In this document: piece after piece, positions 1 through 64,000 of the stretch
Layout of the letters: each line of letters starts with the position of its first letter
How positions within the stretch are numbered: the stretch's first letter is position 1
From: Actinoallomurus purpureus
Lineage (GTDB): Bacteria > Actinomycetota > Actinomycetes > Streptosporangiales > Streptosporangiaceae
Direction: 5' to 3'
Assembly: GCF_024055795.1 (NCBI RefSeq)
Contig: NZ_JAMXMY010000001.1
Location: 62,001-126,000 of the forward strand
Length of the DNA stretch: 64,000 nt
Notes under the pieces: generated by a model
Database searches by the model: none
What the model saw: the letters and a program-made list of their open reading frames with translations, nothing else
What the model was told of the DNA's origin: nothing
Made by a program: the position numbers and the translations under genes

Positions 1-2
1 TC

Positions 3-326
3 TGCTCGGTCGCGGTCATCCACCACATGGACTTCACGAGCGCGCTCACCAGGATGGCGGAGCTGCTGCGCCCGGGCGGACGACTGGTGATCGTCGGCCT
101 CGCCCGCGAGCGCACGCCCTGGGATCGGGCGTGCAGCGGTGCCGCGCTGCCCGCCGTCATGGTCCTCGACCGCCTGTACGGCAAGACGGACCCGCCGGGC
201 ATGCCGATGGTGGAGCCGGAGATGAGCTGGGGGCAGGTCCGCCGGGACGCGCTGCGGCTGCTGCCCGGCGCGCGGTTCCGGCGGCACCTGCTGTGGCGCT
301 ATTCGGTGTGCTGGCGCAAACCCTGA
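3..326 (+). CDS. SAM-dependent methyltransferase, C-terminal part
   Basis: The reading frame is open from the left edge of the window and stops at 324-326, so only the last 107 or so codons are present. The visible segment reads LLRPGGRLVIVGL, the usual beta-strand 4/5 region of class I methyltransferases after the Asp-rich motif, followed by a C-terminal tail with many Arg residues. This fits a small-molecule methyltransferase of the Methyltransf_11/25 type, but the SAM-binding GxGxG motif lies outside the window. About 80 bases separate it from the next operon, so it is probably transcribed separately. The substrate cannot be told. Confidence 0.7.
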   Translation, partial: CSVAVIHHMDFTSALTRMAELLRPGGRLVIVGLARERTPWDRACSGAALPAVMVLDRLYGKTDPPGMPMVEPEMSWGQVRRDALRLLPGARFRRHLLWRYSVCWRKP

Positions 327-374
327 CCGACGTGGCGTCGTGGTCTCCGTGCGCGAGGTGTCGGCCGACCGGAC

Positions 375-380
375 TAGGGT
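375..380 (+). promoter_or_regulatory. Possible -10 element of the SMC operon
   Basis: TAGGGT lies 26 bases before the ATG at 407 and matches the usual actinobacterial -10 form TAnnnT. No convincing -35 is visible, so this is a weak call resting on position in the only gap before the four-gene operon. Confidence 0.3.
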
Positions 381-406
381 CGTGCCTCGGACGACAGGGG
401 GTGACG

Positions 407-1666
407 ATGACCGGGCAGATGCGCTTCGAGCACGACGACGTCATCGCCGTGCGCGAGGCGTTCCACCGCCGGCTCAAGGCGTTCGCCGCGCCGGTCGCCG
501 GCGACCGCGCGGCGGTCACCGAGGACCTCGACCAGCTCGAGGTGGCGCGCGCGATCCACGCCGCGTTCGGCGACCACGAGGCGTACGGCGGCCTCACCCG
601 CGCCGAGCTGGCCCAGTCATGCGCCCACATCTGCGGCCGGTCGCAGTTCGACCGCTACTTCGAGCTGTTCCTGAAGATGGAGCTGGTCGAGCCGTTCACC
701 CAGCGCGATTACGAATGGCGGTACGTCCTCAACCCGGCGTCGTCGGCGGCGCTGCTGGTGTTCGGCCGGCTCGAGGCCAGCGGCGGGCTGCAGGAGCTGG
801 TCACGCTGCTCGACGCCACCTATCGCGAGCTGGAGCGTGGCGGGGCGACGAGCCGTTCGGTGGCCGAGGCGCTCGTGCAGGCGCGGCGGGAGTTCACGAT
901 CCGGTCCGGGCACCTGCGCCGGCTCGTGCGCCACCGGCCGCTGGAGGAGCTGATCGCCGAGCAGCGTCACCACGGCGACGCCAAGCGGCTGTTCACCCAG
1001 GCGGACCGCATCGTCGAGCGGGTCAACCGCGACTTCGGCGAGCATCGCCGGGCCGCTGAACGCATGGCCGAGGCCGCCCTCCAGTACGTCAACGCCGTGC
1101 AGGAGTACATGGCGCGCCTCCTCGACCAGGCCGCGCAGCGCCGCGACTTCACCCTCCTGGACGCCGAGGCCTACCGCACGGCCGCGATCACCGGCAGCCC
1201 CGAGGCCCTCGCCGCCGTCTTCGACGGCATCGTCTTCGACCCGCCCCGGCTGCACCTGTCACCGCACGAGGTCCTGCGAACGATCGAGACGCACCAGCCG
1301 CGGCCGCGTCCCCGGCAGCGCCGGCCGCGGCGTGAGGACCCGCTGCCCGAGGGCGACCCGGTCGAGGAGGCAGCCGAGCGCCTTCGCGAATACCAGGCGT
1401 CCCGGCGGGCGGCCATCGAGGCGCACCTCGGCTCGGAGGACGACGTCGACCTCACCGAGCGGCTGCGCGGCACGCCGTGGCGGCGGTCGGTGCGCATCAT
1501 CGCCGACGTCCTCGTCTCCGCGACCGACCCCGACCTGCCCTTCGAGCCGGTGCTGGGCGACCGGCTGCACGTCACGGCCGACCAGCCGACGACGTACGTC
1601 AGTGAGCTCGGCGTGCGGGCGGTCAAGGCGGAGCGTGCCACGACCCGGGGCGACCGCGATGACTGA
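407..1666 (+). CDS. Kleisin-like (MukF/JetA-type) subunit of an SMC complex
   Basis: First gene of a four-gene operon ending in an SMC-type ATPase. I chose ATG 407 because a GGGGG ribosome site sits 6 bases before it; an in-frame GTG at 401 is possible, and the open frame upstream lacks coding character. The 419-residue product has an N-terminal winged-helix-like part (about 1-115, with GGLTRAELAQ), a long helical middle (about 120-300), a charged Pro/Arg linker (about 300-330) and a compact C-terminal domain. That order and size match bacterial kleisins of the MukF/MksF/JetA type, which bridge the SMC heads. The assignment rests on architecture and on the neighbouring ATPase, not on a recognised signature. 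Overlaps the next gene by 8 bases (ATGACTGA), which suggests translational coupling. Confidence 0.6.
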   Translation: MTGQMRFEHDDVIAVREAFHRRLKAFAAPVAGDRAAVTEDLDQLEVARAIHAAFGDHEAYGGLTRAELAQSCAHICGRSQFDRYFELFLKMELVEPFTQRDYEWRYVLNPASSAALLVFGRLEASGGLQELVTLLDATYRELERGGATSRSVAEALVQARREFTIRSGHLRRLVRHRPLEELIAEQRHHGDAKRLFTQADRIVERVNRDFGEHRRAAERMAEAALQYVNAVQEYMARLLDQAAQRRDFTLLDAEAYRTAAITGSPEALAAVFDGIVFDPPRLHLSPHEVLRTIETHQPRPRPRQRRPRREDPLPEGDPVEEAAERLREYQASRRAAIEAHLGSEDDVDLTERLRGTPWRRSVRIIADVLVSATDPDLPFEPVLGDRLHVTADQPTTYVSELGVRAVKAERATTRGDRDD

Positions 1667-2216
1667 GCCGGAGCCGTCCGCCCTGACGCTGGCCCGGCTG
1701 CGCGCCCTCGGCGGTGCACCGGCACGGACGTCGGCGGCCGCGTCGGCCGCGGCCCGCGCGGCCGGGCGGGAGATCGCCCTGGCCTCCGTCGCCGGGGACC
1801 AGGTCGCGCTGCTGACCTGGCCGGCCGACCTCGACCTGGCCGAGCAGTCCGAGCACGCGCTGTGGACGCCGCCGCCCACCGCCCTTCAACTGACCTTCGC
1901 CGCCTGCGTACGGCTGTGCTGGGAGGACCCCCACCTGCACCCCCACCCGGGCCGGGCGGTCGCACCGGAACGCGTCTTCGCGCTGCTCGCCCGCGTGAAC
2001 GCCCGCCCGGCGGCGGACGAGGCGATCCCCATCTTCGACAACGCGCCCAAGCGCTCCCTGTCCTGGCTGCGGCGCACGGCATGGGTCGACCAGGACGACG
2101 CGGGCGTCCGGTTCGGCACGCGGCTGGCGACGCTGCCCGACGACGAGGTGGCCGCGCTGCGCCGCGTGTACGAGGCGATGCCGGATCCTGAGGAGACGGA
2201 GGCGGCGGATGACTGA
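1659..2216 (+). CDS. Small winged-helix protein of the SMC operon (KITE-like candidate 1)
   Basis: 185 residues, starting at ATG 1659 inside the stop region of the kleisin-like gene. The N-terminal 50 residues are Ala-rich and low in complexity. The rest has helix-rich segments and ends with a helix-wing pattern (SLSWLRRTAWVDQDDAGVRF). In MukBEF, MksBEF and Wadjet operons the small gene beside the kleisin encodes a KITE protein, which binds the kleisin and regulates DNA entry. By position and size this could be one, but sequence alone does not prove it. It ends in the same ATGACTGA overlap with the following gene, so the four products are probably made in fixed ratio. Confidence 0.5.
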   Translation: MTEPEPSALTLARLRALGGAPARTSAAASAAARAAGREIALASVAGDQVALLTWPADLDLAEQSEHALWTPPPTALQLTFAACVRLCWEDPHLHPHPGRAVAPERVFALLARVNARPAADEAIPIFDNAPKRSLSWLRRTAWVDQDDAGVRFGTRLATLPDDEVAALRRVYEAMPDPEETEAADD

Positions 2217-2850
2217 CGGCGTCCCGGCGCTGGAGACGCTGCCGCACGACCTGCGCCTCGCCGTACGCCGGGCGGTGGCGGTGGTCGAGGAGGCGGACCA
2301 GCCGGTGCCCATGCCCCTGTACCGAGGGCTCGCGCCCGATCTGCGGCCGTACGTCGAGGCGATGCTGGGCGCGGCCGGCCGGGTCCTCATCGAGCTGCGC
2401 GAGGGCTTCATCTCCGGGTACGACGACGCGGTCGCGCGCGAGCTGACCCGGGAGGGCATCGGCGCCCTCGAGCCCATCGACGCGGCCGTCCTCGCGCTGG
2501 TCCTGCTGCACGGGTTCGTCATCCCGAAGGCCCAGGGGGAGCTGCCGCGCACGGCACGGGCGTACCAGGCCCGCCGGGTGAGCTTCGAGACGCTCGTCAA
2601 CTCGCGCATCCGCTCCCGCGAGCAGATCCGGCAGTCGCTGCAGCGGCTGCGCGACCGGGGGCTCCTCCAGCCCGGCGACAGCGCGCCGATCCGTCCGGGC
2701 CCGCAGTTCCTGCGCCTGACCCCGCAGGCCTCGAACCTCATCGAGGAGAACCTCATCCTGCTGGCGGACCCCGACGGCGCGCTCGCCGACGCCATCCGCC
2801 GCCGGCGGGCCCAGGCGCGATCCCAGGCCATCGAGGGAGAGAAACGGTGA
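2209..2850 (+). CDS. MukE/JetB-like winged-helix protein (KITE-like candidate 2)
   Basis: 213 residues, start ATG 2209 overlapping the previous stop. The middle is mostly helical. Residues of about 120-180 form a clear winged-helix: SREQIRQSLQRLRDRGLL followed by the wing PGPQFLRLTP, then a basic C-terminal helix. This is the expected form of a KITE subunit (MukE, MksE, JetB, ScpB), which binds the kleisin of an SMC complex. The operon thus carries two small winged-helix proteins where MukBEF and Wadjet have one; a KITE heterodimer, as in Smc5/6 with Nse1 and Nse3, is one reading. The stop overlaps the GTG of the ATPase gene in GTGA. Confidence 0.55.
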   Translation: MTDGVPALETLPHDLRLAVRRAVAVVEEADQPVPMPLYRGLAPDLRPYVEAMLGAAGRVLIELREGFISGYDDAVARELTREGIGALEPIDAAVLALVLLHGFVIPKAQGELPRTARAYQARRVSFETLVNSRIRSREQIRQSLQRLRDRGLLQPGDSAPIRPGPQFLRLTPQASNLIEENLILLADPDGALADAIRRRRAQARSQAIEGEKR

Positions 2851-5800
2851 CGAGCGAGATCGACATCGAGGCGGCGGGCCTCGGCGGCGTGGTCGGCCGG
2901 CGTGACCTGATCGCGCTGCAGACCCTGGAGATCGGCACGCTCACGTCGCATCCGATCCCGATCATCCCCGGACAGTTCATCACCGTCGCCGGGCGCGGAC
3001 CGGTGGACAGCAACGGCTCGGGCAAGACGACCTTCCTGTCCGCCATCACGCTGATCCTCGCCGACCCGCAGTGGCGGCTGCACGAGAGCGGGAAGTACGC
3101 CGCGCGGCTGCTGTTCCGCCCCGAGCCGGTGGGCCTGTCCGCCAAGGAACACGGGCCGGCGACCGCCGGCTACATCGTCGGGGTGTTCGGCGAGCGCGGC
3201 GCGGACGAGCGGTCGGCCCTGTCGGTGTGGATCCGCCTGCAGTCCGGCGGCAGCCCGTACGCCGAGGTCCGCTGGAGCGACGGCCTGGTCCTCGCGCGCG
3301 GCGCGGACGACGCCGAGCGGCTCGAGACCGCGCACCGCACCTGGGCCACGCTGCGCAACCGGGTGCCGGTGACGCGGATCGGCGACGTCCTGTACGGCTC
3401 GTCGCCGCGCTGCATGTCCTACCTCCACACCGACGGCACCCGCCCGGAGGCGCCGTCGCTGGTGTCGGAGGAGCTGTCCCACCTCAAACCCGAGGAGATC
3501 GGCGACTCCCTCATCGCCCTCGCCGGGCTCACCGATCTCGTCGACAAGGAGAGCGACGCGCGCGCCGGGCGCGTCGAGATCGAGTCCCGGTACGCCGAGG
3601 AGCGCAGCCGCGACGAGCAGCGCCGCCTCGAGGAGGAGAGCGACCTTGCGGCCGTGGCCGACCGCGACCGCGCGCGGGAGCACGTCGCGCGGGTCGCCGT
3701 GCTGCGGCGGCTGCACGCCGCCCGGCGCTACCTCGACGTCCACGCCGACGACGCCGCCCTGGCCGAGCAGATCGACGAGCTCGGCGCGCGGGTCGACGAA
3801 CGCCGCGAGGCCCTCCGCATGGCCCAGGCGGAACTGGACGAGCTCGCCGTTCCCGAGGAGCTGCAACAGCGCGTCGCCGAGCTCGACGGCGTCCACCAGT
3901 CACTCCAGGAGGACCTGAGCGGCCTGATCGGCGAGGAGGGACGGCACGAGGGCGAGCTCGAACGCCTGGGCGGGTCACGGCCGGCGCTCACCCGGCTCGC
4001 CGAGCTGTGGGACGGCACCCCGGCCGAGACGCTGCGCACCGACCTCGAGGCGTCGGCCCCCGAGCTGATGGAGGCCGAGTGGGCCCTGAGGCAGGCCACC
4101 GGGCAGGTCGACGAGGCGCGTACGGCACTGGAGCGGATCCAGGCCGGCCACGACCCCGACACCGCCGCGATCCTCGCGCGGCTCGACGCGGCGGGCCTGC
4201 CCGCCGCCGGTCTCCTCGACGCCGTGACGCTCGACGACGGTGTCCGCGCCGCGTGGGAACCGCGCCTGTGGCCCTACCGGCACGCCGTGGTGGTGGCCCC
4301 CGGCGACCATGACGCCGCCGTGGACGCGCTGCGATCTCTGCCCGGTTCCGTTCTCGTGGCCGCCGACGGCCCGCTCGACGCCGCGCCCGACGCCCCGCCG
4401 CCCGCCGGGGTGACCGGCCGGATCCCGCTCCGGCGGTTCCTCGCCTCCCTGGAACGGCGGGTCGCGGCGGTGGCCGGCCCGGCGAGCGCCCACGACGCCG
4501 ATCCGGGCGTCACCGTGATCGGCGGCTTCGCCGAGCCGATCGCCGGCCGCGACGCCCGCATCCGGCAGGCGCAGACCCGGCTGGCGGAGGCGGAGGAGCG
4601 CGCCGAGGCCGCCCGGGACTCCCGCGCGGCCGTCGCGAGCCGCCGGGCCCACCTGGAGAACGCCCTGAGGCATGCCACGGCGGCCGGTCAGCTCGCCGAG
4701 CTGGACGAGAGGCTCGCCGAGCTGAAGGATCGCCTCGCCGACGTGCGCCACCGCCGTACGAACCTGAAAGCACGGGTCGCCGAGGCGAGCACCGCCTGGA
4801 TGCGCGCCCGGAGCAAGGTCGACACTCTGGAGCAGCAGCGGCGGTTCCTCGGCCAGAAGGTGACCCAGGCGCGGCAGCACCTCACCGACGCCGAACGCGA
4901 GGTCGCCAAGCTCACCTCCCGGCGCGCGGACCTGCCCCTGCGGTACTGGACCGGTCAGTGGGGCGGCGACGCCGCCGCGGCGGAAGAGCTCCTCGGCGCG
5001 CAGGAGCCGAAGCTGCGGGCCGCCGGGCCGGACGCCCTGCTGAACCACGCCCGCGACGCGCTGAACGAGGCGGTGCACGCCCTGTACGCCCGGACGCCGG
5101 CACCCTCCGACCTCCAGGACCTCATCGACCGGTTCCGTGACTCACTGTCCACCGAGTCGCTCGCCGACCGGCTCCGACGGCTCCAGACGCTGACCGAGGC
5201 CCTCGACGACGTGCTCACCGGCCTCGCCGAACACGACCGGCGCACCCGCGCGCAGATCGAGGAGGAACGCCGGCGACGGCAGCTGGCGCTCGGCGAGCTC
5301 GACACCGTACGCGAGGAGCGCGAGGAGGAGCTGCAGACGGTGCAGAAGCTGGTGAAGGAGGTCGTCAAGGGCCGTCTCGACGCGGTCAGCGCGACCTACG
5401 ACCGGCTCGACCGCGCCCGCGGCGGGTTCGGCGCCCGGCTCATCATCCAGGCCCGCGAGCCCGCCAAACCCGAGCAGCCCCGCCGGTGGGCCGTCACCCC
5501 GGCCTGGGTCCGCGACCTGGGCGGGGAGGCCATCCCGTACAAGGAGACCGGGAACAGCGCGCAGAAGAAGATCCAGGCGATCCAGCTGGTGCTCGCGGCA
5601 CTGCTCAGCGACGAGAACGCCGAGGGACGCGTCCTCGTCCTCGACGAGCTCGGCAACAGCCTCGGCGACCAGAACCGCTCTGACATCCTCGCCGCGCTGC
5701 AACGCGCCGCCAACTCCCAGCGCGTCACGGTGTTCGGCACGTGCCAGGACGCCGTCTTCCCGCACGCGGCGAGCTACACGGGCGAGATCCTGTGGTTCAG

Positions 5801-5915
5801 CAGGCACGCCGTCACCTCGCCGTTCAACGACCCGACCCGGGTCTGGGGGTTCGACGACAACGGCGACCGCGTCGAGCTGACCCAGGACTGGATCACCCGC
5901 GGCGCCCCCGGCTGA
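2847..5915 (+). CDS. SMC-type ATPase (MukB/JetC-like) with split coiled coil
   Basis: 1022 residues, GTG start within a GTGA overlap. The Walker A region is DSNGSGKTT (residues 54-62), with Asp at the first Gly of the usual GxxGxGK. Two long Glu/Ala/Arg coiled-coil arms (about 240-420 and 560-880) flank a globular central region (about 430-560) in the place of a hinge. The C-terminal head has a signature-like stretch TGNSAQKK (901-908) and Walker B VLVLDE with D933-E934, then a D-loop-like GDQNR. Family knowledge: such ATPases extrude or clamp DNA together with a kleisin and KITE proteins. The length is typical of JetC/MksB and shorter than MukB. No nuclease or toprim gene follows: the next feature is a terminator and a gene on the other strand. 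A role in plasmid defence or chromosome folding is inferred. Confidence 0.8.
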   Translation: MTSEIDIEAAGLGGVVGRRDLIALQTLEIGTLTSHPIPIIPGQFITVAGRGPVDSNGSGKTTFLSAITLILADPQWRLHESGKYAARLLFRPEPVGLSAKEHGPATAGYIVGVFGERGADERSALSVWIRLQSGGSPYAEVRWSDGLVLARGADDAERLETAHRTWATLRNRVPVTRIGDVLYGSSPRCMSYLHTDGTRPEAPSLVSEELSHLKPEEIGDSLIALAGLTDLVDKESDARAGRVEIESRYAEERSRDEQRRLEEESDLAAVADRDRAREHVARVAVLRRLHAARRYLDVHADDAALAEQIDELGARVDERREALRMAQAELDELAVPEELQQRVAELDGVHQSLQEDLSGLIGEEGRHEGELERLGGSRPALTRLAELWDGTPAETLRTDLEASAPELMEAEWALRQATGQVDEARTALERIQAGHDPDTAAILARLDAAGLPAAGLLDAVTLDDGVRAAWEPRLWPYRHAVVVAPGDHDAAVDALRSLPGSVLVAADGPLDAAPDAPPPAGVTGRIPLRRFLASLERRVAAVAGPASAHDADPGVTVIGGFAEPIAGRDARIRQAQTRLAEAEERAEAARDSRAAVASRRAHLENALRHATAAGQLAELDERLAELKDRLADVRHRRTNLKARVAEASTAWMRARSKVDTLEQQRRFLGQKVTQARQHLTDAEREVAKLTSRRADLPLRYWTGQWGGDAAAAEELLGAQEPKLRAAGPDALLNHARDALNEAVHALYARTPAPSDLQDLIDRFRDSLSTESLADRLRRLQTLTEALDDVLTGLAEHDRRTRAQIEEERRRRQLALGELDTVREEREEELQTVQKLVKEVVKGRLDAVSATYDRLDRARGGFGARLIIQAREPAKPEQPRRWAVTPAWVRDLGGEAIPYKETGNSAQKKIQAIQLVLAALLSDENAEGRVLVLDELGNSLGDQNRSDILAALQRAANSQRVTVFGTCQDAVFPHAASYTGEILWFSRHAVTSPFNDPTRVWGFDDNGDRVELTQDWITRGAPG

Positions 5916-6010
5916 CCGGACACGGAGTGTCGACTCAAGGCGGACGCCGCGTCCACGGACGACGTTGCCCTGGATCAAGGCGGCACCCGGCCCCGGAGCA
6001 TGATCTCTGA

Positions 6011-6039
6011 CGGACGCCGCGCGCCGGGCGCGGCGTCCG
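6011..6039. terminator. Bidirectional terminator between converging genes
   Basis: Perfect 12-bp inverted repeat, CGGACGCCGCGC and its complement, with a 5-base loop. It lies between the end of the SMC operon and the end of the acyl-CoA ligase gene on the other strand, so it can serve both and shows that the SMC operon ends here. Confidence 0.7.
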
Positions 6040-6070
6040 CTGGGCGGCACTCAGCGGTGCCCGCCACGGA

Positions 6071-7540
6071 TCACTCGGTGTGGTCTGCCGTGCAGGGCTT
6101 GGCGGGGACGCGGGCGGCGCGGAGGGCGGAACGCCGGATCTTGCCGGCGTCGTCGCGCAGCGGCTCGGTGACGAACTCGAACGTCTTCGGGATCTTGTAG
6201 GCCGCCAGCCGCTCGCGCAGGTGGGCCAGCACGGCCGCCTCGTCGACGTCGGCGTCGCCGTCGGCCTGGACGATCGCGTGCGGTGCCGAGCCGAGGTCGT
6301 CGTCGGGCAGCCCGATGACGGCGGACGAGCGCACGGCCGGGTGCTCTTCCAGAGCACTCTCGATCTCGGCCGGGTACACGTTCGAGCCGCCCACGAGGAT
6401 CATGTCGGTGTCGCGGTCGGTCAGGTAGAGGTAGCCGTCGGCGTCGGTGTAGCCGAGGTCGCCCAGCCAGTCCCAGCGGCCGTCGCTGCGCGCCTCGGCG
6501 CCGATGTAGGTGTAGGTCGGCCCGGCGTCCGGGCGCATCCACACCTGGCCCACCTGGCCCGGCCCGAGCGGCCGGCCGGACTCATCGCGCACCTGGATGT
6601 CACCGGCCAACGGGCGGCCGACCGAGCCGCGGTGGGCGAGCCATTCGGTGCCGCTGATGCGAGTGGCGGCCTGAGCCTCCGTCCCGGCGTACAGCTCCCA
6701 GATCCGCTCCGGGCCGAGCCAGTCGATCCACGCCTGTTTGAGCCACGGCGCGATCGGCGCGCCGAGGTGGAACACCACGCGTAGCGACGACAGGTCCGTG
6801 GCCGTGCGGTCGGCCTCCGGCAGCCGCCAGATCCGATGCATCATCGTCGGCACGGCGTACATCCAGTCCACATGGTGCCGCTCGGCCAGCCGGAGCGTCT
6901 CCGCCGCGTCGAAGCGCTCCATCAGGACCACGTGCTTGCCGAACAGCAGCGCCGCGGTGAGGGACACGAAGGGGCCGTTGTGCGTCAGCGGCGCCGTGAC
7001 CAGCGCCGCCCCTCTCTCTGACATCTGCGCGGCGAGACCGAACAGGCCCGCGCGCTCGGCGACGCCGGGCTCGACCGTGGCGATCAGCTTCGGGCGTCCG
7101 GTGCTGCCGCCGGACGTGAGGATCTTCCACGGCTGCGGGACGATGCCCGGCGGAGCGGACTCCGGCTGGTTCGCTCCCGCGGAGGGCGGGAGAGTGCCGG
7201 GGCCGGTGGCGGCGACCACGACCCTGGGCCGGGCCAGTTCGAGGACCGGCTCGCGCTCGGCGGCGGGCATCCGGTCGGAGACCGGGACCGGCGTGCCGCC
7301 GGCCTTCCAGGCGGCCAGCAGCGCGACGACGAAGTCGACGCCGTTCGGCAGGACGATCGCGACGCGGTCGCCGACGCGGACGCCGCGGTCCCGCAGTTCC
7401 CAGGCGAGGCGGTTGGCGCGCTCGTCCAGCTCTCGCCGGGACAGGGTGACCGTGCCGCAGGTCAATGCCGGCGTCTCGGGATCCGCCGCCACGAGCCGCG
7501 TCAGGGCGACGCCGAGCGGGGTTCCGGTGACTGCGGACAT
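6071..7540 (-). CDS. AMP-dependent acyl-CoA synthetase/ligase
   Basis: 489 residues of the adenylate-forming (ANL) superfamily. It activates a carboxylic acid with ATP to an acyl-adenylate and then forms the CoA thioester. Visible motifs: P-loop TSGGSTGRPK near residue 145, ELYAGTEA (motif A5), the GWLGDLGY-like segment DWLGDLGYTDADGYLYLTDR (A7/A8), GGSNVYPAEIE, and the C-terminal catalytic Lys region DDAGKIRRS. It is close in form to bile-acid or short fatty-acid CoA ligases; the substrate is unknown. The ATG at 7540 is preceded by a GAAG-type ribosome site. A TetR gene lies upstream on the same strand, and a large palindrome sits in the ligase promoter region, so control by that TetR is likely. 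Confidence 0.85.
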   Translation of the reverse strand: MSAVTGTPLGVALTRLVAADPETPALTCGTVTLSRRELDERANRLAWELRDRGVRVGDRVAIVLPNGVDFVVALLAAWKAGGTPVPVSDRMPAAEREPVLELARPRVVVAATGPGTLPPSAGANQPESAPPGIVPQPWKILTSGGSTGRPKLIATVEPGVAERAGLFGLAAQMSERGAALVTAPLTHNGPFVSLTAALLFGKHVVLMERFDAAETLRLAERHHVDWMYAVPTMMHRIWRLPEADRTATDLSSLRVVFHLGAPIAPWLKQAWIDWLGPERIWELYAGTEAQAATRISGTEWLAHRGSVGRPLAGDIQVRDESGRPLGPGQVGQVWMRPDAGPTYTYIGAEARSDGRWDWLGDLGYTDADGYLYLTDRDTDMILVGGSNVYPAEIESALEEHPAVRSSAVIGLPDDDLGSAPHAIVQADGDADVDEAAVLAHLRERLAAYKIPKTFEFVTEPLRDDAGKIRRSALRAARVPAKPCTADHTE

Positions 7541-7628
7541 GAGGCTTCTCTTCCTTGCGGCTCTGGGCGGGGCCCACGTGCGGTGGGCTCACCGAGTGAT
7601 GATCGCCGGGGGCGGGATGAATGGTGGC

Positions 7629-7655
7629 CCGTATGTTACTTCACGTAACATACGG
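7629..7655. promoter_or_regulatory. TetR-type operator (11-bp inverted repeat, 5-bp spacer)
   Basis: CCGTATGTTAC at 7629-7639 is repeated in perfect inverted form at 7645-7655. The site lies 89 bases before the ligase start and just past the end of the TetR gene. Size and symmetry fit a TetR dimer pair. The TTAC core is AT-rich against a GC-rich background and may overlap the ligase promoter. Confidence 0.7.
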
Positions 7656-7713
7656 TTCTCTTGTACGACGCTGTCAAGCGGTTCCGTGCACTTCCGTCGG
7701 GAATCGAGGCCGG

Positions 7714-8349
7714 TCAGCCCGTTGTCCAGTCGGCGTCCCGGAAGCCGTTCCACAGCAGGTCCGTCAGCTGATCGACGAGCTTATCCCGGCTGACGTGGCG
7801 CCGGTCGAGCCACAGGTCCGCGCTGCTGCGCACGAGCCCGACCATGGCGTGGCCCCAGGTCAGCAGGAGGACCTGCCGCTCGGGGCTCTTGTCCTTGTTC
7901 ACCGATGACATGAAGCCCGCCAGGTCGTCGCCGATCAGGCGCATGAATGCGTCCAGGGCGTCACCGAGGGCCGGCGCGCCCTCGGCGCTGCCCCGGGTGA
8001 GGAAACGGTAGGTCTGCGGAGCATGGTCGATCCGCCGCAGGAACACCTCGATGGTGGCTCGGGTGCGTTCGCGCGGGTCCGCGTGGGCGCCCAGCGTCGC
8101 GTGCAACTCGGTGAGCAACGCGACGGCGAAGCGCTCGCCGACCGCGTGAGCCAGGCCGTTCTTGTCGCCGAAGTGACGGTAGACGATCGGTTTCGACACG
8201 CCGGCCTCGGCGGCGACGGCGTCCATCGAGACCTGGGGACCGTCGCGGGCGATGACCCGCTCGGCCGCGGCGAGCAGCTGGTCGCGCCGCTGGGCCCAGG
8301 GCAGGCGCTTGGTGGCAGGGGGGCCGTCGCCGACCGTCGCCGGTTCCAC
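7714..8349 (-). CDS. TetR family transcriptional regulator
   Basis: 211 residues from GTG 8349, chosen because GGGGGTGA lies about 5 bases upstream and the family is normally near 200 residues; the frame is open for another 96 codons with no family similarity. The N-terminal HTH is typical: MDAVAAEAGVSKPIVYRHFGDK. The C-terminal ligand domain is helical and of the TetR_C type. It is upstream of the acyl-CoA ligase on the same strand, with a perfect operator-like repeat between them. The ligand is probably an acyl-CoA or the acid that the ligase activates, as is common in this arrangement (inference). Confidence 0.85.
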   Translation of the reverse strand: MEPATVGDGPPATKRLPWAQRRDQLLAAAERVIARDGPQVSMDAVAAEAGVSKPIVYRHFGDKNGLAHAVGERFAVALLTELHATLGAHADPRERTRATIEVFLRRIDHAPQTYRFLTRGSAEGAPALGDALDAFMRLIGDDLAGFMSSVNKDKSPERQVLLLTWGHAMVGLVRSSADLWLDRRHVSRDKLVDQLTDLLWNGFRDADWTTG

Positions 8350-8423
8350 CGCGTCACCCCCTTCGGGTCGGTGCCCAAGAGTACGCAGGGGAGGGGGACG
8401 CGCGCGTACGGCCGCCAGGGCGG

Positions 8424-8651
8424 AAGGCCATCGCCGTTGTCGAGTCGGGCACCCTGACGCGGTTCGATGACGACTGCCGGCCGCACGTGTACCCGGCCGG
8501 CAATGCCCTGGTGGAGCCGAGCGGCCCTTGGGAGGTGCATCTCGGGCGCAACCTCGGCCGGACGCCGGTCGTGCTCTACGCCACCTACCTGAATCCGGTC
8601 GGCGAGCCGCTCGCGGTCCCCGCCGCGAACCCCGCATGCCCCGTGTCGTGA
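8424..8651 (+). pseudogene. Cupin-domain protein, 3' remnant
   Basis: In frame from 8424 the DNA encodes KAIAVVESGTLTRFDDDC, then PHVYPAGNALVEP, VHLGRNLGRTPVVLYATYL and a stop at 8649-8651. This is the C-terminal half of a cupin beta-barrel: the G-(x)n-PAG-x(n)-N spacing and the YATYL ending are typical of small secreted actinobacterial cupins. The N-terminal half with the metal-binding GxxxHxH motif is missing. No start codon or ribosome site precedes it, and the region directly upstream is occupied by the TetR gene on the other strand. I read it as a truncated gene. Confidence 0.6.
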
Positions 8652-8795
8652 CCGTGGCGGCCGGAGCCGCGCTCCGGCCGCCCTCCTCGTCCCACCGCCC
8701 GTCTCGTCGGGGACGCCGGCTCCGTCCGGCCCGCTCCCCTCGTCAAGGACCTCGGCTCCGTCGGGCCGCTCGTCTCGTCGGGGACGCGGGCTTCG

Positions 8796-9062
8796 TCAGG
8801 GCCGGGCGATCGGCTCCCAGACCGCGGCCAGCTGCCACGAGCCGTGGTCGCGGCGCAACTCGTACGTTGCCGGCGTCTGGCTGCCGGCGGCGCGGGCGCG
8901 CACCTGCCACAGCTGGGTGTCGACGTCATCTCGGGGGCGCTGGAGCCCGAGCATCTTGACAAACGTGATCACTTCGTAGCCGCGGCCGTCCCAGGTGAAG
9001 TGGGCCGGGCGATCGGCGAGGACCTCTACCTGAACCGGTTCGTCGTACACGCGCCGTCTCAT
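8796..9062 (-). CDS. DUF6504 family protein, SOS-regulated
   Basis: 88 residues with MRRRVYDEPVQVEVL at the N terminus, HFTWDGRGYEV and a C-terminal YELRRDHGSWQLAAVW. This matches the small DUF6504 family, which in actinobacteria is usually found beside the damage-induced mutasome genes imuB and dnaE2. Here it stands alone, but a perfect LexA box lies 10 bases before its ATG, so SOS induction is well supported. The biochemical function of the family is not known to me. The ATG at 9062 is the only sensible start; the LexA box leaves little room for a ribosome site, so a leaderless transcript is possible. Confidence 0.75.
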   Translation of the reverse strand: MRRRVYDEPVQVEVLADRPAHFTWDGRGYEVITFVKMLGLQRPRDDVDTQLWQVRARAAGSQTPATYELRRDHGSWQLAAVWEPIARP

Positions 9063-9071
9063 GACCCCATT

Positions 9072-9095
9072 CTATTCGAACTGGTGTTCGAATAG
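9072..9095. promoter_or_regulatory. LexA (SOS) box
   Basis: TCGAAC-TGGT-GTTCGA at 9076-9091 is an exact match to the actinobacterial LexA consensus TCGAAC-N4-GTTCGA. The symmetry extends to 10-bp arms (CTATTCGAAC and its complement). It sits directly before the DUF6504 gene. Confidence 0.85.
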
Positions 9096-9105
9096 CGAGT
9101 CCTGT

Positions 9106-9149
9106 GGTCACCTCCTCCGGCCGGCGCCCGGCGGGCGGAGGAGGTGACC
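9106..9149. terminator. Terminator after nhaA
   Basis: A 14-bp perfect inverted repeat (GGTCACCTCCTCCG and its complement) with a 16-base loop lies just past the stop codon of the nhaA fusion gene, in its direction of transcription. Confidence 0.65.
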
Positions 9150-9154
9150 CGGAT

Positions 9155-11041
9155 TCAGGCGCTGATCACCGCACGGGCCTTCGCCGCCCGCACCGCCGCC
9201 GTGAGCGTCTCGATGTCGTACGCGCCGTGGTGCCGGCGGCCGTTGATGAAGAAGGTGGGAGTGCCGGAGACGCCGCTGAGATCGGCCGACTCCAGGTCGT
9301 CGGCGACACGGCCGGCGCCGGCGTGTTCGCGCAGATCCCGGCGGAAGCGCTCCACGTCCAGCTTGAGCTCCTCGGCGTACCGGATCAGGTCACGGACGCG
9401 CAGGTCGCCCTGGTGGTCCATCAGGATGTCGTGCATCTCCCAGAACGCGTCCTGCACGGCGGCGGCCTCGCTCGCCTCGGCGGCGAACTGCGCGTTGGGA
9501 TGCACGTCGTGCAGCGGGAGATGCCGCCAGACGTAGCGCACGTCGCCGTACCCCGCCAGCAACTGGCGGACGACCGGCTCGGCCTGGCCGCAGTACGGGC
9601 ACTCGAAGTCGCCGTATTCGACCACGGTCACGAGGGCGTCCTCCACGGGTCCCCGGATGTGGTCGCGTTCGGGGTCGACCGGCACCGCGAGGTCGACGAT
9701 GCTCTCGGCGGTGCCGAACAGGGCCCGCAGGCGGATTCGCGACGGGAGCAGTCCGGCGATGCGGAACAGCAGCCAGGTCAGGATCGACGCGGCGAGCGCG
9801 GACGCGAGGATGCCGAGTTTCGCCTCCTCCAGTTCGGTGCCGGTGAAGGCCAGTGTCGCGATCAGCAGGGACACCGTGAAGCCGATGCCCGCGATCGTCC
9901 CGCCGCCCAGCACCGCGACCCAGCCGACCGGAGGCCGGACACGGCCGCGGCTCAGCCGGGTGACCAGCCACGTCGAGCCGGTGATGCCGAGCGGCTTGCC
10001 GACCACATACGCGAACAGGATTCCGAGGGTGATGGGGGAGGTGAACGCGCGGGTCAGCAGGTCGCCGCTGATGGTGATGCCCGCGTTGGCGAGCGCGAAC
10101 AAGGGAACGATCAGATAGCTCGTCCAGGGGTGGTAGAGCAGCTGCAGGCGTTCGTTGGGGGAGATCGCCGAGGCCAGGCCGGTCCTCGCGGTCCGTGCCA
10201 GCTCGGCCGTCGGCTGCTCCCGGAACAACCGGAACAGGTCGCTGGCCCGCTCCAGATCCGTCCGCGCGGCCGGCGACGCGTAGGTGATCAGGCCCAACGC
10301 CAGGCCGATGACGACGGGCTCCACACCGGACTCGAGCATCGCCACCCACGCCGCCACGCCCAGCAGCGCGTACACGAGGCCGTATCGCACCCCCAGCGCG
10401 CGGGCGATCAGGATCACGGCGAAGATGGCGATCGCGACCAGCAGCGGCATGAACGCGACGTTCTTGCTGTAGAACACGCCGATGACCGCCAGGGCGACGA
10501 AGTCGTCGACGACCGTGACCGTGAGGAGGTAGGCGTGCATGCGCACGGGGAGCTTGGCGGCGGCCAGGCTGAGCATCCCCAGGGCGAACGCCGTGTCGGT
10601 CGACATCGCGATGCCCCAGCCGTGCGCGGCCGGGCCGCCGCCGTTCGCCACCAGGTAGATGGCGATCGGGACGATCATGCCGCCGACGCCCGCGATCACC
10701 GGCAGCACCAGCCGCCGGCGGTCGCGCAGCTCGCCCAGGTCGAACTCCCGGCGCGCCTCCAGGCCGACGACGAAGAAGAAGAACGTCATCAGACCGCTGT
10801 TCACCCACGTCCGCAGGTCCAGCGACACACCAGAACCGCCGACGTGGACGGACAGCACCGTGCGCCAGGCGCGGTCGTACGAGGAAGCGTCGACGTTCGC
10901 CCACACCAGCGCGGCGATCGTGGCGGACAGCAGCACGAACGCGCTGCCGGTCTCGGTCCGCAGGAATTCGCGCAGCGGAGTGTTGTTCCACGTCCAGACG
11001 GTCCGTCCCGAGAACGGGGCGGCCTCCCGAGATTCGGTCAT
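9155..11041 (-). CDS. nhaA: Na+/H+ antiporter NhaA fused to a DsbA/thioredoxin-like domain
   Basis: 628 residues. Residues 1-440 are a full NhaA antiporter with about 12 membrane segments. The key acidic residues are present: D149 in STDTAF and the pair D179-D180 in TVVDDFVAL, equivalent to E. coli D133, D163 and D164. Residues of about 455-628 form a DsbA-like thioredoxin fold with the active site C481-P-Y-C484 ([11 protein letters not shown]) and a cis-Pro region SGTPTFF. NhaA swaps sodium for protons across the membrane; the fused domain should face one side of it and handle disulfides or sense redox state. NhaA-thioredoxin fusions are known in actinobacteria, but the job of the fusion is unclear. 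The ATG at 11041 has no strong ribosome site. Confidence 0.9.
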
Positions 11042-11110
11042 ACACGAATTCTCACGCAGGGCCGGAGCGGCCGGGCACGGCGGTGGGGTGGCGGGGCCGC
11101 GCCGACGGGC

Positions 11111-12436
11111 TCATTTCTGCAGCGGCGGCTGCGACAGGTCCTGCCAGCAGGTGGGCTCGACGGGCCACCGGTCGCCGCCCTGCGGGGTGGGCACGTGGGG
11201 GAGCGCGGCCCGAGCACGGCCGTCGTTCGCCTCCGTCGCGGCGGCGTGAAGCTTGTCCACCACCAGGCTCCGGTCGAAGACGTCCAGGTCGGGGTAGGGC
11301 CAGGCGTCCGCGCCCTTCTCAGCGGCCGGGATGAGGAAGTCGATCGCCTTCGGGATGCTGCCGCCGTTCGGAGCGGTGTAGGACCACAGGTCGACACCGA
11401 CGCGCCGGGCCGTGTCGGCCAGGCGGCAGAAGGCCTGCGCGTTGAAGTTGGCGTAGTGCCAGGGCCGGGTGCGGCTCAGCTCACCCGGCTGGCTCCCGTC
11501 CGCGGCGATCTGCGGGTCGATCCGCTTGGCCTCCGCGCCGACGATCAGCTGCTTGGCGAGGTCGGTCCGCCCGATGTAGAGCGCGATCGCGGCGTCCTGC
11601 AGGTCCTTGAAGGTGCCGTGGTTGTTCTTGGTGGCGCTCTCGGCCTGACCGAACGGACTGGTCTGCATCCAGTCGAGGAAGCGGCCGAGCCAGTCGCGGA
11701 TGCCCGCACGGTCGCGGGCCTTCCAGCCGGGCGCCCCGGAGTCGAGGATCGCCAGCGCGTCGATCACCTGCGTGATCGCCTGCGCGGACTCGATGATGCC
11801 GTAGTTGCGCCCCTGTGGGTTCGCGCCGCACGGGATCGCCTGGGCGTAGTCCATGTTCGGATTCATCCGCGTCGCTGGATCGAGGAACCACGTGCGGATG
11901 TCGAGCGCGGCGCGGCGGGCGTACGCGGGCCGGCGGGTGTAGAACCAGGCGAGGGACAGGTCGGAGATGGCGGTCCACGACTTGTGCAGGGTCGGCAGGT
12001 CGCCCGTGGTGGCCACGTCCGGCGCCCAGTGTCCGTCATGCTGCACGAACGGGCAGCCGTACGGGTTGTCGGGTGTCTTCGGCTCGCTGGGCCACCAGTA
12101 GGTGGCCAGACTGTAGTAGTCGTGCTCGTCGGCGCTGACGGTGGTGGCCTTGTCCATCACCGACCAGGGGCCGGCCCTCAGCTCGGCGTCGGCGGCGCGC
12201 GTCAGCGCCCCGAGCGCCGTCCGGAGCCGCCGGTCGGGCCGGGTGGCGAGCCGCTGCCGGATCCGCATGAGCCGCGCGCCGTCCAGCACGACGGTGCCCG
12301 GCGCACGGCCGTGGCCCGTGCGCGCGGCGACGGCGCCGTCCGACCGGGACGCCGAGGCGACGGTCGGCGTGGCGGCGAGCGCCGATGCCGCGATGGCGCT
12401 GAGAGCGACCAGCCGGCGCGTCCAGAGGCGTCGCAT
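11111..12436 (-). CDS. Secreted alginate-lyase-family (PL5-like) protein
   Basis: 441 residues from ATG 12436, which has a GGGAGG ribosome site 5-6 bases away; the longer frame adds 12 residues without one. The N terminus is a signal peptide (MRRLWTRRLVALSAIAASAL, cleavage near ASA). The mature protein has the alpha-toroid sequence features of the Alginate_lyase family: YYSLATYWWP, the NNHGT motif (the Asn-His pair is catalytic in this family), RPWHYANFNAQAF and W-P-Y. It should cleave a uronate-containing polysaccharide by beta-elimination outside the cell. Actinobacterial members are often annotated this way without a tested substrate, so the true polymer is unknown. Its neighbour nhaA is on the same strand but appears unrelated. 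Confidence 0.8.
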   Translation of the reverse strand: MRRLWTRRLVALSAIAASALAATPTVASASRSDGAVAARTGHGRAPGTVVLDGARLMRIRQRLATRPDRRLRTALGALTRAADAELRAGPWSVMDKATTVSADEHDYYSLATYWWPSEPKTPDNPYGCPFVQHDGHWAPDVATTGDLPTLHKSWTAISDLSLAWFYTRRPAYARRAALDIRTWFLDPATRMNPNMDYAQAIPCGANPQGRNYGIIESAQAITQVIDALAILDSGAPGWKARDRAGIRDWLGRFLDWMQTSPFGQAESATKNNHGTFKDLQDAAIALYIGRTDLAKQLIVGAEAKRIDPQIAADGSQPGELSRTRPWHYANFNAQAFCRLADTARRVGVDLWSYTAPNGGSIPKAIDFLIPAAEKGADAWPYPDLDVFDRSLVVDKLHAAATEANDGRARAALPHVPTPQGGDRWPVEPTCWQDLSQPPLQK

Positions 12437-12567
12437 CGGACCTCCCGGGGTGAGGGGTGAACGTCCGCACACGAGGTTGACTCACCGCAGGGTCGATGGT
12501 CAAGCCATACATCGGATGTATCTTCGCCAAGTCGGGGCGCTGATGACCTCGGATCGCCCTTGGTTCG

Positions 12568-12786
12568 CTATAAAGAGAGGATGTCTGGATCGTCGGCCGA
12601 CGGTCTCTCGTCCTCCTCGCGGAGGATGCGGCGGGCCGTTTCGGGGTGGCGGCGGATCAGCTCGGTGAGCTGATCGACCTCGGACCAGTGCGCGACGCCG
12701 ACGACCGGGACGCTCGCCAGCGTCGCCCGGAAGTCGTCCAGTGCCGCCTGGATCCGATGGAGCCGGTCGGTGTCCTCGTCGCCCAT
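12568..12786 (-). CDS. Small hypothetical protein (72 aa)
   Basis: 72 residues, acidic at both ends (MGDEDTDRLHRIQAALDDF, and EEDERPSADDPDILSL). It is predicted to be helical, with no known motif. The codon third positions are GC-rich and a GGCGGGG stretch precedes the ATG, so it is probably real. It is divergent from the small GntR gene at 12998. I do not recognise the family. Confidence 0.45.
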   Translation of the reverse strand: MGDEDTDRLHRIQAALDDFRATLASVPVVGVAHWSEVDQLTELIRRHPETARRILREEDERPSADDPDILSL

Positions 12787-12811
12787 AAACCCCGCCTGTC
12801 ATCCCCCCTGA

Positions 12812-12844
12812 GGCGGTGGCGCGGTTCCCCGCCGCGCCACCGCC
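12812..12844. other. Strong hairpin in the 12787-12997 divergent intergenic region
   Basis: GGCGGTGGCGCGG and its exact complement form a 13-bp stem with a 7-base loop, 26 bases before the start of the 72-residue gene. It could be a leader hairpin of that gene or a terminator for transcription from the right. No T-run follows on either strand. Confidence 0.5.
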
Positions 12845-12997
12845 CCCCGAGCGCTCGCTCCGTACCCCGCGAACCCGCCGAACACGTGGCCGCCGGAGGG
12901 CGCCCGGCATCTGCGTGAGTAGCGTATCAGCTTCATAGAGCGGTGTAGCGCGGCAGACCGCTACCTGTGGGTTTGTGCTGCTGAAGGCTGCTCTAAT

Positions 12998-13282
12998 GTG
13001 ATTCTCGTGAGCGACGAGAAGCCGGTTTTCGACGGATCTGACCCGGAATACCGCTACAAGCAGGTCGCGGACCACATCGCGAAGCGCATCGACGAAGGCG
13101 AGCTGCGGGCCGCCACACGGCTGCCCGGGGAGCGCGACCTCGCGGTGGAGTACGGCGTGGCGCTCGGCACCGCGCGGCGCGCCATCCGGGACCTGCGGGA
13201 GCGCAAGCTGGTCATCACCCTTCCGGCGAAGGGCACCTACATCCGCGCGCCGAAGAAGGAGGAGGACGGCGACGCCGGGTGA
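12998..13282 (+). CDS. Short GntR-type winged-helix regulator
   Basis: 94 residues that consist almost only of a GntR DNA-binding domain: YKQVADHIAKRIDEGEL, LPGERDLAVEYGVALGTARRAIRDL, then the wing LVITLPAKGTYI. There is no effector domain, as in many short actinobacterial GntR proteins. Starts at GTG 12998 (GAAGG 10 bases before) or at GTG 13007. The gene is divergent from the 72-residue gene and may control it or itself. Target unknown. Confidence 0.8.
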   Translation: MILVSDEKPVFDGSDPEYRYKQVADHIAKRIDEGELRAATRLPGERDLAVEYGVALGTARRAIRDLRERKLVITLPAKGTYIRAPKKEEDGDAG

Positions 13283-13316
13283 GGACTACCCGGCGGGGAC
13301 CGCGATCTGGATCTCG

Positions 13317-13715
13317 GTGGCGGACGCGTACCCGCCACCGGCCCGTTACGCCGAGCAGCTGCGCGGGCGAGTAGAGCGCACAAAGACCGCGTCCTGCAAC
13401 GGCGCTGCCGGCCAGCAGTTCACGTTCCACGGCGCGTTCCTGGTGATCAACGACCTGTGTGCGGCCAACTCCGGCGGCAAGATCGCGCTCAAGGCACGCA
13501 CCGGCGGACCGTCGCAACAATGGTCGATCAATCCGAACGGCACGATCTCGGATATCCAGACAGGACAGAAGTGCTTCCGTGCGTCGGGCGGCAACGTGGT
13601 CGCGGGCGGCTGCTCGGGTTCGGTGAGCCAGTGGACGTTCACCCCGTCGGCGACGACCGGAGAGGGAACGACCCCGGCGACGCGGCCCACACCGGTTCCG
13701 ACGACGCGACGGTGA
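13317..13715 (+). pseudogene. Ricin-type (CBM13) lectin domain fragment
   Basis: Residues of about 25-115 of this frame form roughly half a ricin-B beta-trefoil: TASCNGAAGQQFTF, CAANSGGKIALKA, PSQQWSINPNGTI, CFRASGGNVVAGGC and SQWTFTPS. QxW-type repeats and paired Cys are visible. The first 20 residues do not fit, there is no signal peptide, and the frame opens inside the end of the GntR gene. The C terminus is a Thr/Pro linker that stops. Most likely this is the tail of a secreted CBM13 protein whose catalytic part is lost. An expressed small lectin is possible but less likely. Confidence 0.55.
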
Positions 13716-13852
13716 GCTGATCGACCGGCTCGGTCGGGGCGGAAGGGAGACAGCCGCCCCGGGACTCCGGGCACGTCTGGACCAGGAGGTCTCTTCGCGC
13801 TCTCGCCGCAGCGACGAGGGCCGTGGCCGTTGCGCGACAGAGGCCGTCGGGG

Positions 13853-14251
13853 TCACCCGCCGGCGGAGTAGACGACGTTCTCGGCCGGTATGCGCACCGT
13901 GATGCGCCGTTCGGTGGGCGTGCGGTACGGGTAGGTGTCGACGCCGAGGTACTTCTTGGCGAGGCCGTCGATGACCCCGTCGGCGCCCTCCTCCTCCAGC
14001 CGGGCCTTACCGGAGACGCTGACGGCGTGGAAGCCGTCGTTCGGGTCGAGCACGCTGATCGAGACGCGGGGGTCCCGGCGCAGGTGCCGCTCCTTCGCCC
14101 GCCCGATCGCGGTGTTGAAGATGACGTCGTCCCCGTCGACGTCGACCCAGACGACGGTGCTGTGCAGGGACCCGTCGGGGCGGACGGTCGTCGCCCACGC
14201 GTAGTAGGGCTTACGGAGCAGTTCCTTGGCGTCGTCGCTCAGTCCGGACAT
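13853..14251 (-). CDS. PPOX-class (pyridoxamine 5'-phosphate oxidase-like) flavin or F420 protein
   Basis: 132 residues with the split-barrel fold features: YYAWATTVRPDGSLHSTVVWVDVDGDDVIFNTAIGRAKERHLRRDPRVSISV (quoted only to show order: substrate strand, then cofactor strand and K-R binding region) and a C-terminal RITVRIPAENVVY. This is the TIGR03618-like group of F420- or FMN-dependent reductases. Enzymes of this group reduce varied small molecules in the cytosol; the substrate is unknown. ATG 14251 follows a GGAGAC ribosome site. It is followed on the same strand by no clear partner. Confidence 0.8.
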   Translation of the reverse strand: MSGLSDDAKELLRKPYYAWATTVRPDGSLHSTVVWVDVDGDDVIFNTAIGRAKERHLRRDPRVSISVLDPNDGFHAVSVSGKARLEEEGADGVIDGLAKKYLGVDTYPYRTPTERRITVRIPAENVVYSAGG

Positions 14252-14320
14252 GTCCGTCTCCAGTCTGTCGTCGATGGCATGACGGAGGCCGCGGTCCGGA
14301 GGGCTTTCCGGCCACCCGGA

Positions 14321-15121
14321 TCACTCCCACCAGAACGACCATATCGGGCTGCCGCAGATCTGCTCCGCGTGCCCCTCCAGGGTTCCCGGCCCCTGCAAAA
14401 TGATCTCCGGACAGAACGTCCAGTGCTCGGCCGCCACGTGCAGGGCGTGCCGGAAGGTGGTCGGCGGCGCGGAGACGCTCAGTTCCAGCGTGTTGAAGCC
14501 GACGCCGATGAGCCGTGCTCCGAACCGGTCCTCCCAACTGCGCACCACCGCCGACAGCGGTGCGGTCCAGGGATTGTGGTGACGGGCACCCTGCCAGCCC
14601 ATGACGGTGAGCGCGTCGGCACCGCGGGCGACGGGCACCAGCCCCAGGGGACGTCCGCCGAGGAGTTCCACGCACTGGTCGGCGAGGGCGTCCGGATCAT
14701 CCCGCCGTTCAACCGATGGGGCAGGGCCGGGGGAGTAGCGGCCGAAGGGGGCGATGTCCGCGGCGGGGTCCTCCCACTCGGCCCAGATCTCGGCCATGAA
14801 CGCGGCCGCGTCATAGTTGTCGATCTCATCGACGGGTTCCGGCGCGATCTGTCCGGTCGACCACGGCTGTGTGGCGTCCTCCAGCATCACCGGCCACAGG
14901 CCCGAGGTGTGGTGTTCGGCGCGCAGCCGCGACCACAGGGCGCACGGCACCGGTTCGTCGCTGACCCAGAAGGCGGGCCCCTTGGCCGGCTGGTGCTGGG
15001 GGTATCCCGGATCCGGCCACACCACGTATCCGGACGGGAGTGTTACGGACAGTGTCCGGCTGGTACCGCCATCAGGGAAGAGTTCAGCCACTTCTGGCGG
15101 CAGCCGTTCGTGATAATCCAT
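14321..15121 (-). CDS. DUF4253 domain protein
   Basis: 266 residues. The C-terminal third carries the DUF4253 pattern: LGLVPVARGADAL, NPWTAPLSAVVRSWEDRFGARLIGVGFNTLELSV, then the HALHVAAEHWTFCPEII region. No catalytic motif is known for the family, which is common in Streptomyces and relatives and often acts as an immunity or stress protein in the wider SUKH/SMI1-like neighbourhood (weak family knowledge). The Trp-rich N-terminal half is not recognised. It appears to be a single gene. Confidence 0.75.
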   Translation of the reverse strand: MDYHERLPPEVAELFPDGGTSRTLSVTLPSGYVVWPDPGYPQHQPAKGPAFWVSDEPVPCALWSRLRAEHHTSGLWPVMLEDATQPWSTGQIAPEPVDEIDNYDAAAFMAEIWAEWEDPAADIAPFGRYSPGPAPSVERRDDPDALADQCVELLGGRPLGLVPVARGADALTVMGWQGARHHNPWTAPLSAVVRSWEDRFGARLIGVGFNTLELSVSAPPTTFRHALHVAAEHWTFCPEIILQGPGTLEGHAEQICGSPIWSFWWE

Positions 15122-15220
15122 CGCAGTCGCTCCGGCACCGAGCGGATCCCGGCGCTGCGGAGATCGTAGTGCGGCCGGGCGCCCGGCGTGCGGGCGGCCC
15201 GGCCGCTCAGTGCCCGTGGA

Positions 15221-15258
15221 CGGATCCGGCCGGACGGGACGCCGACCGGCCGGATCCG
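15221..15258. terminator. Terminator after the GDSL lipase gene
   Basis: CGGATCCGGCCGG and its exact complement form a 13-bp stem with a 12-base loop, 85 bases past the stop of the minus-strand GDSL gene. Confidence 0.6.
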
Positions 15259-15342
15259 TCCGGCGAGGTCAAGCGAGGCGTTCCCCGGCCGGCCGCGTTG
15301 GACCACGGCCGTTCTCGGCCGAGGATGAGCCGGCTCGGCGTC

Positions 15343-16161
15343 TCAGCCGGCCTTGGCCGCGGCGGCCGCCGTGCTGGCGCTGAACACCGGCAGGTATCCA
15401 CTCGAGTGGCCGGTCGCCGTCGGGTGGTACGAGTCGCCGATCGGGATGGTGACCGAGTGGAGCCAGCCGTCGCCCGAGCACAGCTCGTGTCCCGAGAACT
15501 GACCGCGCACGTCGGCGAAGCCGAACCCGGCGTCGGCCGCGGCCTTGCCGATCACGGTGTCGAGCTCGGTGGCGGCGGCGTTGAGGGCGACGTGCTTGGT
15601 GTGGCTCATCCCGACGCAGTACGTGTCGTTGGTGATGTACAGGCGCGGGTAGTCGAGTACGACGAAGTGGGAGTTCGGCGCCTTGGACCGCATCGTGGAG
15701 TACAGGGTGCTCAGGCGGCCCGGGAGTTGGGTGTCGACGAAGTTCTTCGCGTTGTTGACCGCGGTCGTGCAGCTGGAGTCGGAGCCCAGGACGCAGGTCT
15801 GCATGACGCTGCTGAAGCCGGCGTCGTTACCGCCGATGGTGATGCTCACCAGCGAGGTGCTCGAGCTGAGCGATCCGAGCTGCTTGTTGAGCACGTCGGT
15901 GGTCGTGGCGCCGGAGCAGGCGGCGAATTTGAACGAGGCGGGCGAGTGCGCGGCGGCCCACTTGGCGGGGTAGGCCTTGCTGCTGCGCTGACAGGCGCTG
16001 TCCAGGTCGTAGGAACCGGTGCCGGTGCCCGACGAGTAGGAATCGCCGAGCGCGACGTAGTTGACGGTGGCGGCCGAGGCGGAGGCGGCGGCAGCGCCGA
16101 TCACGGCGGCCGAGAGGGTCACAGCGCATCCTGCGGAGACGACAAGGCGGGGGAGTTTCAT
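15343..16161 (-). CDS. Secreted SGNH/GDSL-family lipase or esterase
   Basis: 272 residues with a signal peptide ending near ASASAA (residue 31). SGNH blocks are all visible: block I GDSYSSG with nucleophile S41, block III GGNDAG (110-115) and block V DSYHP with the D243-x-x-H246 pair. Six Cys residues would give three disulfides, as in Streptomyces SGNH lipases. It should hydrolyse lipid or acyl esters outside the cell. Followed by its own terminator, so it is a single-gene unit. Confidence 0.9.
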   Translation of the reverse strand: MKLPRLVVSAGCAVTLSAAVIGAAAASASAATVNYVALGDSYSSGTGTGSYDLDSACQRSSKAYPAKWAAAHSPASFKFAACSGATTTDVLNKQLGSLSSSTSLVSITIGGNDAGFSSVMQTCVLGSDSSCTTAVNNAKNFVDTQLPGRLSTLYSTMRSKAPNSHFVVLDYPRLYITNDTYCVGMSHTKHVALNAAATELDTVIGKAAADAGFGFADVRGQFSGHELCSGDGWLHSVTIPIGDSYHPTATGHSSGYLPVFSASTAAAAAKAG

Positions 16162-16318
16162 CGACTCTCCTGATTGGGGGACGGAGGCTCGACCTACTCA
16201 AGCACCGAAATCCCCGTTTGAGGAGGAGCCGAAATCGGCCATTTTCATGACCGATTCAGTCGTTGACATCTAACGAAACGACTGTCAGATTTGTTGCCTA
16301 TTGTCCCAGGGGCGTGGC

Positions 16319-17299
16319 TCAGGCGAGGGCGACCTGAGAGCCGCGGCCGAGTGCTATCAGCGCGAGATTCCGCAGCGACACGGAGCCGGGCCGCAGGTAG
16401 TCGCTGTGCTCGGCGGCCCCCGCCGCGAAGACCCGCGCGCCGAACTGCGGCGACACCGGGTCGGTGCCGAATCCCAGGCCGAACATCCGCACGTGCGGGA
16501 CGAGTCGCATCCAGTCGTTCGCGCCGCGCGCCGCCCACACGCGCGCCCGCGTGCCCAGCCCGGCGGCACTGGACGTCGACATCCCCGGGCTGCCGAAGGC
16601 CACCACGTCGCTCACCGGCAGGCCCCTGACGGCCTCCCCGCACACGACGGATCCGTAGCTGTGGCAGACCAGGGTCGTACGGGCCGAAGGGTTCAGACGG
16701 TGGACGTCGGCGACGAAGCGGCGCAGCCGCGCCGCCCCGGTGTCGGCGCGGAAGTCGGTGATGACCCCGGCGCTTGTGACCTTGGGCGGGCTGTAGCCCA
16801 GCCAGGCGATCACGGCCAGGTCCGTGCCCGGCTCGATCCGCCGCGCCTGGTCCAGCAGCGCCCGCGCACCGCCGCCGGGCGTGGCATAGGGACGGTGCCC
16901 GCGGACGTCGAACGTCGTCAGGGTCGTGTCGGCGCCCGGCACCAGGATGGCCACCCGGCGAGCGTGGGCCAGGTCGCCGAGGACCTCGACGCCGCGGCCG
17001 GTGCCGCGCGCGTCGAAGGACAGGAACTGCCGTCCGGGCGCCAGCAGGTGGCTCAGCGACCCGGCCATGGCGAAGTCCTGGATCCGGCGGGCCGTCTTCA
17101 GCGCCTGCCCGATCGCCCGGCGGTTCACCTTGTAGCGGGCGGCGAGGGTCGACACCGACAGGGCCGGCAACGCGCCCGGCCTGGCGTACATGTTGACGCG
17201 TCCCGCGCCCAGCGTCGTCACCCAGACCGCGATGACCACCGCGACGGCCGCCAGGCACCTGCTCAGTCCGCGGGTACGAGGCAGACGAGGCGTGATCAT
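16319..17299 (-). CDS. DUF1023 alpha/beta hydrolase
   Basis: 326 residues. A hydrophobic N-terminal segment (about 12-33) is a signal or membrane anchor. The nucleophile elbow is CHSYGS near residue 210, preceded by VAILVPGADTTLTTFDVRG and followed by SDVVAFGSPGMS, the standard DUF1023 pattern. Actinobacterial DUF1023 proteins are serine hydrolases of unknown substrate, usually exported. ATG 17299 has GGAGGGTCC before it. Separated by 221 bases from the GH20 gene upstream, so probably independent. Confidence 0.85.
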   Translation of the reverse strand: MITPRLPRTRGLSRCLAAVAVVIAVWVTTLGAGRVNMYARPGALPALSVSTLAARYKVNRRAIGQALKTARRIQDFAMAGSLSHLLAPGRQFLSFDARGTGRGVEVLGDLAHARRVAILVPGADTTLTTFDVRGHRPYATPGGGARALLDQARRIEPGTDLAVIAWLGYSPPKVTSAGVITDFRADTGAARLRRFVADVHRLNPSARTTLVCHSYGSVVCGEAVRGLPVSDVVAFGSPGMSTSSAAGLGTRARVWAARGANDWMRLVPHVRMFGLGFGTDPVSPQFGARVFAAGAAEHSDYLRPGSVSLRNLALIALGRGSQVALA

Positions 17300-17520
17300 A
17301 CGGGGGACCCTCCAGGGAGAAGCATGAACGGCGGAGCGGGGAACCGGATCCTGGCGGAGCCGGGTTCACACCCCGCCGGCCGGTCTCTGGGAGAGAGCCC
17401 CCACGCGGCACCGGGCCACAGCATAGGTCACGTGAAAAAGTGACGAATACCGTGGTCGGAGCCACCGGAAGGTGAGACGGGCGGCGGGGGTGCGTTGTTC
17501 GCCCGGCCGCCCGACCGATC

Positions 17521-20337
17521 TTATTGGACCAGCGTCCAGGAGGTGGGGGACGTGTCCGGGGCGGCCGACGAGCTGCCGCGCGTCGCCCGGTAGATCTCAC
17601 CCTGGTGGTCCACCAGGGCGCCCGCCGGGTACGCCGTGCCCGCCTGCCACACCGGCAGGCCGACCGTCGAGATCCGGCTGGTCCGCCCGTCGGCGGCGCG
17701 GGTGCGCAGCAGCACGGTCGGTCCGGCCTTCACCGGGCCGCCGTACCGCTTCCAGGAGACGCCGTCGGCGGAGTACTCGATCGCCAGGCCCGGGTTCCGG
17801 ACGTTCGCGGTGAGCGTCCCGCCCTGCACCTGCCCGCCCGGCAGCGGGATCCGGTAGTTCACGCCGACACCCGGCAGCCCGACCGGCTTGTAGAACGACA
17901 GCAGCGGGAACGTCACCTGCCCGAGCGTGTTGTCGAACACGTTCCACGCCGCCGGCATCTGGGCGGTGTTCGGCGTGTCGCGGTTCCAGGCGCGCTCGGC
18001 GACACCGAGGAGCTTAGGGAACGCCTGGTACTCCCGTATCTCCTGCGACTTGCCGTTCTCGGCCCACAGCTGGGCCTCCATCCCGAGGATGTTCTTGCGG
18101 CCCTCGGGCGTGAGCTTCTCCCAGCTCGGATCCGGCGTGAACGGGTTGCCCCACCGGTCCTGGGTGGCGCTCGCGTACACGTCGTACGGCTGGTACGTGA
18201 AGGTGTTCTTCTCGTCGACGTAGTTGGCCCAGTAGTAGCCGGGCTCGTCCGGGTCCTTGTTGTAGGGCATGTCCATGTACAGGTTGGTCGCGTGCGCGAG
18301 GATCACCGGCTGCCCGTTGTTGGCGAAGTGGTACGCCCAGGCCTCCCGGCCCCAGCCCCAGACGTTCTGCCAGGGCAGCGCGATGAAGTGGTCGAGCTTC
18401 AGCGTCCGTGGGTCGTCACGGACGACGTCCTCCCACCCGGCGGTCGTCGGCGCGGCCGTCAGCGCGATCTGGTTCCACTTCGTGAAGAAGTAGTTCATCA
18501 GCGCGGCGTCGTCCTTGCCGGCGGTCTGCGGGTTGCTCTTGCACGCGGGCGAGCCCTGCCAGCGGTTGGGCCCTGGCGGCTCGTCGCCGCCCAGGTTGAA
18601 CGTGCCCAGCGGCGCGCCCGCCTTGGCGTACAGGCCCTTCACCTCGGTCACGACCTTGGAGAGGAACGCGTACGTGCTCGGCAGGCACGGGTTGGCCAGG
18701 TTGTCGGTGTAGCCCTGGACGCTGGTGTGCTGGGAGGTGTCCTTCGGGTCCAGCAGGCGGTACGTCGCGTCCCCGGTCGACTGGTACCGGTGCTCCATCG
18801 ACTGCACCGCCGCCCGCGCGTGCGCCGGGAAGTCGAACTCCGGGACGACCTCGATGTGCCGCCGGGTCGCGTACTTCAGGAGCTCGCCGAAGTCCGCGGT
18901 CGTGTAGTAGCCGCTGCCCTTCCCGACGAAGTTCAGCGTGTCCTGCTCGAAGCCCTGGTACGCGGGCTTGCGTCCCAGGTTGGCCTCCGTCTCGCTGCGG
19001 GCCTTGCCGGTCACGCCGTCGCCGGCCCCCAGGTCGTTGCCCGATCCCATGCCCTGGTGCAGCTGCTTCGTCTGGCCGGTGTCCAGCCCGCGGTGCGCGC
19101 CGAAGCCGGTCAGCTCCGGCAGGCCCGGGATCTGCAGCCGCCAGCCCTCGTCGTCGCTGAGGTGGAAGTGCAGCCGGTTCAACTTCAGGTACGACATCAG
19201 ATCGAGGAACTTCTCGATCGTCTGCTTGGTCTCGAAGTGGCGCGCCACGTCGATGCCCAGTCCGCGGTAGCCGAACAGCGGGGCGTCGGCGATCGTCGCC
19301 GACGGAAGGGCGATCTTCGACGGCCTGGCCCCGCGGGCCGCCGCCTCGTACGCCGACACGGGGATGAGCTGTCGCAGCGTCTGCACGCCGTACAGCACGC
19401 CGGCCGCGTCCGTGCCGACGATGTCCACCCCGGTGGCGGCCGAGCGCAGGGTGTAGCCCTCGGCGTCCGCCTTGCCGTCATGGTCGACGTCCAGCTTCGG
19501 GTCGACCGACAGCCGGATGACGGCCCCGCCCTTGCCTCCGCGGCCCTTGATCACGTCGCCGAGCGCCGAGCGCAGGTAGCCGGCCTCTCCGGACAGCGCG
19601 GCCGGGTTGCGGATCGTCGTCCGCCCGTCGATCGTCACCGTGCCCTGGCCGGCGGTCGCCGACAGCGGCTGCGGCAGCAGCCGCTGCTTGAGGGCCAGGT
19701 TCGCCCGCTGCGCGGTGTTGTCGGCGAACCGGATCGCCGCGGTCTGTACGGGGCGGTTGTCGCCGGAGAACGCCTTGGTCTGCTTCGGGTCGGCCGGATC
19801 GAGCAGCGTCTTGGCGGGCACCCACTCGGCGGGCCCGCCGTCGAAGGAGATGCTCCATCCCGCGGGCGCGTCGGTCTTCTGGACCGCCCACAGCTCGATG
19901 TTGATGTCGATCTGGCGGCGCTCGCCCGGCCCGAGGGGCTTGAATCCGCTGGTGGGCTTCAGGACGTACAGGTCACCGCTCTGCGCGTTGTCGGCGTGGG
20001 CCACGGACAGGCCCTGGCCGGCCAGCTGCGCACGCGCCGTGTCGCCCGCCGTGCCCGGCAGGACGGCGGCGGGCCTGCGTACGGAGTTGAAGTACAACGC
20101 CCAGTTCCCGCCGAGGGAGCACCGGCCGCCCCGGTTGGCCAGTGTGAGACGGGCGAGGAAGTACTGCGCGTCGGTGACGGTGTGGTCGATCGGCTGGAAG
20201 GTGACGGACAGGTCCCGCCCGCGGGGGTGACAGGCACTGGTCACCGCGTGCGCGGGAGCCGTGGTCAGGACGAAGGATGAGGCCAGCGCCGTCGCCGCAA
20301 GCAGGCGGAGCGCTGCCGATCTGATCGGGGTGCTCAT
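17521..20337 (-). CDS. Secreted GH20 beta-N-acetylhexosaminidase with carbohydrate-binding C terminus
   Basis: 938 residues. Signal peptide 1-31 (cleavage near APAHA). Then a chitobiase-type N-terminal beta domain (about 35-190), the GH20b domain, and the GH20 TIM barrel from about 375 to 800. The catalytic pair is D585-E586 in LGGDEPPGP; barrel motifs YRGLGIDVARHF and LNRLHFHLSDDEGWRL are clear. The last 45 residues (VWQAGTAYPAGALVDHQGEIYRA) are a ChiC/CBM5-12-like chitin-binding module. It removes terminal GlcNAc or GalNAc from chito-oligomers by substrate-assisted catalysis. A candidate operator lies 130 bases upstream. Confidence 0.9.
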   Translation of the reverse strand: MSTPIRSAALRLLAATALASSFVLTTAPAHAVTSACHPRGRDLSVTFQPIDHTVTDAQYFLARLTLANRGGRCSLGGNWALYFNSVRRPAAVLPGTAGDTARAQLAGQGLSVAHADNAQSGDLYVLKPTSGFKPLGPGERRQIDINIELWAVQKTDAPAGWSISFDGGPAEWVPAKTLLDPADPKQTKAFSGDNRPVQTAAIRFADNTAQRANLALKQRLLPQPLSATAGQGTVTIDGRTTIRNPAALSGEAGYLRSALGDVIKGRGGKGGAVIRLSVDPKLDVDHDGKADAEGYTLRSAATGVDIVGTDAAGVLYGVQTLRQLIPVSAYEAAARGARPSKIALPSATIADAPLFGYRGLGIDVARHFETKQTIEKFLDLMSYLKLNRLHFHLSDDEGWRLQIPGLPELTGFGAHRGLDTGQTKQLHQGMGSGNDLGAGDGVTGKARSETEANLGRKPAYQGFEQDTLNFVGKGSGYYTTADFGELLKYATRRHIEVVPEFDFPAHARAAVQSMEHRYQSTGDATYRLLDPKDTSQHTSVQGYTDNLANPCLPSTYAFLSKVVTEVKGLYAKAGAPLGTFNLGGDEPPGPNRWQGSPACKSNPQTAGKDDAALMNYFFTKWNQIALTAAPTTAGWEDVVRDDPRTLKLDHFIALPWQNVWGWGREAWAYHFANNGQPVILAHATNLYMDMPYNKDPDEPGYYWANYVDEKNTFTYQPYDVYASATQDRWGNPFTPDPSWEKLTPEGRKNILGMEAQLWAENGKSQEIREYQAFPKLLGVAERAWNRDTPNTAQMPAAWNVFDNTLGQVTFPLLSFYKPVGLPGVGVNYRIPLPGGQVQGGTLTANVRNPGLAIEYSADGVSWKRYGGPVKAGPTVLLRTRAADGRTSRISTVGLPVWQAGTAYPAGALVDHQGEIYRATRGSSSAAPDTSPTSWTLVQ

Positions 20338-20466
20338 AGGGAAAAGGTCGCTCTCCTGGGAGTTCGGTGGGAGCCATCGTCGCCGGATGGCAGGACGTGC
20401 GGAAGGACTTAGCGGGGCGGGGAGACGGGGTCAGGGACCGTCGCGAGGCCAGGGTTCAGACACAAA

Positions 20467-20480
20467 TAGGAAACTAACCT
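20467..20480. promoter_or_regulatory. Candidate sugar-regulator site upstream of GH20
   Basis: TAGGAAACTAACCT lies in an AT-rich patch (20461-20490) in the 253 bases between the GH20 gene and the TetR gene. It resembles the TTAGGAAACTTTCCTAA type of palindrome that I recall before secreted glycosidases in actinomycetes, with two central mismatches. This is a memory-based likeness, not a scored match. It is not a DasR site. Confidence 0.3.
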
Positions 20481-20590
20481 GTTTATTTCTCTGGGCGCAA
20501 TGAGTCCGCTGACCTCGTTCGGCCATGAAGGTTGAGGTCAGGACCTCTGACCGGTGGGGTCAGCCGTGCCCCCACACTAGGCTCGGAGGC

Positions 20591-21310
20591 GTGATCAACG
20601 GCGCACGAGACGAGGGGACCGCTCCGCGCGGTGACGACCACCCGCCTGCGGCGCGGGAGAGCGCCGGCCGTAGTGCGACGGCGGGGAACCACGCCTCCCC
20701 GCGACGGCCGGACGCGGCGTCGAGTGTCCGGGCGGGCCGTGATCCGCGCCGCCGCAGGGCCCTGCTGGAGGCCGCCGACCGGATCATCCTCCGCGAGGGA
20801 CCGGAGGCGTCGATGGCCGCGATCGCCTCCGAGGCCGGCATCAGCAAGCCAATCCTCTACCGGCACTTCGGCGACAAGTCCGGTCTCTACCAGGCCCTCG
20901 CCGAGCGGCACACGCGGGCGCTGATGGACGCCGTCCGCACCGCCTTCCTACGGCCCGGCGACATTCGCACACGCTCCCGTGCGGCGATCGACACCTACCT
21001 CGCCGCCATCGCCGCCAACCGGCACCTCTACCGATTCCTCGTGCACCGGGCCAGCGCCGAGGACACCGCCACGCACAGCGCGATGGGCACGGTCATCCGC
21101 GGCCTCGGCGGCGAGATCGCCGAGATCCTCCTTCGGGAGGGCCTGCTGCCCGACCCGGTCCGCGTGCACATCTGGAGCCACGCCACGGTCGGCATGGTCC
21201 AGGCGGCGGGGGAGTGGTGGCTGGACCACCCCGAGGTCCCCCGCGAGACCGTCACCGACGGCATCGTCGACCTCCTCCTCGACGGCCTCCCCGAGGCCAC
21301 CCGCCGCTGA
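20591..21310 (+). CDS. TetR family transcriptional regulator
   Basis: Up to 239 residues from GTG 20591; the exact start is uncertain because GGAGG sits almost on the GTG. The HTH is ASMAAIASEAGISKPILYRHFGDKSGLY, and the C-terminal part matches the TetR_C_33-like group (IWSHATVGMVQAAGEWWLDHP). The region before the HTH (about 45 residues) is disordered and Arg/Pro-rich. It is divergent from the GH20 gene, but TetR proteins of this type (close to KstR-like lipid regulators) usually act on fatty-acid genes, so the link to GH20 is doubtful. Confidence 0.8.
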   Translation: MINGARDEGTAPRGDDHPPAARESAGRSATAGNHASPRRPDAASSVRAGRDPRRRRALLEAADRIILREGPEASMAAIASEAGISKPILYRHFGDKSGLYQALAERHTRALMDAVRTAFLRPGDIRTRSRAAIDTYLAAIAANRHLYRFLVHRASAEDTATHSAMGTVIRGLGGEIAEILLREGLLPDPVRVHIWSHATVGMVQAAGEWWLDHPEVPRETVTDGIVDLLLDGLPEATRR

Positions 21311-21325
21311 GAGACCCCGACCGCC

Positions 21326-21463
21326 TCACGGCTCGTCGGTGGACGCGGCAGGCAGGTCGAGCCCGGCGAACGCCCACTCGGCGTACGTCACCAACTGCGG
21401 ATCCGATCTGATGTAGTCCGGGTGGAAAGTCCGGATCGTCGGATTGAACCCGTCAACAGCGGC
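21326..21463 (-). pseudogene. Possible C-terminal gene remnant
   Basis: On the minus strand a frame without a start codon reads NPTIRTFHPDYIRSDPQL, then VTYAEWAFAGLDLPA, and ends in TGA at 21328-21326. The hydrophobic and aromatic pattern looks like a real protein end, but I do not recognise the family. The rest of the 21311-21681 gap shows nothing else besides a weak terminator. Confidence 0.3.
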
Positions 21464-21630
21464 GGCAACGTCCGTACATCCCGGCGGTGGCGTGCAGAAG
21501 GCTCGGTCAGCGGGACGCAGTCCATGCCGCGAATGGGATGAAGTATGGCAACCACGGCCTCTATGGGGCCGGTTGTCGAGACTTCTGCACGCGTCAGCGG
21601 CGGCCGTTCCCGGGATCCTCGATCTGAATG

Positions 21631-21662
21631 GCGACGGCCGCCCCGTGAGGGACGGCCGCCGC
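21631..21662. terminator. Likely terminator of the symporter operon
   Basis: GCGACGGCCG pairs with CGGCCGCCGC (one mismatch) around a 12-base loop, 20 bases past the symporter stop codon on the minus strand. Confidence 0.5.
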
Positions 21663-21681
21663 GGTGTCGGGGGCGACAGGG

Positions 21682-23301
21682 TTAGGCGAGCTCCGCCTCG
21701 ATCTCACGGGTGCCCGTCGTGACCTTCGGATCGCCCTCGTCGGCGTAGTAGTCGTCCGGGCGGGTGGCGTCGACGCCGTCGGCGGCCTTGACCGCCTTGA
21801 GGACGAGCGTCGCGATGACGCCGACGACCAGGTTCACGAGCAGCGCGAGAATGCCCGTGTACACCGTCACCTTCGTGTCGAACCCGAGGTCGCTCAGCGG
21901 GTATGCCGAGCCGCCGAAGTGCGCCTTGTGCGTTGTCGGGTTCGGGATGCGGTACAGCATCCACAGGCCCGCCGCCAGGCCCGCGGCCCAGCCGGCCATC
22001 AGCCCGCCCCGGTGGAACCACCGGGTGACCAGGCCGAGCCCGACCGACGGTAGCGTCTGCAGGATGATGACGCCGCCGATCAGCTGCAGGTCGATGGAGA
22101 ACTGCGGGTCGAGCAGCAGGATGCACGCGACCGCGCCGACCTTGACGACCAGCGAGACCAGCTTGCTGACCTTCGCCTCCTCGGCCTCGCTCGCGTCCCG
22201 GCGGAAGTACTCCCGGTAGATGTTGCGGGTGAAGAGGTTGGCCGCGGCGATGGACATGATCGCCGCCGGGACGAGCGCGCCGATGCCGATGGCCGCGTAC
22301 GCCACGCCGGTGAACCAGCTCGGGAACATGTGGTCGAACAGCAGCGGGACGATCGTGTTGCCGTCGGCCTTGCCCTTGGCGGTGATCGGCTTGATGCCCG
22401 CCGCGATGGCCATGAAGCCGAGCAGCGCGATGAGCCCGAGCACGAAGCTGTACGCCGGCAGCGCGGCCATGTTCCGCTTGATGACGTTGCGGTTCTTGCT
22501 GGCCAGCACGCCGGTGACGCTGTGCGGGTACAGGAACAGTGCCAGCGCCGAGCCCAGCGCGAGCATCGCGTAGTTGAGCTGGTTGTTCGCGTTGAGCAGG
22601 GTGCCGTCCGCCGGGGCGGGCGTCTTGTCGAACTTCGCCTGCGCCGCGCCGAAGACGTGTCCCCAGCCGCCCAGCTTGTGTGGGATGTACAGCACGGCCA
22701 CGATGATCACGAGGTAGATCAGCGCGTCCTTGATGAACGCGATCAGCGCCGGCGCCCGCAGCCCCGACTGGTAGGTGTAGGCCGCCAGGATCGCGAACGC
22801 GATGATGATCGGCAGGTGGCCGGTCACGCCCATGGCCTTCAGCGTCGCCTCGATGCCGACGAGCTGCAGGGCGATGTACGGCATGGTCGCGACGATGCCG
22901 GTGATGGCGATCAACAGGGCGAGCAGCGGCGAGCCGAACCGCGCGCGGACGAAGTCGGCGGGCGTGACGAAGCCGTGCACGTGCGACACCGACCACAGGC
23001 GGATCAGCACGAGGAAGACCAGCGGGTAGACGACGACCGTGTACGGCACGGCGTAGAAACCCGCCGCGCCCGCGCCGAAGACCAGCGCGGGAACCGCGAC
23101 GAACGTGTATGCGGTGTAGAGGTCGCCGCCGATGAGGAACCAGGTGATCCACGAGCCGAAGCTGCGGCCGCCCAGGCCCCACTCGTCGAGGCTGTGCATG
23201 GTGTCCGGGCGGCGCCAGCGGGCGGCGACGAAGCCCAGCGCGCTGACGAGGACGAAGAGGACACCGAAGACGATGATCTCGGTGAGGTGTCGGCCGGTCA
23301 T
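21682..23301 (-). CDS. MctP-like sodium:solute symporter (monocarboxylate uptake)
   Basis: 539 residues with 13 or so membrane segments of the SSS family. WGLGGRSFGSWITWFLIGGDLYTAY, YPLVFLVLIRLW and GVLASKNRNVIKRN are typical of MctP/YodF-type transporters, which import lactate, pyruvate or other short monocarboxylates with a cation. The C-terminal 35 residues are cytosolic and acidic. AAGGAGG lies 8-9 bases before ATG 23301. The stop codon of the DUF3311 gene lies 4 bases upstream, so the two are cotranscribed and probably form one transporter, as is usual for this pair. Confidence 0.85.
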   Translation of the reverse strand: MTGRHLTEIIVFGVLFVLVSALGFVAARWRRPDTMHSLDEWGLGGRSFGSWITWFLIGGDLYTAYTFVAVPALVFGAGAAGFYAVPYTVVVYPLVFLVLIRLWSVSHVHGFVTPADFVRARFGSPLLALLIAITGIVATMPYIALQLVGIEATLKAMGVTGHLPIIIAFAILAAYTYQSGLRAPALIAFIKDALIYLVIIVAVLYIPHKLGGWGHVFGAAQAKFDKTPAPADGTLLNANNQLNYAMLALGSALALFLYPHSVTGVLASKNRNVIKRNMAALPAYSFVLGLIALLGFMAIAAGIKPITAKGKADGNTIVPLLFDHMFPSWFTGVAYAAIGIGALVPAAIMSIAAANLFTRNIYREYFRRDASEAEEAKVSKLVSLVVKVGAVACILLLDPQFSIDLQLIGGVIILQTLPSVGLGLVTRWFHRGGLMAGWAAGLAAGLWMLYRIPNPTTHKAHFGGSAYPLSDLGFDTKVTVYTGILALLVNLVVGVIATLVLKAVKAADGVDATRPDDYYADEGDPKVTTGTREIEAELA

Positions 23302-23305
23302 CGTG

Positions 23306-23539
23306 TCAGCCCTCCTTCTTGCCGGAGCCGCGCCGCGTCATCAGGTACACCACGGTCGTGCAGCTGACGCCGAGGATGATGAACGCGAACTGGGCCCAGT
23401 AGAAGAACGGGAATCCGGCCAGCCGTGGCTTGTCCTTGTTGAATAGGAATGTCAGGAGCGGCACGACGACCGGAAGGACGAGCAGCCAGTTCCAGGGGCT
23501 GCGGTCGCCGCGGCGCGGCCTGGTGTTGGTCTCGGCCAA
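23306..23539 (-). CDS. DUF3311 small membrane subunit of the symporter
   Basis: 77 residues with two membrane helices (WNWLLVLPVVVPLLTFLF and YWAQFAFIILGVSCTTVVYL), which is the DUF3311 pattern. It is almost always encoded just before an MctP-type symporter. Start is a TTG at 23539 with GGAGGACCG before it. The second helix is followed by a basic end (TRRGSGKKEG), so the C terminus is inside the cell. Confidence 0.85.
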   Translation of the reverse strand: MAETNTRPRRGDRSPWNWLLVLPVVVPLLTFLFNKDKPRLAGFPFFYWAQFAFIILGVSCTTVVYLMTRRGSGKKEG

Positions 23540-23851
23540 CGGTCCTCCTCATTGGGGCGAAAGCACGCGACAAGGCCGTCCTTGGGGCATTCTGGACGGC
23601 CTTAATGGGATTTCTTAACACAAATTTCACCAGAGCCGGGTCTCGGTTCGGTCTCGGCACCGTACGGCTTCGGACTCCGCGCGCCGCCGAGCCGTACACT
23701 CCGCGCCGCCCCGGGCTACGGTGGTGCGACGCTCCATCCGTGCGTCGGGCGGCGACGAGGCGCGTACGCGGCGCCGTGCCCGTCGAGGCGGGTGCTCGCC
23801 GCCCAGCCGCGTCGGTGGCGTGGCCCGTCACGACCGGGTAGCCTTCGACCT
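23540..23851. other. Intergenic region before the trp leader
   Basis: 312 bases between the DUF3311 start and the trp leader peptide. No supported gene. It must hold the promoters of both divergent units. An AT-richer patch at 23590-23630 may be the DUF3311 promoter. Confidence 0.5.
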
Positions 23852-23890
23852 ATGCGAACCCAGCCGATCCAGTGGTGGTGGCGCCGCTAG
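23852..23890 (+). CDS. trpL: trp operon leader peptide (TrpL), 12 residues
   Basis: ATG at 23852 encodes MRTQPIQWWWRR and a TAG stop. Three Trp codons in a row just before a terminator and trpEG are the hallmark of transcription attenuation; Streptomyces trpE leaders also carry WWW. The end of the coding part (GCGCCGC) pairs with GCGGCGC at 23891-23897 around the stop codon and can act as the ribosome-pausing hairpin. Confidence 0.9.
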   Translation: MRTQPIQWWWRR

Positions 23891-23922
23891 GCGGCGCGGG
23901 TTACGCATTCTCTGACACCGCA

Positions 23923-23947
23923 ACGACCGCCTTCGTCCGGCGGTCGT
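23923..23947 (+). terminator. Attenuator terminator of trpEG
   Basis: ACGACCGCC pairs perfectly with GGCGGTCGT around a 7-base loop, 32 bases after the leader stop codon and 43 bases before the trpEG start. Stalling at the Trp codons should favour an alternative fold. There is no strong T-run, as is usual in high-GC actinobacteria. Confidence 0.75.
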
Positions 23948-23990
23948 GTCACATATCCGCCGGAGAAGGCCCGATATCGAGGGGCCGATC

Positions 23991-26132
23991 GTGCAGACGA
24001 CGACCGAGTATGTGACGGCCGGCGGCGTACATGTCACACGTACCGCCACGCCGGTGGACTCCGCGCGCAAGACCGACGCGCTCGACGCGCTCGTCCAGGC
24101 AGTGGGGGAGCGCCGAGGCGGCGTGCTCAGTTCGGGCATGGAGTATCCCGGCCGGTACAGCCGGTGGCACATGGCCTACGTCGACCCGTGCCTGGAGATC
24201 GTCGCGCGGGGCCGCCGGCTCGCGGTCCGCGCGCTGAACGACCGGGGTCGCGTGCTCCTGCCCGCCGTGTCCGAGGCGGTCGCCGCCACCGGCGAGCCCG
24301 CGGACATCCCGGACGGCATCGAGGTCTTCGTGCCCTCCACCGACGAGGTGTTCACCGAGGAGGAGCGCAGCCGCCGGCCCACCGTCTTCACCGCGCTGCG
24401 GGCCGTCACCGACCTGTTCCGCGGCGAGGACCCGCACCTCGGCCTGTACGGTGCCTTCGGCTACGACCTGGCGTTCCAGTTCGAGCCCATCCGGTTGAAC
24501 ATCGACCGTCCGTCCGACCAGCGTGACCTCGTCCTCCACCTCGCCGACGAGATGATCGTGGTGGACCGCAAGCGCGAGACCTCGGCCCGCATGGTGTACG
24601 ACTTCGAGATCGGCGGCGTCAGCACGCGCGGCATGCCGAGGCTGACGAAGCCGACCCCCGTCCCGCGGGCCGGCGAGCTGCCCCCGCAGCCGACGCCGGG
24701 TGCCTACGCCGAGGTCGTCCGCGAGGCGAAGGAGAAATTCGTCCGCGGCGACCTGTTCGAGGTCGTCCCTGGCCACGTCATGTACGGGCCGTGCGACTCC
24801 CCGGCGGCGTTCTTCGAGCGGCTCCGGGTCACGAACCCGGCCCCGTACGAGTTCTTCTTCAACCTCGGAGAGGGGGAGTACCTCGTCGGCGCGTCCCCGG
24901 AGATGTTCGTGCGCGTCACCGGCGACCGCGTCGAGACCTGCCCGATCTCCGGGACGATCCGGCGCGGCGGCGACCCCCTCGAGGACGCCGACAACATCCG
25001 CGAGCTGCTGAACTCGGCCAAGGACGAGTCCGAGCTGACCATGTGCACCGACGTCGACCGCAACGACAAGTCGCGCGTCTGCGTCCCCGGCAGCGTCAAG
25101 GTGATCGGCCGGCGGCAGATCGAGATGTACTCCCGGCTGATCCACACCGTCGACCACATCGAGGGCCGGCTGCGCCCGGGCTACGACGCGCTCGACGCGT
25201 TCCTCACCCACATGTGGGCGGTCACCGTGACCGGCGCGCCGAAGACCTGGGCGATGCAGTTCATCGAGGACCACGAGGAGACGCCGCGCCGCTGGTACGG
25301 CGGCGCCGTCGGCTGCATCGCCTTCGACGGCTCGATGAACACCGGCCTGACGCTGCGCACCGCGCAGATCCGCGACGGGGTCGCCGCCGTACGGGCCGGG
25401 GCGACCCTGCTGTACGACTCCGACCCCGACGCCGAGGAGCGCGAGACCTATCTCAAGGCCCGCGCGCTGCTCGAGGCCCTGTCCCCGTCCGGCGCGGATC
25501 AGGCCGCCGCCGGCGCAGCGGCGCGAGAGCACGCCGGCGAGGGGCTGACCGTCCTGCTCGTCGACCACCAGGACTCCTTCGTCAACACCCTCGCCGACTA
25601 CTTCCGGCAGCAGGGCGCGGACGTGACCACGCTGCGGTTCGGCTTCCCCGACAAGATGCTGGACGAGATCCGGCCCGACCTGGTGGTGCTGTCGCCCGGC
25701 CCCGGCCGGCCGTCGGACTTCGACACCGCGGCCCTGCTCGACGCCGTCTACGCCCGCGACATCCCGGCGTTCGGCGTCTGCCTCGGCCTGCAGGCCATGG
25801 TCGAGCACGCCGGCGGCGAGCTCGCCCTGCTCCCCGAACCGGCGCACGGCAAACCGGGCCGCGTGGCGGTCGGCGGTGGCGACCTGTTCACAGGGTTGCC
25901 CGCCGAGTTCACGGCGGCCCGCTACCACTCGCTGCACGCCAAGGCGGATCAGGTCCGCGGCGAATTCGTGGCCACCGCGATGCTCGACGACGTCGTCATG
26001 GCCATCGAGGACCCGGTCAAGCGGCGGTGGGCGGTGCAGTTCCACCCGGAGTCCATCCTCACCGCGACCGGGGAGACCGGGCACCGGATCGTCAGCAACG
26101 TGCTGCGCCTGTGCCGCAAGGCCCCACGCTGA
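23991..26132 (+). CDS. trpEG: Anthranilate synthase, fused component I and II (TrpEG)
   Basis: 713 residues from GTG 23991, chosen because GAGGGG lies 7 bases before it; the earlier in-frame GTG at 23946 lies inside the attenuator stem. Residues 1-500 are the chorismate-binding part (ETCPISGTIRRGGDPLED, DVDRNDKSRVCVPGSV, TGAPKTWAM, GGAVGCIAFDGSMNTGLTLRT). Residues of about 520-713 are a class I glutamine amidotransferase with C597 (GVCLGLQ), H685 and E687 (QFHPES). It makes anthranilate from chorismate and glutamine. The fused form with a Trp-rich attenuator is known from Streptomyces. No other trp gene follows, so this is a stand-alone unit, either for tryptophan or for a secondary product. 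Confidence 0.95.
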   Translation: MQTTTEYVTAGGVHVTRTATPVDSARKTDALDALVQAVGERRGGVLSSGMEYPGRYSRWHMAYVDPCLEIVARGRRLAVRALNDRGRVLLPAVSEAVAATGEPADIPDGIEVFVPSTDEVFTEEERSRRPTVFTALRAVTDLFRGEDPHLGLYGAFGYDLAFQFEPIRLNIDRPSDQRDLVLHLADEMIVVDRKRETSARMVYDFEIGGVSTRGMPRLTKPTPVPRAGELPPQPTPGAYAEVVREAKEKFVRGDLFEVVPGHVMYGPCDSPAAFFERLRVTNPAPYEFFFNLGEGEYLVGASPEMFVRVTGDRVETCPISGTIRRGGDPLEDADNIRELLNSAKDESELTMCTDVDRNDKSRVCVPGSVKVIGRRQIEMYSRLIHTVDHIEGRLRPGYDALDAFLTHMWAVTVTGAPKTWAMQFIEDHEETPRRWYGGAVGCIAFDGSMNTGLTLRTAQIRDGVAAVRAGATLLYDSDPDAEERETYLKARALLEALSPSGADQAAAGAAAREHAGEGLTVLLVDHQDSFVNTLADYFRQQGADVTTLRFGFPDKMLDEIRPDLVVLSPGPGRPSDFDTAALLDAVYARDIPAFGVCLGLQAMVEHAGGELALLPEPAHGKPGRVAVGGGDLFTGLPAEFTAARYHSLHAKADQVRGEFVATAMLDDVVMAIEDPVKRRWAVQFHPESILTATGETGHRIVSNVLRLCRKAPR

Positions 26133-26262
26133 CGACCGCGACGTGAGGAGGGCGGTCGGCAGCCGAGCAACGCCCTCTGGCGTGCCTCTGGCACGACGAA
26201 GGCCGCCTGCGGAGGGAGCGAGGACGGGCGAGCGGCTCAGGGGCGGCTCCCGCCTGGCGGTG

Positions 26263-26297
26263 CCCGGGGCCGGCCGTGCGGCATGGGCGGCCCCGGG
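26263..26297. terminator. Terminator after trpEG
   Basis: CCCGGGGCCG and its exact complement form a 10-bp stem with a 15-base loop, between the end of trpEG and the amidohydrolase start. Confidence 0.55.
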
Positions 26298-26315
26298 CCC
26301 GGGAATTGATCAGGC

Positions 26316-27437
26316 GTGAAGGCCGGTGACGCGTTCGACGAGGCCCTGGCGATGCCGCTCGTCGACCAGCACTGCCACGGCGTACGCCGCGACGAGCTCA
26401 CCCGCGCCGCCTTCGAGGGACTCATCACCGAAGGCGGTCCGTCGCCGGCTGGGACCACGCACTTCGACAGCCCGGTCGGCCTGGCGGTCCGCCGCTGGTG
26501 CGCGCCCGTCCTCGGCCTCGAACCGTACGCCGCTCCCGACATCTACCTCGACCGGCGGGCGGAGCTGGGGGCCGAGGAGGCGAACCGGCGGCTGCTCCGC
26601 GTCGCCGGCATCGCCGACTTCTGCGTCGACACCGGCCTGGCCGGCGAGGATTTGCTGACTCCCGCGGAGATGGGACGCCTCGGCGAAGCCAGGGCGCACG
26701 AGATCGTGCGGATCGAGGCGGTGGCCGAGGAGGTGGCCGTCCGCAGCCCTCCGGCGACGGCGTACGCCGCCGAGCTCACCGACGCGCTCGCGCGCCGTGC
26801 GGACCGGGCCGTCGGGTTCAAGACGGTCATCGCCTACCGGATCGGCCTGGACTTCGACCCGCGCCCGCCCGGGCCACGGGAGGTCACGGCGGCCGCGGCG
26901 CGGTGGCTCGGCGGGTCCGGACGGCTCACCGACCCGGTGCTGCTGCGGCACGCCCTGTGGGCCGGAGCCGAGATCGCCGGCGACCGCGGGCTGCCGCTGC
27001 AGGTCCACACCGGGCTCGGCGACACGGACCTGTCACTGGCCCGGGCGAACCCCGCGCTGCTGACCGACTTCATCCGGGCGGTGCCCGCGTCGATCGTGCT
27101 CCTGCACTGCTACCCGTACGTCCGGGAGGCCGCCTATCTGGCCGCGGTGTTCCCGCACGTGCACGCCGACATCGGGCTGACCGTCACCTACACCGCCGCG
27201 TCGTCGGCGCGGGTGATCGCCGAGGTCCTGGAGCTGGCGCCCTTCCACAAGATCCTCTTTAGCACCGACTGCTACGGCCTGGCGGAGCTGTGCCACCTCG
27301 GCGCCCACTACCACCGGCAGGGCCTGGCCACGGTCCTCACCGAGCGCTCGGGGGAGTGGTCGCCGGCCGACGCCGTCCGCATCACACGCCTGATCGGTGC
27401 CGACAACGCACGCCGCCTGTATCCGCTGAACGGATAG
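26316..27437 (+). CDS. Amidohydrolase family protein (FluG-like TIM barrel)
   Basis: 373 residues from GTG 26316. Metal-site motifs of the amidohydrolase superfamily are present: DQHCHG near the N terminus, VGFKTVIAYRIGL (the Lys position), PLQVHTGLGDTDL, IVLLHCYPYVREAAYLA, and the final Asp in KILFSTDCYG. This order fits the amidohydro_2 group seen in FluG N-terminal domains. A stem-loop terminator ends 18 bases before it, so it has its own promoter or depends on read-through. The substrate is unknown. Confidence 0.8.
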   Translation: MKAGDAFDEALAMPLVDQHCHGVRRDELTRAAFEGLITEGGPSPAGTTHFDSPVGLAVRRWCAPVLGLEPYAAPDIYLDRRAELGAEEANRRLLRVAGIADFCVDTGLAGEDLLTPAEMGRLGEARAHEIVRIEAVAEEVAVRSPPATAYAAELTDALARRADRAVGFKTVIAYRIGLDFDPRPPGPREVTAAAARWLGGSGRLTDPVLLRHALWAGAEIAGDRGLPLQVHTGLGDTDLSLARANPALLTDFIRAVPASIVLLHCYPYVREAAYLAAVFPHVHADIGLTVTYTAASSARVIAEVLELAPFHKILFSTDCYGLAELCHLGAHYHRQGLATVLTERSGEWSPADAVRITRLIGADNARRLYPLNG

Positions 27438-27477
27438 CGCGAAGTGATCGGGGTGTTCGTCCTGCAGGTTTGTGGGC

Positions 27478-28386
27478 TCAGTCGAACATCGCATCGATCG
27501 AGTTGATCGTGGCGGCGCGCTCCACCCAGGTTTCGAGCACGGCGAGATCGGTGCACCCGGTGATGCGCTCACGTACCTCGTCGGAGACCGGAATGCCCCG
27601 CGCCCCGAGCACCTTGAGGATCGCCGTCGACTCCCCCTCGGCCTTGCCCTCGGCCTTGCCCTCCGCCTTGCCCTCCGCCTTGCCTTGGGCGACGTACCTG
27701 CGTGCGAAGTCGCTTTTGTACTCGTATGTTTCGCTCAACATCATTTTCTCCAGCTCCTTCTTCGCGATCTGCGGAAGGACCGCGCACACGATGTCAATGT
27801 ACAGTTTGGCGCGCTCGTCATCGATGGAGGCCGCTCCCGCGAGCAGCGCGTCGAACACCTCGTGCCGCTGTGGCCCCATGCCGTGTGTCATGGCCGACAG
27901 CGTCGCGAGCTCGGGGGAGCGCACGGCATCCTGCCGGTCGGTCACGACAGGGATGGCGCTTGGCCCGAGCACCAGCGGCGTCAGCGTCCAGCCGGGATGC
28001 CCGAGGTCGATGGGTTGCGCGCACCAGTCGCCCACCCTCGAACTGAGGCATATGACCAGCAGGATCACCGGGCAGCGCTTCCGCGCGCGCAGACCGGCAA
28101 GGTAGACCGGCCAGCTCCAACGTTTGTCCGGGTCGCGCTTGCGCTGTACCTCGACCACCACGGTCAGCACCGGATCGCCGGACTCGTAGGTGACGACCTT
28201 GTCGGCGCGGAATTCGGCCGGATGCCACTCGGTGAGGTCTCCCGACTCGATGCGCGCCTTGTCGTAGGCGGGAACCGGGACATTTAATGCGTTTTGGAGG
28301 ACTTCTGCTGCGAGGTCGGGGCGATTTTCGAAAAGCATCGTGAGCGCTTCGTGTTCCAGGGATGGCATGGCCGGAACTTTAAACAT
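27478..28386 (-). CDS. Rpn-family (PD-(D/E)xK) nuclease-like protein with GKAE repeats
   Basis: 302 residues. The N-terminal domain has the Rpn/YhgA nuclease pattern: RADKVVTYESGDPVLTVVVEVQRKRD, in which Asp and the E-x-Q/K strand form the PD-(D/E)xK core. A helical middle domain follows, then RRYVAQGKAEGKAEGKAEG, an Ala/Glu/Gly/Lys repeat typical of Rpn proteins, and a C-terminal ILKVLGARGIPVSDEVRERI domain seen in the actinobacterial members. Rpn proteins are nucleases linked to recombination and, in recent work, to phage defence. The start may be ATG 28368 (MPSLEHEAL) instead. AT-richer than its surroundings upstream, which may mean horizontal origin. Confidence 0.85.
   Translation of the reverse strand: MFKVPAMPSLEHEALTMLFENRPDLAAEVLQNALNVPVPAYDKARIESGDLTEWHPAEFRADKVVTYESGDPVLTVVVEVQRKRDPDKRWSWPVYLAGLRARKRCPVILLVICLSSRVGDWCAQPIDLGHPGWTLTPLVLGPSAIPVVTDRQDAVRSPELATLSAMTHGMGPQRHEVFDALLAGAASIDDERAKLYIDIVCAVLPQIAKKELEKMMLSETYEYKSDFARRYVAQGKAEGKAEGKAEGKAEGESTAILKVLGARGIPVSDEVRERITGCTDLAVLETWVERAATINSIDAMFD
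27637..27684 (-). repeat. Four 12-bp tandem units inside the rpn gene
   Basis: Four back-to-back units CTCGGCCTTGCC or CTCCGCCTTGCC encode the (GKAE)n repeat in the protein. Units 1 and 2 are identical, as are 3 and 4. In-frame slippage would lengthen or shorten the protein by four residues per unit. Confidence 0.85.
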
Positions 28387-28455
28387 GTATTGCCATCTCC
28401 GCGAATTGATCAGTTGCCAATCACCATAATTTCCGGTTCGGTATTTTATGTGGCG

Positions 28456-30480
28456 TTATAGCGGGCTTATTTCGACGCGGTTGTCGTGGAAGACGGCGCC
28501 GCCGCCCATGTCGGAGTCGCGCTCGTCGACGGTGGCGTTCACGGTCGCGCCGCCGTTGAACTTCGCCCAGTGCCCCTTCGACGTCGCCGCCACGCCCGGC
28601 CGTACGCGGTCGGACACCTGCGCGACGGCCTCGAACGATCCTCGGTCGTTCGACACCCGGATGGGCGCCCCGTCGGTGATGCCGCGCGTGGCGGCGTCGT
28701 CCGGGTGCACGGTGACCGTCGGCGCTCCCGAGCGCCGGCGCAGCTCCGGGTTGTTGCCGAACGTCGTGTTGAGGAAGTGGTGCGACGCCGCCGAGATGAG
28801 AACGAGCCCGTCACCGGGGTCGGCCGGCGGCGTGTAGCCGGGCAGCGGGTCGTGTCCGGCCCGCGTCGCCCGCTTCGAGAAGAACTCCAGCCGGCCCGAC
28901 GTCGTGGGGAACCCGTCGGCGAAGGGCAGGAACGGCCGGGCGACGTTCAACCGGGCGAACCCCTCCTTCCGCAGCGCCTCCACGGTGATCCCGGCGAGCG
29001 ACGGGTGCGGGAAGTCGATCAGCTGCCGGGCCAGGTCCTCGTCGGAGTCGTACAGGCTCGGCTCGGTCAGGCCCATCCGGCGCGCCAGGCGGCGGAACGT
29101 CTCCGACGTGGACAGGCACTCGCCCGGCGGCGCGACCGCCGGTTCGTTCCACACGAGGTACAGGTGTCCGTACCCGGCGATGACGTCCAGGTGCTCGGTC
29201 TGCATCGTCGCGGGCAGCACGATGTCGGCGTAGTCGGTCGTGTCGGTCGGGAAGTGTTCGAGGACCACGGTGAACAGGTCTTCGCGCGTCAGGCCCCGGC
29301 GCACCTTCGTCTGGTGCGGGTTGCTGCCCACCGGATTCGCGGCGATGACGAACAGCGCCTTGACCGGCGGGCCGTCCACGTCGAGCAGACCCTCGCCGAG
29401 CCGCGTCATCGACAGTGTGCGCACCGGGTGCGGTAGCAGGTCGATCCGCACCAGACCCGGCAGGTTCAGCTTGAAGTGCCCGCTCGTCGAGTAGCACAGC
29501 CCGCCGCCGGGCAGTGCCCAGTCGCCGGTCACACCCGGCAGGCAGGCGAGCGTGCGCAGCGCCATGCCGCCGCCCGCGTGGCGCTGCATGCCCTGCGTGG
29601 CGCGGATCGCGGTCGGCCGGGTCCGGGCGATCCGCTCGCCGAGCGCGACGATGTGCTCCTCCGGCAGACCGGTGATCTCCGCGACGCGGGCGGGCGGGAA
29701 CTCCTCGATCCGGGCCCGGAACTCCTCCCAGCCCAGGGTGTGCCGGTCGATGAACTCCTGGTCGTGCGCGCCCAGCCGCACGATCACGTGCATCAGCCCG
29801 AGGGCCAGCGCCGCGTCCGTGCCGGGCAGCGGGGCCAGGTGCTCGTCGGCCTGCGCCGCCGTGCGGGTGCGTACCGGATCGATCGCGACGACGTACGCGC
29901 CGTCGCGCCGGGCGTCCTGGATGAACTTCCACACGTGGTGACCGCTGGTCAGCGGGTTCGTGCCCCACAGCACGATCAGCTTCGAGCGGGCGAAGTCCTC
30001 CGGGTCCATGCCGCCGGCCGTGCCGAGGGTGTACTTCAGCCCCCTGCTGCCGGCGATGGAGCAGATCGTCGGATCGTGGATCGACGCGCCGAGCACGTTG
30101 AAGAAGCGGCGGCCGGCGAAGCCCTCCAGGCCCTGGATGTAGCCGAGGGACCCGGTGCCGTGGAACGGCCAGATCGCCGGCCCGCCGTACGTCTGCCGGA
30201 TCTCACCGAGCCGGGAGGCGATCTCGTCGAGGGCCTCGTCCCAGCTGATCCGCTCGAACCGGCCCTCGCCCTTGCGGCCGACGCGACGCATCGGATGCAG
30301 GATCCGGTCGGTGGCCCTGGTCTGCTCGAGGTACCGGTTGACCTTGACGCACAGCGCCCCGCGGGTCACCGGGTGGGCCGGGTTGCCCCGCATGCCCACC
30401 GCCTCGCCGTCCTCGACGCTCACCACCCAGGAGCACGCGTCCGGGCAGTCCAGCGGGCACGCGCCCCAGACCTTGTTCAA
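28456..30480 (-). CDS. Molybdopterin oxidoreductase (bis-MGD, [4Fe-4S])
   Basis: 674 residues. TTG 30480 is the start because it overlaps the stop of the upstream gene as TTGA and follows GAGGGAGAGG. The N-terminal iron-sulfur motif is C8-x3-C12-x3-C16-x27-C44 (ACPLDCPDAC, GALC). Then come the molybdopterin domains (FHGTGSLGY, LIVLWGTNPLTSGHH, VAIDPVRTRTAAQADEHLAPLPGTD, FVIAANPVGSNP) and a C-terminal molydop-binding domain (LISAASHHFLNTTFGNN). It resembles the widespread formate-dehydrogenase- or thiosulfate-reductase-like group without a Tat signal, so it is probably cytosolic. The substrate is unknown. Confidence 0.85.
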   Translation of the reverse strand: MNKVWGACPLDCPDACSWVVSVEDGEAVGMRGNPAHPVTRGALCVKVNRYLEQTRATDRILHPMRRVGRKGEGRFERISWDEALDEIASRLGEIRQTYGGPAIWPFHGTGSLGYIQGLEGFAGRRFFNVLGASIHDPTICSIAGSRGLKYTLGTAGGMDPEDFARSKLIVLWGTNPLTSGHHVWKFIQDARRDGAYVVAIDPVRTRTAAQADEHLAPLPGTDAALALGLMHVIVRLGAHDQEFIDRHTLGWEEFRARIEEFPPARVAEITGLPEEHIVALGERIARTRPTAIRATQGMQRHAGGGMALRTLACLPGVTGDWALPGGGLCYSTSGHFKLNLPGLVRIDLLPHPVRTLSMTRLGEGLLDVDGPPVKALFVIAANPVGSNPHQTKVRRGLTREDLFTVVLEHFPTDTTDYADIVLPATMQTEHLDVIAGYGHLYLVWNEPAVAPPGECLSTSETFRRLARRMGLTEPSLYDSDEDLARQLIDFPHPSLAGITVEALRKEGFARLNVARPFLPFADGFPTTSGRLEFFSKRATRAGHDPLPGYTPPADPGDGLVLISAASHHFLNTTFGNNPELRRRSGAPTVTVHPDDAATRGITDGAPIRVSNDRGSFEAVAQVSDRVRPGVAATSKGHWAKFNGGATVNATVDERDSDMGGGAVFHDNRVEISPL

Positions 30481-30980
30481 ACCTCTCCCTCGAAGTGTTC
30501 GGCCAGATAGGCCTCGATGTCGGCGCCGTCGGGAGCGGCGAGCACATGCCGCACCCAGGCACGCCGCTCGAAGTCGGTGACGGCGAGCTCCCGCGCGGAC
30601 CCGATGGCGGGGGTCGGGTGCGGCCGCATGGCGCCGAGCCGGTTCGGCAGCGCGGAGAAGATGCGCTGATGGATCTCGTTCTCCCCGGCCCACCAGTCGT
30701 ACAGCACGAAGGCGTAGCCGGCGGCCTCGTGGACGACGACGAAGCCGACGCCGTACCGGTCGATGTCGTACGGATCGTCGCCGCCAGTGTGCGCCGCCGG
30801 GTGCGGCAGCGCCGTGGGGACCAGCAGCTCGGCGGTCCTCACCAGCTCGGGCCGGGGACCCTCGCCGTCCGCGGCGATGCCGTAGAACTTCAGCCGCCAG
30901 CCGGCCGACTCGTGCAGCTTGAGGAAGCTGATCGGCCGGGGCCGATAGGCGCCGGTCCTGGTGATCGTGGTCTCGGTCAC
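30477..30980 (-). CDS. Conserved hypothetical partner of the molybdoenzyme
   Basis: 167 residues, starting MTETTITRTGAYRP, with YGVGFVVVHEAAGYAFVLYDWWAGENEIHQRIF in the middle. There is no known motif. The protein looks like a soluble alpha/beta fold rich in Trp and Tyr. The stop overlaps the TTG of the molybdoenzyme gene by four bases, so the two are translationally coupled and probably work together. GGAGGAGCC stands before its ATG. I do not recognise the family. Confidence 0.7.
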   Translation of the reverse strand: MTETTITRTGAYRPRPISFLKLHESAGWRLKFYGIAADGEGPRPELVRTAELLVPTALPHPAAHTGGDDPYDIDRYGVGFVVVHEAAGYAFVLYDWWAGENEIHQRIFSALPNRLGAMRPHPTPAIGSARELAVTDFERRAWVRHVLAAPDGADIEAYLAEHFEGEV

Positions 30981-31120
30981 GGCTCCTCCTGGGACAGGGG
31001 CTCCCCATAGTTATACCCGTCATCACCGTCGCGATAAGACGGCCCTTACAGGCCGATCGCCGGCGGTCGGCGGGTGGTACCCGCCGTGGAGGCGGCGCAT
31101 CCCCTCTAGGCTTAGATCCC

Positions 31121-31918
31121 ATGAAGAGCGTTGAACCCGAGGTCTACCTGGTCGCACGTCCCGAGCTCGACTACGACGAGGTGGCGCGCTACCTCGCCGA
31201 GGTGGGGGGCGAGGGCTGGCTGGAGCGACTCGACCGCGGCGATCTCGACGCGGAGCTGAACGACCCGGAGAACCTCGCGGAGTTCGCCGGACGGCTGTGC
31301 TACCGCTCCTGGGAACCGGGCCTGAACCCGAACGTGACGAGGGTCCGCACCGACCATGCGGCCTACCTGGAGAACATCCTCCGTAGTCTGCACGGCTCGG
31401 TGCTCGAACACGTCAGCTTCTCCTTCGTCCTGCACAACACCAGTCGTGTCCTGACTCACGAACTGGCTCGGCACCGGCCCGGCGTTGCGATCTCGCAGGA
31501 GTCGCTGCGCTTCGTAAGGCTCCAGGAGATCCCGTTCTGGTTCCCCGAGTGGGCGCAGGCGGACGCCGAACTGATGAAGCGGGCCACGGCCGTCCTCAGC
31601 CAGCTGGAGGAGTTCCAGGGGTGGATGGCCGAGCACTTCGGCCTCGACGACGAGGGCGTGCCGTTCGCCGAGAAGAAGCACAAGACCAGCTTCATGCGCC
31701 GGTTCGCGCCGGAGGGCGTCGCCACCGGCCTGGTCTGGACGGCGAACGTCCGCACGCTCCGGCACGTCATCGAAGCCCGTACGGCGGCGGGCGCCGAAGA
31801 GGAGATCCGCCTGCTCTTCGGCAAGGTGGCCGAGCTCATGCGCAAGGAGGCCCCGTCCCTGTTCGGCGACTACGCCGTCGAGGACGGCGCCTGGACCCCG
31901 AAGTGGCGCAAGGTCTGA
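31121..31918 (+). CDS. thyX: FAD-dependent thymidylate synthase ThyX
   Basis: 265 residues. The ThyX motif is clear: R117-H-R119, then S125-Q-E-S128-x-R130 (ELARHRPGVAISQESLRF). EHVSFSF (residues 96-101) and the C-terminal ARTAAGAEEEIR region are also typical. It methylates dUMP to dTMP with methylene-tetrahydrofolate, using FAD and NADPH. At 265 residues it is of the longer actinobacterial type, with an N-terminal extension. Divergent from the molybdoenzyme pair, 140 bases between. Confidence 0.95.
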   Translation: MKSVEPEVYLVARPELDYDEVARYLAEVGGEGWLERLDRGDLDAELNDPENLAEFAGRLCYRSWEPGLNPNVTRVRTDHAAYLENILRSLHGSVLEHVSFSFVLHNTSRVLTHELARHRPGVAISQESLRFVRLQEIPFWFPEWAQADAELMKRATAVLSQLEEFQGWMAEHFGLDDEGVPFAEKKHKTSFMRRFAPEGVATGLVWTANVRTLRHVIEARTAAGAEEEIRLLFGKVAELMRKEAPSLFGDYAVEDGAWTPKWRKV

Positions 31919-32029
31919 CACCGGTGTGCTCGCGTGATCATTGATCTTCTCGCGCGAAGGCAGGGCCCGTGAGTCGTCTCCCCCGCCGCCTTGCGGTGGT
32001 CTCCGCGTCGGTGCAGGCCCCCTGGACCA

Positions 32030-32425
32030 TCACCGCGTGAGCACCGCCTGGGTCTGGGTGGTCTGGGCGACCCGGCGACCGTCGGCGTCGTAGAGGTCGG
32101 TCTGCACGACGATGGTCGTCCGGCCCGTGTGCAGGGGACGGGCCACCGCCCGCACCTCTCCGTCCCGTACGCCGCGGAAGAATCGCGTGCTCGTCTCGAC
32201 CGTGGTGGTGTTCGCGCCCGGCGGCAGGTTCAGGAAGGCACAGGCCGCGCCGACGCTGTCGGCGAGCGTGATGAGGGCACCGCCGTGCATGACGCCGCCG
32301 GCGGTGCAGCGCTCCGGCGTCCAGGGAAGCCGGCCGGTGACCTCCTCGGCGGACGCCGAGTCGATCACCACGCCGGTGGCCTGCGCGAAGGGCATGGCGG
32401 ACAGGAGGTCGTCGGGAGAGATCAT
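32030..32425 (-). CDS. PaaI-like hotdog thioesterase
   Basis: 131 residues with a hotdog fold: GGVMHGGALITLADSVGAACAFL is the PaaI-type helix motif with the HGG and the Asp. TTVETSTRFFRGVRDGEV is the second strand region. It should cleave small acyl- or aryl-CoA thioesters in the cytosol. Convergent with thyX, and 55 bases downstream of the GgH gene on the same strand. Confidence 0.85.
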   Translation of the reverse strand: MISPDDLLSAMPFAQATGVVIDSASAEEVTGRLPWTPERCTAGGVMHGGALITLADSVGAACAFLNLPPGANTTTVETSTRFFRGVRDGEVRAVARPLHTGRTTIVVQTDLYDADGRRVAQTTQTQAVLTR

Positions 32426-32480
32426 GACGACAGTCTGCCGACGACGGGCGCGATGTCCATTACCTGCCAGGTCATCGCCC

Positions 32481-33857
32481 TTAGCGGCAGGCGAGGTCGA
32501 GGGCGACCGCGGCGCTCCAGGACTGGGGCCTGCTGCCGAGCGGATGCGCGGTGAACGGCTGGTAGTACTCGGCGAACACCCCGTCGGTGAGCTGGTAGAG
32601 GGCGGCCTCGCGCAGCCGTTCGGCGGCGTCGTGTTCCCCGGACCGCTCCAGGCCCCAGATGATCAGCAGGTTCATCGGCGGCCACTGCGGGCCGCGCCAG
32701 TACCTCGCGACGTCGAACTCCGGTGCCTCCGGGCTGGTGCTGGGCGGCAGCGGATAGGCGAACTCCGGATTCCCGCACCAGGCGGGGGAGTGCAGCAGGC
32801 CGACCAGGCGGCGCTGGCGCTCCGCGTCCAGCCCGCCGGACAGGAGAGGCGCGAACCCGGCGATGGTCTTCGTGCGCAGGGTCGTGTCCGTGCGCAGGTC
32901 CACGTCGGCGGCGAACCCGTCGTCGTCGGCTGTGCCGAGCACGCCGTGGCGGAAGCGCCCGGCGTATCCGAGCAGTTCGTCGACGGCGCCCAGGCCGAGC
33001 TCGTCGCCGACGCGGGCCAGATCCTCGTTCGCGGCCGCGAAGACGGCGCTGGCGAAGACGTCGGCGACGCGGAAGCTGAGCGACTTGCGGGCGAGTTCGT
33101 CGTCGTACCGCGCCTGCCGGAGCTCCTCGATCAGCCACTGGTACTTCACGTAGTCCGCGTCGGTCGGGCGCTGCGACTGCTCGCCCAGGGCCTCCAGGTC
33201 GGACCGGCGGAACGGCCGGAAGTCGGCATCGGGGACGACGTCGGCGTAGGGGGCGTCCCAGCGGGGGGAGTTGTCCATCCCGCTCTCCCAGCCGTGATAG
33301 ATCATCAGCAGGCCCCGGCCGTCGGCGTCACGGTGGTCCGCCAGGTAGCGGTGCCAGGTGAGCAGCTTGGGCCACAGCGCGCGGATCCGCGCGACGACGT
33401 CGCGCCGCTCGGCGGCGTCCGCGCCGCGCGTCGCGTCGAGGATCCGCAGCAGGGCGAGCCCGTGCACGGGCGGCTGGATCAGTCCGCTGGTCGCGGCGTG
33501 GTCCGGTGCGTGGGGCGAGGTCTCCTTCGACGCCCACCGGTCCGGCCCCGGCTCGTACAGCGGAGCGTTCGCGGAGAAGACGATGTGCGGGACCATGCCG
33601 TTGCCCCACTGCGCCGCGAACAGCGTCTCCAGCTCGGTCAGCGCCCGGCTCGCCGACATGCGCGCCAGCCCGATCGCGATGAACGCCGCGTCCCAGCTCC
33701 ACATGTGCGGGTAGAGGCGGGGAGCCGCCACCGTGAGGGAGCCCCGATCGTTGCCGCGCAGGACCTCCGCGGCCCGCTCGGCGACCTCCGCCCGGCTCAG
33801 TCGGTTCACCACCCAAAGCCGATGGCGATCGGGTCTCGGTCTGTCGCTGTCCGTCAT
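32481..33857 (-). CDS. Glucosylglycerate hydrolase-like GH63 enzyme
   Basis: 458 residues from ATG 33857, which has GGAGA 7 bases before it. Family features of mycobacterial glucosylglycerate hydrolase (GgH) are strong along the whole length: LYPHMWSWDAAFIAIG, NGMVPHIVF, YHGWESGMDNSPRWD, YWRGPQWPPMN and FAEYYQPFTAHPLGS. D195 and E430 are the likely acid and base, as in the mycobacterial enzyme. GgH releases glucose and glycerate from the compatible solute glucosylglycerate after nitrogen starvation ends. The next gene upstream on the same strand is a ROK regulator, a glucose-type sensor that may control it. Confidence 0.85.
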   Translation of the reverse strand: MTDSDRPRPDRHRLWVVNRLSRAEVAERAAEVLRGNDRGSLTVAAPRLYPHMWSWDAAFIAIGLARMSASRALTELETLFAAQWGNGMVPHIVFSANAPLYEPGPDRWASKETSPHAPDHAATSGLIQPPVHGLALLRILDATRGADAAERRDVVARIRALWPKLLTWHRYLADHRDADGRGLLMIYHGWESGMDNSPRWDAPYADVVPDADFRPFRRSDLEALGEQSQRPTDADYVKYQWLIEELRQARYDDELARKSLSFRVADVFASAVFAAANEDLARVGDELGLGAVDELLGYAGRFRHGVLGTADDDGFAADVDLRTDTTLRTKTIAGFAPLLSGGLDAERQRRLVGLLHSPAWCGNPEFAYPLPPSTSPEAPEFDVARYWRGPQWPPMNLLIIWGLERSGEHDAAERLREAALYQLTDGVFAEYYQPFTAHPLGSRPQSWSAAVALDLACR

Positions 33858-34189
33858 CTCGATTTCTCCGCACCAGTGGACTTTGTCCGGCATGGTGGCA
33901 ACTTCGTCCATGATCATAGACATAGTCGCCCACACCGATCCTGCGCCGTCGCTCCGGGCGTGACAAGTGACGTGCCTGTAACCGCTGTGTAACTTTCGTA
34001 ACCCATGTGAAACGGCGGCGGGAATCCGGTTCGCAGCGCCCTCGCGCGGGACGACCGACGCATGCGCGCGGCCCGCGGGCACCGATCCGGCGGCGCTTCG
34101 CGACGGCCTCGGAACCCAGTGCTCGGCGGCTCTCCGGTACGGGCCCAGAACCCGGTCCGCAGCGGTTCGGAGGGTCCTCCGGCACGGGC
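33858..34189. other. Intergenic region upstream of the GgH gene
   Basis: 332 bases. Near 33975-34000 is a TGTAACTTTCGTAACC stretch, a candidate regulator site. 34133-34222 is a two-unit tandem repeat that runs into the ROK gene. No gene is seen. Confidence 0.4.
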
Positions 34190-34222
34190 TCAGGGTCCGG
34201 TGCGCAGCGGCTCGGCGGCGGC
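34133..34222. repeat. Two diverged 45-bp tandem repeats at the end of the ROK gene
   Basis: A 45-base unit beginning TCCGGTACGGGCCCAGAACC at 34133 is repeated from 34178 (TCCGGCACGGGCTCAGGGTC). A poorer third copy may begin near 34086. The ROK stop codon lies in the second unit; the matching position in the first unit is a Trp codon on that strand. So the end of this gene has been duplicated, and the stop may once have lain elsewhere. Confidence 0.5.
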
Positions 34223-35383
34223 GATCCGGGCGTCGACGACCTCGGGGGAGAAGACCCGGTCGATGACCATGGACGCGGCGCCGACCACGCCGGCGCGCGG
34301 GCCCAGGCGCCCCTCGCCGATCTGCAGCCCGCGGGTGGAACGGTACTGCACGCCCCGGAAGACGACCTCGCGGATCTCCCCGACCAGGTGCTCGCCCGCA
34401 CCCGCCAGCGACCCGGAGATGATGAGGGAGCCGGGGTTGACCACGCTCACGACCACCGCCAGGACCTCGCCGAGCGTGCGCCCGGCCTCCCGGGTCAGGC
34501 GGACCGCCTCGGGATGGCCGGCCAGCGCGAGACGGGCGACGTCGGACGCGTCGCGGATCGACGGGTCGACCGCCGCGAGCTCGCGTGCCAGCGCGGCGCC
34601 GCCCGCCACCGCGGCGAGACAGCCGCGCGACCCGCACGAGCACACCGCGTCGTCGCGGCCCGGAACCCGCACGTGGCCGATCTCGCCCGCCGCTCCGCCG
34701 ACCCCGCGCAGCACCTGCCCGCCCTCCACGATGCCGGCGCCGATGCCGGTCGCCACCTTGACGAGCAGGACCGGCGGCCCCTCGGGGCCGGCGGCGGTGT
34801 ACTCGCCGAGCGCCATGACGTTCGCGTCGTTGTCGAGCATGATCGGGCCGGGGAACTCCGCGGCGAGCGCGGCGGGGATGTCGTACCGCTCCCATCCCGG
34901 GGCGATCGGGGTCTGGACCGTACGGCCCGTGCGCACGTCCACCGGGCACGGCAGGCCGATGCCCACACCGCACACCTCGGCGACCGACCGGCCGCAGTCG
35001 GCGAGGAGATCACGGAACCGGGCCGTCACCCAGGCGATGGCCTTCTCCGGTCCCTCGGAGCTGAGCGTCCGGCCGGTCGTCTCGCCGAGCGCCCGGCCCG
35101 CGAGATCCGTCACCGCGACCCGGCCGTGCGTCGCCCCCAGGTCGGCGGCGAGCACCACGGCGGACCCTTCGTCGATCTCCAGGAGGCTGGGGCGGCGGCC
35201 TCCGGTCGAGGCGTCGACGCCTCCCTCGCGTACGTAACCGGCGCCGACCAGCTGATCCACGCGCTGCGCGACCGTCGACCGGGCCAGCCCGGTGAGCTCC
35301 ATCAGATCGCGGCGGGTGCGCGCCGCCCCGGCCCGGATGAACTGCAGGAGGTGCCCGGCCGAGGGCGCGCTGACGTTCGGCAT
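34190..35383 (-). CDS. ROK family transcriptional regulator
   Basis: 397 residues. The N-terminal winged helix (TRRDLMELTGLARSTVAQRVDQLVGAGYV) is followed by an ROK sugar-kinase-like domain: LAADLGATHGRVAVTDL (ATP site), GEIGHVRV, and the zinc motif CSCGSRGCLAAVAGG. Regulators of this form sense glucose or other sugars, or their phosphates, and repress sugar-use genes. The nearest likely target is the GgH gene downstream. Start ATG 35383 has GAGAGGGGG before it. A strict kinase role is unlikely because of the DNA-binding domain. Confidence 0.9.
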   Translation of the reverse strand: MPNVSAPSAGHLLQFIRAGAARTRRDLMELTGLARSTVAQRVDQLVGAGYVREGGVDASTGGRRPSLLEIDEGSAVVLAADLGATHGRVAVTDLAGRALGETTGRTLSSEGPEKAIAWVTARFRDLLADCGRSVAEVCGVGIGLPCPVDVRTGRTVQTPIAPGWERYDIPAALAAEFPGPIMLDNDANVMALGEYTAAGPEGPPVLLVKVATGIGAGIVEGGQVLRGVGGAAGEIGHVRVPGRDDAVCSCGSRGCLAAVAGGAALARELAAVDPSIRDASDVARLALAGHPEAVRLTREAGRTLGEVLAVVVSVVNPGSLIISGSLAGAGEHLVGEIREVVFRGVQYRSTRGLQIGEGRLGPRAGVVGAASMVIDRVFSPEVVDARIAAAEPLRTGP

Positions 35384-35598
35384 GCCGTCGACCCCCTCTC
35401 CTCGGCGGCGCGCGGCGGGGCCCGGGCGAGCGCGTCACCGCGGGCGGAATGCGCCGTCAGGAGGAATTTTCCCATGAGACGCCAGTGCGCCGCGCCGACC
35501 GGGTTCCCGGCCCGCCCCGGCGGGCGAACGGCGTCATCGCGTCGACTACCTCACAGGTAATCGCCGCGGACCACGGTGCCCGATAACGTCTGGTCGTC

Positions 35599-36405
35599 AT
35601 GGTCACCACAACGACTTCCACGCGCCCCGTCGGCGACCTGCTGCGCGACTGGCGTCACCGCCGGCGGCTCAGCCAGCTGGAGCTGGCACTCGACGCCGAC
35701 GTCTCCACCCGTCACCTCAGTTTCGTCGAGACGGGCCGTTCCCACCCGAGCCGCGAGATGGTCCTCCGGCTGGCCGAGCGGCTCGACGTGCCCCTGCGCG
35801 AGCGCAACGATCTCCTGATCGCGGCGGGGTACGCGCCGGTGTACTCGCAGCGCTCGATCGACGCGCCGGAGATGGGCCCGGCGCGCCAGGCACTCGTCCG
35901 GGTCCTGGACGGGCACGAGCCGTATCCCGCGCTCGTCGTCGACCGGTTCTGGAACCTCGTCATGGCCAACAACGCCGCCATGCTCTTCCTGGAGGACGTG
36001 CCCGACGAACTGGTCCGTCCTCCGGTGAACGTCCACCGGCTCGCCCTGCACCCGAAGGGACTGGCGTCCCGCGTCGTCAACCTCCCGGAGGTGCGGGCGC
36101 ATCTCGTCGCCCGGATGGCGCGCCAGGTGTCGCTCACCGGAGATCCGGAGCTCGCCGCGCTGCACGAGGAGACGAAGGCGTACGGTCCCGACGTCAACGA
36201 GGACCCGGCCCATGGGTCGACCTACGACATCGCGCTGCCCACCAGCCTGCGGTACGGCGACCGGGTGCTGAGCTTCTTCAGCACGGTGACGACGTTCGGC
36301 GCGGCCGCGGACATCACGCTCGCCGAGCTCGCCATCGAGGCATTCTTCCCGGCGGACGACGAGACGGCGGCGGTGCTCCGCGAGCGCGCGGAGTCAGGAC
36401 ACTAG
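35599..36405 (+). CDS. XRE/MmyB-like helix-turn-helix regulator
   Basis: 268 residues. The N-terminal HTH_31 domain (DLLRDWRHRRRLSQLELALDADVSTRHLSFVETGRSHPSREMVL region) is followed by an MmyB-like ligand-binding domain (about 100-255), with YPALVVDRFWNLVMANNAAM typical. MmyB domains bind fatty acids in the studied example. Such genes usually lie beside the oxidoreductase or dehydrogenase they control; here the neighbours are the divergent ROK gene and the flavohemoglobin gene, which runs toward it. Target unknown. Confidence 0.85.
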   Translation: MVTTTTSTRPVGDLLRDWRHRRRLSQLELALDADVSTRHLSFVETGRSHPSREMVLRLAERLDVPLRERNDLLIAAGYAPVYSQRSIDAPEMGPARQALVRVLDGHEPYPALVVDRFWNLVMANNAAMLFLEDVPDELVRPPVNVHRLALHPKGLASRVVNLPEVRAHLVARMARQVSLTGDPELAALHEETKAYGPDVNEDPAHGSTYDIALPTSLRYGDRVLSFFSTVTTFGAAADITLAELAIEAFFPADDETAAVLRERAESGH

Positions 36406-36442
36406 GGCGGGTAGGTCGCCGGAGCGCCCGGCCGTGCGGGCG

Positions 36443-37567
36443 TCAGCGGTCGGGTGCGTCGTAGTGGATCCGTGCGGCCGGAACGCCCAGCTCCTGGAGG
36501 TTCGTGACGGTTCGCGAGACCATCCCGGGCGGCCCGGCGACGTACACGTCGTGACCGGACCAGTCCTGGAAGCGGTCGAGGACGTCGGGCACGAGCCCCC
36601 GTACGCCGTCGAAGGCCGGATCCTCCGAGACGACGGGCACCGCGTGGAACCGCGGCCGGCCGGACGCGAGCGCCTGGAGGGCCGGCAGGTCGTACAGGTC
36701 CGCGGTGGTGCGCGCGCCGAACAGTAGATGGACGTCGCGGTCCTCCCAGGTCCGGAGGGCCTCCTCCGCCAGCGCCTTCACGGGGCCGAGCCCGGTGCCG
36801 CCCGCCACGCACAGGACGTCGCGGTCGGATTCGGCGTCGAGGACCATGCCGCCCGACGCGCGCCCGAGCAGGAGCGCGTCGCCGACCGCGGTATGGCGGA
36901 CGAGCGCCCCGCTCACCCACCCCGCCGGCACCGCTCGTACGTGGAAGCGCAGTAGCCCGTCGTCGCCCGGCGCGTTCGCGATCGAGTACGGCCGCCACAC
37001 TCGGGGCCAGCGGGAGGTCTGGACGGTGACGTACTGCCCGGCCTGGTATGACAGGGCCTCGCTCGGCCGTACGGTCAGCACCGCGATGTCCGGAGTGCGG
37101 CGGTCGTGCTCGACGACCTCCCCGATCCACCAGGGAGGTGCCTGCGCGGCGTCCTCTTCGGCGGCCTGGACCATGATCGCGGTCGCCGTGGCGTACATCG
37201 TGGTCCAGGCCGACTCCATCTCGGCGGTCCAGGCCTCGCCGGCGTACGCGCGGAGCGTCGCCAGCATCGCCCGGCCCATCGCGTCGTAGTGGTCCGGAGC
37301 GATCCCGAACTTGCGGTGGTCCCGCCCGAGCCGGGCGAGGAGGCCGGTGAAGGTCTCTGGATTGTCCAGGCTTCCGGTCATCTGGGAGAGGGCGTGGAAC
37401 ATCCGATCGCGCGGCGCGGTCATGCTCGAGGGGAAAAGTGCGCGAAGGCGTGGGTTCTCCGCGAAGAGGCGCCCGTAGAAATAGGCGATGCACTTTTCCG
37501 CGTGTGGCTCGATGAGTGCGTAGATTTCCTTGATCACCCGAGGTTTCAGTGATTCCACTGATTCCAC
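36443..37567 (-). CDS. Flavohemoglobin-like protein (globin plus FAD/NAD reductase)
   Basis: About 374 residues if GTG 37567 is the start; GTG 37558 or the ATG at 37639 are also possible, but the globin domain begins about 10 residues after 37567. The globin part (about 5-150) has IAYFYGRLFAENPRLRALFP and DHRKFGI with the proximal His region. The reductase part has WRPYSIANAP (FAD), VAGGTGLGPVKAL (NAD) and VYVAGPPGMV. These proteins turn nitric oxide into nitrate or act as globin-coupled reductases. Actinobacterial members of this shape often differ from Hmp at the FAD site, so NO dioxygenase activity is likely but not certain. AT-rich upstream DNA holds a palindrome and direct repeats. Confidence 0.85.
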   Translation of the reverse strand: MESVESLKPRVIKEIYALIEPHAEKCIAYFYGRLFAENPRLRALFPSSMTAPRDRMFHALSQMTGSLDNPETFTGLLARLGRDHRKFGIAPDHYDAMGRAMLATLRAYAGEAWTAEMESAWTTMYATATAIMVQAAEEDAAQAPPWWIGEVVEHDRRTPDIAVLTVRPSEALSYQAGQYVTVQTSRWPRVWRPYSIANAPGDDGLLRFHVRAVPAGWVSGALVRHTAVGDALLLGRASGGMVLDAESDRDVLCVAGGTGLGPVKALAEEALRTWEDRDVHLLFGARTTADLYDLPALQALASGRPRFHAVPVVSEDPAFDGVRGLVPDVLDRFQDWSGHDVYVAGPPGMVSRTVTNLQELGVPAARIHYDAPDR

Positions 37568-37728
37568 TGCCCGTTCCCGTCGCTCGTTCCCGCCTGCCCC
37601 CGTGGAGCGAGTTTCGCATCTCACCAGGCAGAACATCAACCTCTTGGAGAGCGCTAATCCCGAGATGTACGAAGCGTAATCAAATGCGGATTATATGTGA
37701 TCAGAGAGTAATTGCGGCTGATTGTCGG

Positions 37729-37742
37729 ATACCGATCGGTAT
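37729..37742. promoter_or_regulatory. 14-bp perfect palindrome between flavohemoglobin and amidotransferase genes
   Basis: ATACCGATCGGTAT is fully symmetric and lies in the AT-rich 446-base gap between the two divergent genes. It fits a TetR-type operator; no TetR gene is adjacent. Confidence 0.4.
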
Positions 37743-37786
37743 GAAATTGCTGAGGGCGTGCGCCTGGCTGCATACTGAGAACGATA

Positions 37787-37820
37787 GAAGAAATATCTAC
37801 GAGTTTGAAGAAATCTCTAC
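37787..37820. repeat. Two 14-bp direct repeats, 20 bases apart
   Basis: GAAGAAATATCTAC (37787-37800) and GAAGAAATCTCTAC (37807-37820) differ at one base. A period of two helical turns suggests binding sites for an activator on one face of the DNA. Confidence 0.4.
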
Positions 37821-38013
37821 TTGGGATCTCCCTCGCGTACGGAAGGATGTTCCCGCGAAACTCGGGTCCTCGGGTCGTACGTGAGGGGGGCCTCAGGTGC
37901 AGGGCGGCCCGGACGTGCGACGCGTCACGGACGAGCGTCCACCGGCTCCGTCATGCGCCATGATGGCCCAGACCAACGAGACACCGCCGCAGGCGTTCGG
38001 GAGGAGGCTCTGG

Positions 38014-38742
38014 ATGACAGGGTCGACGTACGGCACCGGGCCCGCACTCATCGGAATCACCACCGACCTGGAGCCCGCGCGCTGGAGCGACTGGGTACGC
38101 GAGGCGGCCCTGCTGCCCGCGTCGTACCTCCGTGCCCTCGAGCGCGCGCGAGCCGTGCCCGTGCTCGTCCCGCCGTCGCTCCGCGCAGCCGTCCCGGCAC
38201 ACGTCGAACGCCTCGACGGACTCGTCTTCGCGGGCGGCGCCGACCTGGACCCCAATCTCTACGGCGAGTCCCCGCACGAACGGACCGGTCCGCCGCAGCC
38301 GCACCGTGACCGCTTCGAGCTGACCCTGCTGCGCGCCGCGATCGAGACCGACCTGCCCTTCCTGGCGATCGGACGCGGCATGCAGGCGCTCAACGTCGTC
38401 CGGGAAGGCAGCCTGATCCAGCACCTGCCCGACGTCGTCGGCGGGGACGTCCACGCGCCGGCCTCCGGCCGGACGGGCACCCACCGGGTGCAGATCAGCG
38501 GCTCCAGCGCCCTGGGCCGGATCCTCGGCGAGCAGGCGGAGGTGGCCACCCGTCACCACCAGGCCGTCAAGCGCCTGGGCAAGGGGCTCGTCGCGGTCGC
38601 CTGGGCCGAAGACCAGGTCGTCGAGGCGGTCGAGCTGCAGGGCCACCGGTTCGGCATCGGCGTGCAGTGGCACCCCGAGGAGAGCGACGACCCGCGCCTG
38701 TTCGAGGCGTTCGTGCGAGCGGCGTCCGAAGGCCGTTTCTGA
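38014..38742 (+). CDS. Class I glutamine amidotransferase-like (PuuD type) protein lacking the catalytic Cys
   Basis: 242 residues from ATG 38014, which has GAGGAGG six bases before it; the longer frame from 37897 is less likely. The peptidase C26 fold is clear: [60 protein letters not shown] and VQWHPEE with H220 and E222. In active enzymes the elbow reads GICRGMQ; here it is AIGRGMQ, so the nucleophile Cys is G120 (codon GGA 38371-38373). The protein therefore cannot work as a normal gamma-glutamyl-GABA hydrolase. It may bind a ligand or use another mechanism. No puu genes are nearby. Confidence 0.8.
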
Positions 38743-38827
38743 GCGGCCGGCCCGGCCGCGGTCGGAACGGGACGGCTTCGCGATCTTCGGGATAGGCTCA
38801 GGCCAGCCCAGCGCGGAGGTCGGACCG

Positions 38828-39613
38828 GTGAGCTATGAATCGTACGAGCGGCTGCGGATCGACTGGGCTCGCGAGGGCGTCCTCCGCGTGACGATCAGCG
38901 CCCCCGAACGCCTCAACGCCGTCGACGCGACCGGCCACCGGGAGCTCGCGCAGATCTGGCGGGACGCCGACGCGGACGAGGACGTACGCGCCGTGGTCGT
39001 GCGCGGAGCGGGCACCGCGTTCTCCGCCGGCGGCGACCTGGCCATGATCGAGGAGATGATGGCGGACTACGAGGTCCGCTCCCGGGTCCTGCGCGAGGCC
39101 CGCGACATCGTCTACAACGTTCTCAACTGCGGCAAGCCGGTCGTGAGTGCGATCCAGGGACCGGCCGTCGGCGCGGGCCTGGCCGTGGCTCTGCTCGCCG
39201 ACATCTCGGTCGCGGGCCGCACCGCGAGGATCATCGACGGCCACACACGGCTCGGCGTCGCCGCCGGCGACCACGCCGCCGTCATCTGGCCACTGCTGTG
39301 CGGCATGGCCAAGGCGAAGTACCACCTCTTGCTCTGCGAACCGCTCACCGGTGAGGAGGCCGAGCGGATCGGTCTCGTCAGCGTCTGCGTCGACGACGAC
39401 GCCGTGCACGACAAGGCCCTGGAGATCGCCGGCCGCCTGGCCGACGGCGCCGCCCAGGCGATCACGTTCACGAAGTACGCCCTCAACAACTGGCTGCGGA
39501 TGGCCGGACCCGCCTTCGACGCGTCGCTGGCCCTGGAGTTCTACGGCTTCGGCGGCCCGGACCTGCGCGAGGGCGTCCAGGCGCTCCGCGAGAAGCGCCC
39601 ACCGCGCTTCTGA
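38828..39613 (+). CDS. Enoyl-CoA hydratase/isomerase family protein
   Basis: 261 residues of the crotonase fold: oxyanion-hole segments [14 protein letters not shown] and [19 protein letters not shown], and [20 protein letters not shown]. The usual catalytic Glu in the second segment is not obvious at the standard position (DGHTRLG...), so hydratase activity is uncertain, as in many actinobacterial paralogues. Start GTG 38828 with GGAGG about 9 bases before. Two bases after its stop ends a TetR gene on the other strand. Probably part of fatty- or aromatic-acid breakdown. Confidence 0.85.
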
Positions 39614-39614
39614 C

Positions 39615-40220
39615 CTAAAGCGAACCAGGGGACGCGGACCCGCCCGCCTCGCTCCGTATCGGCGCCCGCAGGTAGCGCGCGACCAGCCGGGCCAGGCGTT
39701 CGGCCACGACCTCGACCGGGTCCGTCGGCAGCATCACGTGACTCATCGTCAGGCGGATGACCACGTCGGCGATCTCGGCGACCTCCGCCGCGTCGAGCTC
39801 CGGCCACTGGCGCACGGCATGGCTGACGATGCGCTCCCGCGCGGCGAACAACACCGGCTCGGCGCGCGTCGTCATCAGGGGGAGCAGATCCCCGCTGCCC
39901 TCCCCGGTCAGCGTCGCCTTCTTCAACGGGTCGTCCGCGGCGGTCCGCAGGGTGTACGACACGGCGGCCGCGACCGCGGAGTACAGGTCGGCGTGGTCGG
40001 ACAGCGCGGCGTCCACGCCATCGAGATACCGCTCGTTCTCCCGGAGGTTCAGCGCCTGCGCCAGGCCCCACTTGTCCCCGAACTCGTTGTACACCGTCTG
40101 CCGGCTGACCCCGACCGCATCGGCGACGTCCTGCATCCGGACCCCCCGGAACCCGCGCTCGATGATCAGGCCGGCGGCGGCGTCGAGCAGGTCTTCGTGG
40201 AGCCGACGACGTTGGTGCAT
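39615..40220 (-). CDS. TetR family transcriptional regulator
   Basis: 201 residues from ATG 40220; the open frame continues upstream without family features. HTH: RMQDVADAVGVSRQTVYNEFGDKWGLAQAL. The C-terminal ligand domain is helical, with VIRLTMSHVMLP typical of this group (TetR_C_18-like). Convergent with the enoyl-CoA hydratase gene, and a control link with lipid genes elsewhere is likely. Nothing in the sequence shows its operator. Confidence 0.85.
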   Translation of the reverse strand: MHQRRRLHEDLLDAAAGLIIERGFRGVRMQDVADAVGVSRQTVYNEFGDKWGLAQALNLRENERYLDGVDAALSDHADLYSAVAAAVSYTLRTAADDPLKKATLTGEGSGDLLPLMTTRAEPVLFAARERIVSHAVRQWPELDAAEVAEIADVVIRLTMSHVMLPTDPVEVVAERLARLVARYLRAPIRSEAGGSASPGSL

Positions 40221-40322
40221 GCTCTCAGACTCCCAGAGAGACGGCGGTGCGGGAACATCCCTGTCATCCGCGCGGCGGCGTGACGCGTCCTTACTCATGT
40301 GAGCAGGACGAGGAGAGATGTC

Positions 40323-40673
40323 ATGAAGGTGTGGCCTCCGGGCAAGCGCCACCGCTCGGCTCCCGGCGCGCTCACCCGGCCCGCGTCGCGTCGAAACGGA
40401 TCCGACCTCGCGGGCTGGGCGATCCGCGACGAGAAATTGCTGGTGGCGACCAGATTCGGTGGCGACGTAGAGCTCTATCACGCCTGGCGTGACCGTCTGT
40501 GGAGGGAGATGCACGATGCCGTGCACGATTCCCGCCCGGTGCGGAAGACCGCCGATGATGAGGAATATGTCGTAATGAAAGCCTTCGGCGGCGACTGGGC
40601 ACAGTACCGTGTCTGTCGTGACCGGCTCCGCGAGGAGCTGTGGCAGATAATGAAGGTCACCGACGGGCGCTGA
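40323..40673 (+). CDS. Conserved hypothetical basic protein
   Basis: 116 residues from ATG 40323, which follows GAGGAGAG. It has two similar halves: FGGDVELYHAWRDRLWREMHDAV and FGGDWAQYRVCRDRLREELWQIM, so the protein is an internal duplication. No known motif. Followed by a strong terminator. I do not recognise the family. Confidence 0.6.
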   Translation: MKVWPPGKRHRSAPGALTRPASRRNGSDLAGWAIRDEKLLVATRFGGDVELYHAWRDRLWREMHDAVHDSRPVRKTADDEEYVVMKAFGGDWAQYRVCRDRLREELWQIMKVTDGR

Positions 40674-40689
40674 GCGCCCCATTTGACCG

Positions 40690-40730
40690 CCGCGTGGCCG
40701 GGGTCATCCCCCCGATCCCCGGCCGCGCGG
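40690..40730. terminator. Strong terminator after the hypothetical gene
   Basis: CCGCGTGGCCGGGG pairs with CCCCGGCCGCGCGG (one G-T pair) around a 13-base loop, 17 bases after the stop codon at 40673. Confidence 0.75.
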
Positions 40731-40830
40731 CCCTGACTAGCAAAAACACCGGAACAGGACAAAACCCAGATCCCCGGTGACACGGTCTCCCTCTTGTTAA
40801 GAAGCGATCAGCGCAGGTCAGAGCCACTAG

Positions 40831-41214
40831 GTACGTCTGCAGAAGCTCGACTTCTGGGTGCGCAATCCGGACTACCTCGCCTTCGAGCTGATGAATGAGT
40901 ACGAGGCAACGCCCGACGTACGTCGCCTGCTGGATTTGGCGTCCGAAATTCTGGAGTCCGAGGAGCCAGACCTGTGGCGCTTTGCGATGCTGCGCTACAA
41001 GTACGGGGCCTTCGAGGAACTCGATGACGCCCTAGCCCCGCTGGTCGAGCGCGAGCCGCTGCGTAAGACGCAGATCCTGGGTCAAGATCGGGTCGTGGAG
41101 CACATCTACTTCCTGCTCGAAGAGGGTCGGCGGGCGGCCCGGTCGATCGTGGCCGAGCCCTCCGTGTCAGGCTCAAGCGAGACAAGTGGGGATGGAGTTC
41201 CCAGAGTGGCATGA
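40831..41214 (+). pseudogene. Truncated conserved hypothetical gene
   Basis: Coding similarity begins right after a TAG at 40828 with LQKLDFWVRNPDYLAFELMN and runs to about 41170 (VEHIYFLLEEGRRAARSI). The true start is lost; GTG 40858 would leave out the conserved LQKLDFW. Actinobacterial proteins with this pattern are about 150 residues of unknown function. The last 15 residues are out of character and belong to the joined DNA. It could still be translated from GTG 40858, but with no ribosome site. Confidence 0.5.
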
Positions 41215-41226
41215 GCAGGGCGAGAT

Positions 41227-41331
41227 TTGGTGTTGCAGACTGTGACGATGACGAAGCGCGACCTGGAGGCCGAGGGGCCTCGGGGTGATCGGCCGAAGCG
41301 CCGGCATTTCTCGGCTGAGTACAAGCTCCGC
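41227..41331 (+). mobile_element. IS3-type transposase OrfA, N-terminal fragment
   Basis: The frame reads TKRDLEAEGPRGDRPKRRHF then SAEYKLR, the conserved start of IS3-family OrfA proteins in actinobacteria (usually RRTFTAEYKLRIL). Similarity stops at 41331, where histidine-kinase-like DNA begins in another frame. No terminal repeats remain. Confidence 0.55.
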
Positions 41332-41396
41332 CCTCCATGGTTCGCCCGTTTGTTGGCGAGGTTGGATGCGGGGGACCAGCCGCTTTCCGGGTCGAC

Positions 41397-41597
41397 GATC
41401 GGTCTGTATCGGAGGATCAGCGTGAGCGGATCTTCGAGAGGTTCGTACGCCTCGATGCCACGCGGGCCGCGGACGACGGCGGCGCCGGGCTCGGTCTCGC
41501 CATCGCGCGCGATGTGGTGGCGCGACACGGCGGATCGCTCGTCGTACGCGCCCGGCCGGGCGGCGGTGCCCTGTTCGAAGCCGCATTGCCGTTGAAC
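41397..41597 (+). pseudogene. Histidine kinase HATPase domain, 3' fragment
   Basis: The frame encodes DQRERIFERFVRLDATRAAD, then GLGLAIARDVVARHGGSLVV and a final beta-strand GGALFEAALPL. This is the F and G2 box end of a sensor kinase ATP-binding domain. The N box, dimerisation and sensor domains are missing. Confidence 0.65.
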
Positions 41598-41704
41598 CGA
41601 CCCACGTACGTGGACACACCGTATCCGCTGCGCGTCCGGGGACGCCCGGAAGCACCGATAGCCCCGGGACAGCGCCGCCGGGGCCCAAGGGAGTGGGAGC
41701 AGGG

Positions 41705-42745
41705 TCAGATCGTCGCGGTATCGATCACGAATCGGTAACGGACATCACTGTTGATCACCCGCTCGTACGCCTCGTTGATCTGGTCGGCGTGGATCAGCTC
41801 GATTTCGGCACCGAGGCCGTGCTCGGCGCAGAAGTCGAGCATCTCCTGGGTCTCGGGAATGCCGCCGATGCTCGAGCTGGTCAGGCTGCGCCGGTTGCCG
41901 AACACCGAGGAGAGCTGGATCTGGACCGGCTCCTCGGGAAGGCCGACGTTCACCATCGCGCCGTCCGTGCGCAGCAGTGACAGGAAGGCGCCGAAGTCGA
42001 GCGGTGCCGAGACCGTGTTGAGGATCACGTCGAAGGTGCCCTGAAGCTTGTCGAAGGTCGCCGGGTCGCCGGTGGCGTAGTAGTGGTCGGCGCCAAGCCG
42101 CACGCCGTCGTCCTTCTTGCGCAGGGACTGCGACAGGACGCTCACCTCGGCACCCAGCGCGTGCGCGATCTTGACGCCCATGTGGCCGAGCCCGCCGAAG
42201 CCCACCACGGCGACCTTCTTGCCGGGGCCGACGTTCCAGTGTTTGAGCGGAGAGTACGTGGTGATGCCAGCGCACAGCAGCGGGGCAGCCACGTCCAGGG
42301 ACAGGCCGTCGGGGATGCGCAGGACGTAGTTCTCGTCGACCACGATCTTCTGCGAGTAGCCGCCGTAGGTCGGCTCGCCGTCCTTGCCGACGGCGTTGTA
42401 GGTCCAGGTCGGACGCCGGATGCAGTACTGCTCCAGGCCCGCCGTGCAGTTCTCGCACTCGCGGCAGGAGTCGACCATGCAGCCGACGCCCACACGGTCG
42501 CCGACCTTGAACCGGGTCGCGCCGGGGCCGACCTCCGAGACGACACCGGCGATCTCGTGGCCGGGGACCATCGGGAAGATCGCCTCGCCCCAGCCCTCCC
42601 GGGCCTGGTGGATGTCGGAGTGGCAGATACCGGCGAACTTGATGTCGATCAGCACATCGAGCTCGCCGGCCCCGCGCCGCTCGATCGTGGTGCGCTCCAG
42701 CGGAGCCTTGGCGGCGGGTGCGGCGTATGCGGTAACAGTCGTCAT
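41705..42745 (-). CDS. Zinc-dependent NAD(P) alcohol dehydrogenase
   Basis: 346 residues from ATG 42745 (GAGGGAGAA before it). Medium-chain dehydrogenase with catalytic zinc ligands C41 and H63 (GICHSD, PGHEIAG) and structural zinc Cys at 94, 97, 100 and 108 ([11 protein letters not shown]). The cofactor site is [13 protein letters not shown]. This is the cinnamyl-alcohol or YahK-type group that oxidises or reduces aliphatic and aromatic alcohols and aldehydes. It is the last gene of the operon 45583-41705, 47 bases after the MBL gene, so it probably acts on the alcohol or aldehyde released by the hydrolases. Confidence 0.9.
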
Positions 42746-42792
42746 GCCGGGGTTCTCCCTCGATCCTCTATCAGGCCCACAAATGGTCTTGC

Positions 42793-43770
42793 TCAACGGA
42801 AAGCGAAGACGGTGAAAGCCGCGAGCTCGGCGTTGGAAGGCGCGCTCGCCTCGAAGCCGTAGTACTGGCCGTACTTCGGTCGTAGCAGGTCCACCGCATC
42901 CTTGGCAACGGCTGCGAGCTGCGACGGGAACCAGGCGGAATGGGCTCCCTGTGAGGGGTCGATGAAGTCGGTGATGGGATGAGCCTTGAAGGCTTGCGTC
43001 ACTGCATCCCGGATGTCCGTGTAATATCCGAGTTCGAACTGAACGTCGGCGCGAGAACCGACGTTTCCGTGGCCCGCTGAGAGGAAATCCCACTCCATCT
43101 CTTGGACTTCGTTCAGGTTGCGTTCCGCGAACAGGAATCTCTCGTTGGCGGTGAAGCGCCAGAAGGGCGGTTGGTCCGGACCCATCAGGTCGGGGCAGTG
43201 CACGATGTTCTCGGTGGCCAGCAGCCATGCCGAGTGGTCGTCCGTGTGCGCTGCCCACTCGAAACCATGCATCTGGACCCTGAGATCTTCGAAGGTGAAA
43301 CTCCCCTTTGGCCAGGCGACCGTCTCGGTCGGGCGCGGCAACACACTGTTAACGGCCTCAAGCTTCCTGGCCGTCATCTCGCTGGCGACGATGCGAAGCG
43401 CGCGGCGGTCCTGACGTGCTAGCTCGACGTACCTATCCGCATCGCCGATGTGATCCGCATGGAAATGCGTGTAGACGATGGTCGAGATGGGTTTGGGCGT
43501 CACCGATTCGATCGCCGCGACTACGCCGTCGTAACAGTGCTCGATGGGATCCATGAGGAGGACGGAATCTTCTCCCACGTAGAAGAGAGTGGCGAAGACT
43601 CCGACCTCGACCCAATATGAGCGATCCGACAGTCTCTGCAGAACGAAAGGCTCAGTCATTGTGCGCCGGAAGAGTTGATCGATATGGGCTCCTACTGGAA
43701 GAATAAGGTCCTTCGAAGGGGCAACGAACTCACCGCCGATGGTCGATGGAAAAGTGGGAGTCTCGGTCAT
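42793..43770 (-). CDS. MBL-fold metallo-hydrolase
   Basis: 325 residues. The metal motif is H102-F-H104-A-D106-H107 ([11 protein letters not shown]), with further ligands near [14 protein letters not shown] and in [11 protein letters not shown]. The domain order fits the alkyl sulfatase- or SoxH-like MBL group rather than lactamases. The substrate may be an ester or lactone. It lies 42 bases downstream of the hypothetical gene and 47 bases upstream of the dehydrogenase, in one operon. Confidence 0.85.
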
Positions 43771-43812
43771 AATCTTGCCCTTTGGTGTTGACTTTGGACA
43801 CTCGCATCATCG

Positions 43813-44532
43813 TCAGGCGACGGAAACCTCGGTGAGGTCGATGGCGATAAGGATCGGTTCCGGCAAAACGTGGCCATCTTGCTGAACGGGCACGATGTAC
43901 CGGTGGGTGGGGAAGACCAATCCCGACGCTGTTACGTGGTTGTCGGTGAAGTGCGCAGCCGGGATGCCGCCGAGAACGTCGGGAGCGTAGTCATGGCGTC
44001 GCAGTAGGCCAGCGCTGTTGTAGTAGAAGACCTGTTCCGTGGCGTGCGTGGCCATGTCCTTGGGGAATCTGGCCCGCAGCCGTCGCCGGTCTTCACCGGC
44101 CTCCCGCCACGGTTCCAGCTCCTCCACCACGACGCCGGGGCGCGTCAGCAGGTAGGGGGCGGTGAGGTAATTCCACATTGCGTAGCCCGCGAAGTACAGC
44201 ACGTGGAGCTGGTCCCACGGGGTGTCGGGGCCGTGGCCGGCGAAGGCTTCGCGTGGAGCGGTCCGCTCGGCGACGACTTCGCCGTCCTGCTGCTCTATCG
44301 CGACGCGGTCAGGCGTGAACAGACCGCGCAGTTCCGGGCTGGTGAAGCCCTCGTAAACCAGCCGCTGCCGCTGCACGTCGACGGTCATGTCGGCAGTGGC
44401 GAGGATTCCCTCCTGACCGCGAAGGGTCCACAGGTGCCCGCCCAGGGACCCCTTGGCGTGGATGGTTCTTGCTTCTTGCCACCGCTGGAGGCCACCATGG
44501 GCCTCGAGAACGAGATCCAGTAGGTCACTCAT
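43813..44532 (-). CDS. Conserved hypothetical protein of the hydrolase operon
   Basis: 239 residues, starting MSDLLDLVLEAHGGLQRWQE, a pattern often seen in beta-sandwich lipoprotein-like or START/LolA-like proteins with GG at the front. The middle has LHVLYFAGYAMWNYLTAPYLL, and the end has DVLGGIPAAHFTDNHVTASGLVFPTHRYIVP. No signal peptide, so it is cytosolic. Such proteins occur next to MBL and alpha/beta hydrolases in several actinobacteria. Its start overlaps the 56-residue ORF upstream by 8 bases. A ligand-binding role is a guess. Confidence 0.75.
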   Translation of the reverse strand: MSDLLDLVLEAHGGLQRWQEARTIHAKGSLGGHLWTLRGQEGILATADMTVDVQRQRLVYEGFTSPELRGLFTPDRVAIEQQDGEVVAERTAPREAFAGHGPDTPWDQLHVLYFAGYAMWNYLTAPYLLTRPGVVVEELEPWREAGEDRRRLRARFPKDMATHATEQVFYYNSAGLLRRHDYAPDVLGGIPAAHFTDNHVTASGLVFPTHRYIVPVQQDGHVLPEPILIAIDLTEVSVA

Positions 44533-44695
44533 GCGGCGTTCTCCATTCCTGGTACGAGGATCCGAGCTGCTCGAGCGAAGTAGCAGCCAGGCGGCGATGA
44601 CGTTCTGTCACGGGTCGCCGCCCTCGCACGCGAGGTAGCGGGCTCGTGTGCCGGCCCGCAGAGTCGTCGTACCCGATGGCGGTGTCGGTGGACAT
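44525..44695 (-). CDS. Small ORF (56 aa) coupled to the hydrolase operon
   Basis: ATG 44695 has a good ribosome site (GGAGAAACC), and the frame runs 56 codons to a TGA that overlaps the next gene's ATG as ATGAGTGA. The product begins MSTDTAIGYDDSAGRHTSPL and is Arg-rich in the middle (RVRGRRPVTERHRRLAATSL). It fills the gap between two operon genes and gives translational coupling. No family is recognised. It may be a real small protein or the worn end of a longer one. Confidence 0.4.
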   Translation of the reverse strand: MSTDTAIGYDDSAGRHTSPLPRVRGRRPVTERHRRLAATSLEQLGSSYQEWRTPHE

Positions 44696-44719
44696 GGTTT
44701 CTCCATCGGAGTGTGCCCG

Positions 44720-45583
44720 CTAGCGCGACCGGTCGAGGAATCGTGCGACGTCACTCGCGAACTGTTCGTGGTGCTGGAAAAGGAAGCCGTGTGCCGCATC
44801 CGGGTAGATCTTGATCTCCGCGCTGGGGATGAGGCCGGCCAGCAGGTGGGAGTAACGCGGGAGGATCATCGGGTCACTGTCGCCGTTGGCGACGAACACC
44901 GGTGCCTGGATCGCGGCCGCGCGCTCCAGAAGTGAGAAGTTGGGGATCCCCCAGGTGCAGACTGCGTCGTATTGTGCCTGGCGGGTCTGCCATGTCGTCG
45001 CCGTGTCCAGCTCACTCCTGGAGAACATGCGGCCGAGCGCCTTTTCGCCCGCTGTCCGGCTCTCGGGAGACTGGGTGTAGAAGACGTCGAGGAGCTTGGC
45101 CGGGATGATCCCCGGCTCGCCTACCGAATCGATGACCCACTTCGCCCACCCGTGCATGCCGGGCGCGCCCTGGGGTGCTGACGAGGCGAGCACGACACGC
45201 CGGACGAGCGCGGGCCGGATCAGCGCGATGTCCTGGGCGACGAAGGACCCCAGCGAGAACCCTAGGATGTCGACCTGCTCCAGGTCGATTGCCTCGATGA
45301 AGGCGATGGCGTCCAGCGCCATCTGCGCGACCGCGCTGGGTGTGGTGCCGCTGGATCCGCCGACGCCGGTGTTGTCGAAAGCGATGACGCGCCGGCTGCC
45401 GGCCAGGGCGTCCACCAGCGCCGGGTCCCAGTTGTCGAGGTTGCCCCTGAAGTGGATCAAGAGCACCAGCGGCACCCCACCCTCACCGACCTCGCGATAC
45501 GCGTACTCGATTCCGGTGGCGGCGGTCACCTTCCTGATCGGCGCCTGGGAGTAGTTCAGCACCATCGGCGTTGTCCCTTCCAT
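44720..45583 (-). CDS. Alpha/beta hydrolase (first gene of the catabolic operon)
   Basis: 287 residues from ATG 45583, which has GAGAGG 8 bases before it; a GTG nine bases further up is possible. The oxyanion segment is LLIHFRGNLDNWDP, the nucleophile S110 lies in GFSLGS, and the C-terminal Asp and His are in VANGDSDPM and DAAHGFLFQ. It belongs to the haloalkane dehalogenase/proline-iminopeptidase-like group, and the Ser nucleophile argues for an esterase or C-C hydrolase. It opens the operon that ends with the alcohol dehydrogenase and faces the LAL activator gene. Confidence 0.9.
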   Translation of the reverse strand: MEGTTPMVLNYSQAPIRKVTAATGIEYAYREVGEGGVPLVLLIHFRGNLDNWDPALVDALAGSRRVIAFDNTGVGGSSGTTPSAVAQMALDAIAFIEAIDLEQVDILGFSLGSFVAQDIALIRPALVRRVVLASSAPQGAPGMHGWAKWVIDSVGEPGIIPAKLLDVFYTQSPESRTAGEKALGRMFSRSELDTATTWQTRQAQYDAVCTWGIPNFSLLERAAAIQAPVFVANGDSDPMILPRYSHLLAGLIPSAEIKIYPDAAHGFLFQHHEQFASDVARFLDRSR

Positions 45584-46075
45584 CGAATCCACCTCTCACT
45601 GGAGCGTGCTCCGGTCCCCGGCGCGGGGTACCGGAGGCGCGCGGTCAATCCCCCATAAGCCATGAGGCTCGGGACCGCTGCAACTGGATCCCGGACGGTG
45701 TCCGCGGAGTTCCCTGGTCACACAGTGCACTCTCTCCGTGCCCACACCCGTCGGCTGGTCGAGGGGACGTGCTCCTCGTTCGATCTGGAACCAGGCTCGA
45801 TGAACAGTCGGCGGCTTGTCTCTCACATGAATAGGTGGGGAAGCGCGGTCCGGCGGCATGATCCAGGGCATGTCCCATCGAGTGAACATCACCTGTTTGC
45901 CGGCTCATCGCGCAGTTCGCGATGAGCTGAGAAGCCACGGAGGTCGCAAGACCCCCGTGTCGGTGCGAAACCGGCGTATCATCGGTGAGCCGTTTCCGCT
46001 GCTCACAGGCCCTGAGAGGCATCGGAGCGCCGGTCGGGTCGGTCGCTCAGAAATTTCGGAACCAGAGGTGGTCAG
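45584..46075. other. Divergent control region between the hydrolase operon and the LAL gene
   Basis: 492 bases without a supported gene. It must contain the promoters of both units. It is less GC-rich than its neighbours and holds the inverted repeat at 45903-45927. Confidence 0.5.
45903..45927. promoter_or_regulatory. Inverted repeat in the divergent control region
   Basis: GCTCATCGCG and its exact complement form 10-bp arms with a 5-base spacer, 149 bases before the LAL start. It fits a dimeric regulator site or a hairpin in the LAL leader. Confidence 0.45.
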
Positions 46076-48817
46076 GTGGGTTCGGGACCCCTGCGAGGTC
46101 GTAGCGAGCCGAAACAGCGCGCACTGTCAGCGCTGCGCGGTGCGCGTCGACACGGATCGAGTGGCGTGGTGCTGATCTCCGGGCCATCGGGCATCGGAAA
46201 GACGGCTCTACTGTCGGAGATCTGTCAACAGGCCGCCACAATGAAAATCCGGGTCGCCACTAGCAAATGCGACCAGATCGAACAGGTCTGGCCGGGTGCT
46301 CCGGTGATCGCGATGCTGCGAGCGGGGCGCGACCCGTTGACCACCGCTTCGGAGTACGAGCAGATCACGCGCATGGTCAACGAACCAATGGTGCTTGTTG
46401 ATAAGATCGCATCTTATTTGGAGAGCGTCGCGATGGCAGGGCCGTTGCTCATCGCGATCGACGACGTCCAATGGGCTGATCGGACCAGTCGGTTCCTGGT
46501 GCGCACATTGGTTTCTCGCCTGATCGGTCTGCCTGTGGTGTGGCTGTTGGCGAGCCGCGAGGACAACCTCGGTCTCGAGTTGATCGGCCACGACCCGATC
46601 CGCGTCGAACACATCCAACTCGCGCCACTGAGCGCATCGGAACTTGCGGCCATCGCGCAGGATCGCCTCGGGCGAGTACCGGACGAGCGGACGCGGCGGT
46701 TCCTTGAAGCCGCCGACGGAAACCCGTTTCTCGCGACCCAGATCATCGACAGCCTTGCCCGCTCAGCTGTTCGGGGAGAGCCCGATACAGTCCCCGCCGA
46801 GTTCACTGCCGCGGTCGCGCACCGGCTCGCCGAACTGACTGACGCGCCACGTGATCTGGTGCAACTGATGGCTGTAGCGGGTCGCCCATTGCCGATGCGC
46901 GACGTAACGGCGCTGATGCCCAGCATGCGCGATGTGGGCAGTGAGCGAGCCGTGGCCGACGCGATCGAGTCCGGGTTGATCACCGCAGCCGACGGCGCCT
47001 TGACATTCCGTCACGACCTGGTCCGCGAGGCGGTTTACGCGGCTGTCCCCGGCAACCTCGCACGCCGACTCCACCAGATGTTCGCCGACTACTACCTCAC
47101 GGTGGCCGAGGCACCACTTGTCGCCGCATCGCACGCGCGAGCCGCAGCCACTCCTGGTGACCTCGCCAGCGCGCTGACCCTCATCTCGGCGGCAGAGGCG
47201 CTGGCCGAGATCAGCGCCGACGACGCGGGCGAACTGGCGGCGCTCGCCTTTCATACAGTGCGTCCGGCTCAGGCGGAATGGCTCGAGTTGAGCCTACGCT
47301 GCCTGTCGGTTCTGCGCCGGACACAGCGCCCGGCCGAGGCCATCGCGGTCGCCGACCTGATCCTTGCCCGCGTCGACGACGGTAACCTGACCGCACAGGT
47401 CGAGGTCGACGCCGCTCGCGCGCTGTGGCTGGGCGGGCGAATCAACGAGTTGCTGTCGCGTACCGAGCGGACCCTTCAATTCACCACACTGGACCCCGCG
47501 GTCAACGCACGGTTGCGCGCGGTACACGCGCTGGCCAACACCAGGGTGGCCACCGGCGACGCAGCCGCACGCGAGGCCACGGCGGCGGTCGAGCACGCGC
47601 GGGCGGCCGACGATCGAGAGGCGCTCACGCTTGCCTTGCAGGCGGCCGGCGAGGCCGCCAGGAACGAAGGGCGCCACCCAACGTCCTTGCGGCACTTTCG
47701 TGAACTGCGCTCCCTCTTCGAGACGTCCTACCTCGCCGAAGAGATTACGGCGCTGCAATTCCTGGATCGGTACGACCACGCCCAAACTCTGCTGAATCAA
47801 GCCAGGGCGGACAGTCGTAATGTCACCGAAACGATTCTGCCGTCCGTGCACTGCGCCCAGGTGTGGCAGGACTTCTACCTCGGCCGCCTCGACGATGCCG
47901 AGGCCGGTGGCCGGACGCTGACCGAACTCGGACAACAGCTCGGCAACGGCGTCTACACCCTGGACGCGATCATCGTCCGCATCGCCGTCTCGCTCCTGCG
48001 CGGCGACATCGAGGCCGCTGCGGCTCAGCTGCGGCGCGCCGATGACCTCACCGACATTGACGACGCCGTACGCCGGCCCGGGCTCACGGTCGTACGCGGT
48101 TGGCTCGCCGGAGCCCGCGGCGACCTCCAGTCGGCACTCGATTCGCTTCGGGCGGTGCTGGCAGGAGCGGACAAGTCATGCAGCTACTGGCCATTGTGGC
48201 CCTGTTGGGTGGGACTGTTTTTTGATCTCGGCACCATGGCCGTGGATGACGACTTCGCCGCCGCAGTCGTCGACGTCGCCGAGGTCGCGGCGGCCCGCAA
48301 TCCGGGCGTCGCCAGCTCCGAAGGGGTCGCCCTCAACCTACGCGGGCGGAGCAGCGACGATCTGAAGCTGATCGCCCAGTCTGCGGATATCCTTGCCCGC
48401 AGCCCACGCCCGATATTGCGAGGTTACGGGGCCGAATCCTATGGACGTGCACTTCTCGCCGCTGGAAGCCGATCCACCGGTTTGGCCCAGCTCGATCGAG
48501 CCTGGAACGAATACCACCAGATGGACGCTCGAGTCTACCGCGCTGAGGTGGAACGCACGATGCGCGAAGCCGGAGCTCGCCGCGCCAAATGGTCCGCGGT
48601 CGCCTCGAGACCGACGACCGGCTGGTCGTCACTGACCGACGCCGAGCGACGCGTCGCCAGGCTCATCGCGGCCGGTCACACCAACAAATCCGCCGCCTCC
48701 GCCCTGGACGTGTCGATCAACACCGTCGGCACCCACCTTCGCTCCGTCTTCGCGAAACTCAACATCCAATCGCGAGTGCAACTGGCCAACGCGCTGCACG
48801 AGGAGATGGCGCGCTGA
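46076..48817 (+). CDS. LAL-type (large ATP-binding LuxR) regulator
   Basis: 913 residues from GTG 46076 (AGAGGTGG before it). The N-terminal AAA domain has Walker A GPSGIGKT (36-43) and Walker B LLIAIDDVQWAD. A long helical TPR-like middle follows. The C-terminal LuxR HTH is LTDAERRVARLIAAGHTNKSAASALDVSINTVGTHLRSVFAKL (about 850-900). LAL proteins are ATP-dependent activators of catabolic or antibiotic operons. It is divergent from the hydrolase operon, which is its most likely target. G+C content is a little lower than average. Confidence 0.9.
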   Translation: MGSGPLRGRSEPKQRALSALRGARRHGSSGVVLISGPSGIGKTALLSEICQQAATMKIRVATSKCDQIEQVWPGAPVIAMLRAGRDPLTTASEYEQITRMVNEPMVLVDKIASYLESVAMAGPLLIAIDDVQWADRTSRFLVRTLVSRLIGLPVVWLLASREDNLGLELIGHDPIRVEHIQLAPLSASELAAIAQDRLGRVPDERTRRFLEAADGNPFLATQIIDSLARSAVRGEPDTVPAEFTAAVAHRLAELTDAPRDLVQLMAVAGRPLPMRDVTALMPSMRDVGSERAVADAIESGLITAADGALTFRHDLVREAVYAAVPGNLARRLHQMFADYYLTVAEAPLVAASHARAAATPGDLASALTLISAAEALAEISADDAGELAALAFHTVRPAQAEWLELSLRCLSVLRRTQRPAEAIAVADLILARVDDGNLTAQVEVDAARALWLGGRINELLSRTERTLQFTTLDPAVNARLRAVHALANTRVATGDAAAREATAAVEHARAADDREALTLALQAAGEAARNEGRHPTSLRHFRELRSLFETSYLAEEITALQFLDRYDHAQTLLNQARADSRNVTETILPSVHCAQVWQDFYLGRLDDAEAGGRTLTELGQQLGNGVYTLDAIIVRIAVSLLRGDIEAAAAQLRRADDLTDIDDAVRRPGLTVVRGWLAGARGDLQSALDSLRAVLAGADKSCSYWPLWPCWVGLFFDLGTMAVDDDFAAAVVDVAEVAAARNPGVASSEGVALNLRGRSSDDLKLIAQSADILARSPRPILRGYGAESYGRALLAAGSRSTGLAQLDRAWNEYHQMDARVYRAEVERTMREAGARRAKWSAVASRPTTGWSSLTDAERRVARLIAAGHTNKSAASALDVSINTVGTHLRSVFAKLNIQSRVQLANALHEEMAR

Positions 48818-48903
48818 GCATCGACCTGCCCGCCGAACGGCTGTTCAGGGGCTGGCTCTTCGAAGCGTTCGCACCGCCCCGGCGCCGGTCGGGGCCGGCA
48901 GCC

Positions 48904-49548
48904 TCAGGTTCGTACGTGTTCGCGTAGCCAGGACGCGGCCAGCGTCGTCCAGACCGCCGTGTCTCCGGCGCCTTCCGCCAGGCCGAGGCTGTGCGGCCCG
49001 TGGGCGAACACATGGAGCGCATGCGGGACGCCGTTGGCGGCGAGCGCTGCCGCGAAGCGGTAGCTGTGCTCTGGAGGGACGTAGATGTCCTCAGCGGTGT
49101 GCCAAACGAAGAACGGCGGTGACTGAGGCGTCACCAGCTTGTCCAGCGACGTCGACCGGCGCGCCTCCGAGCTCGCGTCCTCGCCGAGCAGGATCAGTCG
49201 GGAGGGACGGTAGGTCTCCGTCTCCATCGATGTGATCGCGTAGCCGAGAACCGCGAACTGTACGGCGTCGGCCGGCTCGGCGCCGGGCGCGAGAGCCGCG
49301 AGGCCGGCCAGGTGACCGCCGGCCGAGAAGCCGATCAGGCCGATGTTGTCGGCTCCGCTCGCGCGACGGCGCCGGATCTCGGCGCGGAGCGCGACGAGGG
49401 GCGCCGGGTGACGGACGTTGAGTGGGTAACGGAAAACGCTGGCCTGAATCCCAAGCCCGCTGAGCCAATCGGCGATCGGCTCAGCCTCGTGCTGGGCATG
49501 CGCTGCGTACCCTCCGCCCGGCAGGACGATCATGTGCGTACGTGTCAC
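48904..49548 (-). CDS. BD-FAE-like alpha/beta hydrolase (esterase)
   Basis: 214 residues from GTG 49548 (GAGGAA 7 bases before). The start has VLPGGGYAAHAQHEAEPIADWL, the nucleophile elbow is GFSAGGHLAGLA near residue 74, and the catalytic Asp and His lie in TAEDIYV and GPHSLGL. This is the small esterase group of acetyl-xylan esterases and feruloyl esterases without a signal peptide, so it is cytosolic. Convergent with the LAL gene and possibly part of the same ester-breakdown function. Confidence 0.85.
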   Translation of the reverse strand: MTRTHMIVLPGGGYAAHAQHEAEPIADWLSGLGIQASVFRYPLNVRHPAPLVALRAEIRRRRASGADNIGLIGFSAGGHLAGLAALAPGAEPADAVQFAVLGYAITSMETETYRPSRLILLGEDASSEARRSTSLDKLVTPQSPPFFVWHTAEDIYVPPEHSYRFAAALAANGVPHALHVFAHGPHSLGLAEGAGDTAVWTTLAASWLREHVRT

Positions 49549-51184
49549 TTACGGTTCCTCGTTCTAGCGGATTGTGTCTGCCGCTCCTGGGCGCCCACCT
49601 GCGCGGCATGTGCTCGGGGCGGTTCCTGCCGTCCGGGTAGGGCGCGCCCGCACGGTGTCCGTGGTGATTCTCGGCTTTGCTGGACCGGTCGAGTCCGCGC
49701 GGACGTGTGATCCGTTCGGTTCAGGAGATCACGCCACCTGAAATGGGCTGTATCACCCAAACAGGTGACGCCGGATCGGCGCCTGTGCGCTGGGGCCTTG
49801 GGGCTTGAGTCGCTAAAGGCCGGCCGCCGCACCCATCGAAGAATCGATCCGACGTCCTGCCTGGCGAAGCGAGCGGCCTCACATTGACCTGACGCAGCCA
49901 CCTGCATGGGGCGCCGCCAGGTCAACGGCCCCCACCTACTACGTTCGTGTGATTTCTCTGCACTGGTCGGCTCGGCATTGTTACGTAAGCAGGGCGTCGC
50001 GGTCTCGGGCTTTCCTGGGGCGCGACGGCGCCCTATTGGACGGTCCTGTGGTCGATGGCTCGGGCTGTGTTCGGCATTCGCGAGCACCCTGGAGAGGACC
50101 CTGTCCAGTTCATCGCCGGGGGCTGGCTTTAGCGTCATCCCGGCCGTGCGCGGCAGCGGCGACCACCGTTGCCGCCACCTCCGCGTAATGCGAGCCGCGG
50201 CCCACGGGAAGGTCGGCGGCGAAGCCATCGCCGGCTCGATCGCGGGCGGCTACGGACGTGGGCGGTCCGGCTGGTCCTGAGCGCAGGACGACCGCTGGTG
50301 CGCGAACGAGGTCGTCCTGGGGCCGCCCGTAGGTCGCGAGTTCGGTCGGCCTGGACACGCAAAGAGGTGTCCTGCTCGTGCATGATCTTGCTGAGCTGAA
50401 CGCGGGAGCGTACGCCGAGCCAGCGAACACCGATCGCACGTGCGTACCGACCGCGCAGCCCGCGAATACCAACGGTGACAGCAGCGAAACCGCCTCGTCG
50501 ACGTTGCCTTCGGCCGCGGTGACCCAGCCTCGGACACGTAGCAGCGACGGCACGCGGCGCTCGTTCCTCCGTACCGGCTGGGCCGAATCAGCTCGTCAGT
50601 CTCCGGCGCGCCTCGGCGACGTCGCCGCGCTGAAGCGCCACCAGGCTCAGCAGCGATGCTGCTTCGATCCCGCAGCTGTAGCCGCCCGTTCGAGGGCGAT
50701 CGCCGGCAGGGTCTGAGCGCCGGCCTTCGCGCCGTGATCAGACGCCGGAACGCAGCTACGGCGACCACGACGATCCGCGGGCCGTCGGCTCGCGAGAGCG
50801 GCTGTGCTTCCTGGGAGTCCGCTGTGTTCCCTGGGCTGGGCGGTCGAAGATCAGCCGGAGATGGGCATCCGGCGCGGTGCGTGGTGCGGAGCCGGCCCGA
50901 CGGTTGAAGCGCTCGGGCGTCGTCGCCAGGAGATCTGAGGCTCGGCAGTGTCGGACGCAGACTGAATCGATGAGCGTTCGGATAGCCGTCGGCGCCCCCA
51001 CCACCAGCCGATAAAGGGGGGATCCGGTCAGTTCGGGTGCCGGCGGGTCACCTCAGCCCGTGGTGTGGGCGGTCAGCCGCAGGATTTCCCGGCCGTCGGT
51101 GAGCGAAGCGACGCGGTTCCGCGAGCGGCATGGGCCCGGACTTTGGATGTACAGCTACGTTGTGACACACTTTGATGTTAACTG
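49549..51184. other. Decayed region with gene remnants
   Basis: 1.6 kb without an intact gene. Only the LAL remnant at 50470-50712 is recognisable. On the minus strand near 50110-50230 a frame ends in HYAEVAATVVAAAAHGRDDA, and upstream of it only noise is seen. Codon position bias is weak throughout. Confidence 0.5.
50470..50712 (-). pseudogene. TPR part of a decayed LAL/LuxR regulator
   Basis: Two frames pieced together read LPAIALERAATAAGIEAASL, then LSLVALQRGDVAEARRRLTS and a stop; after a frame change, PSLLRVRGWVTAAEGNVDEA and VSLLSPL. These are the alternating helices of the TPR-like middle of LAL proteins. Walker and HTH parts are not found. Confidence 0.5.
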
Positions 51185-51928
51185 ATGTCTATTGAAAATA
51201 TGGGGCGTGGTATGAATCGTGGCGGGCGCGAGGGCTTCAGCGCGTTGATCGACCCGTCCGCACCCGCGGACAAGCCGGAGACCGCGCAGATGAAGGTCAT
51301 CCACAAGGCCCTGCGCCGGGAGTTTCGGCTGCTGCCCGATCTCGTGGCCGGGGTGGCGGCCGGCGACACCGGGCGGGCCGGTCGGATCGCCGGCCACGCG
51401 TCACTGATCCTCGGGATGCTCCACGAGCACCACGAGAGCGAAGACGAACTGCTGTGGCCGCTCCTGCGCGCCCGGGTCCCGCTCGAGGAGTCGCTGCTTC
51501 AGGCCATGGAGGTCCAGCACCAGACCGTCGCGGCCCTCGTCGGGATGATCCAGCCGGATCTCCCTGCCTGGTCGCGGACCGCCGACCTGTCGACCCGCGA
51601 CCGGCTGACCGGCCACCTGCGGCAACTCCATACGGCTCTGGAGGAACACCTCGCGCTTGAGGAGACCGCCGTCCTGCCGCTCATCCACGAGCACCTGACG
51701 GTGCCCGAATGGCTCGCACCCCAGCACGCCGCCATGAAGAAAGGACCGTCCGGACTGGCCGCCAAGCTGATCCTCGCGGGTGCCGTCTTGGAAGACGCCA
51801 CCCCAGGCGAGCAGGCATGGTTTTTGTCCACGATGCCGCCACCGGCGCGCGTGTTGTGGCGAGTGTTCGGCACCCGGCTCTACAGCCGCATCAACAGCGT
51901 CCGCGGGGCCGCCGACGCAGGCGTCTAG
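51185..51928 (+). CDS. Hemerythrin HHE domain protein
   Basis: 247 residues. A four-helix hemerythrin-like domain (about 35-180) shows the expected ligands: H40 (VIHKALRREF), the cluster HEHHESEDELLWP (80-92), H112 in VQHQTVAAL, then LHTALEEHLALEETAVLPLI. It would bind a di-iron centre and may sense or handle oxygen, NO or reactive oxygen. The C-terminal 70 residues are not recognised. It stands alone between decayed regions. Confidence 0.85.
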   Translation: MSIENMGRGMNRGGREGFSALIDPSAPADKPETAQMKVIHKALRREFRLLPDLVAGVAAGDTGRAGRIAGHASLILGMLHEHHESEDELLWPLLRARVPLEESLLQAMEVQHQTVAALVGMIQPDLPAWSRTADLSTRDRLTGHLRQLHTALEEHLALEETAVLPLIHEHLTVPEWLAPQHAAMKKGPSGLAAKLILAGAVLEDATPGEQAWFLSTMPPPARVLWRVFGTRLYSRINSVRGAADAGV

Positions 51929-52775
51929 ATTCAGGCGGTTCCGCAGAAGCCGCGACGAGTGGTCGCCGGTGGGCCGGGCAGTCTGGGCGCGGACGCGCGC
52001 CGTCAGGCCGTCGGAGGCCGTGGTCCTGATCCAGGGCCCGGTGGGCGCACTGGCGACATGGCATGAGGCCGTCACCCATCCGGTCAGGCAGATCCCGGCA
52101 TGAAGATGGACTTGCACATCGTGAACGACCCGGATCTGCGCCATGGCGCGCAAGGCGTCAAGCGTGTACGTCGCCGGACGATCGACCAGGCCGCCGACGG
52201 TCAGCCGGTAATTCGAGGCATCCTTATGGGGTACCGACCCGACGACGCTGTAGTAGCGGAGCCCGCCGGGGCCGGGCACCAGACCGGACAGTCCAGTGGG
52301 AACACGGGAGGAAGGCGGTCGTAGCGGCGACATCGGACGTGGGCACAAGATGGGGTCCGTGAACGTTCGACCGCGCACCGTGGCGAACGCCATGCCGTGT
52401 CCCGTCGCGTGGTCATGATTCGACCGGTCGGGGGTTGGCCGCTGTACCTGCTCGGTATCGGCGGTCCGCGCCGGCCGGCCGATCCGGCGCTCGACGCTGC
52501 TGTTGAACGCGGCCGCTCCCATGAGGGCCGGCTTGAGAGGGAAAGGCGTAACGCGTATTGCTCTGGACCCGTGCCGATCTCCCAGCGCGATGCACACGTG
52601 CGACGGCAGGGGAGAACGCCGTGAAGGCTGGGCCGTCAGGAAGCGTGATCGTCGGCCTCACCCAGACCGCGAGATCAATACCTGAGTCAGTGTCGAGATG
52701 CCGCAGACAGTGCACCCATGCAGACCATGACTCCCCGTTGTCCGCGCACCCCGGTGATCGAGGGTGGCCGATCGG
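51929..52775. other. Region between hemerythrin and TetR genes
   Basis: 847 bases. Contains the molybdopterin oxidoreductase remnant at 52110-52290; otherwise no supported gene. Confidence 0.5.
52110..52290 (-). pseudogene. Sulfite-oxidase-like molybdoprotein fragment
   Basis: The minus strand reads GGLRYYSVVGSVPHKDASNY, RLTVGGLVDRPATYTLDALR and RVVHDVQ, a conserved stretch of membrane-associated molybdopterin-dependent oxidoreductases (YedY-like) in actinobacteria. Both ends break off into unrelated sequence. Confidence 0.6.
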
Positions 52776-53396
52776 TCACGTCGTCGGCGAGGTGAGCACG
52801 GCGAGCGCGTTGGCGTACAGCCGGTCCTCGGTTTCGTCCCAGCTCCAGCCGCAGTCCTCGACCAGCACTCGCCAGGACTCCGGCCCGAACCACAGCCACA
52901 GCAGGTCGGCCACCCGGTCGGTGCTTTCGGGGAGCGAGGTGAGGGACGACATGTGTTCGGCTACGGCGTGCAGCTGGGAGCGATAGGCGGCGAAGGCTCG
53001 GTCCGACAGCGCGGCGGCGCCCTCGTGCACGCCGAGAGCGTTGCGCACGATGGTGAGCACCTCGCGGCCGTTCTCGTTGCCGGTGCGGGTTCCGTGCGCC
53101 AGTTCCCTGGTGACCGCGGCCATGGTCCGCTTCGTGCGTACGCGGGCAATGGTGGCCTCATGTTCCGAGGCGGCCACGGCCGCGTCGACGATCGCGTCGA
53201 GAAGGTCGCTTTTGGAGCCGGCGCTGGCATAGACGGTCTTGACCGCGACGCCGGCGTCGGCGGCGATGTCGGCGACCGTCACGCGGGCATAGCCGTCGCG
53301 CAGGAACAGGCGGTGCGCGGACCCCAGGATCGCCGCGCGGGTCTGGGCGGCGGCGCGGGCGCGGTGGGGCGAGTGGTACGGGCGCGAGGACGTCAC
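52776..53396 (-). CDS. TetR family transcriptional regulator
   Basis: 206 residues from GTG 53396; the upstream frame has no family features. HTH: RVTVADIAADAGVAVKTVYASAGSKSDLL, with KTVYASAGSK typical of one TetR subgroup. The helical C-terminal domain has ESTDRVADLLWLWFGPESWRVLVEDCGWSWDE. No ribosome site is clear; a TATC-like -10 lies close upstream, so the transcript may be leaderless. No obvious target gene is left nearby. Confidence 0.8.
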   Translation of the reverse strand: MTSSRPYHSPHRARAAAQTRAAILGSAHRLFLRDGYARVTVADIAADAGVAVKTVYASAGSKSDLLDAIVDAAVAASEHEATIARVRTKRTMAAVTRELAHGTRTGNENGREVLTIVRNALGVHEGAAALSDRAFAAYRSQLHAVAEHMSSLTSLPESTDRVADLLWLWFGPESWRVLVEDCGWSWDETEDRLYANALAVLTSPTT

Positions 53397-53900
53397 TTGA
53401 TCGACTTTATCCAAGACATTGGGCCAGGCCGACGGGTACGGCGCGGTGACCACCGGTTCGCCGGCCTCGGTCTGTCGCCGCCGATCGATGCCGCTCGCAC
53501 GCTTCGACGCGCGATCCGCAAGCCAGGCCGTCTGACAGGCCGGCGACACCAGGATCCGGCCCTGAGGGCAAGCGGCGGCGGAGATCGATTGATGGGCGGG
53601 ATTTCCCATCGACGGCGAGTGGGCGCTCGTCGGGTCGTCCGGCCCACGGTGACGGACGCGGCAGCGAGGAGAGGAGGGCGGAGGCCTGCGGACCGGCCGT
53701 CCTTGTCGAACGTGTCGAAGCTCGCCGTACCGCGACTGGGGAGGGCCGTAGCGGAAGCCGCGCCGCGGCTTCCGCTACGGCCTCCTCGATGTCGCGCTCG
53801 GCAGTAACCGGTGCGCGGCAGAGGCGGTGTGGCAGGAATCCGAGGCGTCATTGCCACATCGATCTCGGCACTGTCGGCGGTTGAGCGTCCGGGTCGCTCG
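53397..53900. other. Intergenic region between the TetR and isomerase remnants
   Basis: 504 bases with no supported gene. It holds the 39-base palindrome at 53744-53782. Confidence 0.45.
53744..53782. terminator. 39-base near-perfect palindrome
   Basis: GGCCGTAGCGGAAGCCGCG and its exact complement are separated by one base. It lies past the end of the isomerase gene on the minus strand and is probably its terminator. The symmetry is unusually long. Confidence 0.6.
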
Positions 53901-54614
53901 TTACCGGCCGTCGAGTTGGGCGCTCAGCAGCGCGGCTCGGGCGATGCGCTGGGCCGCGAGGGCGTCCTGCCGGGCTTGGGCGTCGGCGAGGGCGTCGGTG
54001 TCGAGGATCTGCAGGGCGTGCCAGATGGTGCGTATGACCTCGATGCCGGCGCGGGCGGCCTCCACGGCGTTCTCCCGGAAGGGGAACTGGTCGAGCTGCC
54101 AGACGCCCTGCCAGTTCGCCTGGGCGAGCGTATGGAAGAACTCGAAGGTTTCCACGAGGTGGATCGAGCCGACGACCATGTCATCGTCCCAGCCCCGGAA
54201 GTTGTCATTGACGTCGATCGCGTACAGTTTGTCCCTGGCCATGATCATCTGAGCCGCGTCGGCGGGTGATTCCAGGCCGTACAGCGAGTGCCCGAAGTCC
54301 AGCAGGATGCCGACGTTGGGGACGTCCATCTCCTCGATGGCCAGCAGCGTGCGGGCGGCGGAGGAGAAGGTCATGCGGTTGCGGGGTTCGCGGGGTTTGT
54401 ACTCGATGGCGAAGCGCAGGTCGGGGTGGCGCTGGGCGAGCTCGCGGACCGCCTCGATCGACATCGTCCACAGGGCTTTGTAGTCGGCCTGGAAGGGATA
54501 GTCCCAGCCGTCCTGGCCCGGCCACAGTTTGACGTAATCGCCGCCGAGCCGGCGGGTGAGGTCGGCGGCCTGGCTGACCAGTTCGATGGCCTCGCGTCGG
54601 ATGGGTGTGTCCAG
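53901..54614 (-). pseudogene. Sugar phosphate isomerase/epimerase, 5' end missing
   Basis: 237 codons of a TIM-barrel isomerase (AP_endonuc_2 fold): RLGGDYVKLWPGQDGWDYPF, RFAIEYKPREPRNRM, NVGILLDFGHSLYG, YAIDVNDNFRGWDDDM and WQLDQFPF. The metal-binding Glu, Asp and His positions of the second half are present. At the N side the frame is cut at a TAA (54615-54617), where group II intron DNA begins; about 80-100 residues of the barrel are lost. ATG 54464 could start a shorter product, but it would be inactive. In its original state it was probably part of a LacI-controlled sugar operon with the lacI fragment on the other side of the insert. Confidence 0.75.
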
Positions 54615-54615
54615 T

Positions 54616-54704
54616 TAACGGGTCTGCTTGAGCCGGATGAATAGAAATGTTCAAGTCCGGTTCTGAGGGGAGGGCGGCGCGGCAACGCGCCGTCCTTACC
54701 CGAC
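54616..54704 (+). mobile_element. Group II intron 3' end (domains V and VI)
   Basis: 54630-54663 is a 34-nt domain V: GAGCCGGA pairs with TCCGGTTC, there is an inner stem closed by a GAAA tetraloop, and the catalytic AGC triad sits at 54631-54633. It is followed by a domain VI hairpin (AGGGCGGCGCG and its complement, loop GCAA) with a basal GGG/CCC pairing that leaves A54698 unpaired, 7 bases from the end. The intron 3' end TTACCCGAC is at 54704. Everything 5' of domain V is missing. Confidence 0.75.
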
Positions 54705-54706
54705 TC

Positions 54707-54916
54707 TTGTCTCCGCTGCTGGCCAATATCGCCCTGTCGGTGCTCGATGAGCACCTGCACGGGCCATGGAAACCCGGCGGGGCGATGTCGACCGAAAGCC
54801 GACGCGCCACCCGCCGCCGCAAGTACCTGCCGAACTGGCGGATTGTTCGCTATGCGGACGACTTCGTCGTCATGGTGCACGGCACCCGGCAGGACACCGA
54901 GGCGGTGCGCGAAGAG
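54707..54916 (+). pseudogene. Group II intron reverse transcriptase fragment
   Basis: The frame encodes LSPLLANIALSVLDEHLHGP, then [20 protein letters not shown] and [19 protein letters not shown]. This is RT block 4-5 of group II intron proteins, with the YADD catalytic motif at 54851-54862. The part before LSPLL is replaced by the end of another group II intron, and the part after block 5 is lost where lacI DNA begins. Confidence 0.8.
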
Positions 54917-54924
54917 GGTGAGCG

Positions 54925-55101
54925 CCGGTGCGGCGGTCGGTGGCCGAGCCTTCCGGCGGCCTCTAGCACCACCTCACGGGTGCGCGGGGCGACATTGTTC
55001 TGGCCGTTGAGCACGCGGGAGACGGTGGCGATCGACAGCCCGGTCTCCTCGGCGACCTGCCGGACGGTTGCTCGCTGTCGCACAGGCTGATGCTCTTTCA
55101 T
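54925..55101 (-). pseudogene. LacI family regulator, N-terminal fragment
   Basis: From ATG 55101 the minus strand encodes [20 protein letters not shown], then [20 protein letters not shown] and [13 protein letters not shown], a complete LacI HTH and hinge start. The sugar-binding domain is cut off at about 54925 by the reverse transcriptase fragment. If expressed it could give a 60-residue DNA-binding stub. Confidence 0.75.
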
Positions 55102-55668
55102 CGCCGTTACATACGGCCTCCTTTCACGAGGGTGGTCGACGAACCCATGCCACCTCGAACCCATCATCCGGGGACGCAAGAGCTCTGTCCAGAAGGAGAG
55201 CACTACTTTCTTCACGCCGAGAAAAAAGATGCGTCATCTGATTGACACCTTGATACGTTCGGTGTTTCCTTCCAGTTGCCACCGCTGCGACGTCCGGGTC
55301 GGTAGTCGGCGTTGGCACCGCACGCATCGGACCTTCGAGGACCGTCATGCTCTCCGGAGTAACGGGGTCTGGCCCCGACCGTCCCCGCCGACGCCGGCGT
55401 CCGCCGGGCGCGACGGGCTCGTCTCGAACAGGGAGCTCCGGCATGCCTTGACCAGATCACCCGTTGCCGCCCCGCAGGCGGAGCCTCCCCGCCTGACCCA
55501 CCCCTGAGCCCCGCCGCGCCTCGACGGCGGCAACGGGCGGACCGAACCGGAACCGGACCGTCCCGACCGGGACCCGCACGTGCCCGCCAGCGCGCGCCGG
55601 GCCCCACGAAATGCGCCATGCCTCCGCTGCGATCCACAGCGATCCTGCCCCGAAGCGAAGGAACCCCC
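55102..55668. other. Region between the lacI fragment and the CBM13 gene
   Basis: 567 bases with no supported gene. A TTGACA at 55242-55247 in an AT-rich patch may belong to the promoter of the beta-helix gene, but no matching -10 is seen. Confidence 0.4.
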
Positions 55669-57888
55669 ATGCGACATCTGTCCGGTAGGCGCGCGCTCGC
55701 ACTGAGTTCGGCGACCGCGCTGGCGGCCGCCGCGCTCTGCGCCCTTACCGCAGCGCCCGCGTCCGCAGCCCTCGCGGTCAACACGCCTTACACCTTCGTC
55801 AGCGCCAACAGCGGCAAGTGCGTCGACGCCGCCGCGGCCGGAACCGCCAACGGCACCGCCGTGCAGCAGTACACCTGCAACGCCACCACCGCCCAGCAGT
55901 GGCAGCTGAAGACCGCCGCCGACGCCGGCTATTACGTGATCGTCAACTCCAACGGATCGCAGCCCGCGATCGACGTCGACGGCCCCTCGACCGCCGACGG
56001 CGCCAAGATCCACCTGTGGTCGAACGGCGGCTGGACCAGTCAGGAGTGGCAGCCGGTGCAGGAGTCCGGCGGCAACTACCACTTCGTCAATCGCTACAGC
56101 GGGAAATGCCTGGACGTCCCTGGGGCGTCGACCGCCGACGGCGTCCAGCTCCAGCAGTACACCTGCAACGGCTCGGGCGCCCAGTCGTTCACCCTCACTC
56201 CCGTAGGCGGGAGCACGCCGCCGACCAACCCGAACAACCCCGATCTCGGACCGAACGTCAAGATCTTCGACCCGTCGATGTCGGCGTCGAGCATCCAGTC
56301 CACGATCAACTCGGTCTACAGCTCCCAGCAGACCAACCAGTTTGGGACGAACCGGTACGCGCTGCTGTTCATGCCCGGCAGCTACAACGTCGACGTCCCC
56401 GTCGGCTTCTACACCCAGGTGGCCGGGCTCGGCGCCCAGCCCACCGACGTCTCGCTGACCGGCGGCGGCGTGCACGTGGACGCGGCCTGGTCCGGCGGCA
56501 ACGCCACGCAGAACTTCTGGCGCGGAGTCGAGAATCTCTCTGACACGCCCAGCTCCGGCACCCTGGAATGGGCGGTCTCGCAGGCCGACCCGTTCCGGCG
56601 CGTCGACGTCCACGGCAACATGACGCTGGACGACTACACCTCGGGCAACAACTCCAGCAACTGGTCGTCCGGCGGATACATCGGCGACAGCCGTGTCTCG
56701 GGCCAGATCAACTCCGGTACCCAGCAGCAGTTCCTCACCCGCAACACCGCGATGGGCAGCTGGACCGGCTCGAACTGGAACATGGTGTTCGTCGGCGACA
56801 CCGGCGCCCCCGGGCAGTCGTTCCCGACGTACACCAACGTGTCCGCCACACCGACCTTGCGTGAGAAGCCGTACCTCTACGTCGACTCCACCGGCCTCTA
56901 CAACGTGCGTGTCCCCGCCCAGCGCACCAACTCCGTCGGGCCCGACTGGACCTCCGGTGGCACGGCCGGCACCACCATTCCCATCACCCAGTTCTACGTC
57001 GTCAAGTCCGGCGACACCGCGGCGACCATCAACGCCGCCCTCGCGTCCGGCAAGAACCTGCTGGTGACCCCGGGGGTCTACCACCTGAACGCGCCGCTGA
57101 ACATCACGCGGCCCGACACCGTCGTCCTCGGGCTCGGCCTGGCCACGTTCGTACCGGACAACGGCGTCACCGCCATCACCACCGCCGACGTCGACGGCAT
57201 CGACGTCTCCGGGCTGATGATCAGCGCCGGCACCACCAACAGCGAGACGCTCATGCAGGTCGGTCCCGCGGGCTCCTCCGCGAGCCACTCCGCCGACCCC
57301 ATCACCCTGCACGACGTGTTCTTCCGCGTCGGCGGCGACGTCGCCGGCAAGGCCACCCAGTCGCTGGTGATCAATAGCAACGACACGATCATCGACCATT
57401 CGTGGCTCTGGCGCGCCGACCACGGCAGCGGCGTCGGCTGGAACACCAACACCGCCGCCAACGGCTTGGTCGTCAACGGCGCCAACGTCACGGCGTACGG
57501 GCTCTTCGCCGAGCACTATCAGCAGTATCAGGTGCTGTGGAACGGCAACGGCGGCCGCACGTACTTCTACCAATCTGAGATGCCGTACGACGTCCCCAAC
57601 AACGCGAGCTGGACGCCGGGCGGCGGCACCAACGGCTACGCCTCCTACAAGGTCGCCGCAGGCGTCACCTCCCACCAGGCCTGGGGGCTCGGCGTCTACT
57701 GCTACTTCAGTACGAACTCGGGCGTGGTCGCCGACCGGGCCATCGAGGTCCCCTCCACCGGCTCGGCCTTCCACGACATGGTCACCGTCTCCCTCGGCGG
57801 CACCGGCACCATCAGCCACATCATCAACAACTCCGGCAGCGCCGTCCGCTCAGGTAGCACCGTCGCCTACCTGACCAGCGGCCCCTGA
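55669..57888 (+). CDS. Secreted CBM13 plus right-handed beta-helix protein (GH55-like)
   Basis: 739 residues from ATG 55669 (GAAGGAA before it). Signal peptide to about residue 36 (ALTAAPASA). Residues of about 40-185 are a ricin-type CBM13 with three repeats (QQWQLK, SQEWQPV, QSFTL). After a Thr/Pro/Asn linker, the remaining 540 residues are a double beta-helix with Asn-rich turns: NPNNPDLGPNVKIFDPSMSA, VPVGFYTQVAGLGAQPTDVS, YVVKSGDTAATINAALASGK. This pattern is seen in actinobacterial proteins wrongly named adenylyl cyclase and related to GH55 beta-1,3-glucanases. It probably binds and cleaves a fungal or plant glucan. Confidence 0.75.
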   Translation: MRHLSGRRALALSSATALAAAALCALTAAPASAALAVNTPYTFVSANSGKCVDAAAAGTANGTAVQQYTCNATTAQQWQLKTAADAGYYVIVNSNGSQPAIDVDGPSTADGAKIHLWSNGGWTSQEWQPVQESGGNYHFVNRYSGKCLDVPGASTADGVQLQQYTCNGSGAQSFTLTPVGGSTPPTNPNNPDLGPNVKIFDPSMSASSIQSTINSVYSSQQTNQFGTNRYALLFMPGSYNVDVPVGFYTQVAGLGAQPTDVSLTGGGVHVDAAWSGGNATQNFWRGVENLSDTPSSGTLEWAVSQADPFRRVDVHGNMTLDDYTSGNNSSNWSSGGYIGDSRVSGQINSGTQQQFLTRNTAMGSWTGSNWNMVFVGDTGAPGQSFPTYTNVSATPTLREKPYLYVDSTGLYNVRVPAQRTNSVGPDWTSGGTAGTTIPITQFYVVKSGDTAATINAALASGKNLLVTPGVYHLNAPLNITRPDTVVLGLGLATFVPDNGVTAITTADVDGIDVSGLMISAGTTNSETLMQVGPAGSSASHSADPITLHDVFFRVGGDVAGKATQSLVINSNDTIIDHSWLWRADHGSGVGWNTNTAANGLVVNGANVTAYGLFAEHYQQYQVLWNGNGGRTYFYQSEMPYDVPNNASWTPGGGTNGYASYKVAAGVTSHQAWGLGVYCYFSTNSGVVADRAIEVPSTGSAFHDMVTVSLGGTGTISHIINNSGSAVRSGSTVAYLTSGP

Positions 57889-58049
57889 TTCGAGAGCCGC
57901 GGGAGTGAGGGCTCCGCCCCAGCCCTCACTCCTCCTGGTGGGAGTTCGGCGATGTCCGGGTGCTGCTCCATGTCGAGCATCGAGCGGGCTGCCAAGGGTG
58001 CCGGGCCAGGTCGGGCAGCGCGGTATCGGGTGTCGCCGTCGACAACAAG

Positions 58050-58130
58050 CCGCCGGGCGGCGGCACCGGAACCCAGCACGGCACTTCCTATGGCTATTCG
58101 CTCTGGGAGCTCCAGGTGTACGGGTCCTGA
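58050..58130 (+). pseudogene. C-terminal scrap of an F5/8 type C (CBM32-like) domain
   Basis: The frame ends TQHGTSYGYSLWELQVYGS and a stop, the usual last strand of discoidin-like modules in secreted glycosidases. The upstream part is not in frame. 57889-58049 and 58131-58180 hold nothing else. Confidence 0.5.
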
Positions 58131-58180
58131 GCGGCGGCGGGCGGCGGCCACGGCCTCGCGCGCCTGCCGCCGCCCCACGG

Positions 58181-59191
58181 CTACGCCGACTCGCGGACGA
58201 CCAGCTCGGTGGGCAGCGTGACGACCGGCTCGATCTCCTCGCCGGCCACCAGCCTCAGCACCTGACGGGCCATCCGGCGGCCGATCCCGTCGATCGGCTG
58301 CCGGACGGTCGTGAGCGGTGGTTCGGTGTCCCGGGCGAGGTCGATGTCGTCGAAACCGACGACCGCGACGTCGTCTGGTACCCGCCGCCCGGCGCGGCGC
58401 AACGTCTGGAGTGCGCCGCTCGCCATCAGGTCCGACGCGGCGAACACCGCGTCGAGGTCCGGTTCGTCCGCCAGGAGCCGCCGCATCGCCTCGGCACCGG
58501 AACTGGTCGTGAAGTCGCCGACCTCGACGATGGGCCGCCGCCGCTTCTCCCGCAGGGCCGCTCGGTAGCCGCCCAGCCGGTCGATGCCGGCGACCATGTC
58601 CGGCGGGCCGGCGATCGTGGCGATCCGGCGGCGCCCCGTACGGAGGAGGTGGCGGATCGCAGCGACCGCGCCGCCGTGGTTGTCGACCCCGACGTACGGG
58701 ACGGAGACGGGCCCCAGCGGCCGCTCGTTGCACACCACGGGGATCCCGATCCGGGTCAGCGCCGCGGGCAGCGGATCGGCGTCGTGCAGGGAGGCGAGCA
58801 GCACGCCGTCGACGTGGTGCGCGGCCGCCGACCGTTCAATGCGAGCGCGGCTCGCGGCCGACCCGGCCAGCATGAGCACGAGTTGCTTGTCGGCGGCCTC
58901 CAGCTCCTGACCGACTCCGTGGACGAGACCGGCGAAGAAGCGGTCGGCGGAGAACACCCGGGTCGTCGGCTCGGGCACCACCAACGCGATCAGGTCGGTG
59001 CGCCGGGTCACCAGGGTCCGCGCCGCCGGATTCGGCACGTAGCCCAGCTCCTCGATGGCCCGCCGTACCGACTCCTCACTCGCGGTCCGCACCGGCAGGC
59101 CGTTGACGACCCGGGACACCGTCGCCCGCGACACACCGGCCCGTGCCGCGACGCTCTCCAGCGTCGGCCGTTCGCCCTCTGGCCGCCCCAT
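58181..59191 (-). CDS. LacI family transcriptional regulator
   Basis: 336 residues from ATG 59191, chosen for GAGAAGGGA just upstream and for the usual length; an upstream ATG adds 28 residues. The HTH is TLESVAARAGVSRATVSRVVNG with hinge PNPAARTLVTRRT. The periplasmic-binding-protein domain ends TVRQPIDGIGRRMARQVLRL, typical of sugar repressors. It is divergent from the GH87 gene, with an AT-rich promoter region between, and a GH13 alpha-glucosidase lies nearby. A role as repressor of alpha-glucan use is likely. No clear LacI palindrome was found by eye. Confidence 0.9.
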   Translation of the reverse strand: MGRPEGERPTLESVAARAGVSRATVSRVVNGLPVRTASEESVRRAIEELGYVPNPAARTLVTRRTDLIALVVPEPTTRVFSADRFFAGLVHGVGQELEAADKQLVLMLAGSAASRARIERSAAAHHVDGVLLASLHDADPLPAALTRIGIPVVCNERPLGPVSVPYVGVDNHGGAVAAIRHLLRTGRRRIATIAGPPDMVAGIDRLGGYRAALREKRRRPIVEVGDFTTSSGAEAMRRLLADEPDLDAVFAASDLMASGALQTLRRAGRRVPDDVAVVGFDDIDLARDTEPPLTTVRQPIDGIGRRMARQVLRLVAGEEIEPVVTLPTELVVRESA

Positions 59192-59642
59192 CCGGGATCC
59201 CTTCTCTCCGTCGCCGGGCGCACACCGGCGCGCGAACCTCCGGTCATCGTCGTGACCGCCACCGACGACCGTCAACCCGCGTCATGGAGCAGGCGTGCCG
59301 CGGCCACCCCGAGGTGCGCGGAGTGGCCGAGAGCGATTGGCAGTCGTTGTTTTTCTGGTATCTGGGAAAAAAATTCAGTAATTTGTTTGGTTATTGTGCT
59401 GAAGTGTCAAGAGGGTTACCGTCCTTATAACACGCTGCACTCCGCCCCCTGACCCCGCCCCTTCACGGCCCTCCATCCGGACCACCTCGCGTGCCGGGCG
59501 ACCGCGCCGGCCCGTGCGGCGAGGTCCGATGCCGGGTCCCGCTCCGGCGTGCCGTCTCGCCGCCTACGCCCCGTCACGTCGGCGAGACGAGCGGACCCCT
59601 CCAGGTCCGTGACCTCATGGGGCCTCACGGGAGTGAGCAGCC
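59192..59642. other. Control region between lacI and the GH87 gene
   Basis: 451 bases. 59346-59432 is strikingly AT-rich for this genome (TTGTTTTTCTGG, AAAAAAATTCAG, TTTGTTTGGTTATTG, TTATAAC) and most likely holds the promoters of both genes. No gene is seen. Confidence 0.5.
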
Positions 59643-62600
59643 ATGTCCCACAAACCCGCCAGAAGACGCAGGGCCCGTCTCGGTGCCCTCCTCAGCAGCG
59701 CGCTCGTCGCCATCGGCCTCGTCATGCTGTCGGCGAGTCCGGCCGGCGCGGCCGCCAAGGGCGGTGTCGGTGCGACACTGCCGTACGTCGAGGCGCAGGC
59801 GGAGAACTCCGCCACCAACGGCACGATCATCGGCCCGAGCGCCGCCTACAACACGCTTCCCGCCGAGGCCTCCTACCGCAAGGCCGTGACCCTGCAAGGA
59901 AGCGGCAAGTACGTCGAGTTCACCACCCCGGTCGCCACCAACTCGATCGTCTTCCGCTACAGCATCCCGGACAGCTCGAACGGCTCGGTCTACACCGCGC
60001 CGCTGTCCTTCTACGTCAACGGGACGAAGCAGACCGACTTCACGCTGACCAACGCGTACAGCTGGTACTACGGCGGCTACCCGTTCACCAACACGCCGGG
60101 GAGCAACCCCCACCACTTCTACGACGAGGTGCACCGGCTGTTCTCGACGACGTACCCGGCGGGCACGAAGTTCCGGCTGCAGGTCGACGCGGGGAACACC
60201 GCCTCCTCGTACACGATCGACTTCGCCGACTTCGAGAACGTCGCGGGCGCCCTGTCCCAGCCGTCCGGCTCGGTCTCAGTGACCGGCAAGGGCGCCGACC
60301 CGACCGGTAACGCGGACTCCACCGCCGCGTTCAATGCGGCGATCTCCGAGGCCGGGTCCGGCGGCACGGTCTGGATCCCCGAGGGAACCTTCAAGATCCC
60401 GGGCCACCTGGTCCTCAACAACGTCACGATCAAGGGCGCGGGCATGTGGCGCTCGACGATCGTCGGCGCGGCGCCCGGCTTCTACGGCAATTACTCGCCG
60501 AACGGCAGCAGCGGCGTCCATCTCGCGGACTTCGCCATCTTCGGCGACGTCCAGGAGCGCAACGACGGTGCCCAGGTGAACGGCATCGGCGGCGCGCTGA
60601 GCAACTCCACCGTCGACCGCGTCTGGATCGAGCACGAGAAGGTCGGCGCCTGGATGGACGGGCCGCTGTCCAACCTCACCTTCAGCGGCATGCGGATCCG
60701 CAACGTGACGGCAGACGGCATCAACTTCCACAACGGCGTTACCGGATCGAAGGTGACCAACAGCGACCTGCGCAACCTCGGTGACGACGGTCTGGCGACC
60801 TGGTCCGACACAAACGCCGACGCGAACGACTCCTTCGACCACGACACGGTGCAGTATCCGATCCTCGCCAACGGCATCGCCATCTACGGCGGCCACGACA
60901 ACACCGTCGCCGACAACCGGGTCATCGACGCCGGCCTCACCCAGGGCGGCGGCATCCACGTCGCCCAGCGCTTCGCCTCGACGACACTCGGCCGCACCGA
61001 CGTCCTGCGCAACACGGTCATCCGATCGGGCAGCCTCGACCCGAACTGGAACTTCGGCGTCGGCGCGCTGTGGTTCGACGCACGGGACGCGGCGATGAGC
61101 GGCCAGGTCAACGTCGACGACATCCTCATTCAGCAGAGCCCGTTCGAGGCGATCCAGTTCGTCTCGGGATCCAGCATCACGAACGTGTCCATCAACAACG
61201 CGGCGATCCAGAACACCGGAACCTGGGCCGTCCAGGAGCAGGTCGGCGGCTCGGCCAAGATCACGAACAGCACCGCCACCGGGACGCAGGCGCCCGCGCC
61301 GATCTACAACTGCGGCGTCGGGTTCACGCTGACCGACGGCGGCGGCAACTCCGGCGTCTTCGGCTCGACGGCGTGCCAGAACATCACCGACCCGACCTTC
61401 CCGCCGTACCTGCCGGACAACGGCTCCCAGATCTCGATCAGCCCGACCTCGGTCGGCTTCGGTTCGGTGGCCACCGGCTCGTCCAGCGCCGCGCAGAAGG
61501 TGACCGTCACCAACAGCGGCACCGCCGCGGCCCCGGTCGGCTCGATCAGTACGAGCGGTGACTTCAGCCAGACCAATGACTGCGGCGGTTCGATCGCCGC
61601 CGGCGCGTCCTGCACGGTCAGCGTCACGTTCACTCCGACGGCCACGGGGTCGCGCACGGGCAATCTCACCATCACGGCGTCCGGCGTCACCAACACCGTC
61701 CCGCTGTCCGGCACGGGCGTGGCACCCGGGCCGATCCTCAGCCCCGCCCCGGCCGCCCTCTCCTTCGCTGGAACGCTCGTCGGCAGTTCCGCGCCGACGC
61801 AGGCCGTGACGGTCACCAACTCGGGCACCACCTCGGCCACGATCTCCGGCGTCGCCGCGAGCGGTGACTTCAGCCAGACCAACAACTGTTCGACGCTCGC
61901 GGTCGGCGCCTCCTGCACCGTGACCGTCAAATTCACCCCAAGCGCGTCCGGCACCCGTACCGGCAACGTCACGATCACGAGCAACGCCAACAACAGCCCG
62001 ACGACGGTCGCCCTCACCGGCAGCGGCATCGGGACCGACACCAACATCGCCCGCGGCAAGTCGGCCTCGGCGAGCAGCGAGGCGAACAGCAGCTTCACGG
62101 CGGCGAACGCCACCGACGGCGACGCCAACACCTACTGGGAAAGCGCGAACGGCTCCTTCCCGCAATGGCTGCAGGTCGACCTGGGCGCCCAATACACCAT
62201 CGGCAAGGTGACCCTGAAGCTCCCGCCGTCCAGTGCCTGGGGCACGCGTACACAGACCCTCTCGGTGCTCACCAGCACGAACGGCTCCAGTTTCAGCACC
62301 GCCGTGGGTTCCGCGACGTACACCTTCACCTCGCCGGCCAACGTGGTGAACATTCCGACGCCGGCCACCAACGCCCGCTACGTCCGCGTCAACCTCACCG
62401 CCAACTCGGGCTGGCCCGCGGGACAGGCATCCGAACTCGAGGTCTACCCCAGCGGCGGCTCGTCCGGCCCGGCGACGCTGAGCGCGAGCCCCACCTCGCT
62501 GAGCTTCGGGAGCCAGGCCGTCAACACGACCAGCGCGGCGAAGGCCGTGACGATCACCAACTCCGGCACGGCGGCGGCGTCGCTGTCCTCCATCGTGGCC

Positions 62601-63197
62601 TCCGGTGACTACTCCATGACCACCGACTGCGGCAGCTCGCTGTCCGCCGGCGCGTCCTGCACCGCCAACGTGAGCTTCGGGCCCACGGCGACCGGTACGC
62701 GGACCGGCACGCTCACCGTCCACAGCGACGCGACCAACAGCCCGACCACCGTCGCGCTCACCGGGACCGGTACGGGCTCCTCCTCCACCGACCTCGCGGC
62801 CGGCAAGCCGACCAGCGAGTCCAGCCACACCGACGTCTACCCGTCGAGCAACGTCACCGACAACGACCAGAACACCTACTGGGAGAGCTCCAACAACGCC
62901 TTCCCGCAATGGGTCCAGGTCGACCTCGGCTCCGCGCAGAGCGCGAGCCGGATCGTCCTGCAACTGCCGGCGTCCTGGGGCGCGCGCACCCAGACGCTGT
63001 CCATCCTCGGCAGCACCGACGGCACGAACTTCACCACGGTCAAGTCGTCGGCGAACTACACCTTCGACCCGTTGAACAACAACACGGTCACCGTCCCCAT
63101 CACCGCGACGACCCAGCGCTACTGGCGGCTGAACATCACGGCGAACACCGGATGGCCCGCCGGCCAGATCTCCGGCTTCCAGGTCTGGAACGGCTGA
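59643..63197 (+). CDS. Secreted GH87-type alpha-1,3-glucanase (mycodextranase) with multiple accessory modules
   Basis: 1184 residues. Signal peptide to about residue 37 (SASPAGA). Residues of about 45-200 form a beta-sandwich (EAQAENSATNGTIIGPSAAY). The catalytic right-handed beta-helix spans about 210-600. D358 (ADGINFHNG), D381 and D382 (NLGDDGLATWS) have the spacing (23 and 24) of the catalytic Asp residues I recall for Bacillus GH87 (D1067, D1090, D1091). Then come two choice-of-anchor-D (ASH-like) repeats (about 600-800), an F5/8 type C domain (about 800-935), a third anchor-D repeat and a second F5/8 type C domain at the end. It should cut alpha-1,3-glucan of fungal walls or dental-type glucans. 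Followed by a strong terminator. Confidence 0.85.
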   Translation: MSHKPARRRRARLGALLSSALVAIGLVMLSASPAGAAAKGGVGATLPYVEAQAENSATNGTIIGPSAAYNTLPAEASYRKAVTLQGSGKYVEFTTPVATNSIVFRYSIPDSSNGSVYTAPLSFYVNGTKQTDFTLTNAYSWYYGGYPFTNTPGSNPHHFYDEVHRLFSTTYPAGTKFRLQVDAGNTASSYTIDFADFENVAGALSQPSGSVSVTGKGADPTGNADSTAAFNAAISEAGSGGTVWIPEGTFKIPGHLVLNNVTIKGAGMWRSTIVGAAPGFYGNYSPNGSSGVHLADFAIFGDVQERNDGAQVNGIGGALSNSTVDRVWIEHEKVGAWMDGPLSNLTFSGMRIRNVTADGINFHNGVTGSKVTNSDLRNLGDDGLATWSDTNADANDSFDHDTVQYPILANGIAIYGGHDNTVADNRVIDAGLTQGGGIHVAQRFASTTLGRTDVLRNTVIRSGSLDPNWNFGVGALWFDARDAAMSGQVNVDDILIQQSPFEAIQFVSGSSITNVSINNAAIQNTGTWAVQEQVGGSAKITNSTATGTQAPAPIYNCGVGFTLTDGGGNSGVFGSTACQNITDPTFPPYLPDNGSQISISPTSVGFGSVATGSSSAAQKVTVTNSGTAAAPVGSISTSGDFSQTNDCGGSIAAGASCTVSVTFTPTATGSRTGNLTITASGVTNTVPLSGTGVAPGPILSPAPAALSFAGTLVGSSAPTQAVTVTNSGTTSATISGVAASGDFSQTNNCSTLAVGASCTVTVKFTPSASGTRTGNVTITSNANNSPTTVALTGSGIGTDTNIARGKSASASSEANSSFTAANATDGDANTYWESANGSFPQWLQVDLGAQYTIGKVTLKLPPSSAWGTRTQTLSVLTSTNGSSFSTAVGSATYTFTSPANVVNIPTPATNARYVRVNLTANSGWPAGQASELEVYPSGGSSGPATLSASPTSLSFGSQAVNTTSAAKAVTITNSGTAAASLSSIVASGDYSMTTDCGSSLSAGASCTANVSFGPTATGTRTGTLTVHSDATNSPTTVALTGTGTGSSSTDLAAGKPTSESSHTDVYPSSNVTDNDQNTYWESSNNAFPQWVQVDLGSAQSASRIVLQLPASWGARTQTLSILGSTDGTNFTTVKSSANYTFDPLNNNTVTVPITATTQRYWRLNITANTGWPAGQISGFQVWNG

Positions 63198-63213
63198 CCC
63201 GAGGAGGAGGCGC

Positions 63214-63251
63214 GGTTTCGGGGTGGCCCCTGGAGGGGGCACCCCGAAACC
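63214..63251 (+). terminator. Strong terminator after the GH87 gene
   Basis: GGTTTCGGGGTG and its exact complement form a 12-bp stem, continued by four more pairs after one mismatch. It begins 17 bases after the GH87 stop codon. Confidence 0.8.
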
Positions 63252-63459
63252 CGCCGCGCGTACGCCCCCTCCCCGGGCGGCGACCAGTTCCAGGTGCTGA
63301 GGTACGCTCGCCGGCGATGGAGAGCGCACCTCGGAGACGTCCTCGGCCCCCGCTGGTTCGAGGACGTCTATCGCGAGGGCGCCGATCTCCCGGCAACGCC
63401 ATCCTGCCGACGATGTCGAACACCGATGGCGGCCCCCTCCCCGGAACCGCCATGGCGGA
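63252..63459. other. Intergenic region with a possible short remnant
   Basis: On the plus strand 63294-63400 a frame reads RRRWRAHLGDVLGPRWFEDV and YREGADLP, which looks protein-like, but I do not recognise it and it has no proper start or end. Confidence 0.25.
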
Positions 63460-64000
63460 TCAGTCCAGCCACACGGCGGTGTCCGGAGGGAGCGCGCCCT
63501 GCTCCAGCGGTCCGCTGGCCAGCAGCGGTGACCGGCCCTCCGGAAGCCGTACGGGCCGGGCGCCGAGGTTGACGGCGCAGGTGACACCCGAGTCCCGGTC
63601 GAAGGCCAGGACGTCCTCGCCCATCGACCGCCAGGCGAGGACGCCGTCGCCGAGCCGCTCCCGTCGCAGCCGCAGCGCCCTCCGGTAGAGGGTGAGCGTC
63701 GAGGACGGGTCCGCGGTCTGGGCCTCGACGGTGAGGTCACGCCAGGACGGAGGCTGCGGCAGCCACGGCTCACCGCCGCCGAAGCCGAAGGGCGGCGCGT
63801 CGCCGGACCACGGGAGCGGGACCCGGCAGCCGTCCCGGCCACGGTCGCGGCGGCCCGAACGGAACCAGATGGGGTCCTCGAGCCGGTCCTCCGGCAGGTC
63901 CTCGACCTCCGGAAGGCCGAGCTCCTCTCCCTGGTACACGTAGACGCAGCCGGGCAGCGCCATGGCGAGCAGGGCGGCCGCCCGGGCCCGGCGCAGGCCC
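63460..64000 (-). CDS. GH13 alpha-glucosidase, C-terminal part
   Basis: The frame is open to the right edge, so the protein begins outside the window. It reads LLAMALPGCVYVYQGEELGL (conserved region IV and the strand after it in GH13 oligo-1,6-glucosidases or alpha-glucosidases), then RDGCRVPLPWSGDAPPFGFG and a C-terminal beta domain (TLTLYRRALRLRRERL, VLAFDRDSGVTCAVNLG). It hydrolyses alpha-linked oligosaccharides to glucose in the cytosol. With the LacI and GH87 genes next door it probably handles the products of alpha-glucan breakdown. Confidence 0.9.
   Translation of the reverse strand, partial: GLRRARAAALLAMALPGCVYVYQGEELGLPEVEDLPEDRLEDPIWFRSGRRDRGRDGCRVPLPWSGDAPPFGFGGGEPWLPQPPSWRDLTVEAQTADPSSTLTLYRRALRLRRERLGDGVLAWRSMGEDVLAFDRDSGVTCAVNLGARPVRLPEGRSPLLASGPLEQGALPPDTAVWLD

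Follow-up and report, generated by a model that had tools for sequence, protein, structure and literature searches.

When the window (the whole stretch of DNA analysed here, 64,000 nucleotides of an Actinoallomurus purpureus contig) was read from its letters alone, four genes at its start were taken for an SMC operon with a kleisin-like protein, two KITE-like proteins and no nuclease, which raises the question of what such a machine does if nothing beside it cuts DNA. Wadjet systems load on DNA, extrude it, recognise small circles and cut them. Published accounts attribute loading and extrusion to JetABC and cutting to JetD, whose activity strictly requires JetABC and ATP in two systems, and describe the Corynebacterium MksG nuclease as contacting the SMC complex through the kleisin (PMC10586767, PMC10123090, PMC12647877).

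The four open reading frames (Table 1) were re-found intact and on the same strand, together with the 8-, 8- and 4-base overlaps reported for them. Their G+C content at codon positions 1, 2 and 3 is 0.78-0.80, 0.47-0.57 and 0.93-0.96, and HMMs built from relatives, with the window excluded, recovered P0001, P0002, P0003 and P0004 at E = 2.7e-105, 6.8e-19, 6e-42 and 3.4e-212, respectively; none of 800 shuffled copies was listed at E <= 10. Given this strong coding composition and the recovery of all four proteins by the HMMs, we treat them as real genes. Several long antisense ORFs overlap the operon. No Pfam or NCBIfam model reached its cut-off with any of the four proteins, and PADLOC gave no match at E <= 1 to P0001-P0003 and only weak JetC/LmuB stretches in P0004 (best E 3e-7); bona fide proteins from Wadjet types I, II and III, included as a control, were matched at E 1e-71 or better, with one type III JetB unmatched. 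Searches of PDB sequences with the window proteins likewise returned weak matches, the best being an SMC3 chain (E 4e-4) and HlyU winged helices (E 0.02).

Table 1. Features of the four-gene operon and of the region that follows it (positions within the window)
Feature	Position	Strand	Basis
Gene for kleisin-like protein, 419 aa (P0001)	407..1666	+	ORF
Gene for WH1, first KITE-like winged-helix protein, 185 aa (P0002)	1659..2216	+	ORF
Gene for WH2, second KITE-like winged-helix protein, 213 aa (P0003)	2209..2850	+	ORF
Gene for SMC/MukB/JetC-like ATPase, 1022 aa, GTG start (P0004)	2847..5915	+	ORF
Walker A, SMC residues 51-63	2997..3035	+	motif, conservation
Conserved N-[S/T]-A motif, SMC residues 902-908	5550..5570	+	alignment
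Walker B and following glutamate, SMC residues 929-944	5631..5678	+	motif, conservation
Perfect 12-base inverted repeat, loop of 5, no T run; possible terminator	6011..6039	.	inverted repeat
Opposing gene, AMP-binding ligase	6071..7540	-	

Downstream, the terminator and opposing gene that had been proposed fared differently. The opposing gene is there and encodes an AMP-binding ligase. The terminator has a perfect inverted repeat in its favour and, against it, the missing T run and a fold only slightly better than that of shuffled sequence: the whole gap, folded as RNA, gave z -1.69, and 11 of 200 shuffles folded at least as well. It is plausible that the repeat serves as a terminator.

The largest protein was identified as an SMC-type ATPase, and this holds on its motifs, the matches to family models being weak. 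Within 16 aligned sequences, the window included, G51, P52, D54, S55, N56, G59, K60 and F63 of Walker A are invariant, as are D933 and E934 of Walker B. No LSGGE-type signature could be recognised by eye; the N-[S/T]-A motif, with N903 and A905 invariant and a nearly invariant T at 904, appears to occupy the place expected of the ABC signature. A profile of the family's SMC proteins matched JetC of Wadjet type I (probability 95.7, E 8.9e-9) over 337 columns that lie within the coiled coil.

The predicted model of the 419-residue protein comprises an N-terminal winged-helix region (residues ~36-122), a helical bundle (~125-246), a linker and a C-terminal domain (~318-409). The nine best rows of a Foldseek search with it were all MukBEF or MukEF entries, and a chain named JetA was among the supporting matches. 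The model thus bears out the earlier assignment and points to a kleisin of JetA/MukF architecture, including a MukF-like N-terminal domain. For the two small proteins, the evidence came through a relative (locus L077) in which they are fused. P0002 and P0003 each match one half of such fused proteins by HMM, and the predicted model of the L077 protein matches KITE proteins, which supports the earlier claim of two different winged-helix proteins and makes them probable KITE subunits. The best fold match of that model is JetB of the Neobacillus vireti Wadjet-II system, so the double KITE, which had been put forward as a distinctive feature, is not unique to this family.

Relatives were sought in several collections. 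A kleisin search found 18 among 99 other genomes and none among seven of the same genus, and an SMC search of the genus returned one genome of eight, the window's own. A phylum-wide search found at least 3 in 396 genomes, a lower bound given that two candidates per genome were scored. In the species-genome collection, the window protein used singly as query brought up no relative; an SMC alignment as query gave at least 181 among 590 candidate stretches, the search patterns having been built from one actinomycete alignment, so that kin elsewhere may be missed. We kept the best 80 of these, in which near copies inflate the counts and proportions are not population frequencies. By their titles all 80 are from Actinomycetota: Streptomyces, Nocardia, Actinomadura, Lentzea, Blastococcus, Kineosporia, Micromonospora, Jiangella, Amycolatopsis, Nonomuraea and others, with a Nitriliruptoria MAG also among them. 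Viral contigs contained no relative, P0004 matched nothing in phages, and its one partial match in plasmids was in a chromosome-sized Nonomuraea record; the JetD of one relative (L035) matched a single plasmid record, whose annotation, Wadjet with DUF4194, indicates type I.

Gene order is well kept among these best 80 relatives. Kleisin, WH1, WH2 and SMC genes follow one another on one strand in 74 of the loci, the other six being five cut contigs and one locus (L102) that has SMC and JetD-like genes and no trace of the first three. WH1 and WH2 are fused in 28 of the 74 complete loci and separate in the remaining 46, as in the window; the fusions argue for WH1 and WH2 acting as partners. Several neighbouring genes were considered as effectors and set aside as ordinary enzymes or as confined to one clade, namely downstream alpha/beta hydrolase (L084, L092) and CoA-binding (L070) genes in Jiangellaceae, a downstream NTPase_1 gene (L054; an ordinary enzyme by Pfam or present in one clade only), an upstream M50B peptidase in Streptosporangiaceae and an upstream short-chain dehydrogenase in Jiangella. 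Large genes lie downstream of the Actinomadura copies (L041, L047, L057), with no Pfam domain or HEAT repeats.

One neighbour recurs. In 17 of 20 relatives that form a clade with the window (clade A), a JetD-type Toprim gene directly adjoins the operon by HMM, upstream in eight and downstream in nine; the clade A loci without it are the window, L051, L054 and L056, where absence means no JetD HMM match at E <= 1 in the locus sequence at hand. The proposal of a nuclease-free operon therefore stands for the window and falls for the family, for which the notion that it has no nuclease is ruled out. Twelve of the 17 nucleases were scanned with Pfam, and L033, L036, L037, L065 and L091 rest on the HMM; of the twelve, nine score above the cut-off of JetD_C and three (L042, L053, L082) above that of DUF2399. 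A JetD_C (PF09983) search of 100 related genomes matched, in two of them, exactly beside the relatives' operon. The relatives' JetD also matches PADLOC JetD1 models. In an alignment of 15 sequences, picked after inspection, E314-N315, D361 and D363 are invariant and presumably form the Toprim metal site.

In the window's own genome, the same searches came back empty. No ORF within the 64-kb window, or within the 16.0 kb preceding it, matched the JetD HMM at E <= 1, which agrees with the sequence-only reading that no nuclease is linked. Nor did a JetD elsewhere emerge that might always accompany the operon: JetD_C had no match in the genome, and all 73 candidates were scored with the family's own JetD profile, none of them matching at E <= 10. 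As positive controls, that profile scored 1.6e-202 and 1.0e-211 in two genomes with a linked JetD.

The position of the window copy was examined in two trees. The SMC tree had 83 rows, namely 82 loci (L014, L020 and L032-L111) and the window, and left out the 16 other loci of L014-L031, some of them from the same genomes, out of 98 relative loci in all (L014-L111); the kleisin tree had 70 rows, the 69 of the 80 loci with a complete kleisin and the window. The SMC tree places the window inside a set of 21 rows with a support of 100, clade A, 17 of which have a linked JetD. Clades A and B are separated with a support of 100 in the kleisin tree, where the window joins six Streptomyces loci (L032-L037) at 95, a join that the SMC tree leaves open. 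A linked JetD tracks both trees, with three changes against a shuffle average of 18.0 in the SMC tree and four against 16.2 in the kleisin tree. The window's branch is long and both trees warn on long branches, so its exact place is unsure. Most simply, on these unrooted trees and if the placement is right, JetD would have been lost in the window lineage.

On balance, we lean towards a divergent Wadjet-like motor of the JetABC/MukBEF type, with a heteroKITE and its own JetD absent, that acts without a nuclease of its own. The four genes would encode an SMC ATPase with a long coiled coil, a MukF/JetA-like kleisin and two different KITE subunits in place of a homodimer, in a family that appears to be one of Actinomycetota, to lie outside the models scanned and to pair its motor, in close relatives, with an adjoining JetD-type Toprim nuclease. 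In those JetD-linked relatives, by analogy with Wadjet, an ATP-driven ring would load on DNA, extrude it, recognise small circles and trigger the JetD cut. The window motor has most likely kept the ability to load on and extrude DNA, now without its own nuclease, and its output may be the compacting, trapping or burdening of plasmids or of the chromosome. The best-supported reading is that the effector is missing or uncoupled and the motor parts are intact; we infer the loss of JetD in the window lineage and the retained motor activity, as we do all function assigned here.

A nuclease might instead be borrowed in trans; among those searched for, candidates are JetD from the type II locus of the genome and an orphan DUF3323-DUF2399 protein. 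The genome does hold two DUF2399 matches, one of them part of a Wadjet-II-like locus (contig 5), the other that orphan, a lone gene on contig 49. However, neither protein matches the family's JetD profile, and DUF2399 occurs in all seven sister genomes of the genus, none of which has a window-type SMC system, so these proteins do not track it. We consider borrowing unlikely.

Clade B2 (46 loci, mainly Thermomonosporaceae and Streptosporangiaceae) suggests a different role. The JetD HMM matched in none of its loci, at least 1.5 kb on both sides being present for 34 of them. In the SMC tree most of its rows cluster with others of their own genus. Of its 46 fetched loci, 25 contain genes resembling SbcC or SbcD (phmmer E <= 1e-20 against the L078 genes) up to ~9 kb from the operon; for clade A the figure is 1 of 20, and the 16 loci of clade B1 have none. 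By these sequence comparisons, the B2 complex looks like a housekeeping complex, and the window's, too, might be a chromosome-folding condensin like MukBEF that arose from a plasmid-defence ancestor. For all that these features are as expected of housekeeping, the window copy lies outside clade B2, and a system present in one of eight genomes of its genus looks accessory; we give the condensin less credit than a borrowed nuclease.

Less probable than either, in our judgement, is that the operon is what is left of a JetABCD-type system decaying after it lost JetD. The long branch, the absent JetD and the sporadic presence would all fit, as would the related locus L102 with its surviving SMC and JetD-like genes, yet the four ORFs of the window are intact and tightly coupled, their coding composition is strong and the Walker residues are kept. 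That the ORFs arose by chance in GC-rich sequence, a suspicion to which the antisense ORFs could give rise, is ruled out by the relatives' HMMs (E 6.8e-19 to 3.4e-212) and the gene order conserved in 74 of 80 loci, and we attach practically no weight to it.

Clade B1 adds a further form to the family. Three of its 16 loci have the Toprim form, nine have no JetD-like gene and four (L058, L073, L075 and L098, from two Streptomyces, Saccharothrix and Micromonospora) have a kinase-encoding gene in a 4-base overlap with the SMC stop codon. The N-terminal half of these proteins is that of JetD in the neighbouring clade (L081, L102 and L109; 37-47% identity across 115-209 residues, E 9e-27 to 4e-31), and the C-terminal part matches Pkinase (E 1.6e-27 to 2e-26) where Toprim stood in JetD. 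The L109 nuclease itself passes no Pfam cut-off and is 84% identical to that of L081, which does. PADLOC matched the L058 kinase domain to the defence kinase PD-T4-6 (E 8e-28). The four kinase proteins are 85-98% alike, and a single clade (support 100) unites their operons, which argues for one event, kept in three genera.

Taken across the clades, the operons may represent an unrecognised Actinomycetota SMC-kleisin-heteroKITE family that acts as a shared DNA-topology sensor with exchangeable outputs (JetD, the N-terminal half of JetD joined to a Ser/Thr kinase, or no linked effector), an idea to which we give even chances. Its members without a linked effector would be a vertically kept housekeeping clade and the window. 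Known Wadjet systems combine a motor that recognises DNA circles with cutting; if the idea is true, a cutter that is present, absent or swapped for a kinase would decouple detection from killing; the role of the kinase form would be to signal circular or invading DNA rather than to cut it. The shift of SMC complexes between chromosome folding and immunity would then become testable within one family, and defence scans would be missing a class of SMC operons.

How the family stands to known systems was examined at several levels. Known Wadjet types are present in 42% of Actinobacteria genomes (PMC10482375), so common that a missed relative is plausible. In ten proteins from four loci, PADLOC clearly named only two JetD nucleases and the kinase domain, and gave weak or no matches to the motor subunits of L035, L077 and L058. 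Searches of an open-licence library, outside which most subscription journals fall, turned up no account of the family, of the JetD-less clade or of the kinase form; a survey of ABC ATPases by Aravind's group may mention the family. For profile comparisons we used local Wadjet loci, of which L127, L129, L131 and L134 carry type labels based on gene layout and JetD-family matches; the type II reference loci L122 (by Pfam) and L132 (by PADLOC) were checked, and L128 is type I by PADLOC. The relatives' JetD profile matched the local JetD of types I, II and III with probabilities of 92.7, 62.0 and 95.5. The kleisin and KITE profiles matched none of the local Wadjet I, II and III profiles, which are shallow (1-4 rows) and in control comparisons also failed with one another (JetA I/II/III mutual probabilities 0.1-0.4, JetB I-II 8.1), so that the distance of the family from any one type is comparable to the distances among the types.

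Measured against MukBEF, the window system shares a MukF-like kleisin model and a nuclease-free complex; unlike MukBEF and MksBEF, with a single KITE gene whose product (MukE in MukBEF) forms a homodimer, it has two different KITE genes, and its close relatives carry JetD. To Smc5/6 with Nse1-Nse3 there is a fold-level resemblance only, the window system being bacterial and having one SMC gene. Wadjet type II (DUF2397/DUF2398/SMC/DUF2399; Neobacillus vireti, 9qe0/9qe1) supplies the best fold match for a relative's fused KITE. No kleisin, KITE or SMC profile matched type II, however (shallow profiles), and neither Pfam nor NCBIfam found DUF2397, DUF2398 or DUF2399 in the window proteins; the window and 46 of the 74 loci also have separate KITE genes, and the window has no linked JetD. 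Wadjet type I, or MksFEBG (DUF3375, DUF4194, SMC, DUF2220), is approached through the coiled-coil match of the SMC protein and the JetD_C and JetD1 matches of the relatives' nucleases, whereas type I has one small JetB gene, JetD lies upstream of the kleisin in 8 of the 20 clade A loci, and the kleisin and KITE proteins are undetectable by profile. Two marks of a Wadjet system, a Toprim nuclease JetD encoded in the locus and recognition of JetA, JetB and JetC by PADLOC, are absent from the window operon, and for that reason we did not file it as Wadjet although it is built like JetABC; its kinship with Wadjet is upheld by the JetB and JetA fold matches, the profile match to type I JetC and the JetD genes beside its relatives.

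The operon version that defines clade B2, a group of 46 loci (among L039-L111) in the SMC tree of the operon's relatives, yielded no match to JetD, the Toprim nuclease of Wadjet. These operons group largely by genus, and SbcC/SbcD-like genes are present in 25 of the 46 loci. In Thermomonosporaceae and Streptosporangiaceae, the clade B2 operon is thus a candidate for an SMC complex with a housekeeping role.

A gene for an M50B-type membrane peptidase lies 5′ of the operon, upstream of the kleisin gene, at L021/L087, L022, L096, L106, and others, and often adjoins the operon directly. M50B matches were observed only at Streptosporangiaceae loci and in genomes of the window's family, and the peptidase gene probably reflects neighbourhood rather than function.

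In four relatives (L058, L073, L075, and L098), the JetD-like gene encodes a Ser/Thr protein kinase domain in place of the Toprim nuclease domain (Table). Part of a protein encoded on a plasmid of [Kitasatospora] papulosa (L142), close to a relaxase gene, is 45% identical to this kinase part; it may represent another defence use of the kinase. A further relative, L102, has SMC and JetD-like genes, and no kleisin or KITE gene was found in the 9 kb examined upstream; the locus has probably decayed.

Table. Coordinates of JetD-like, Wadjet, and related features
Locus	Feature	Coordinates	Strand	Remark
L058	kinase-JetD gene	12063-13433	+	overlaps SMC stop
L073	kinase-JetD gene	12063-13433	+	overlaps SMC stop
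L075	kinase-JetD gene	12060-13430	+	overlaps SMC stop
L098	kinase-JetD gene	11916-13286	+	overlaps SMC stop
L142	protein annotated as "dsDNA nuclease domain-containing"	3065-5383		plasmid
L102	SMC and JetD-like genes	9016-13367
L122	Wadjet-II-like locus	5289-13599		own genome, contig 5
L123	orphan DUF3323-DUF2399 protein (JetD-like)	7264-8466	+	own genome, contig 49
L135	small KITE-position protein, type III Wadjet locus	2029-2823	+

Two of the tabulated loci lie in the window's own genome. The SMC gene of the Wadjet-II-like locus (L122) is broken, or else reflects an assembly error, because it is open in two different frames. No SMC gene was seen adjoining the orphan DUF3323-DUF2399 gene (L123); DUF2399 matches occur in all seven other genomes of the genus.

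At one type III Wadjet locus, L135, JetA and JetC are both matched by PADLOC models, and none matches the small KITE-position protein at E <= 1e-5. It is this protein that gives the best profile match, still a weak one (prob 26.6), to WH2, one of the two KITE-like proteins of the operon.
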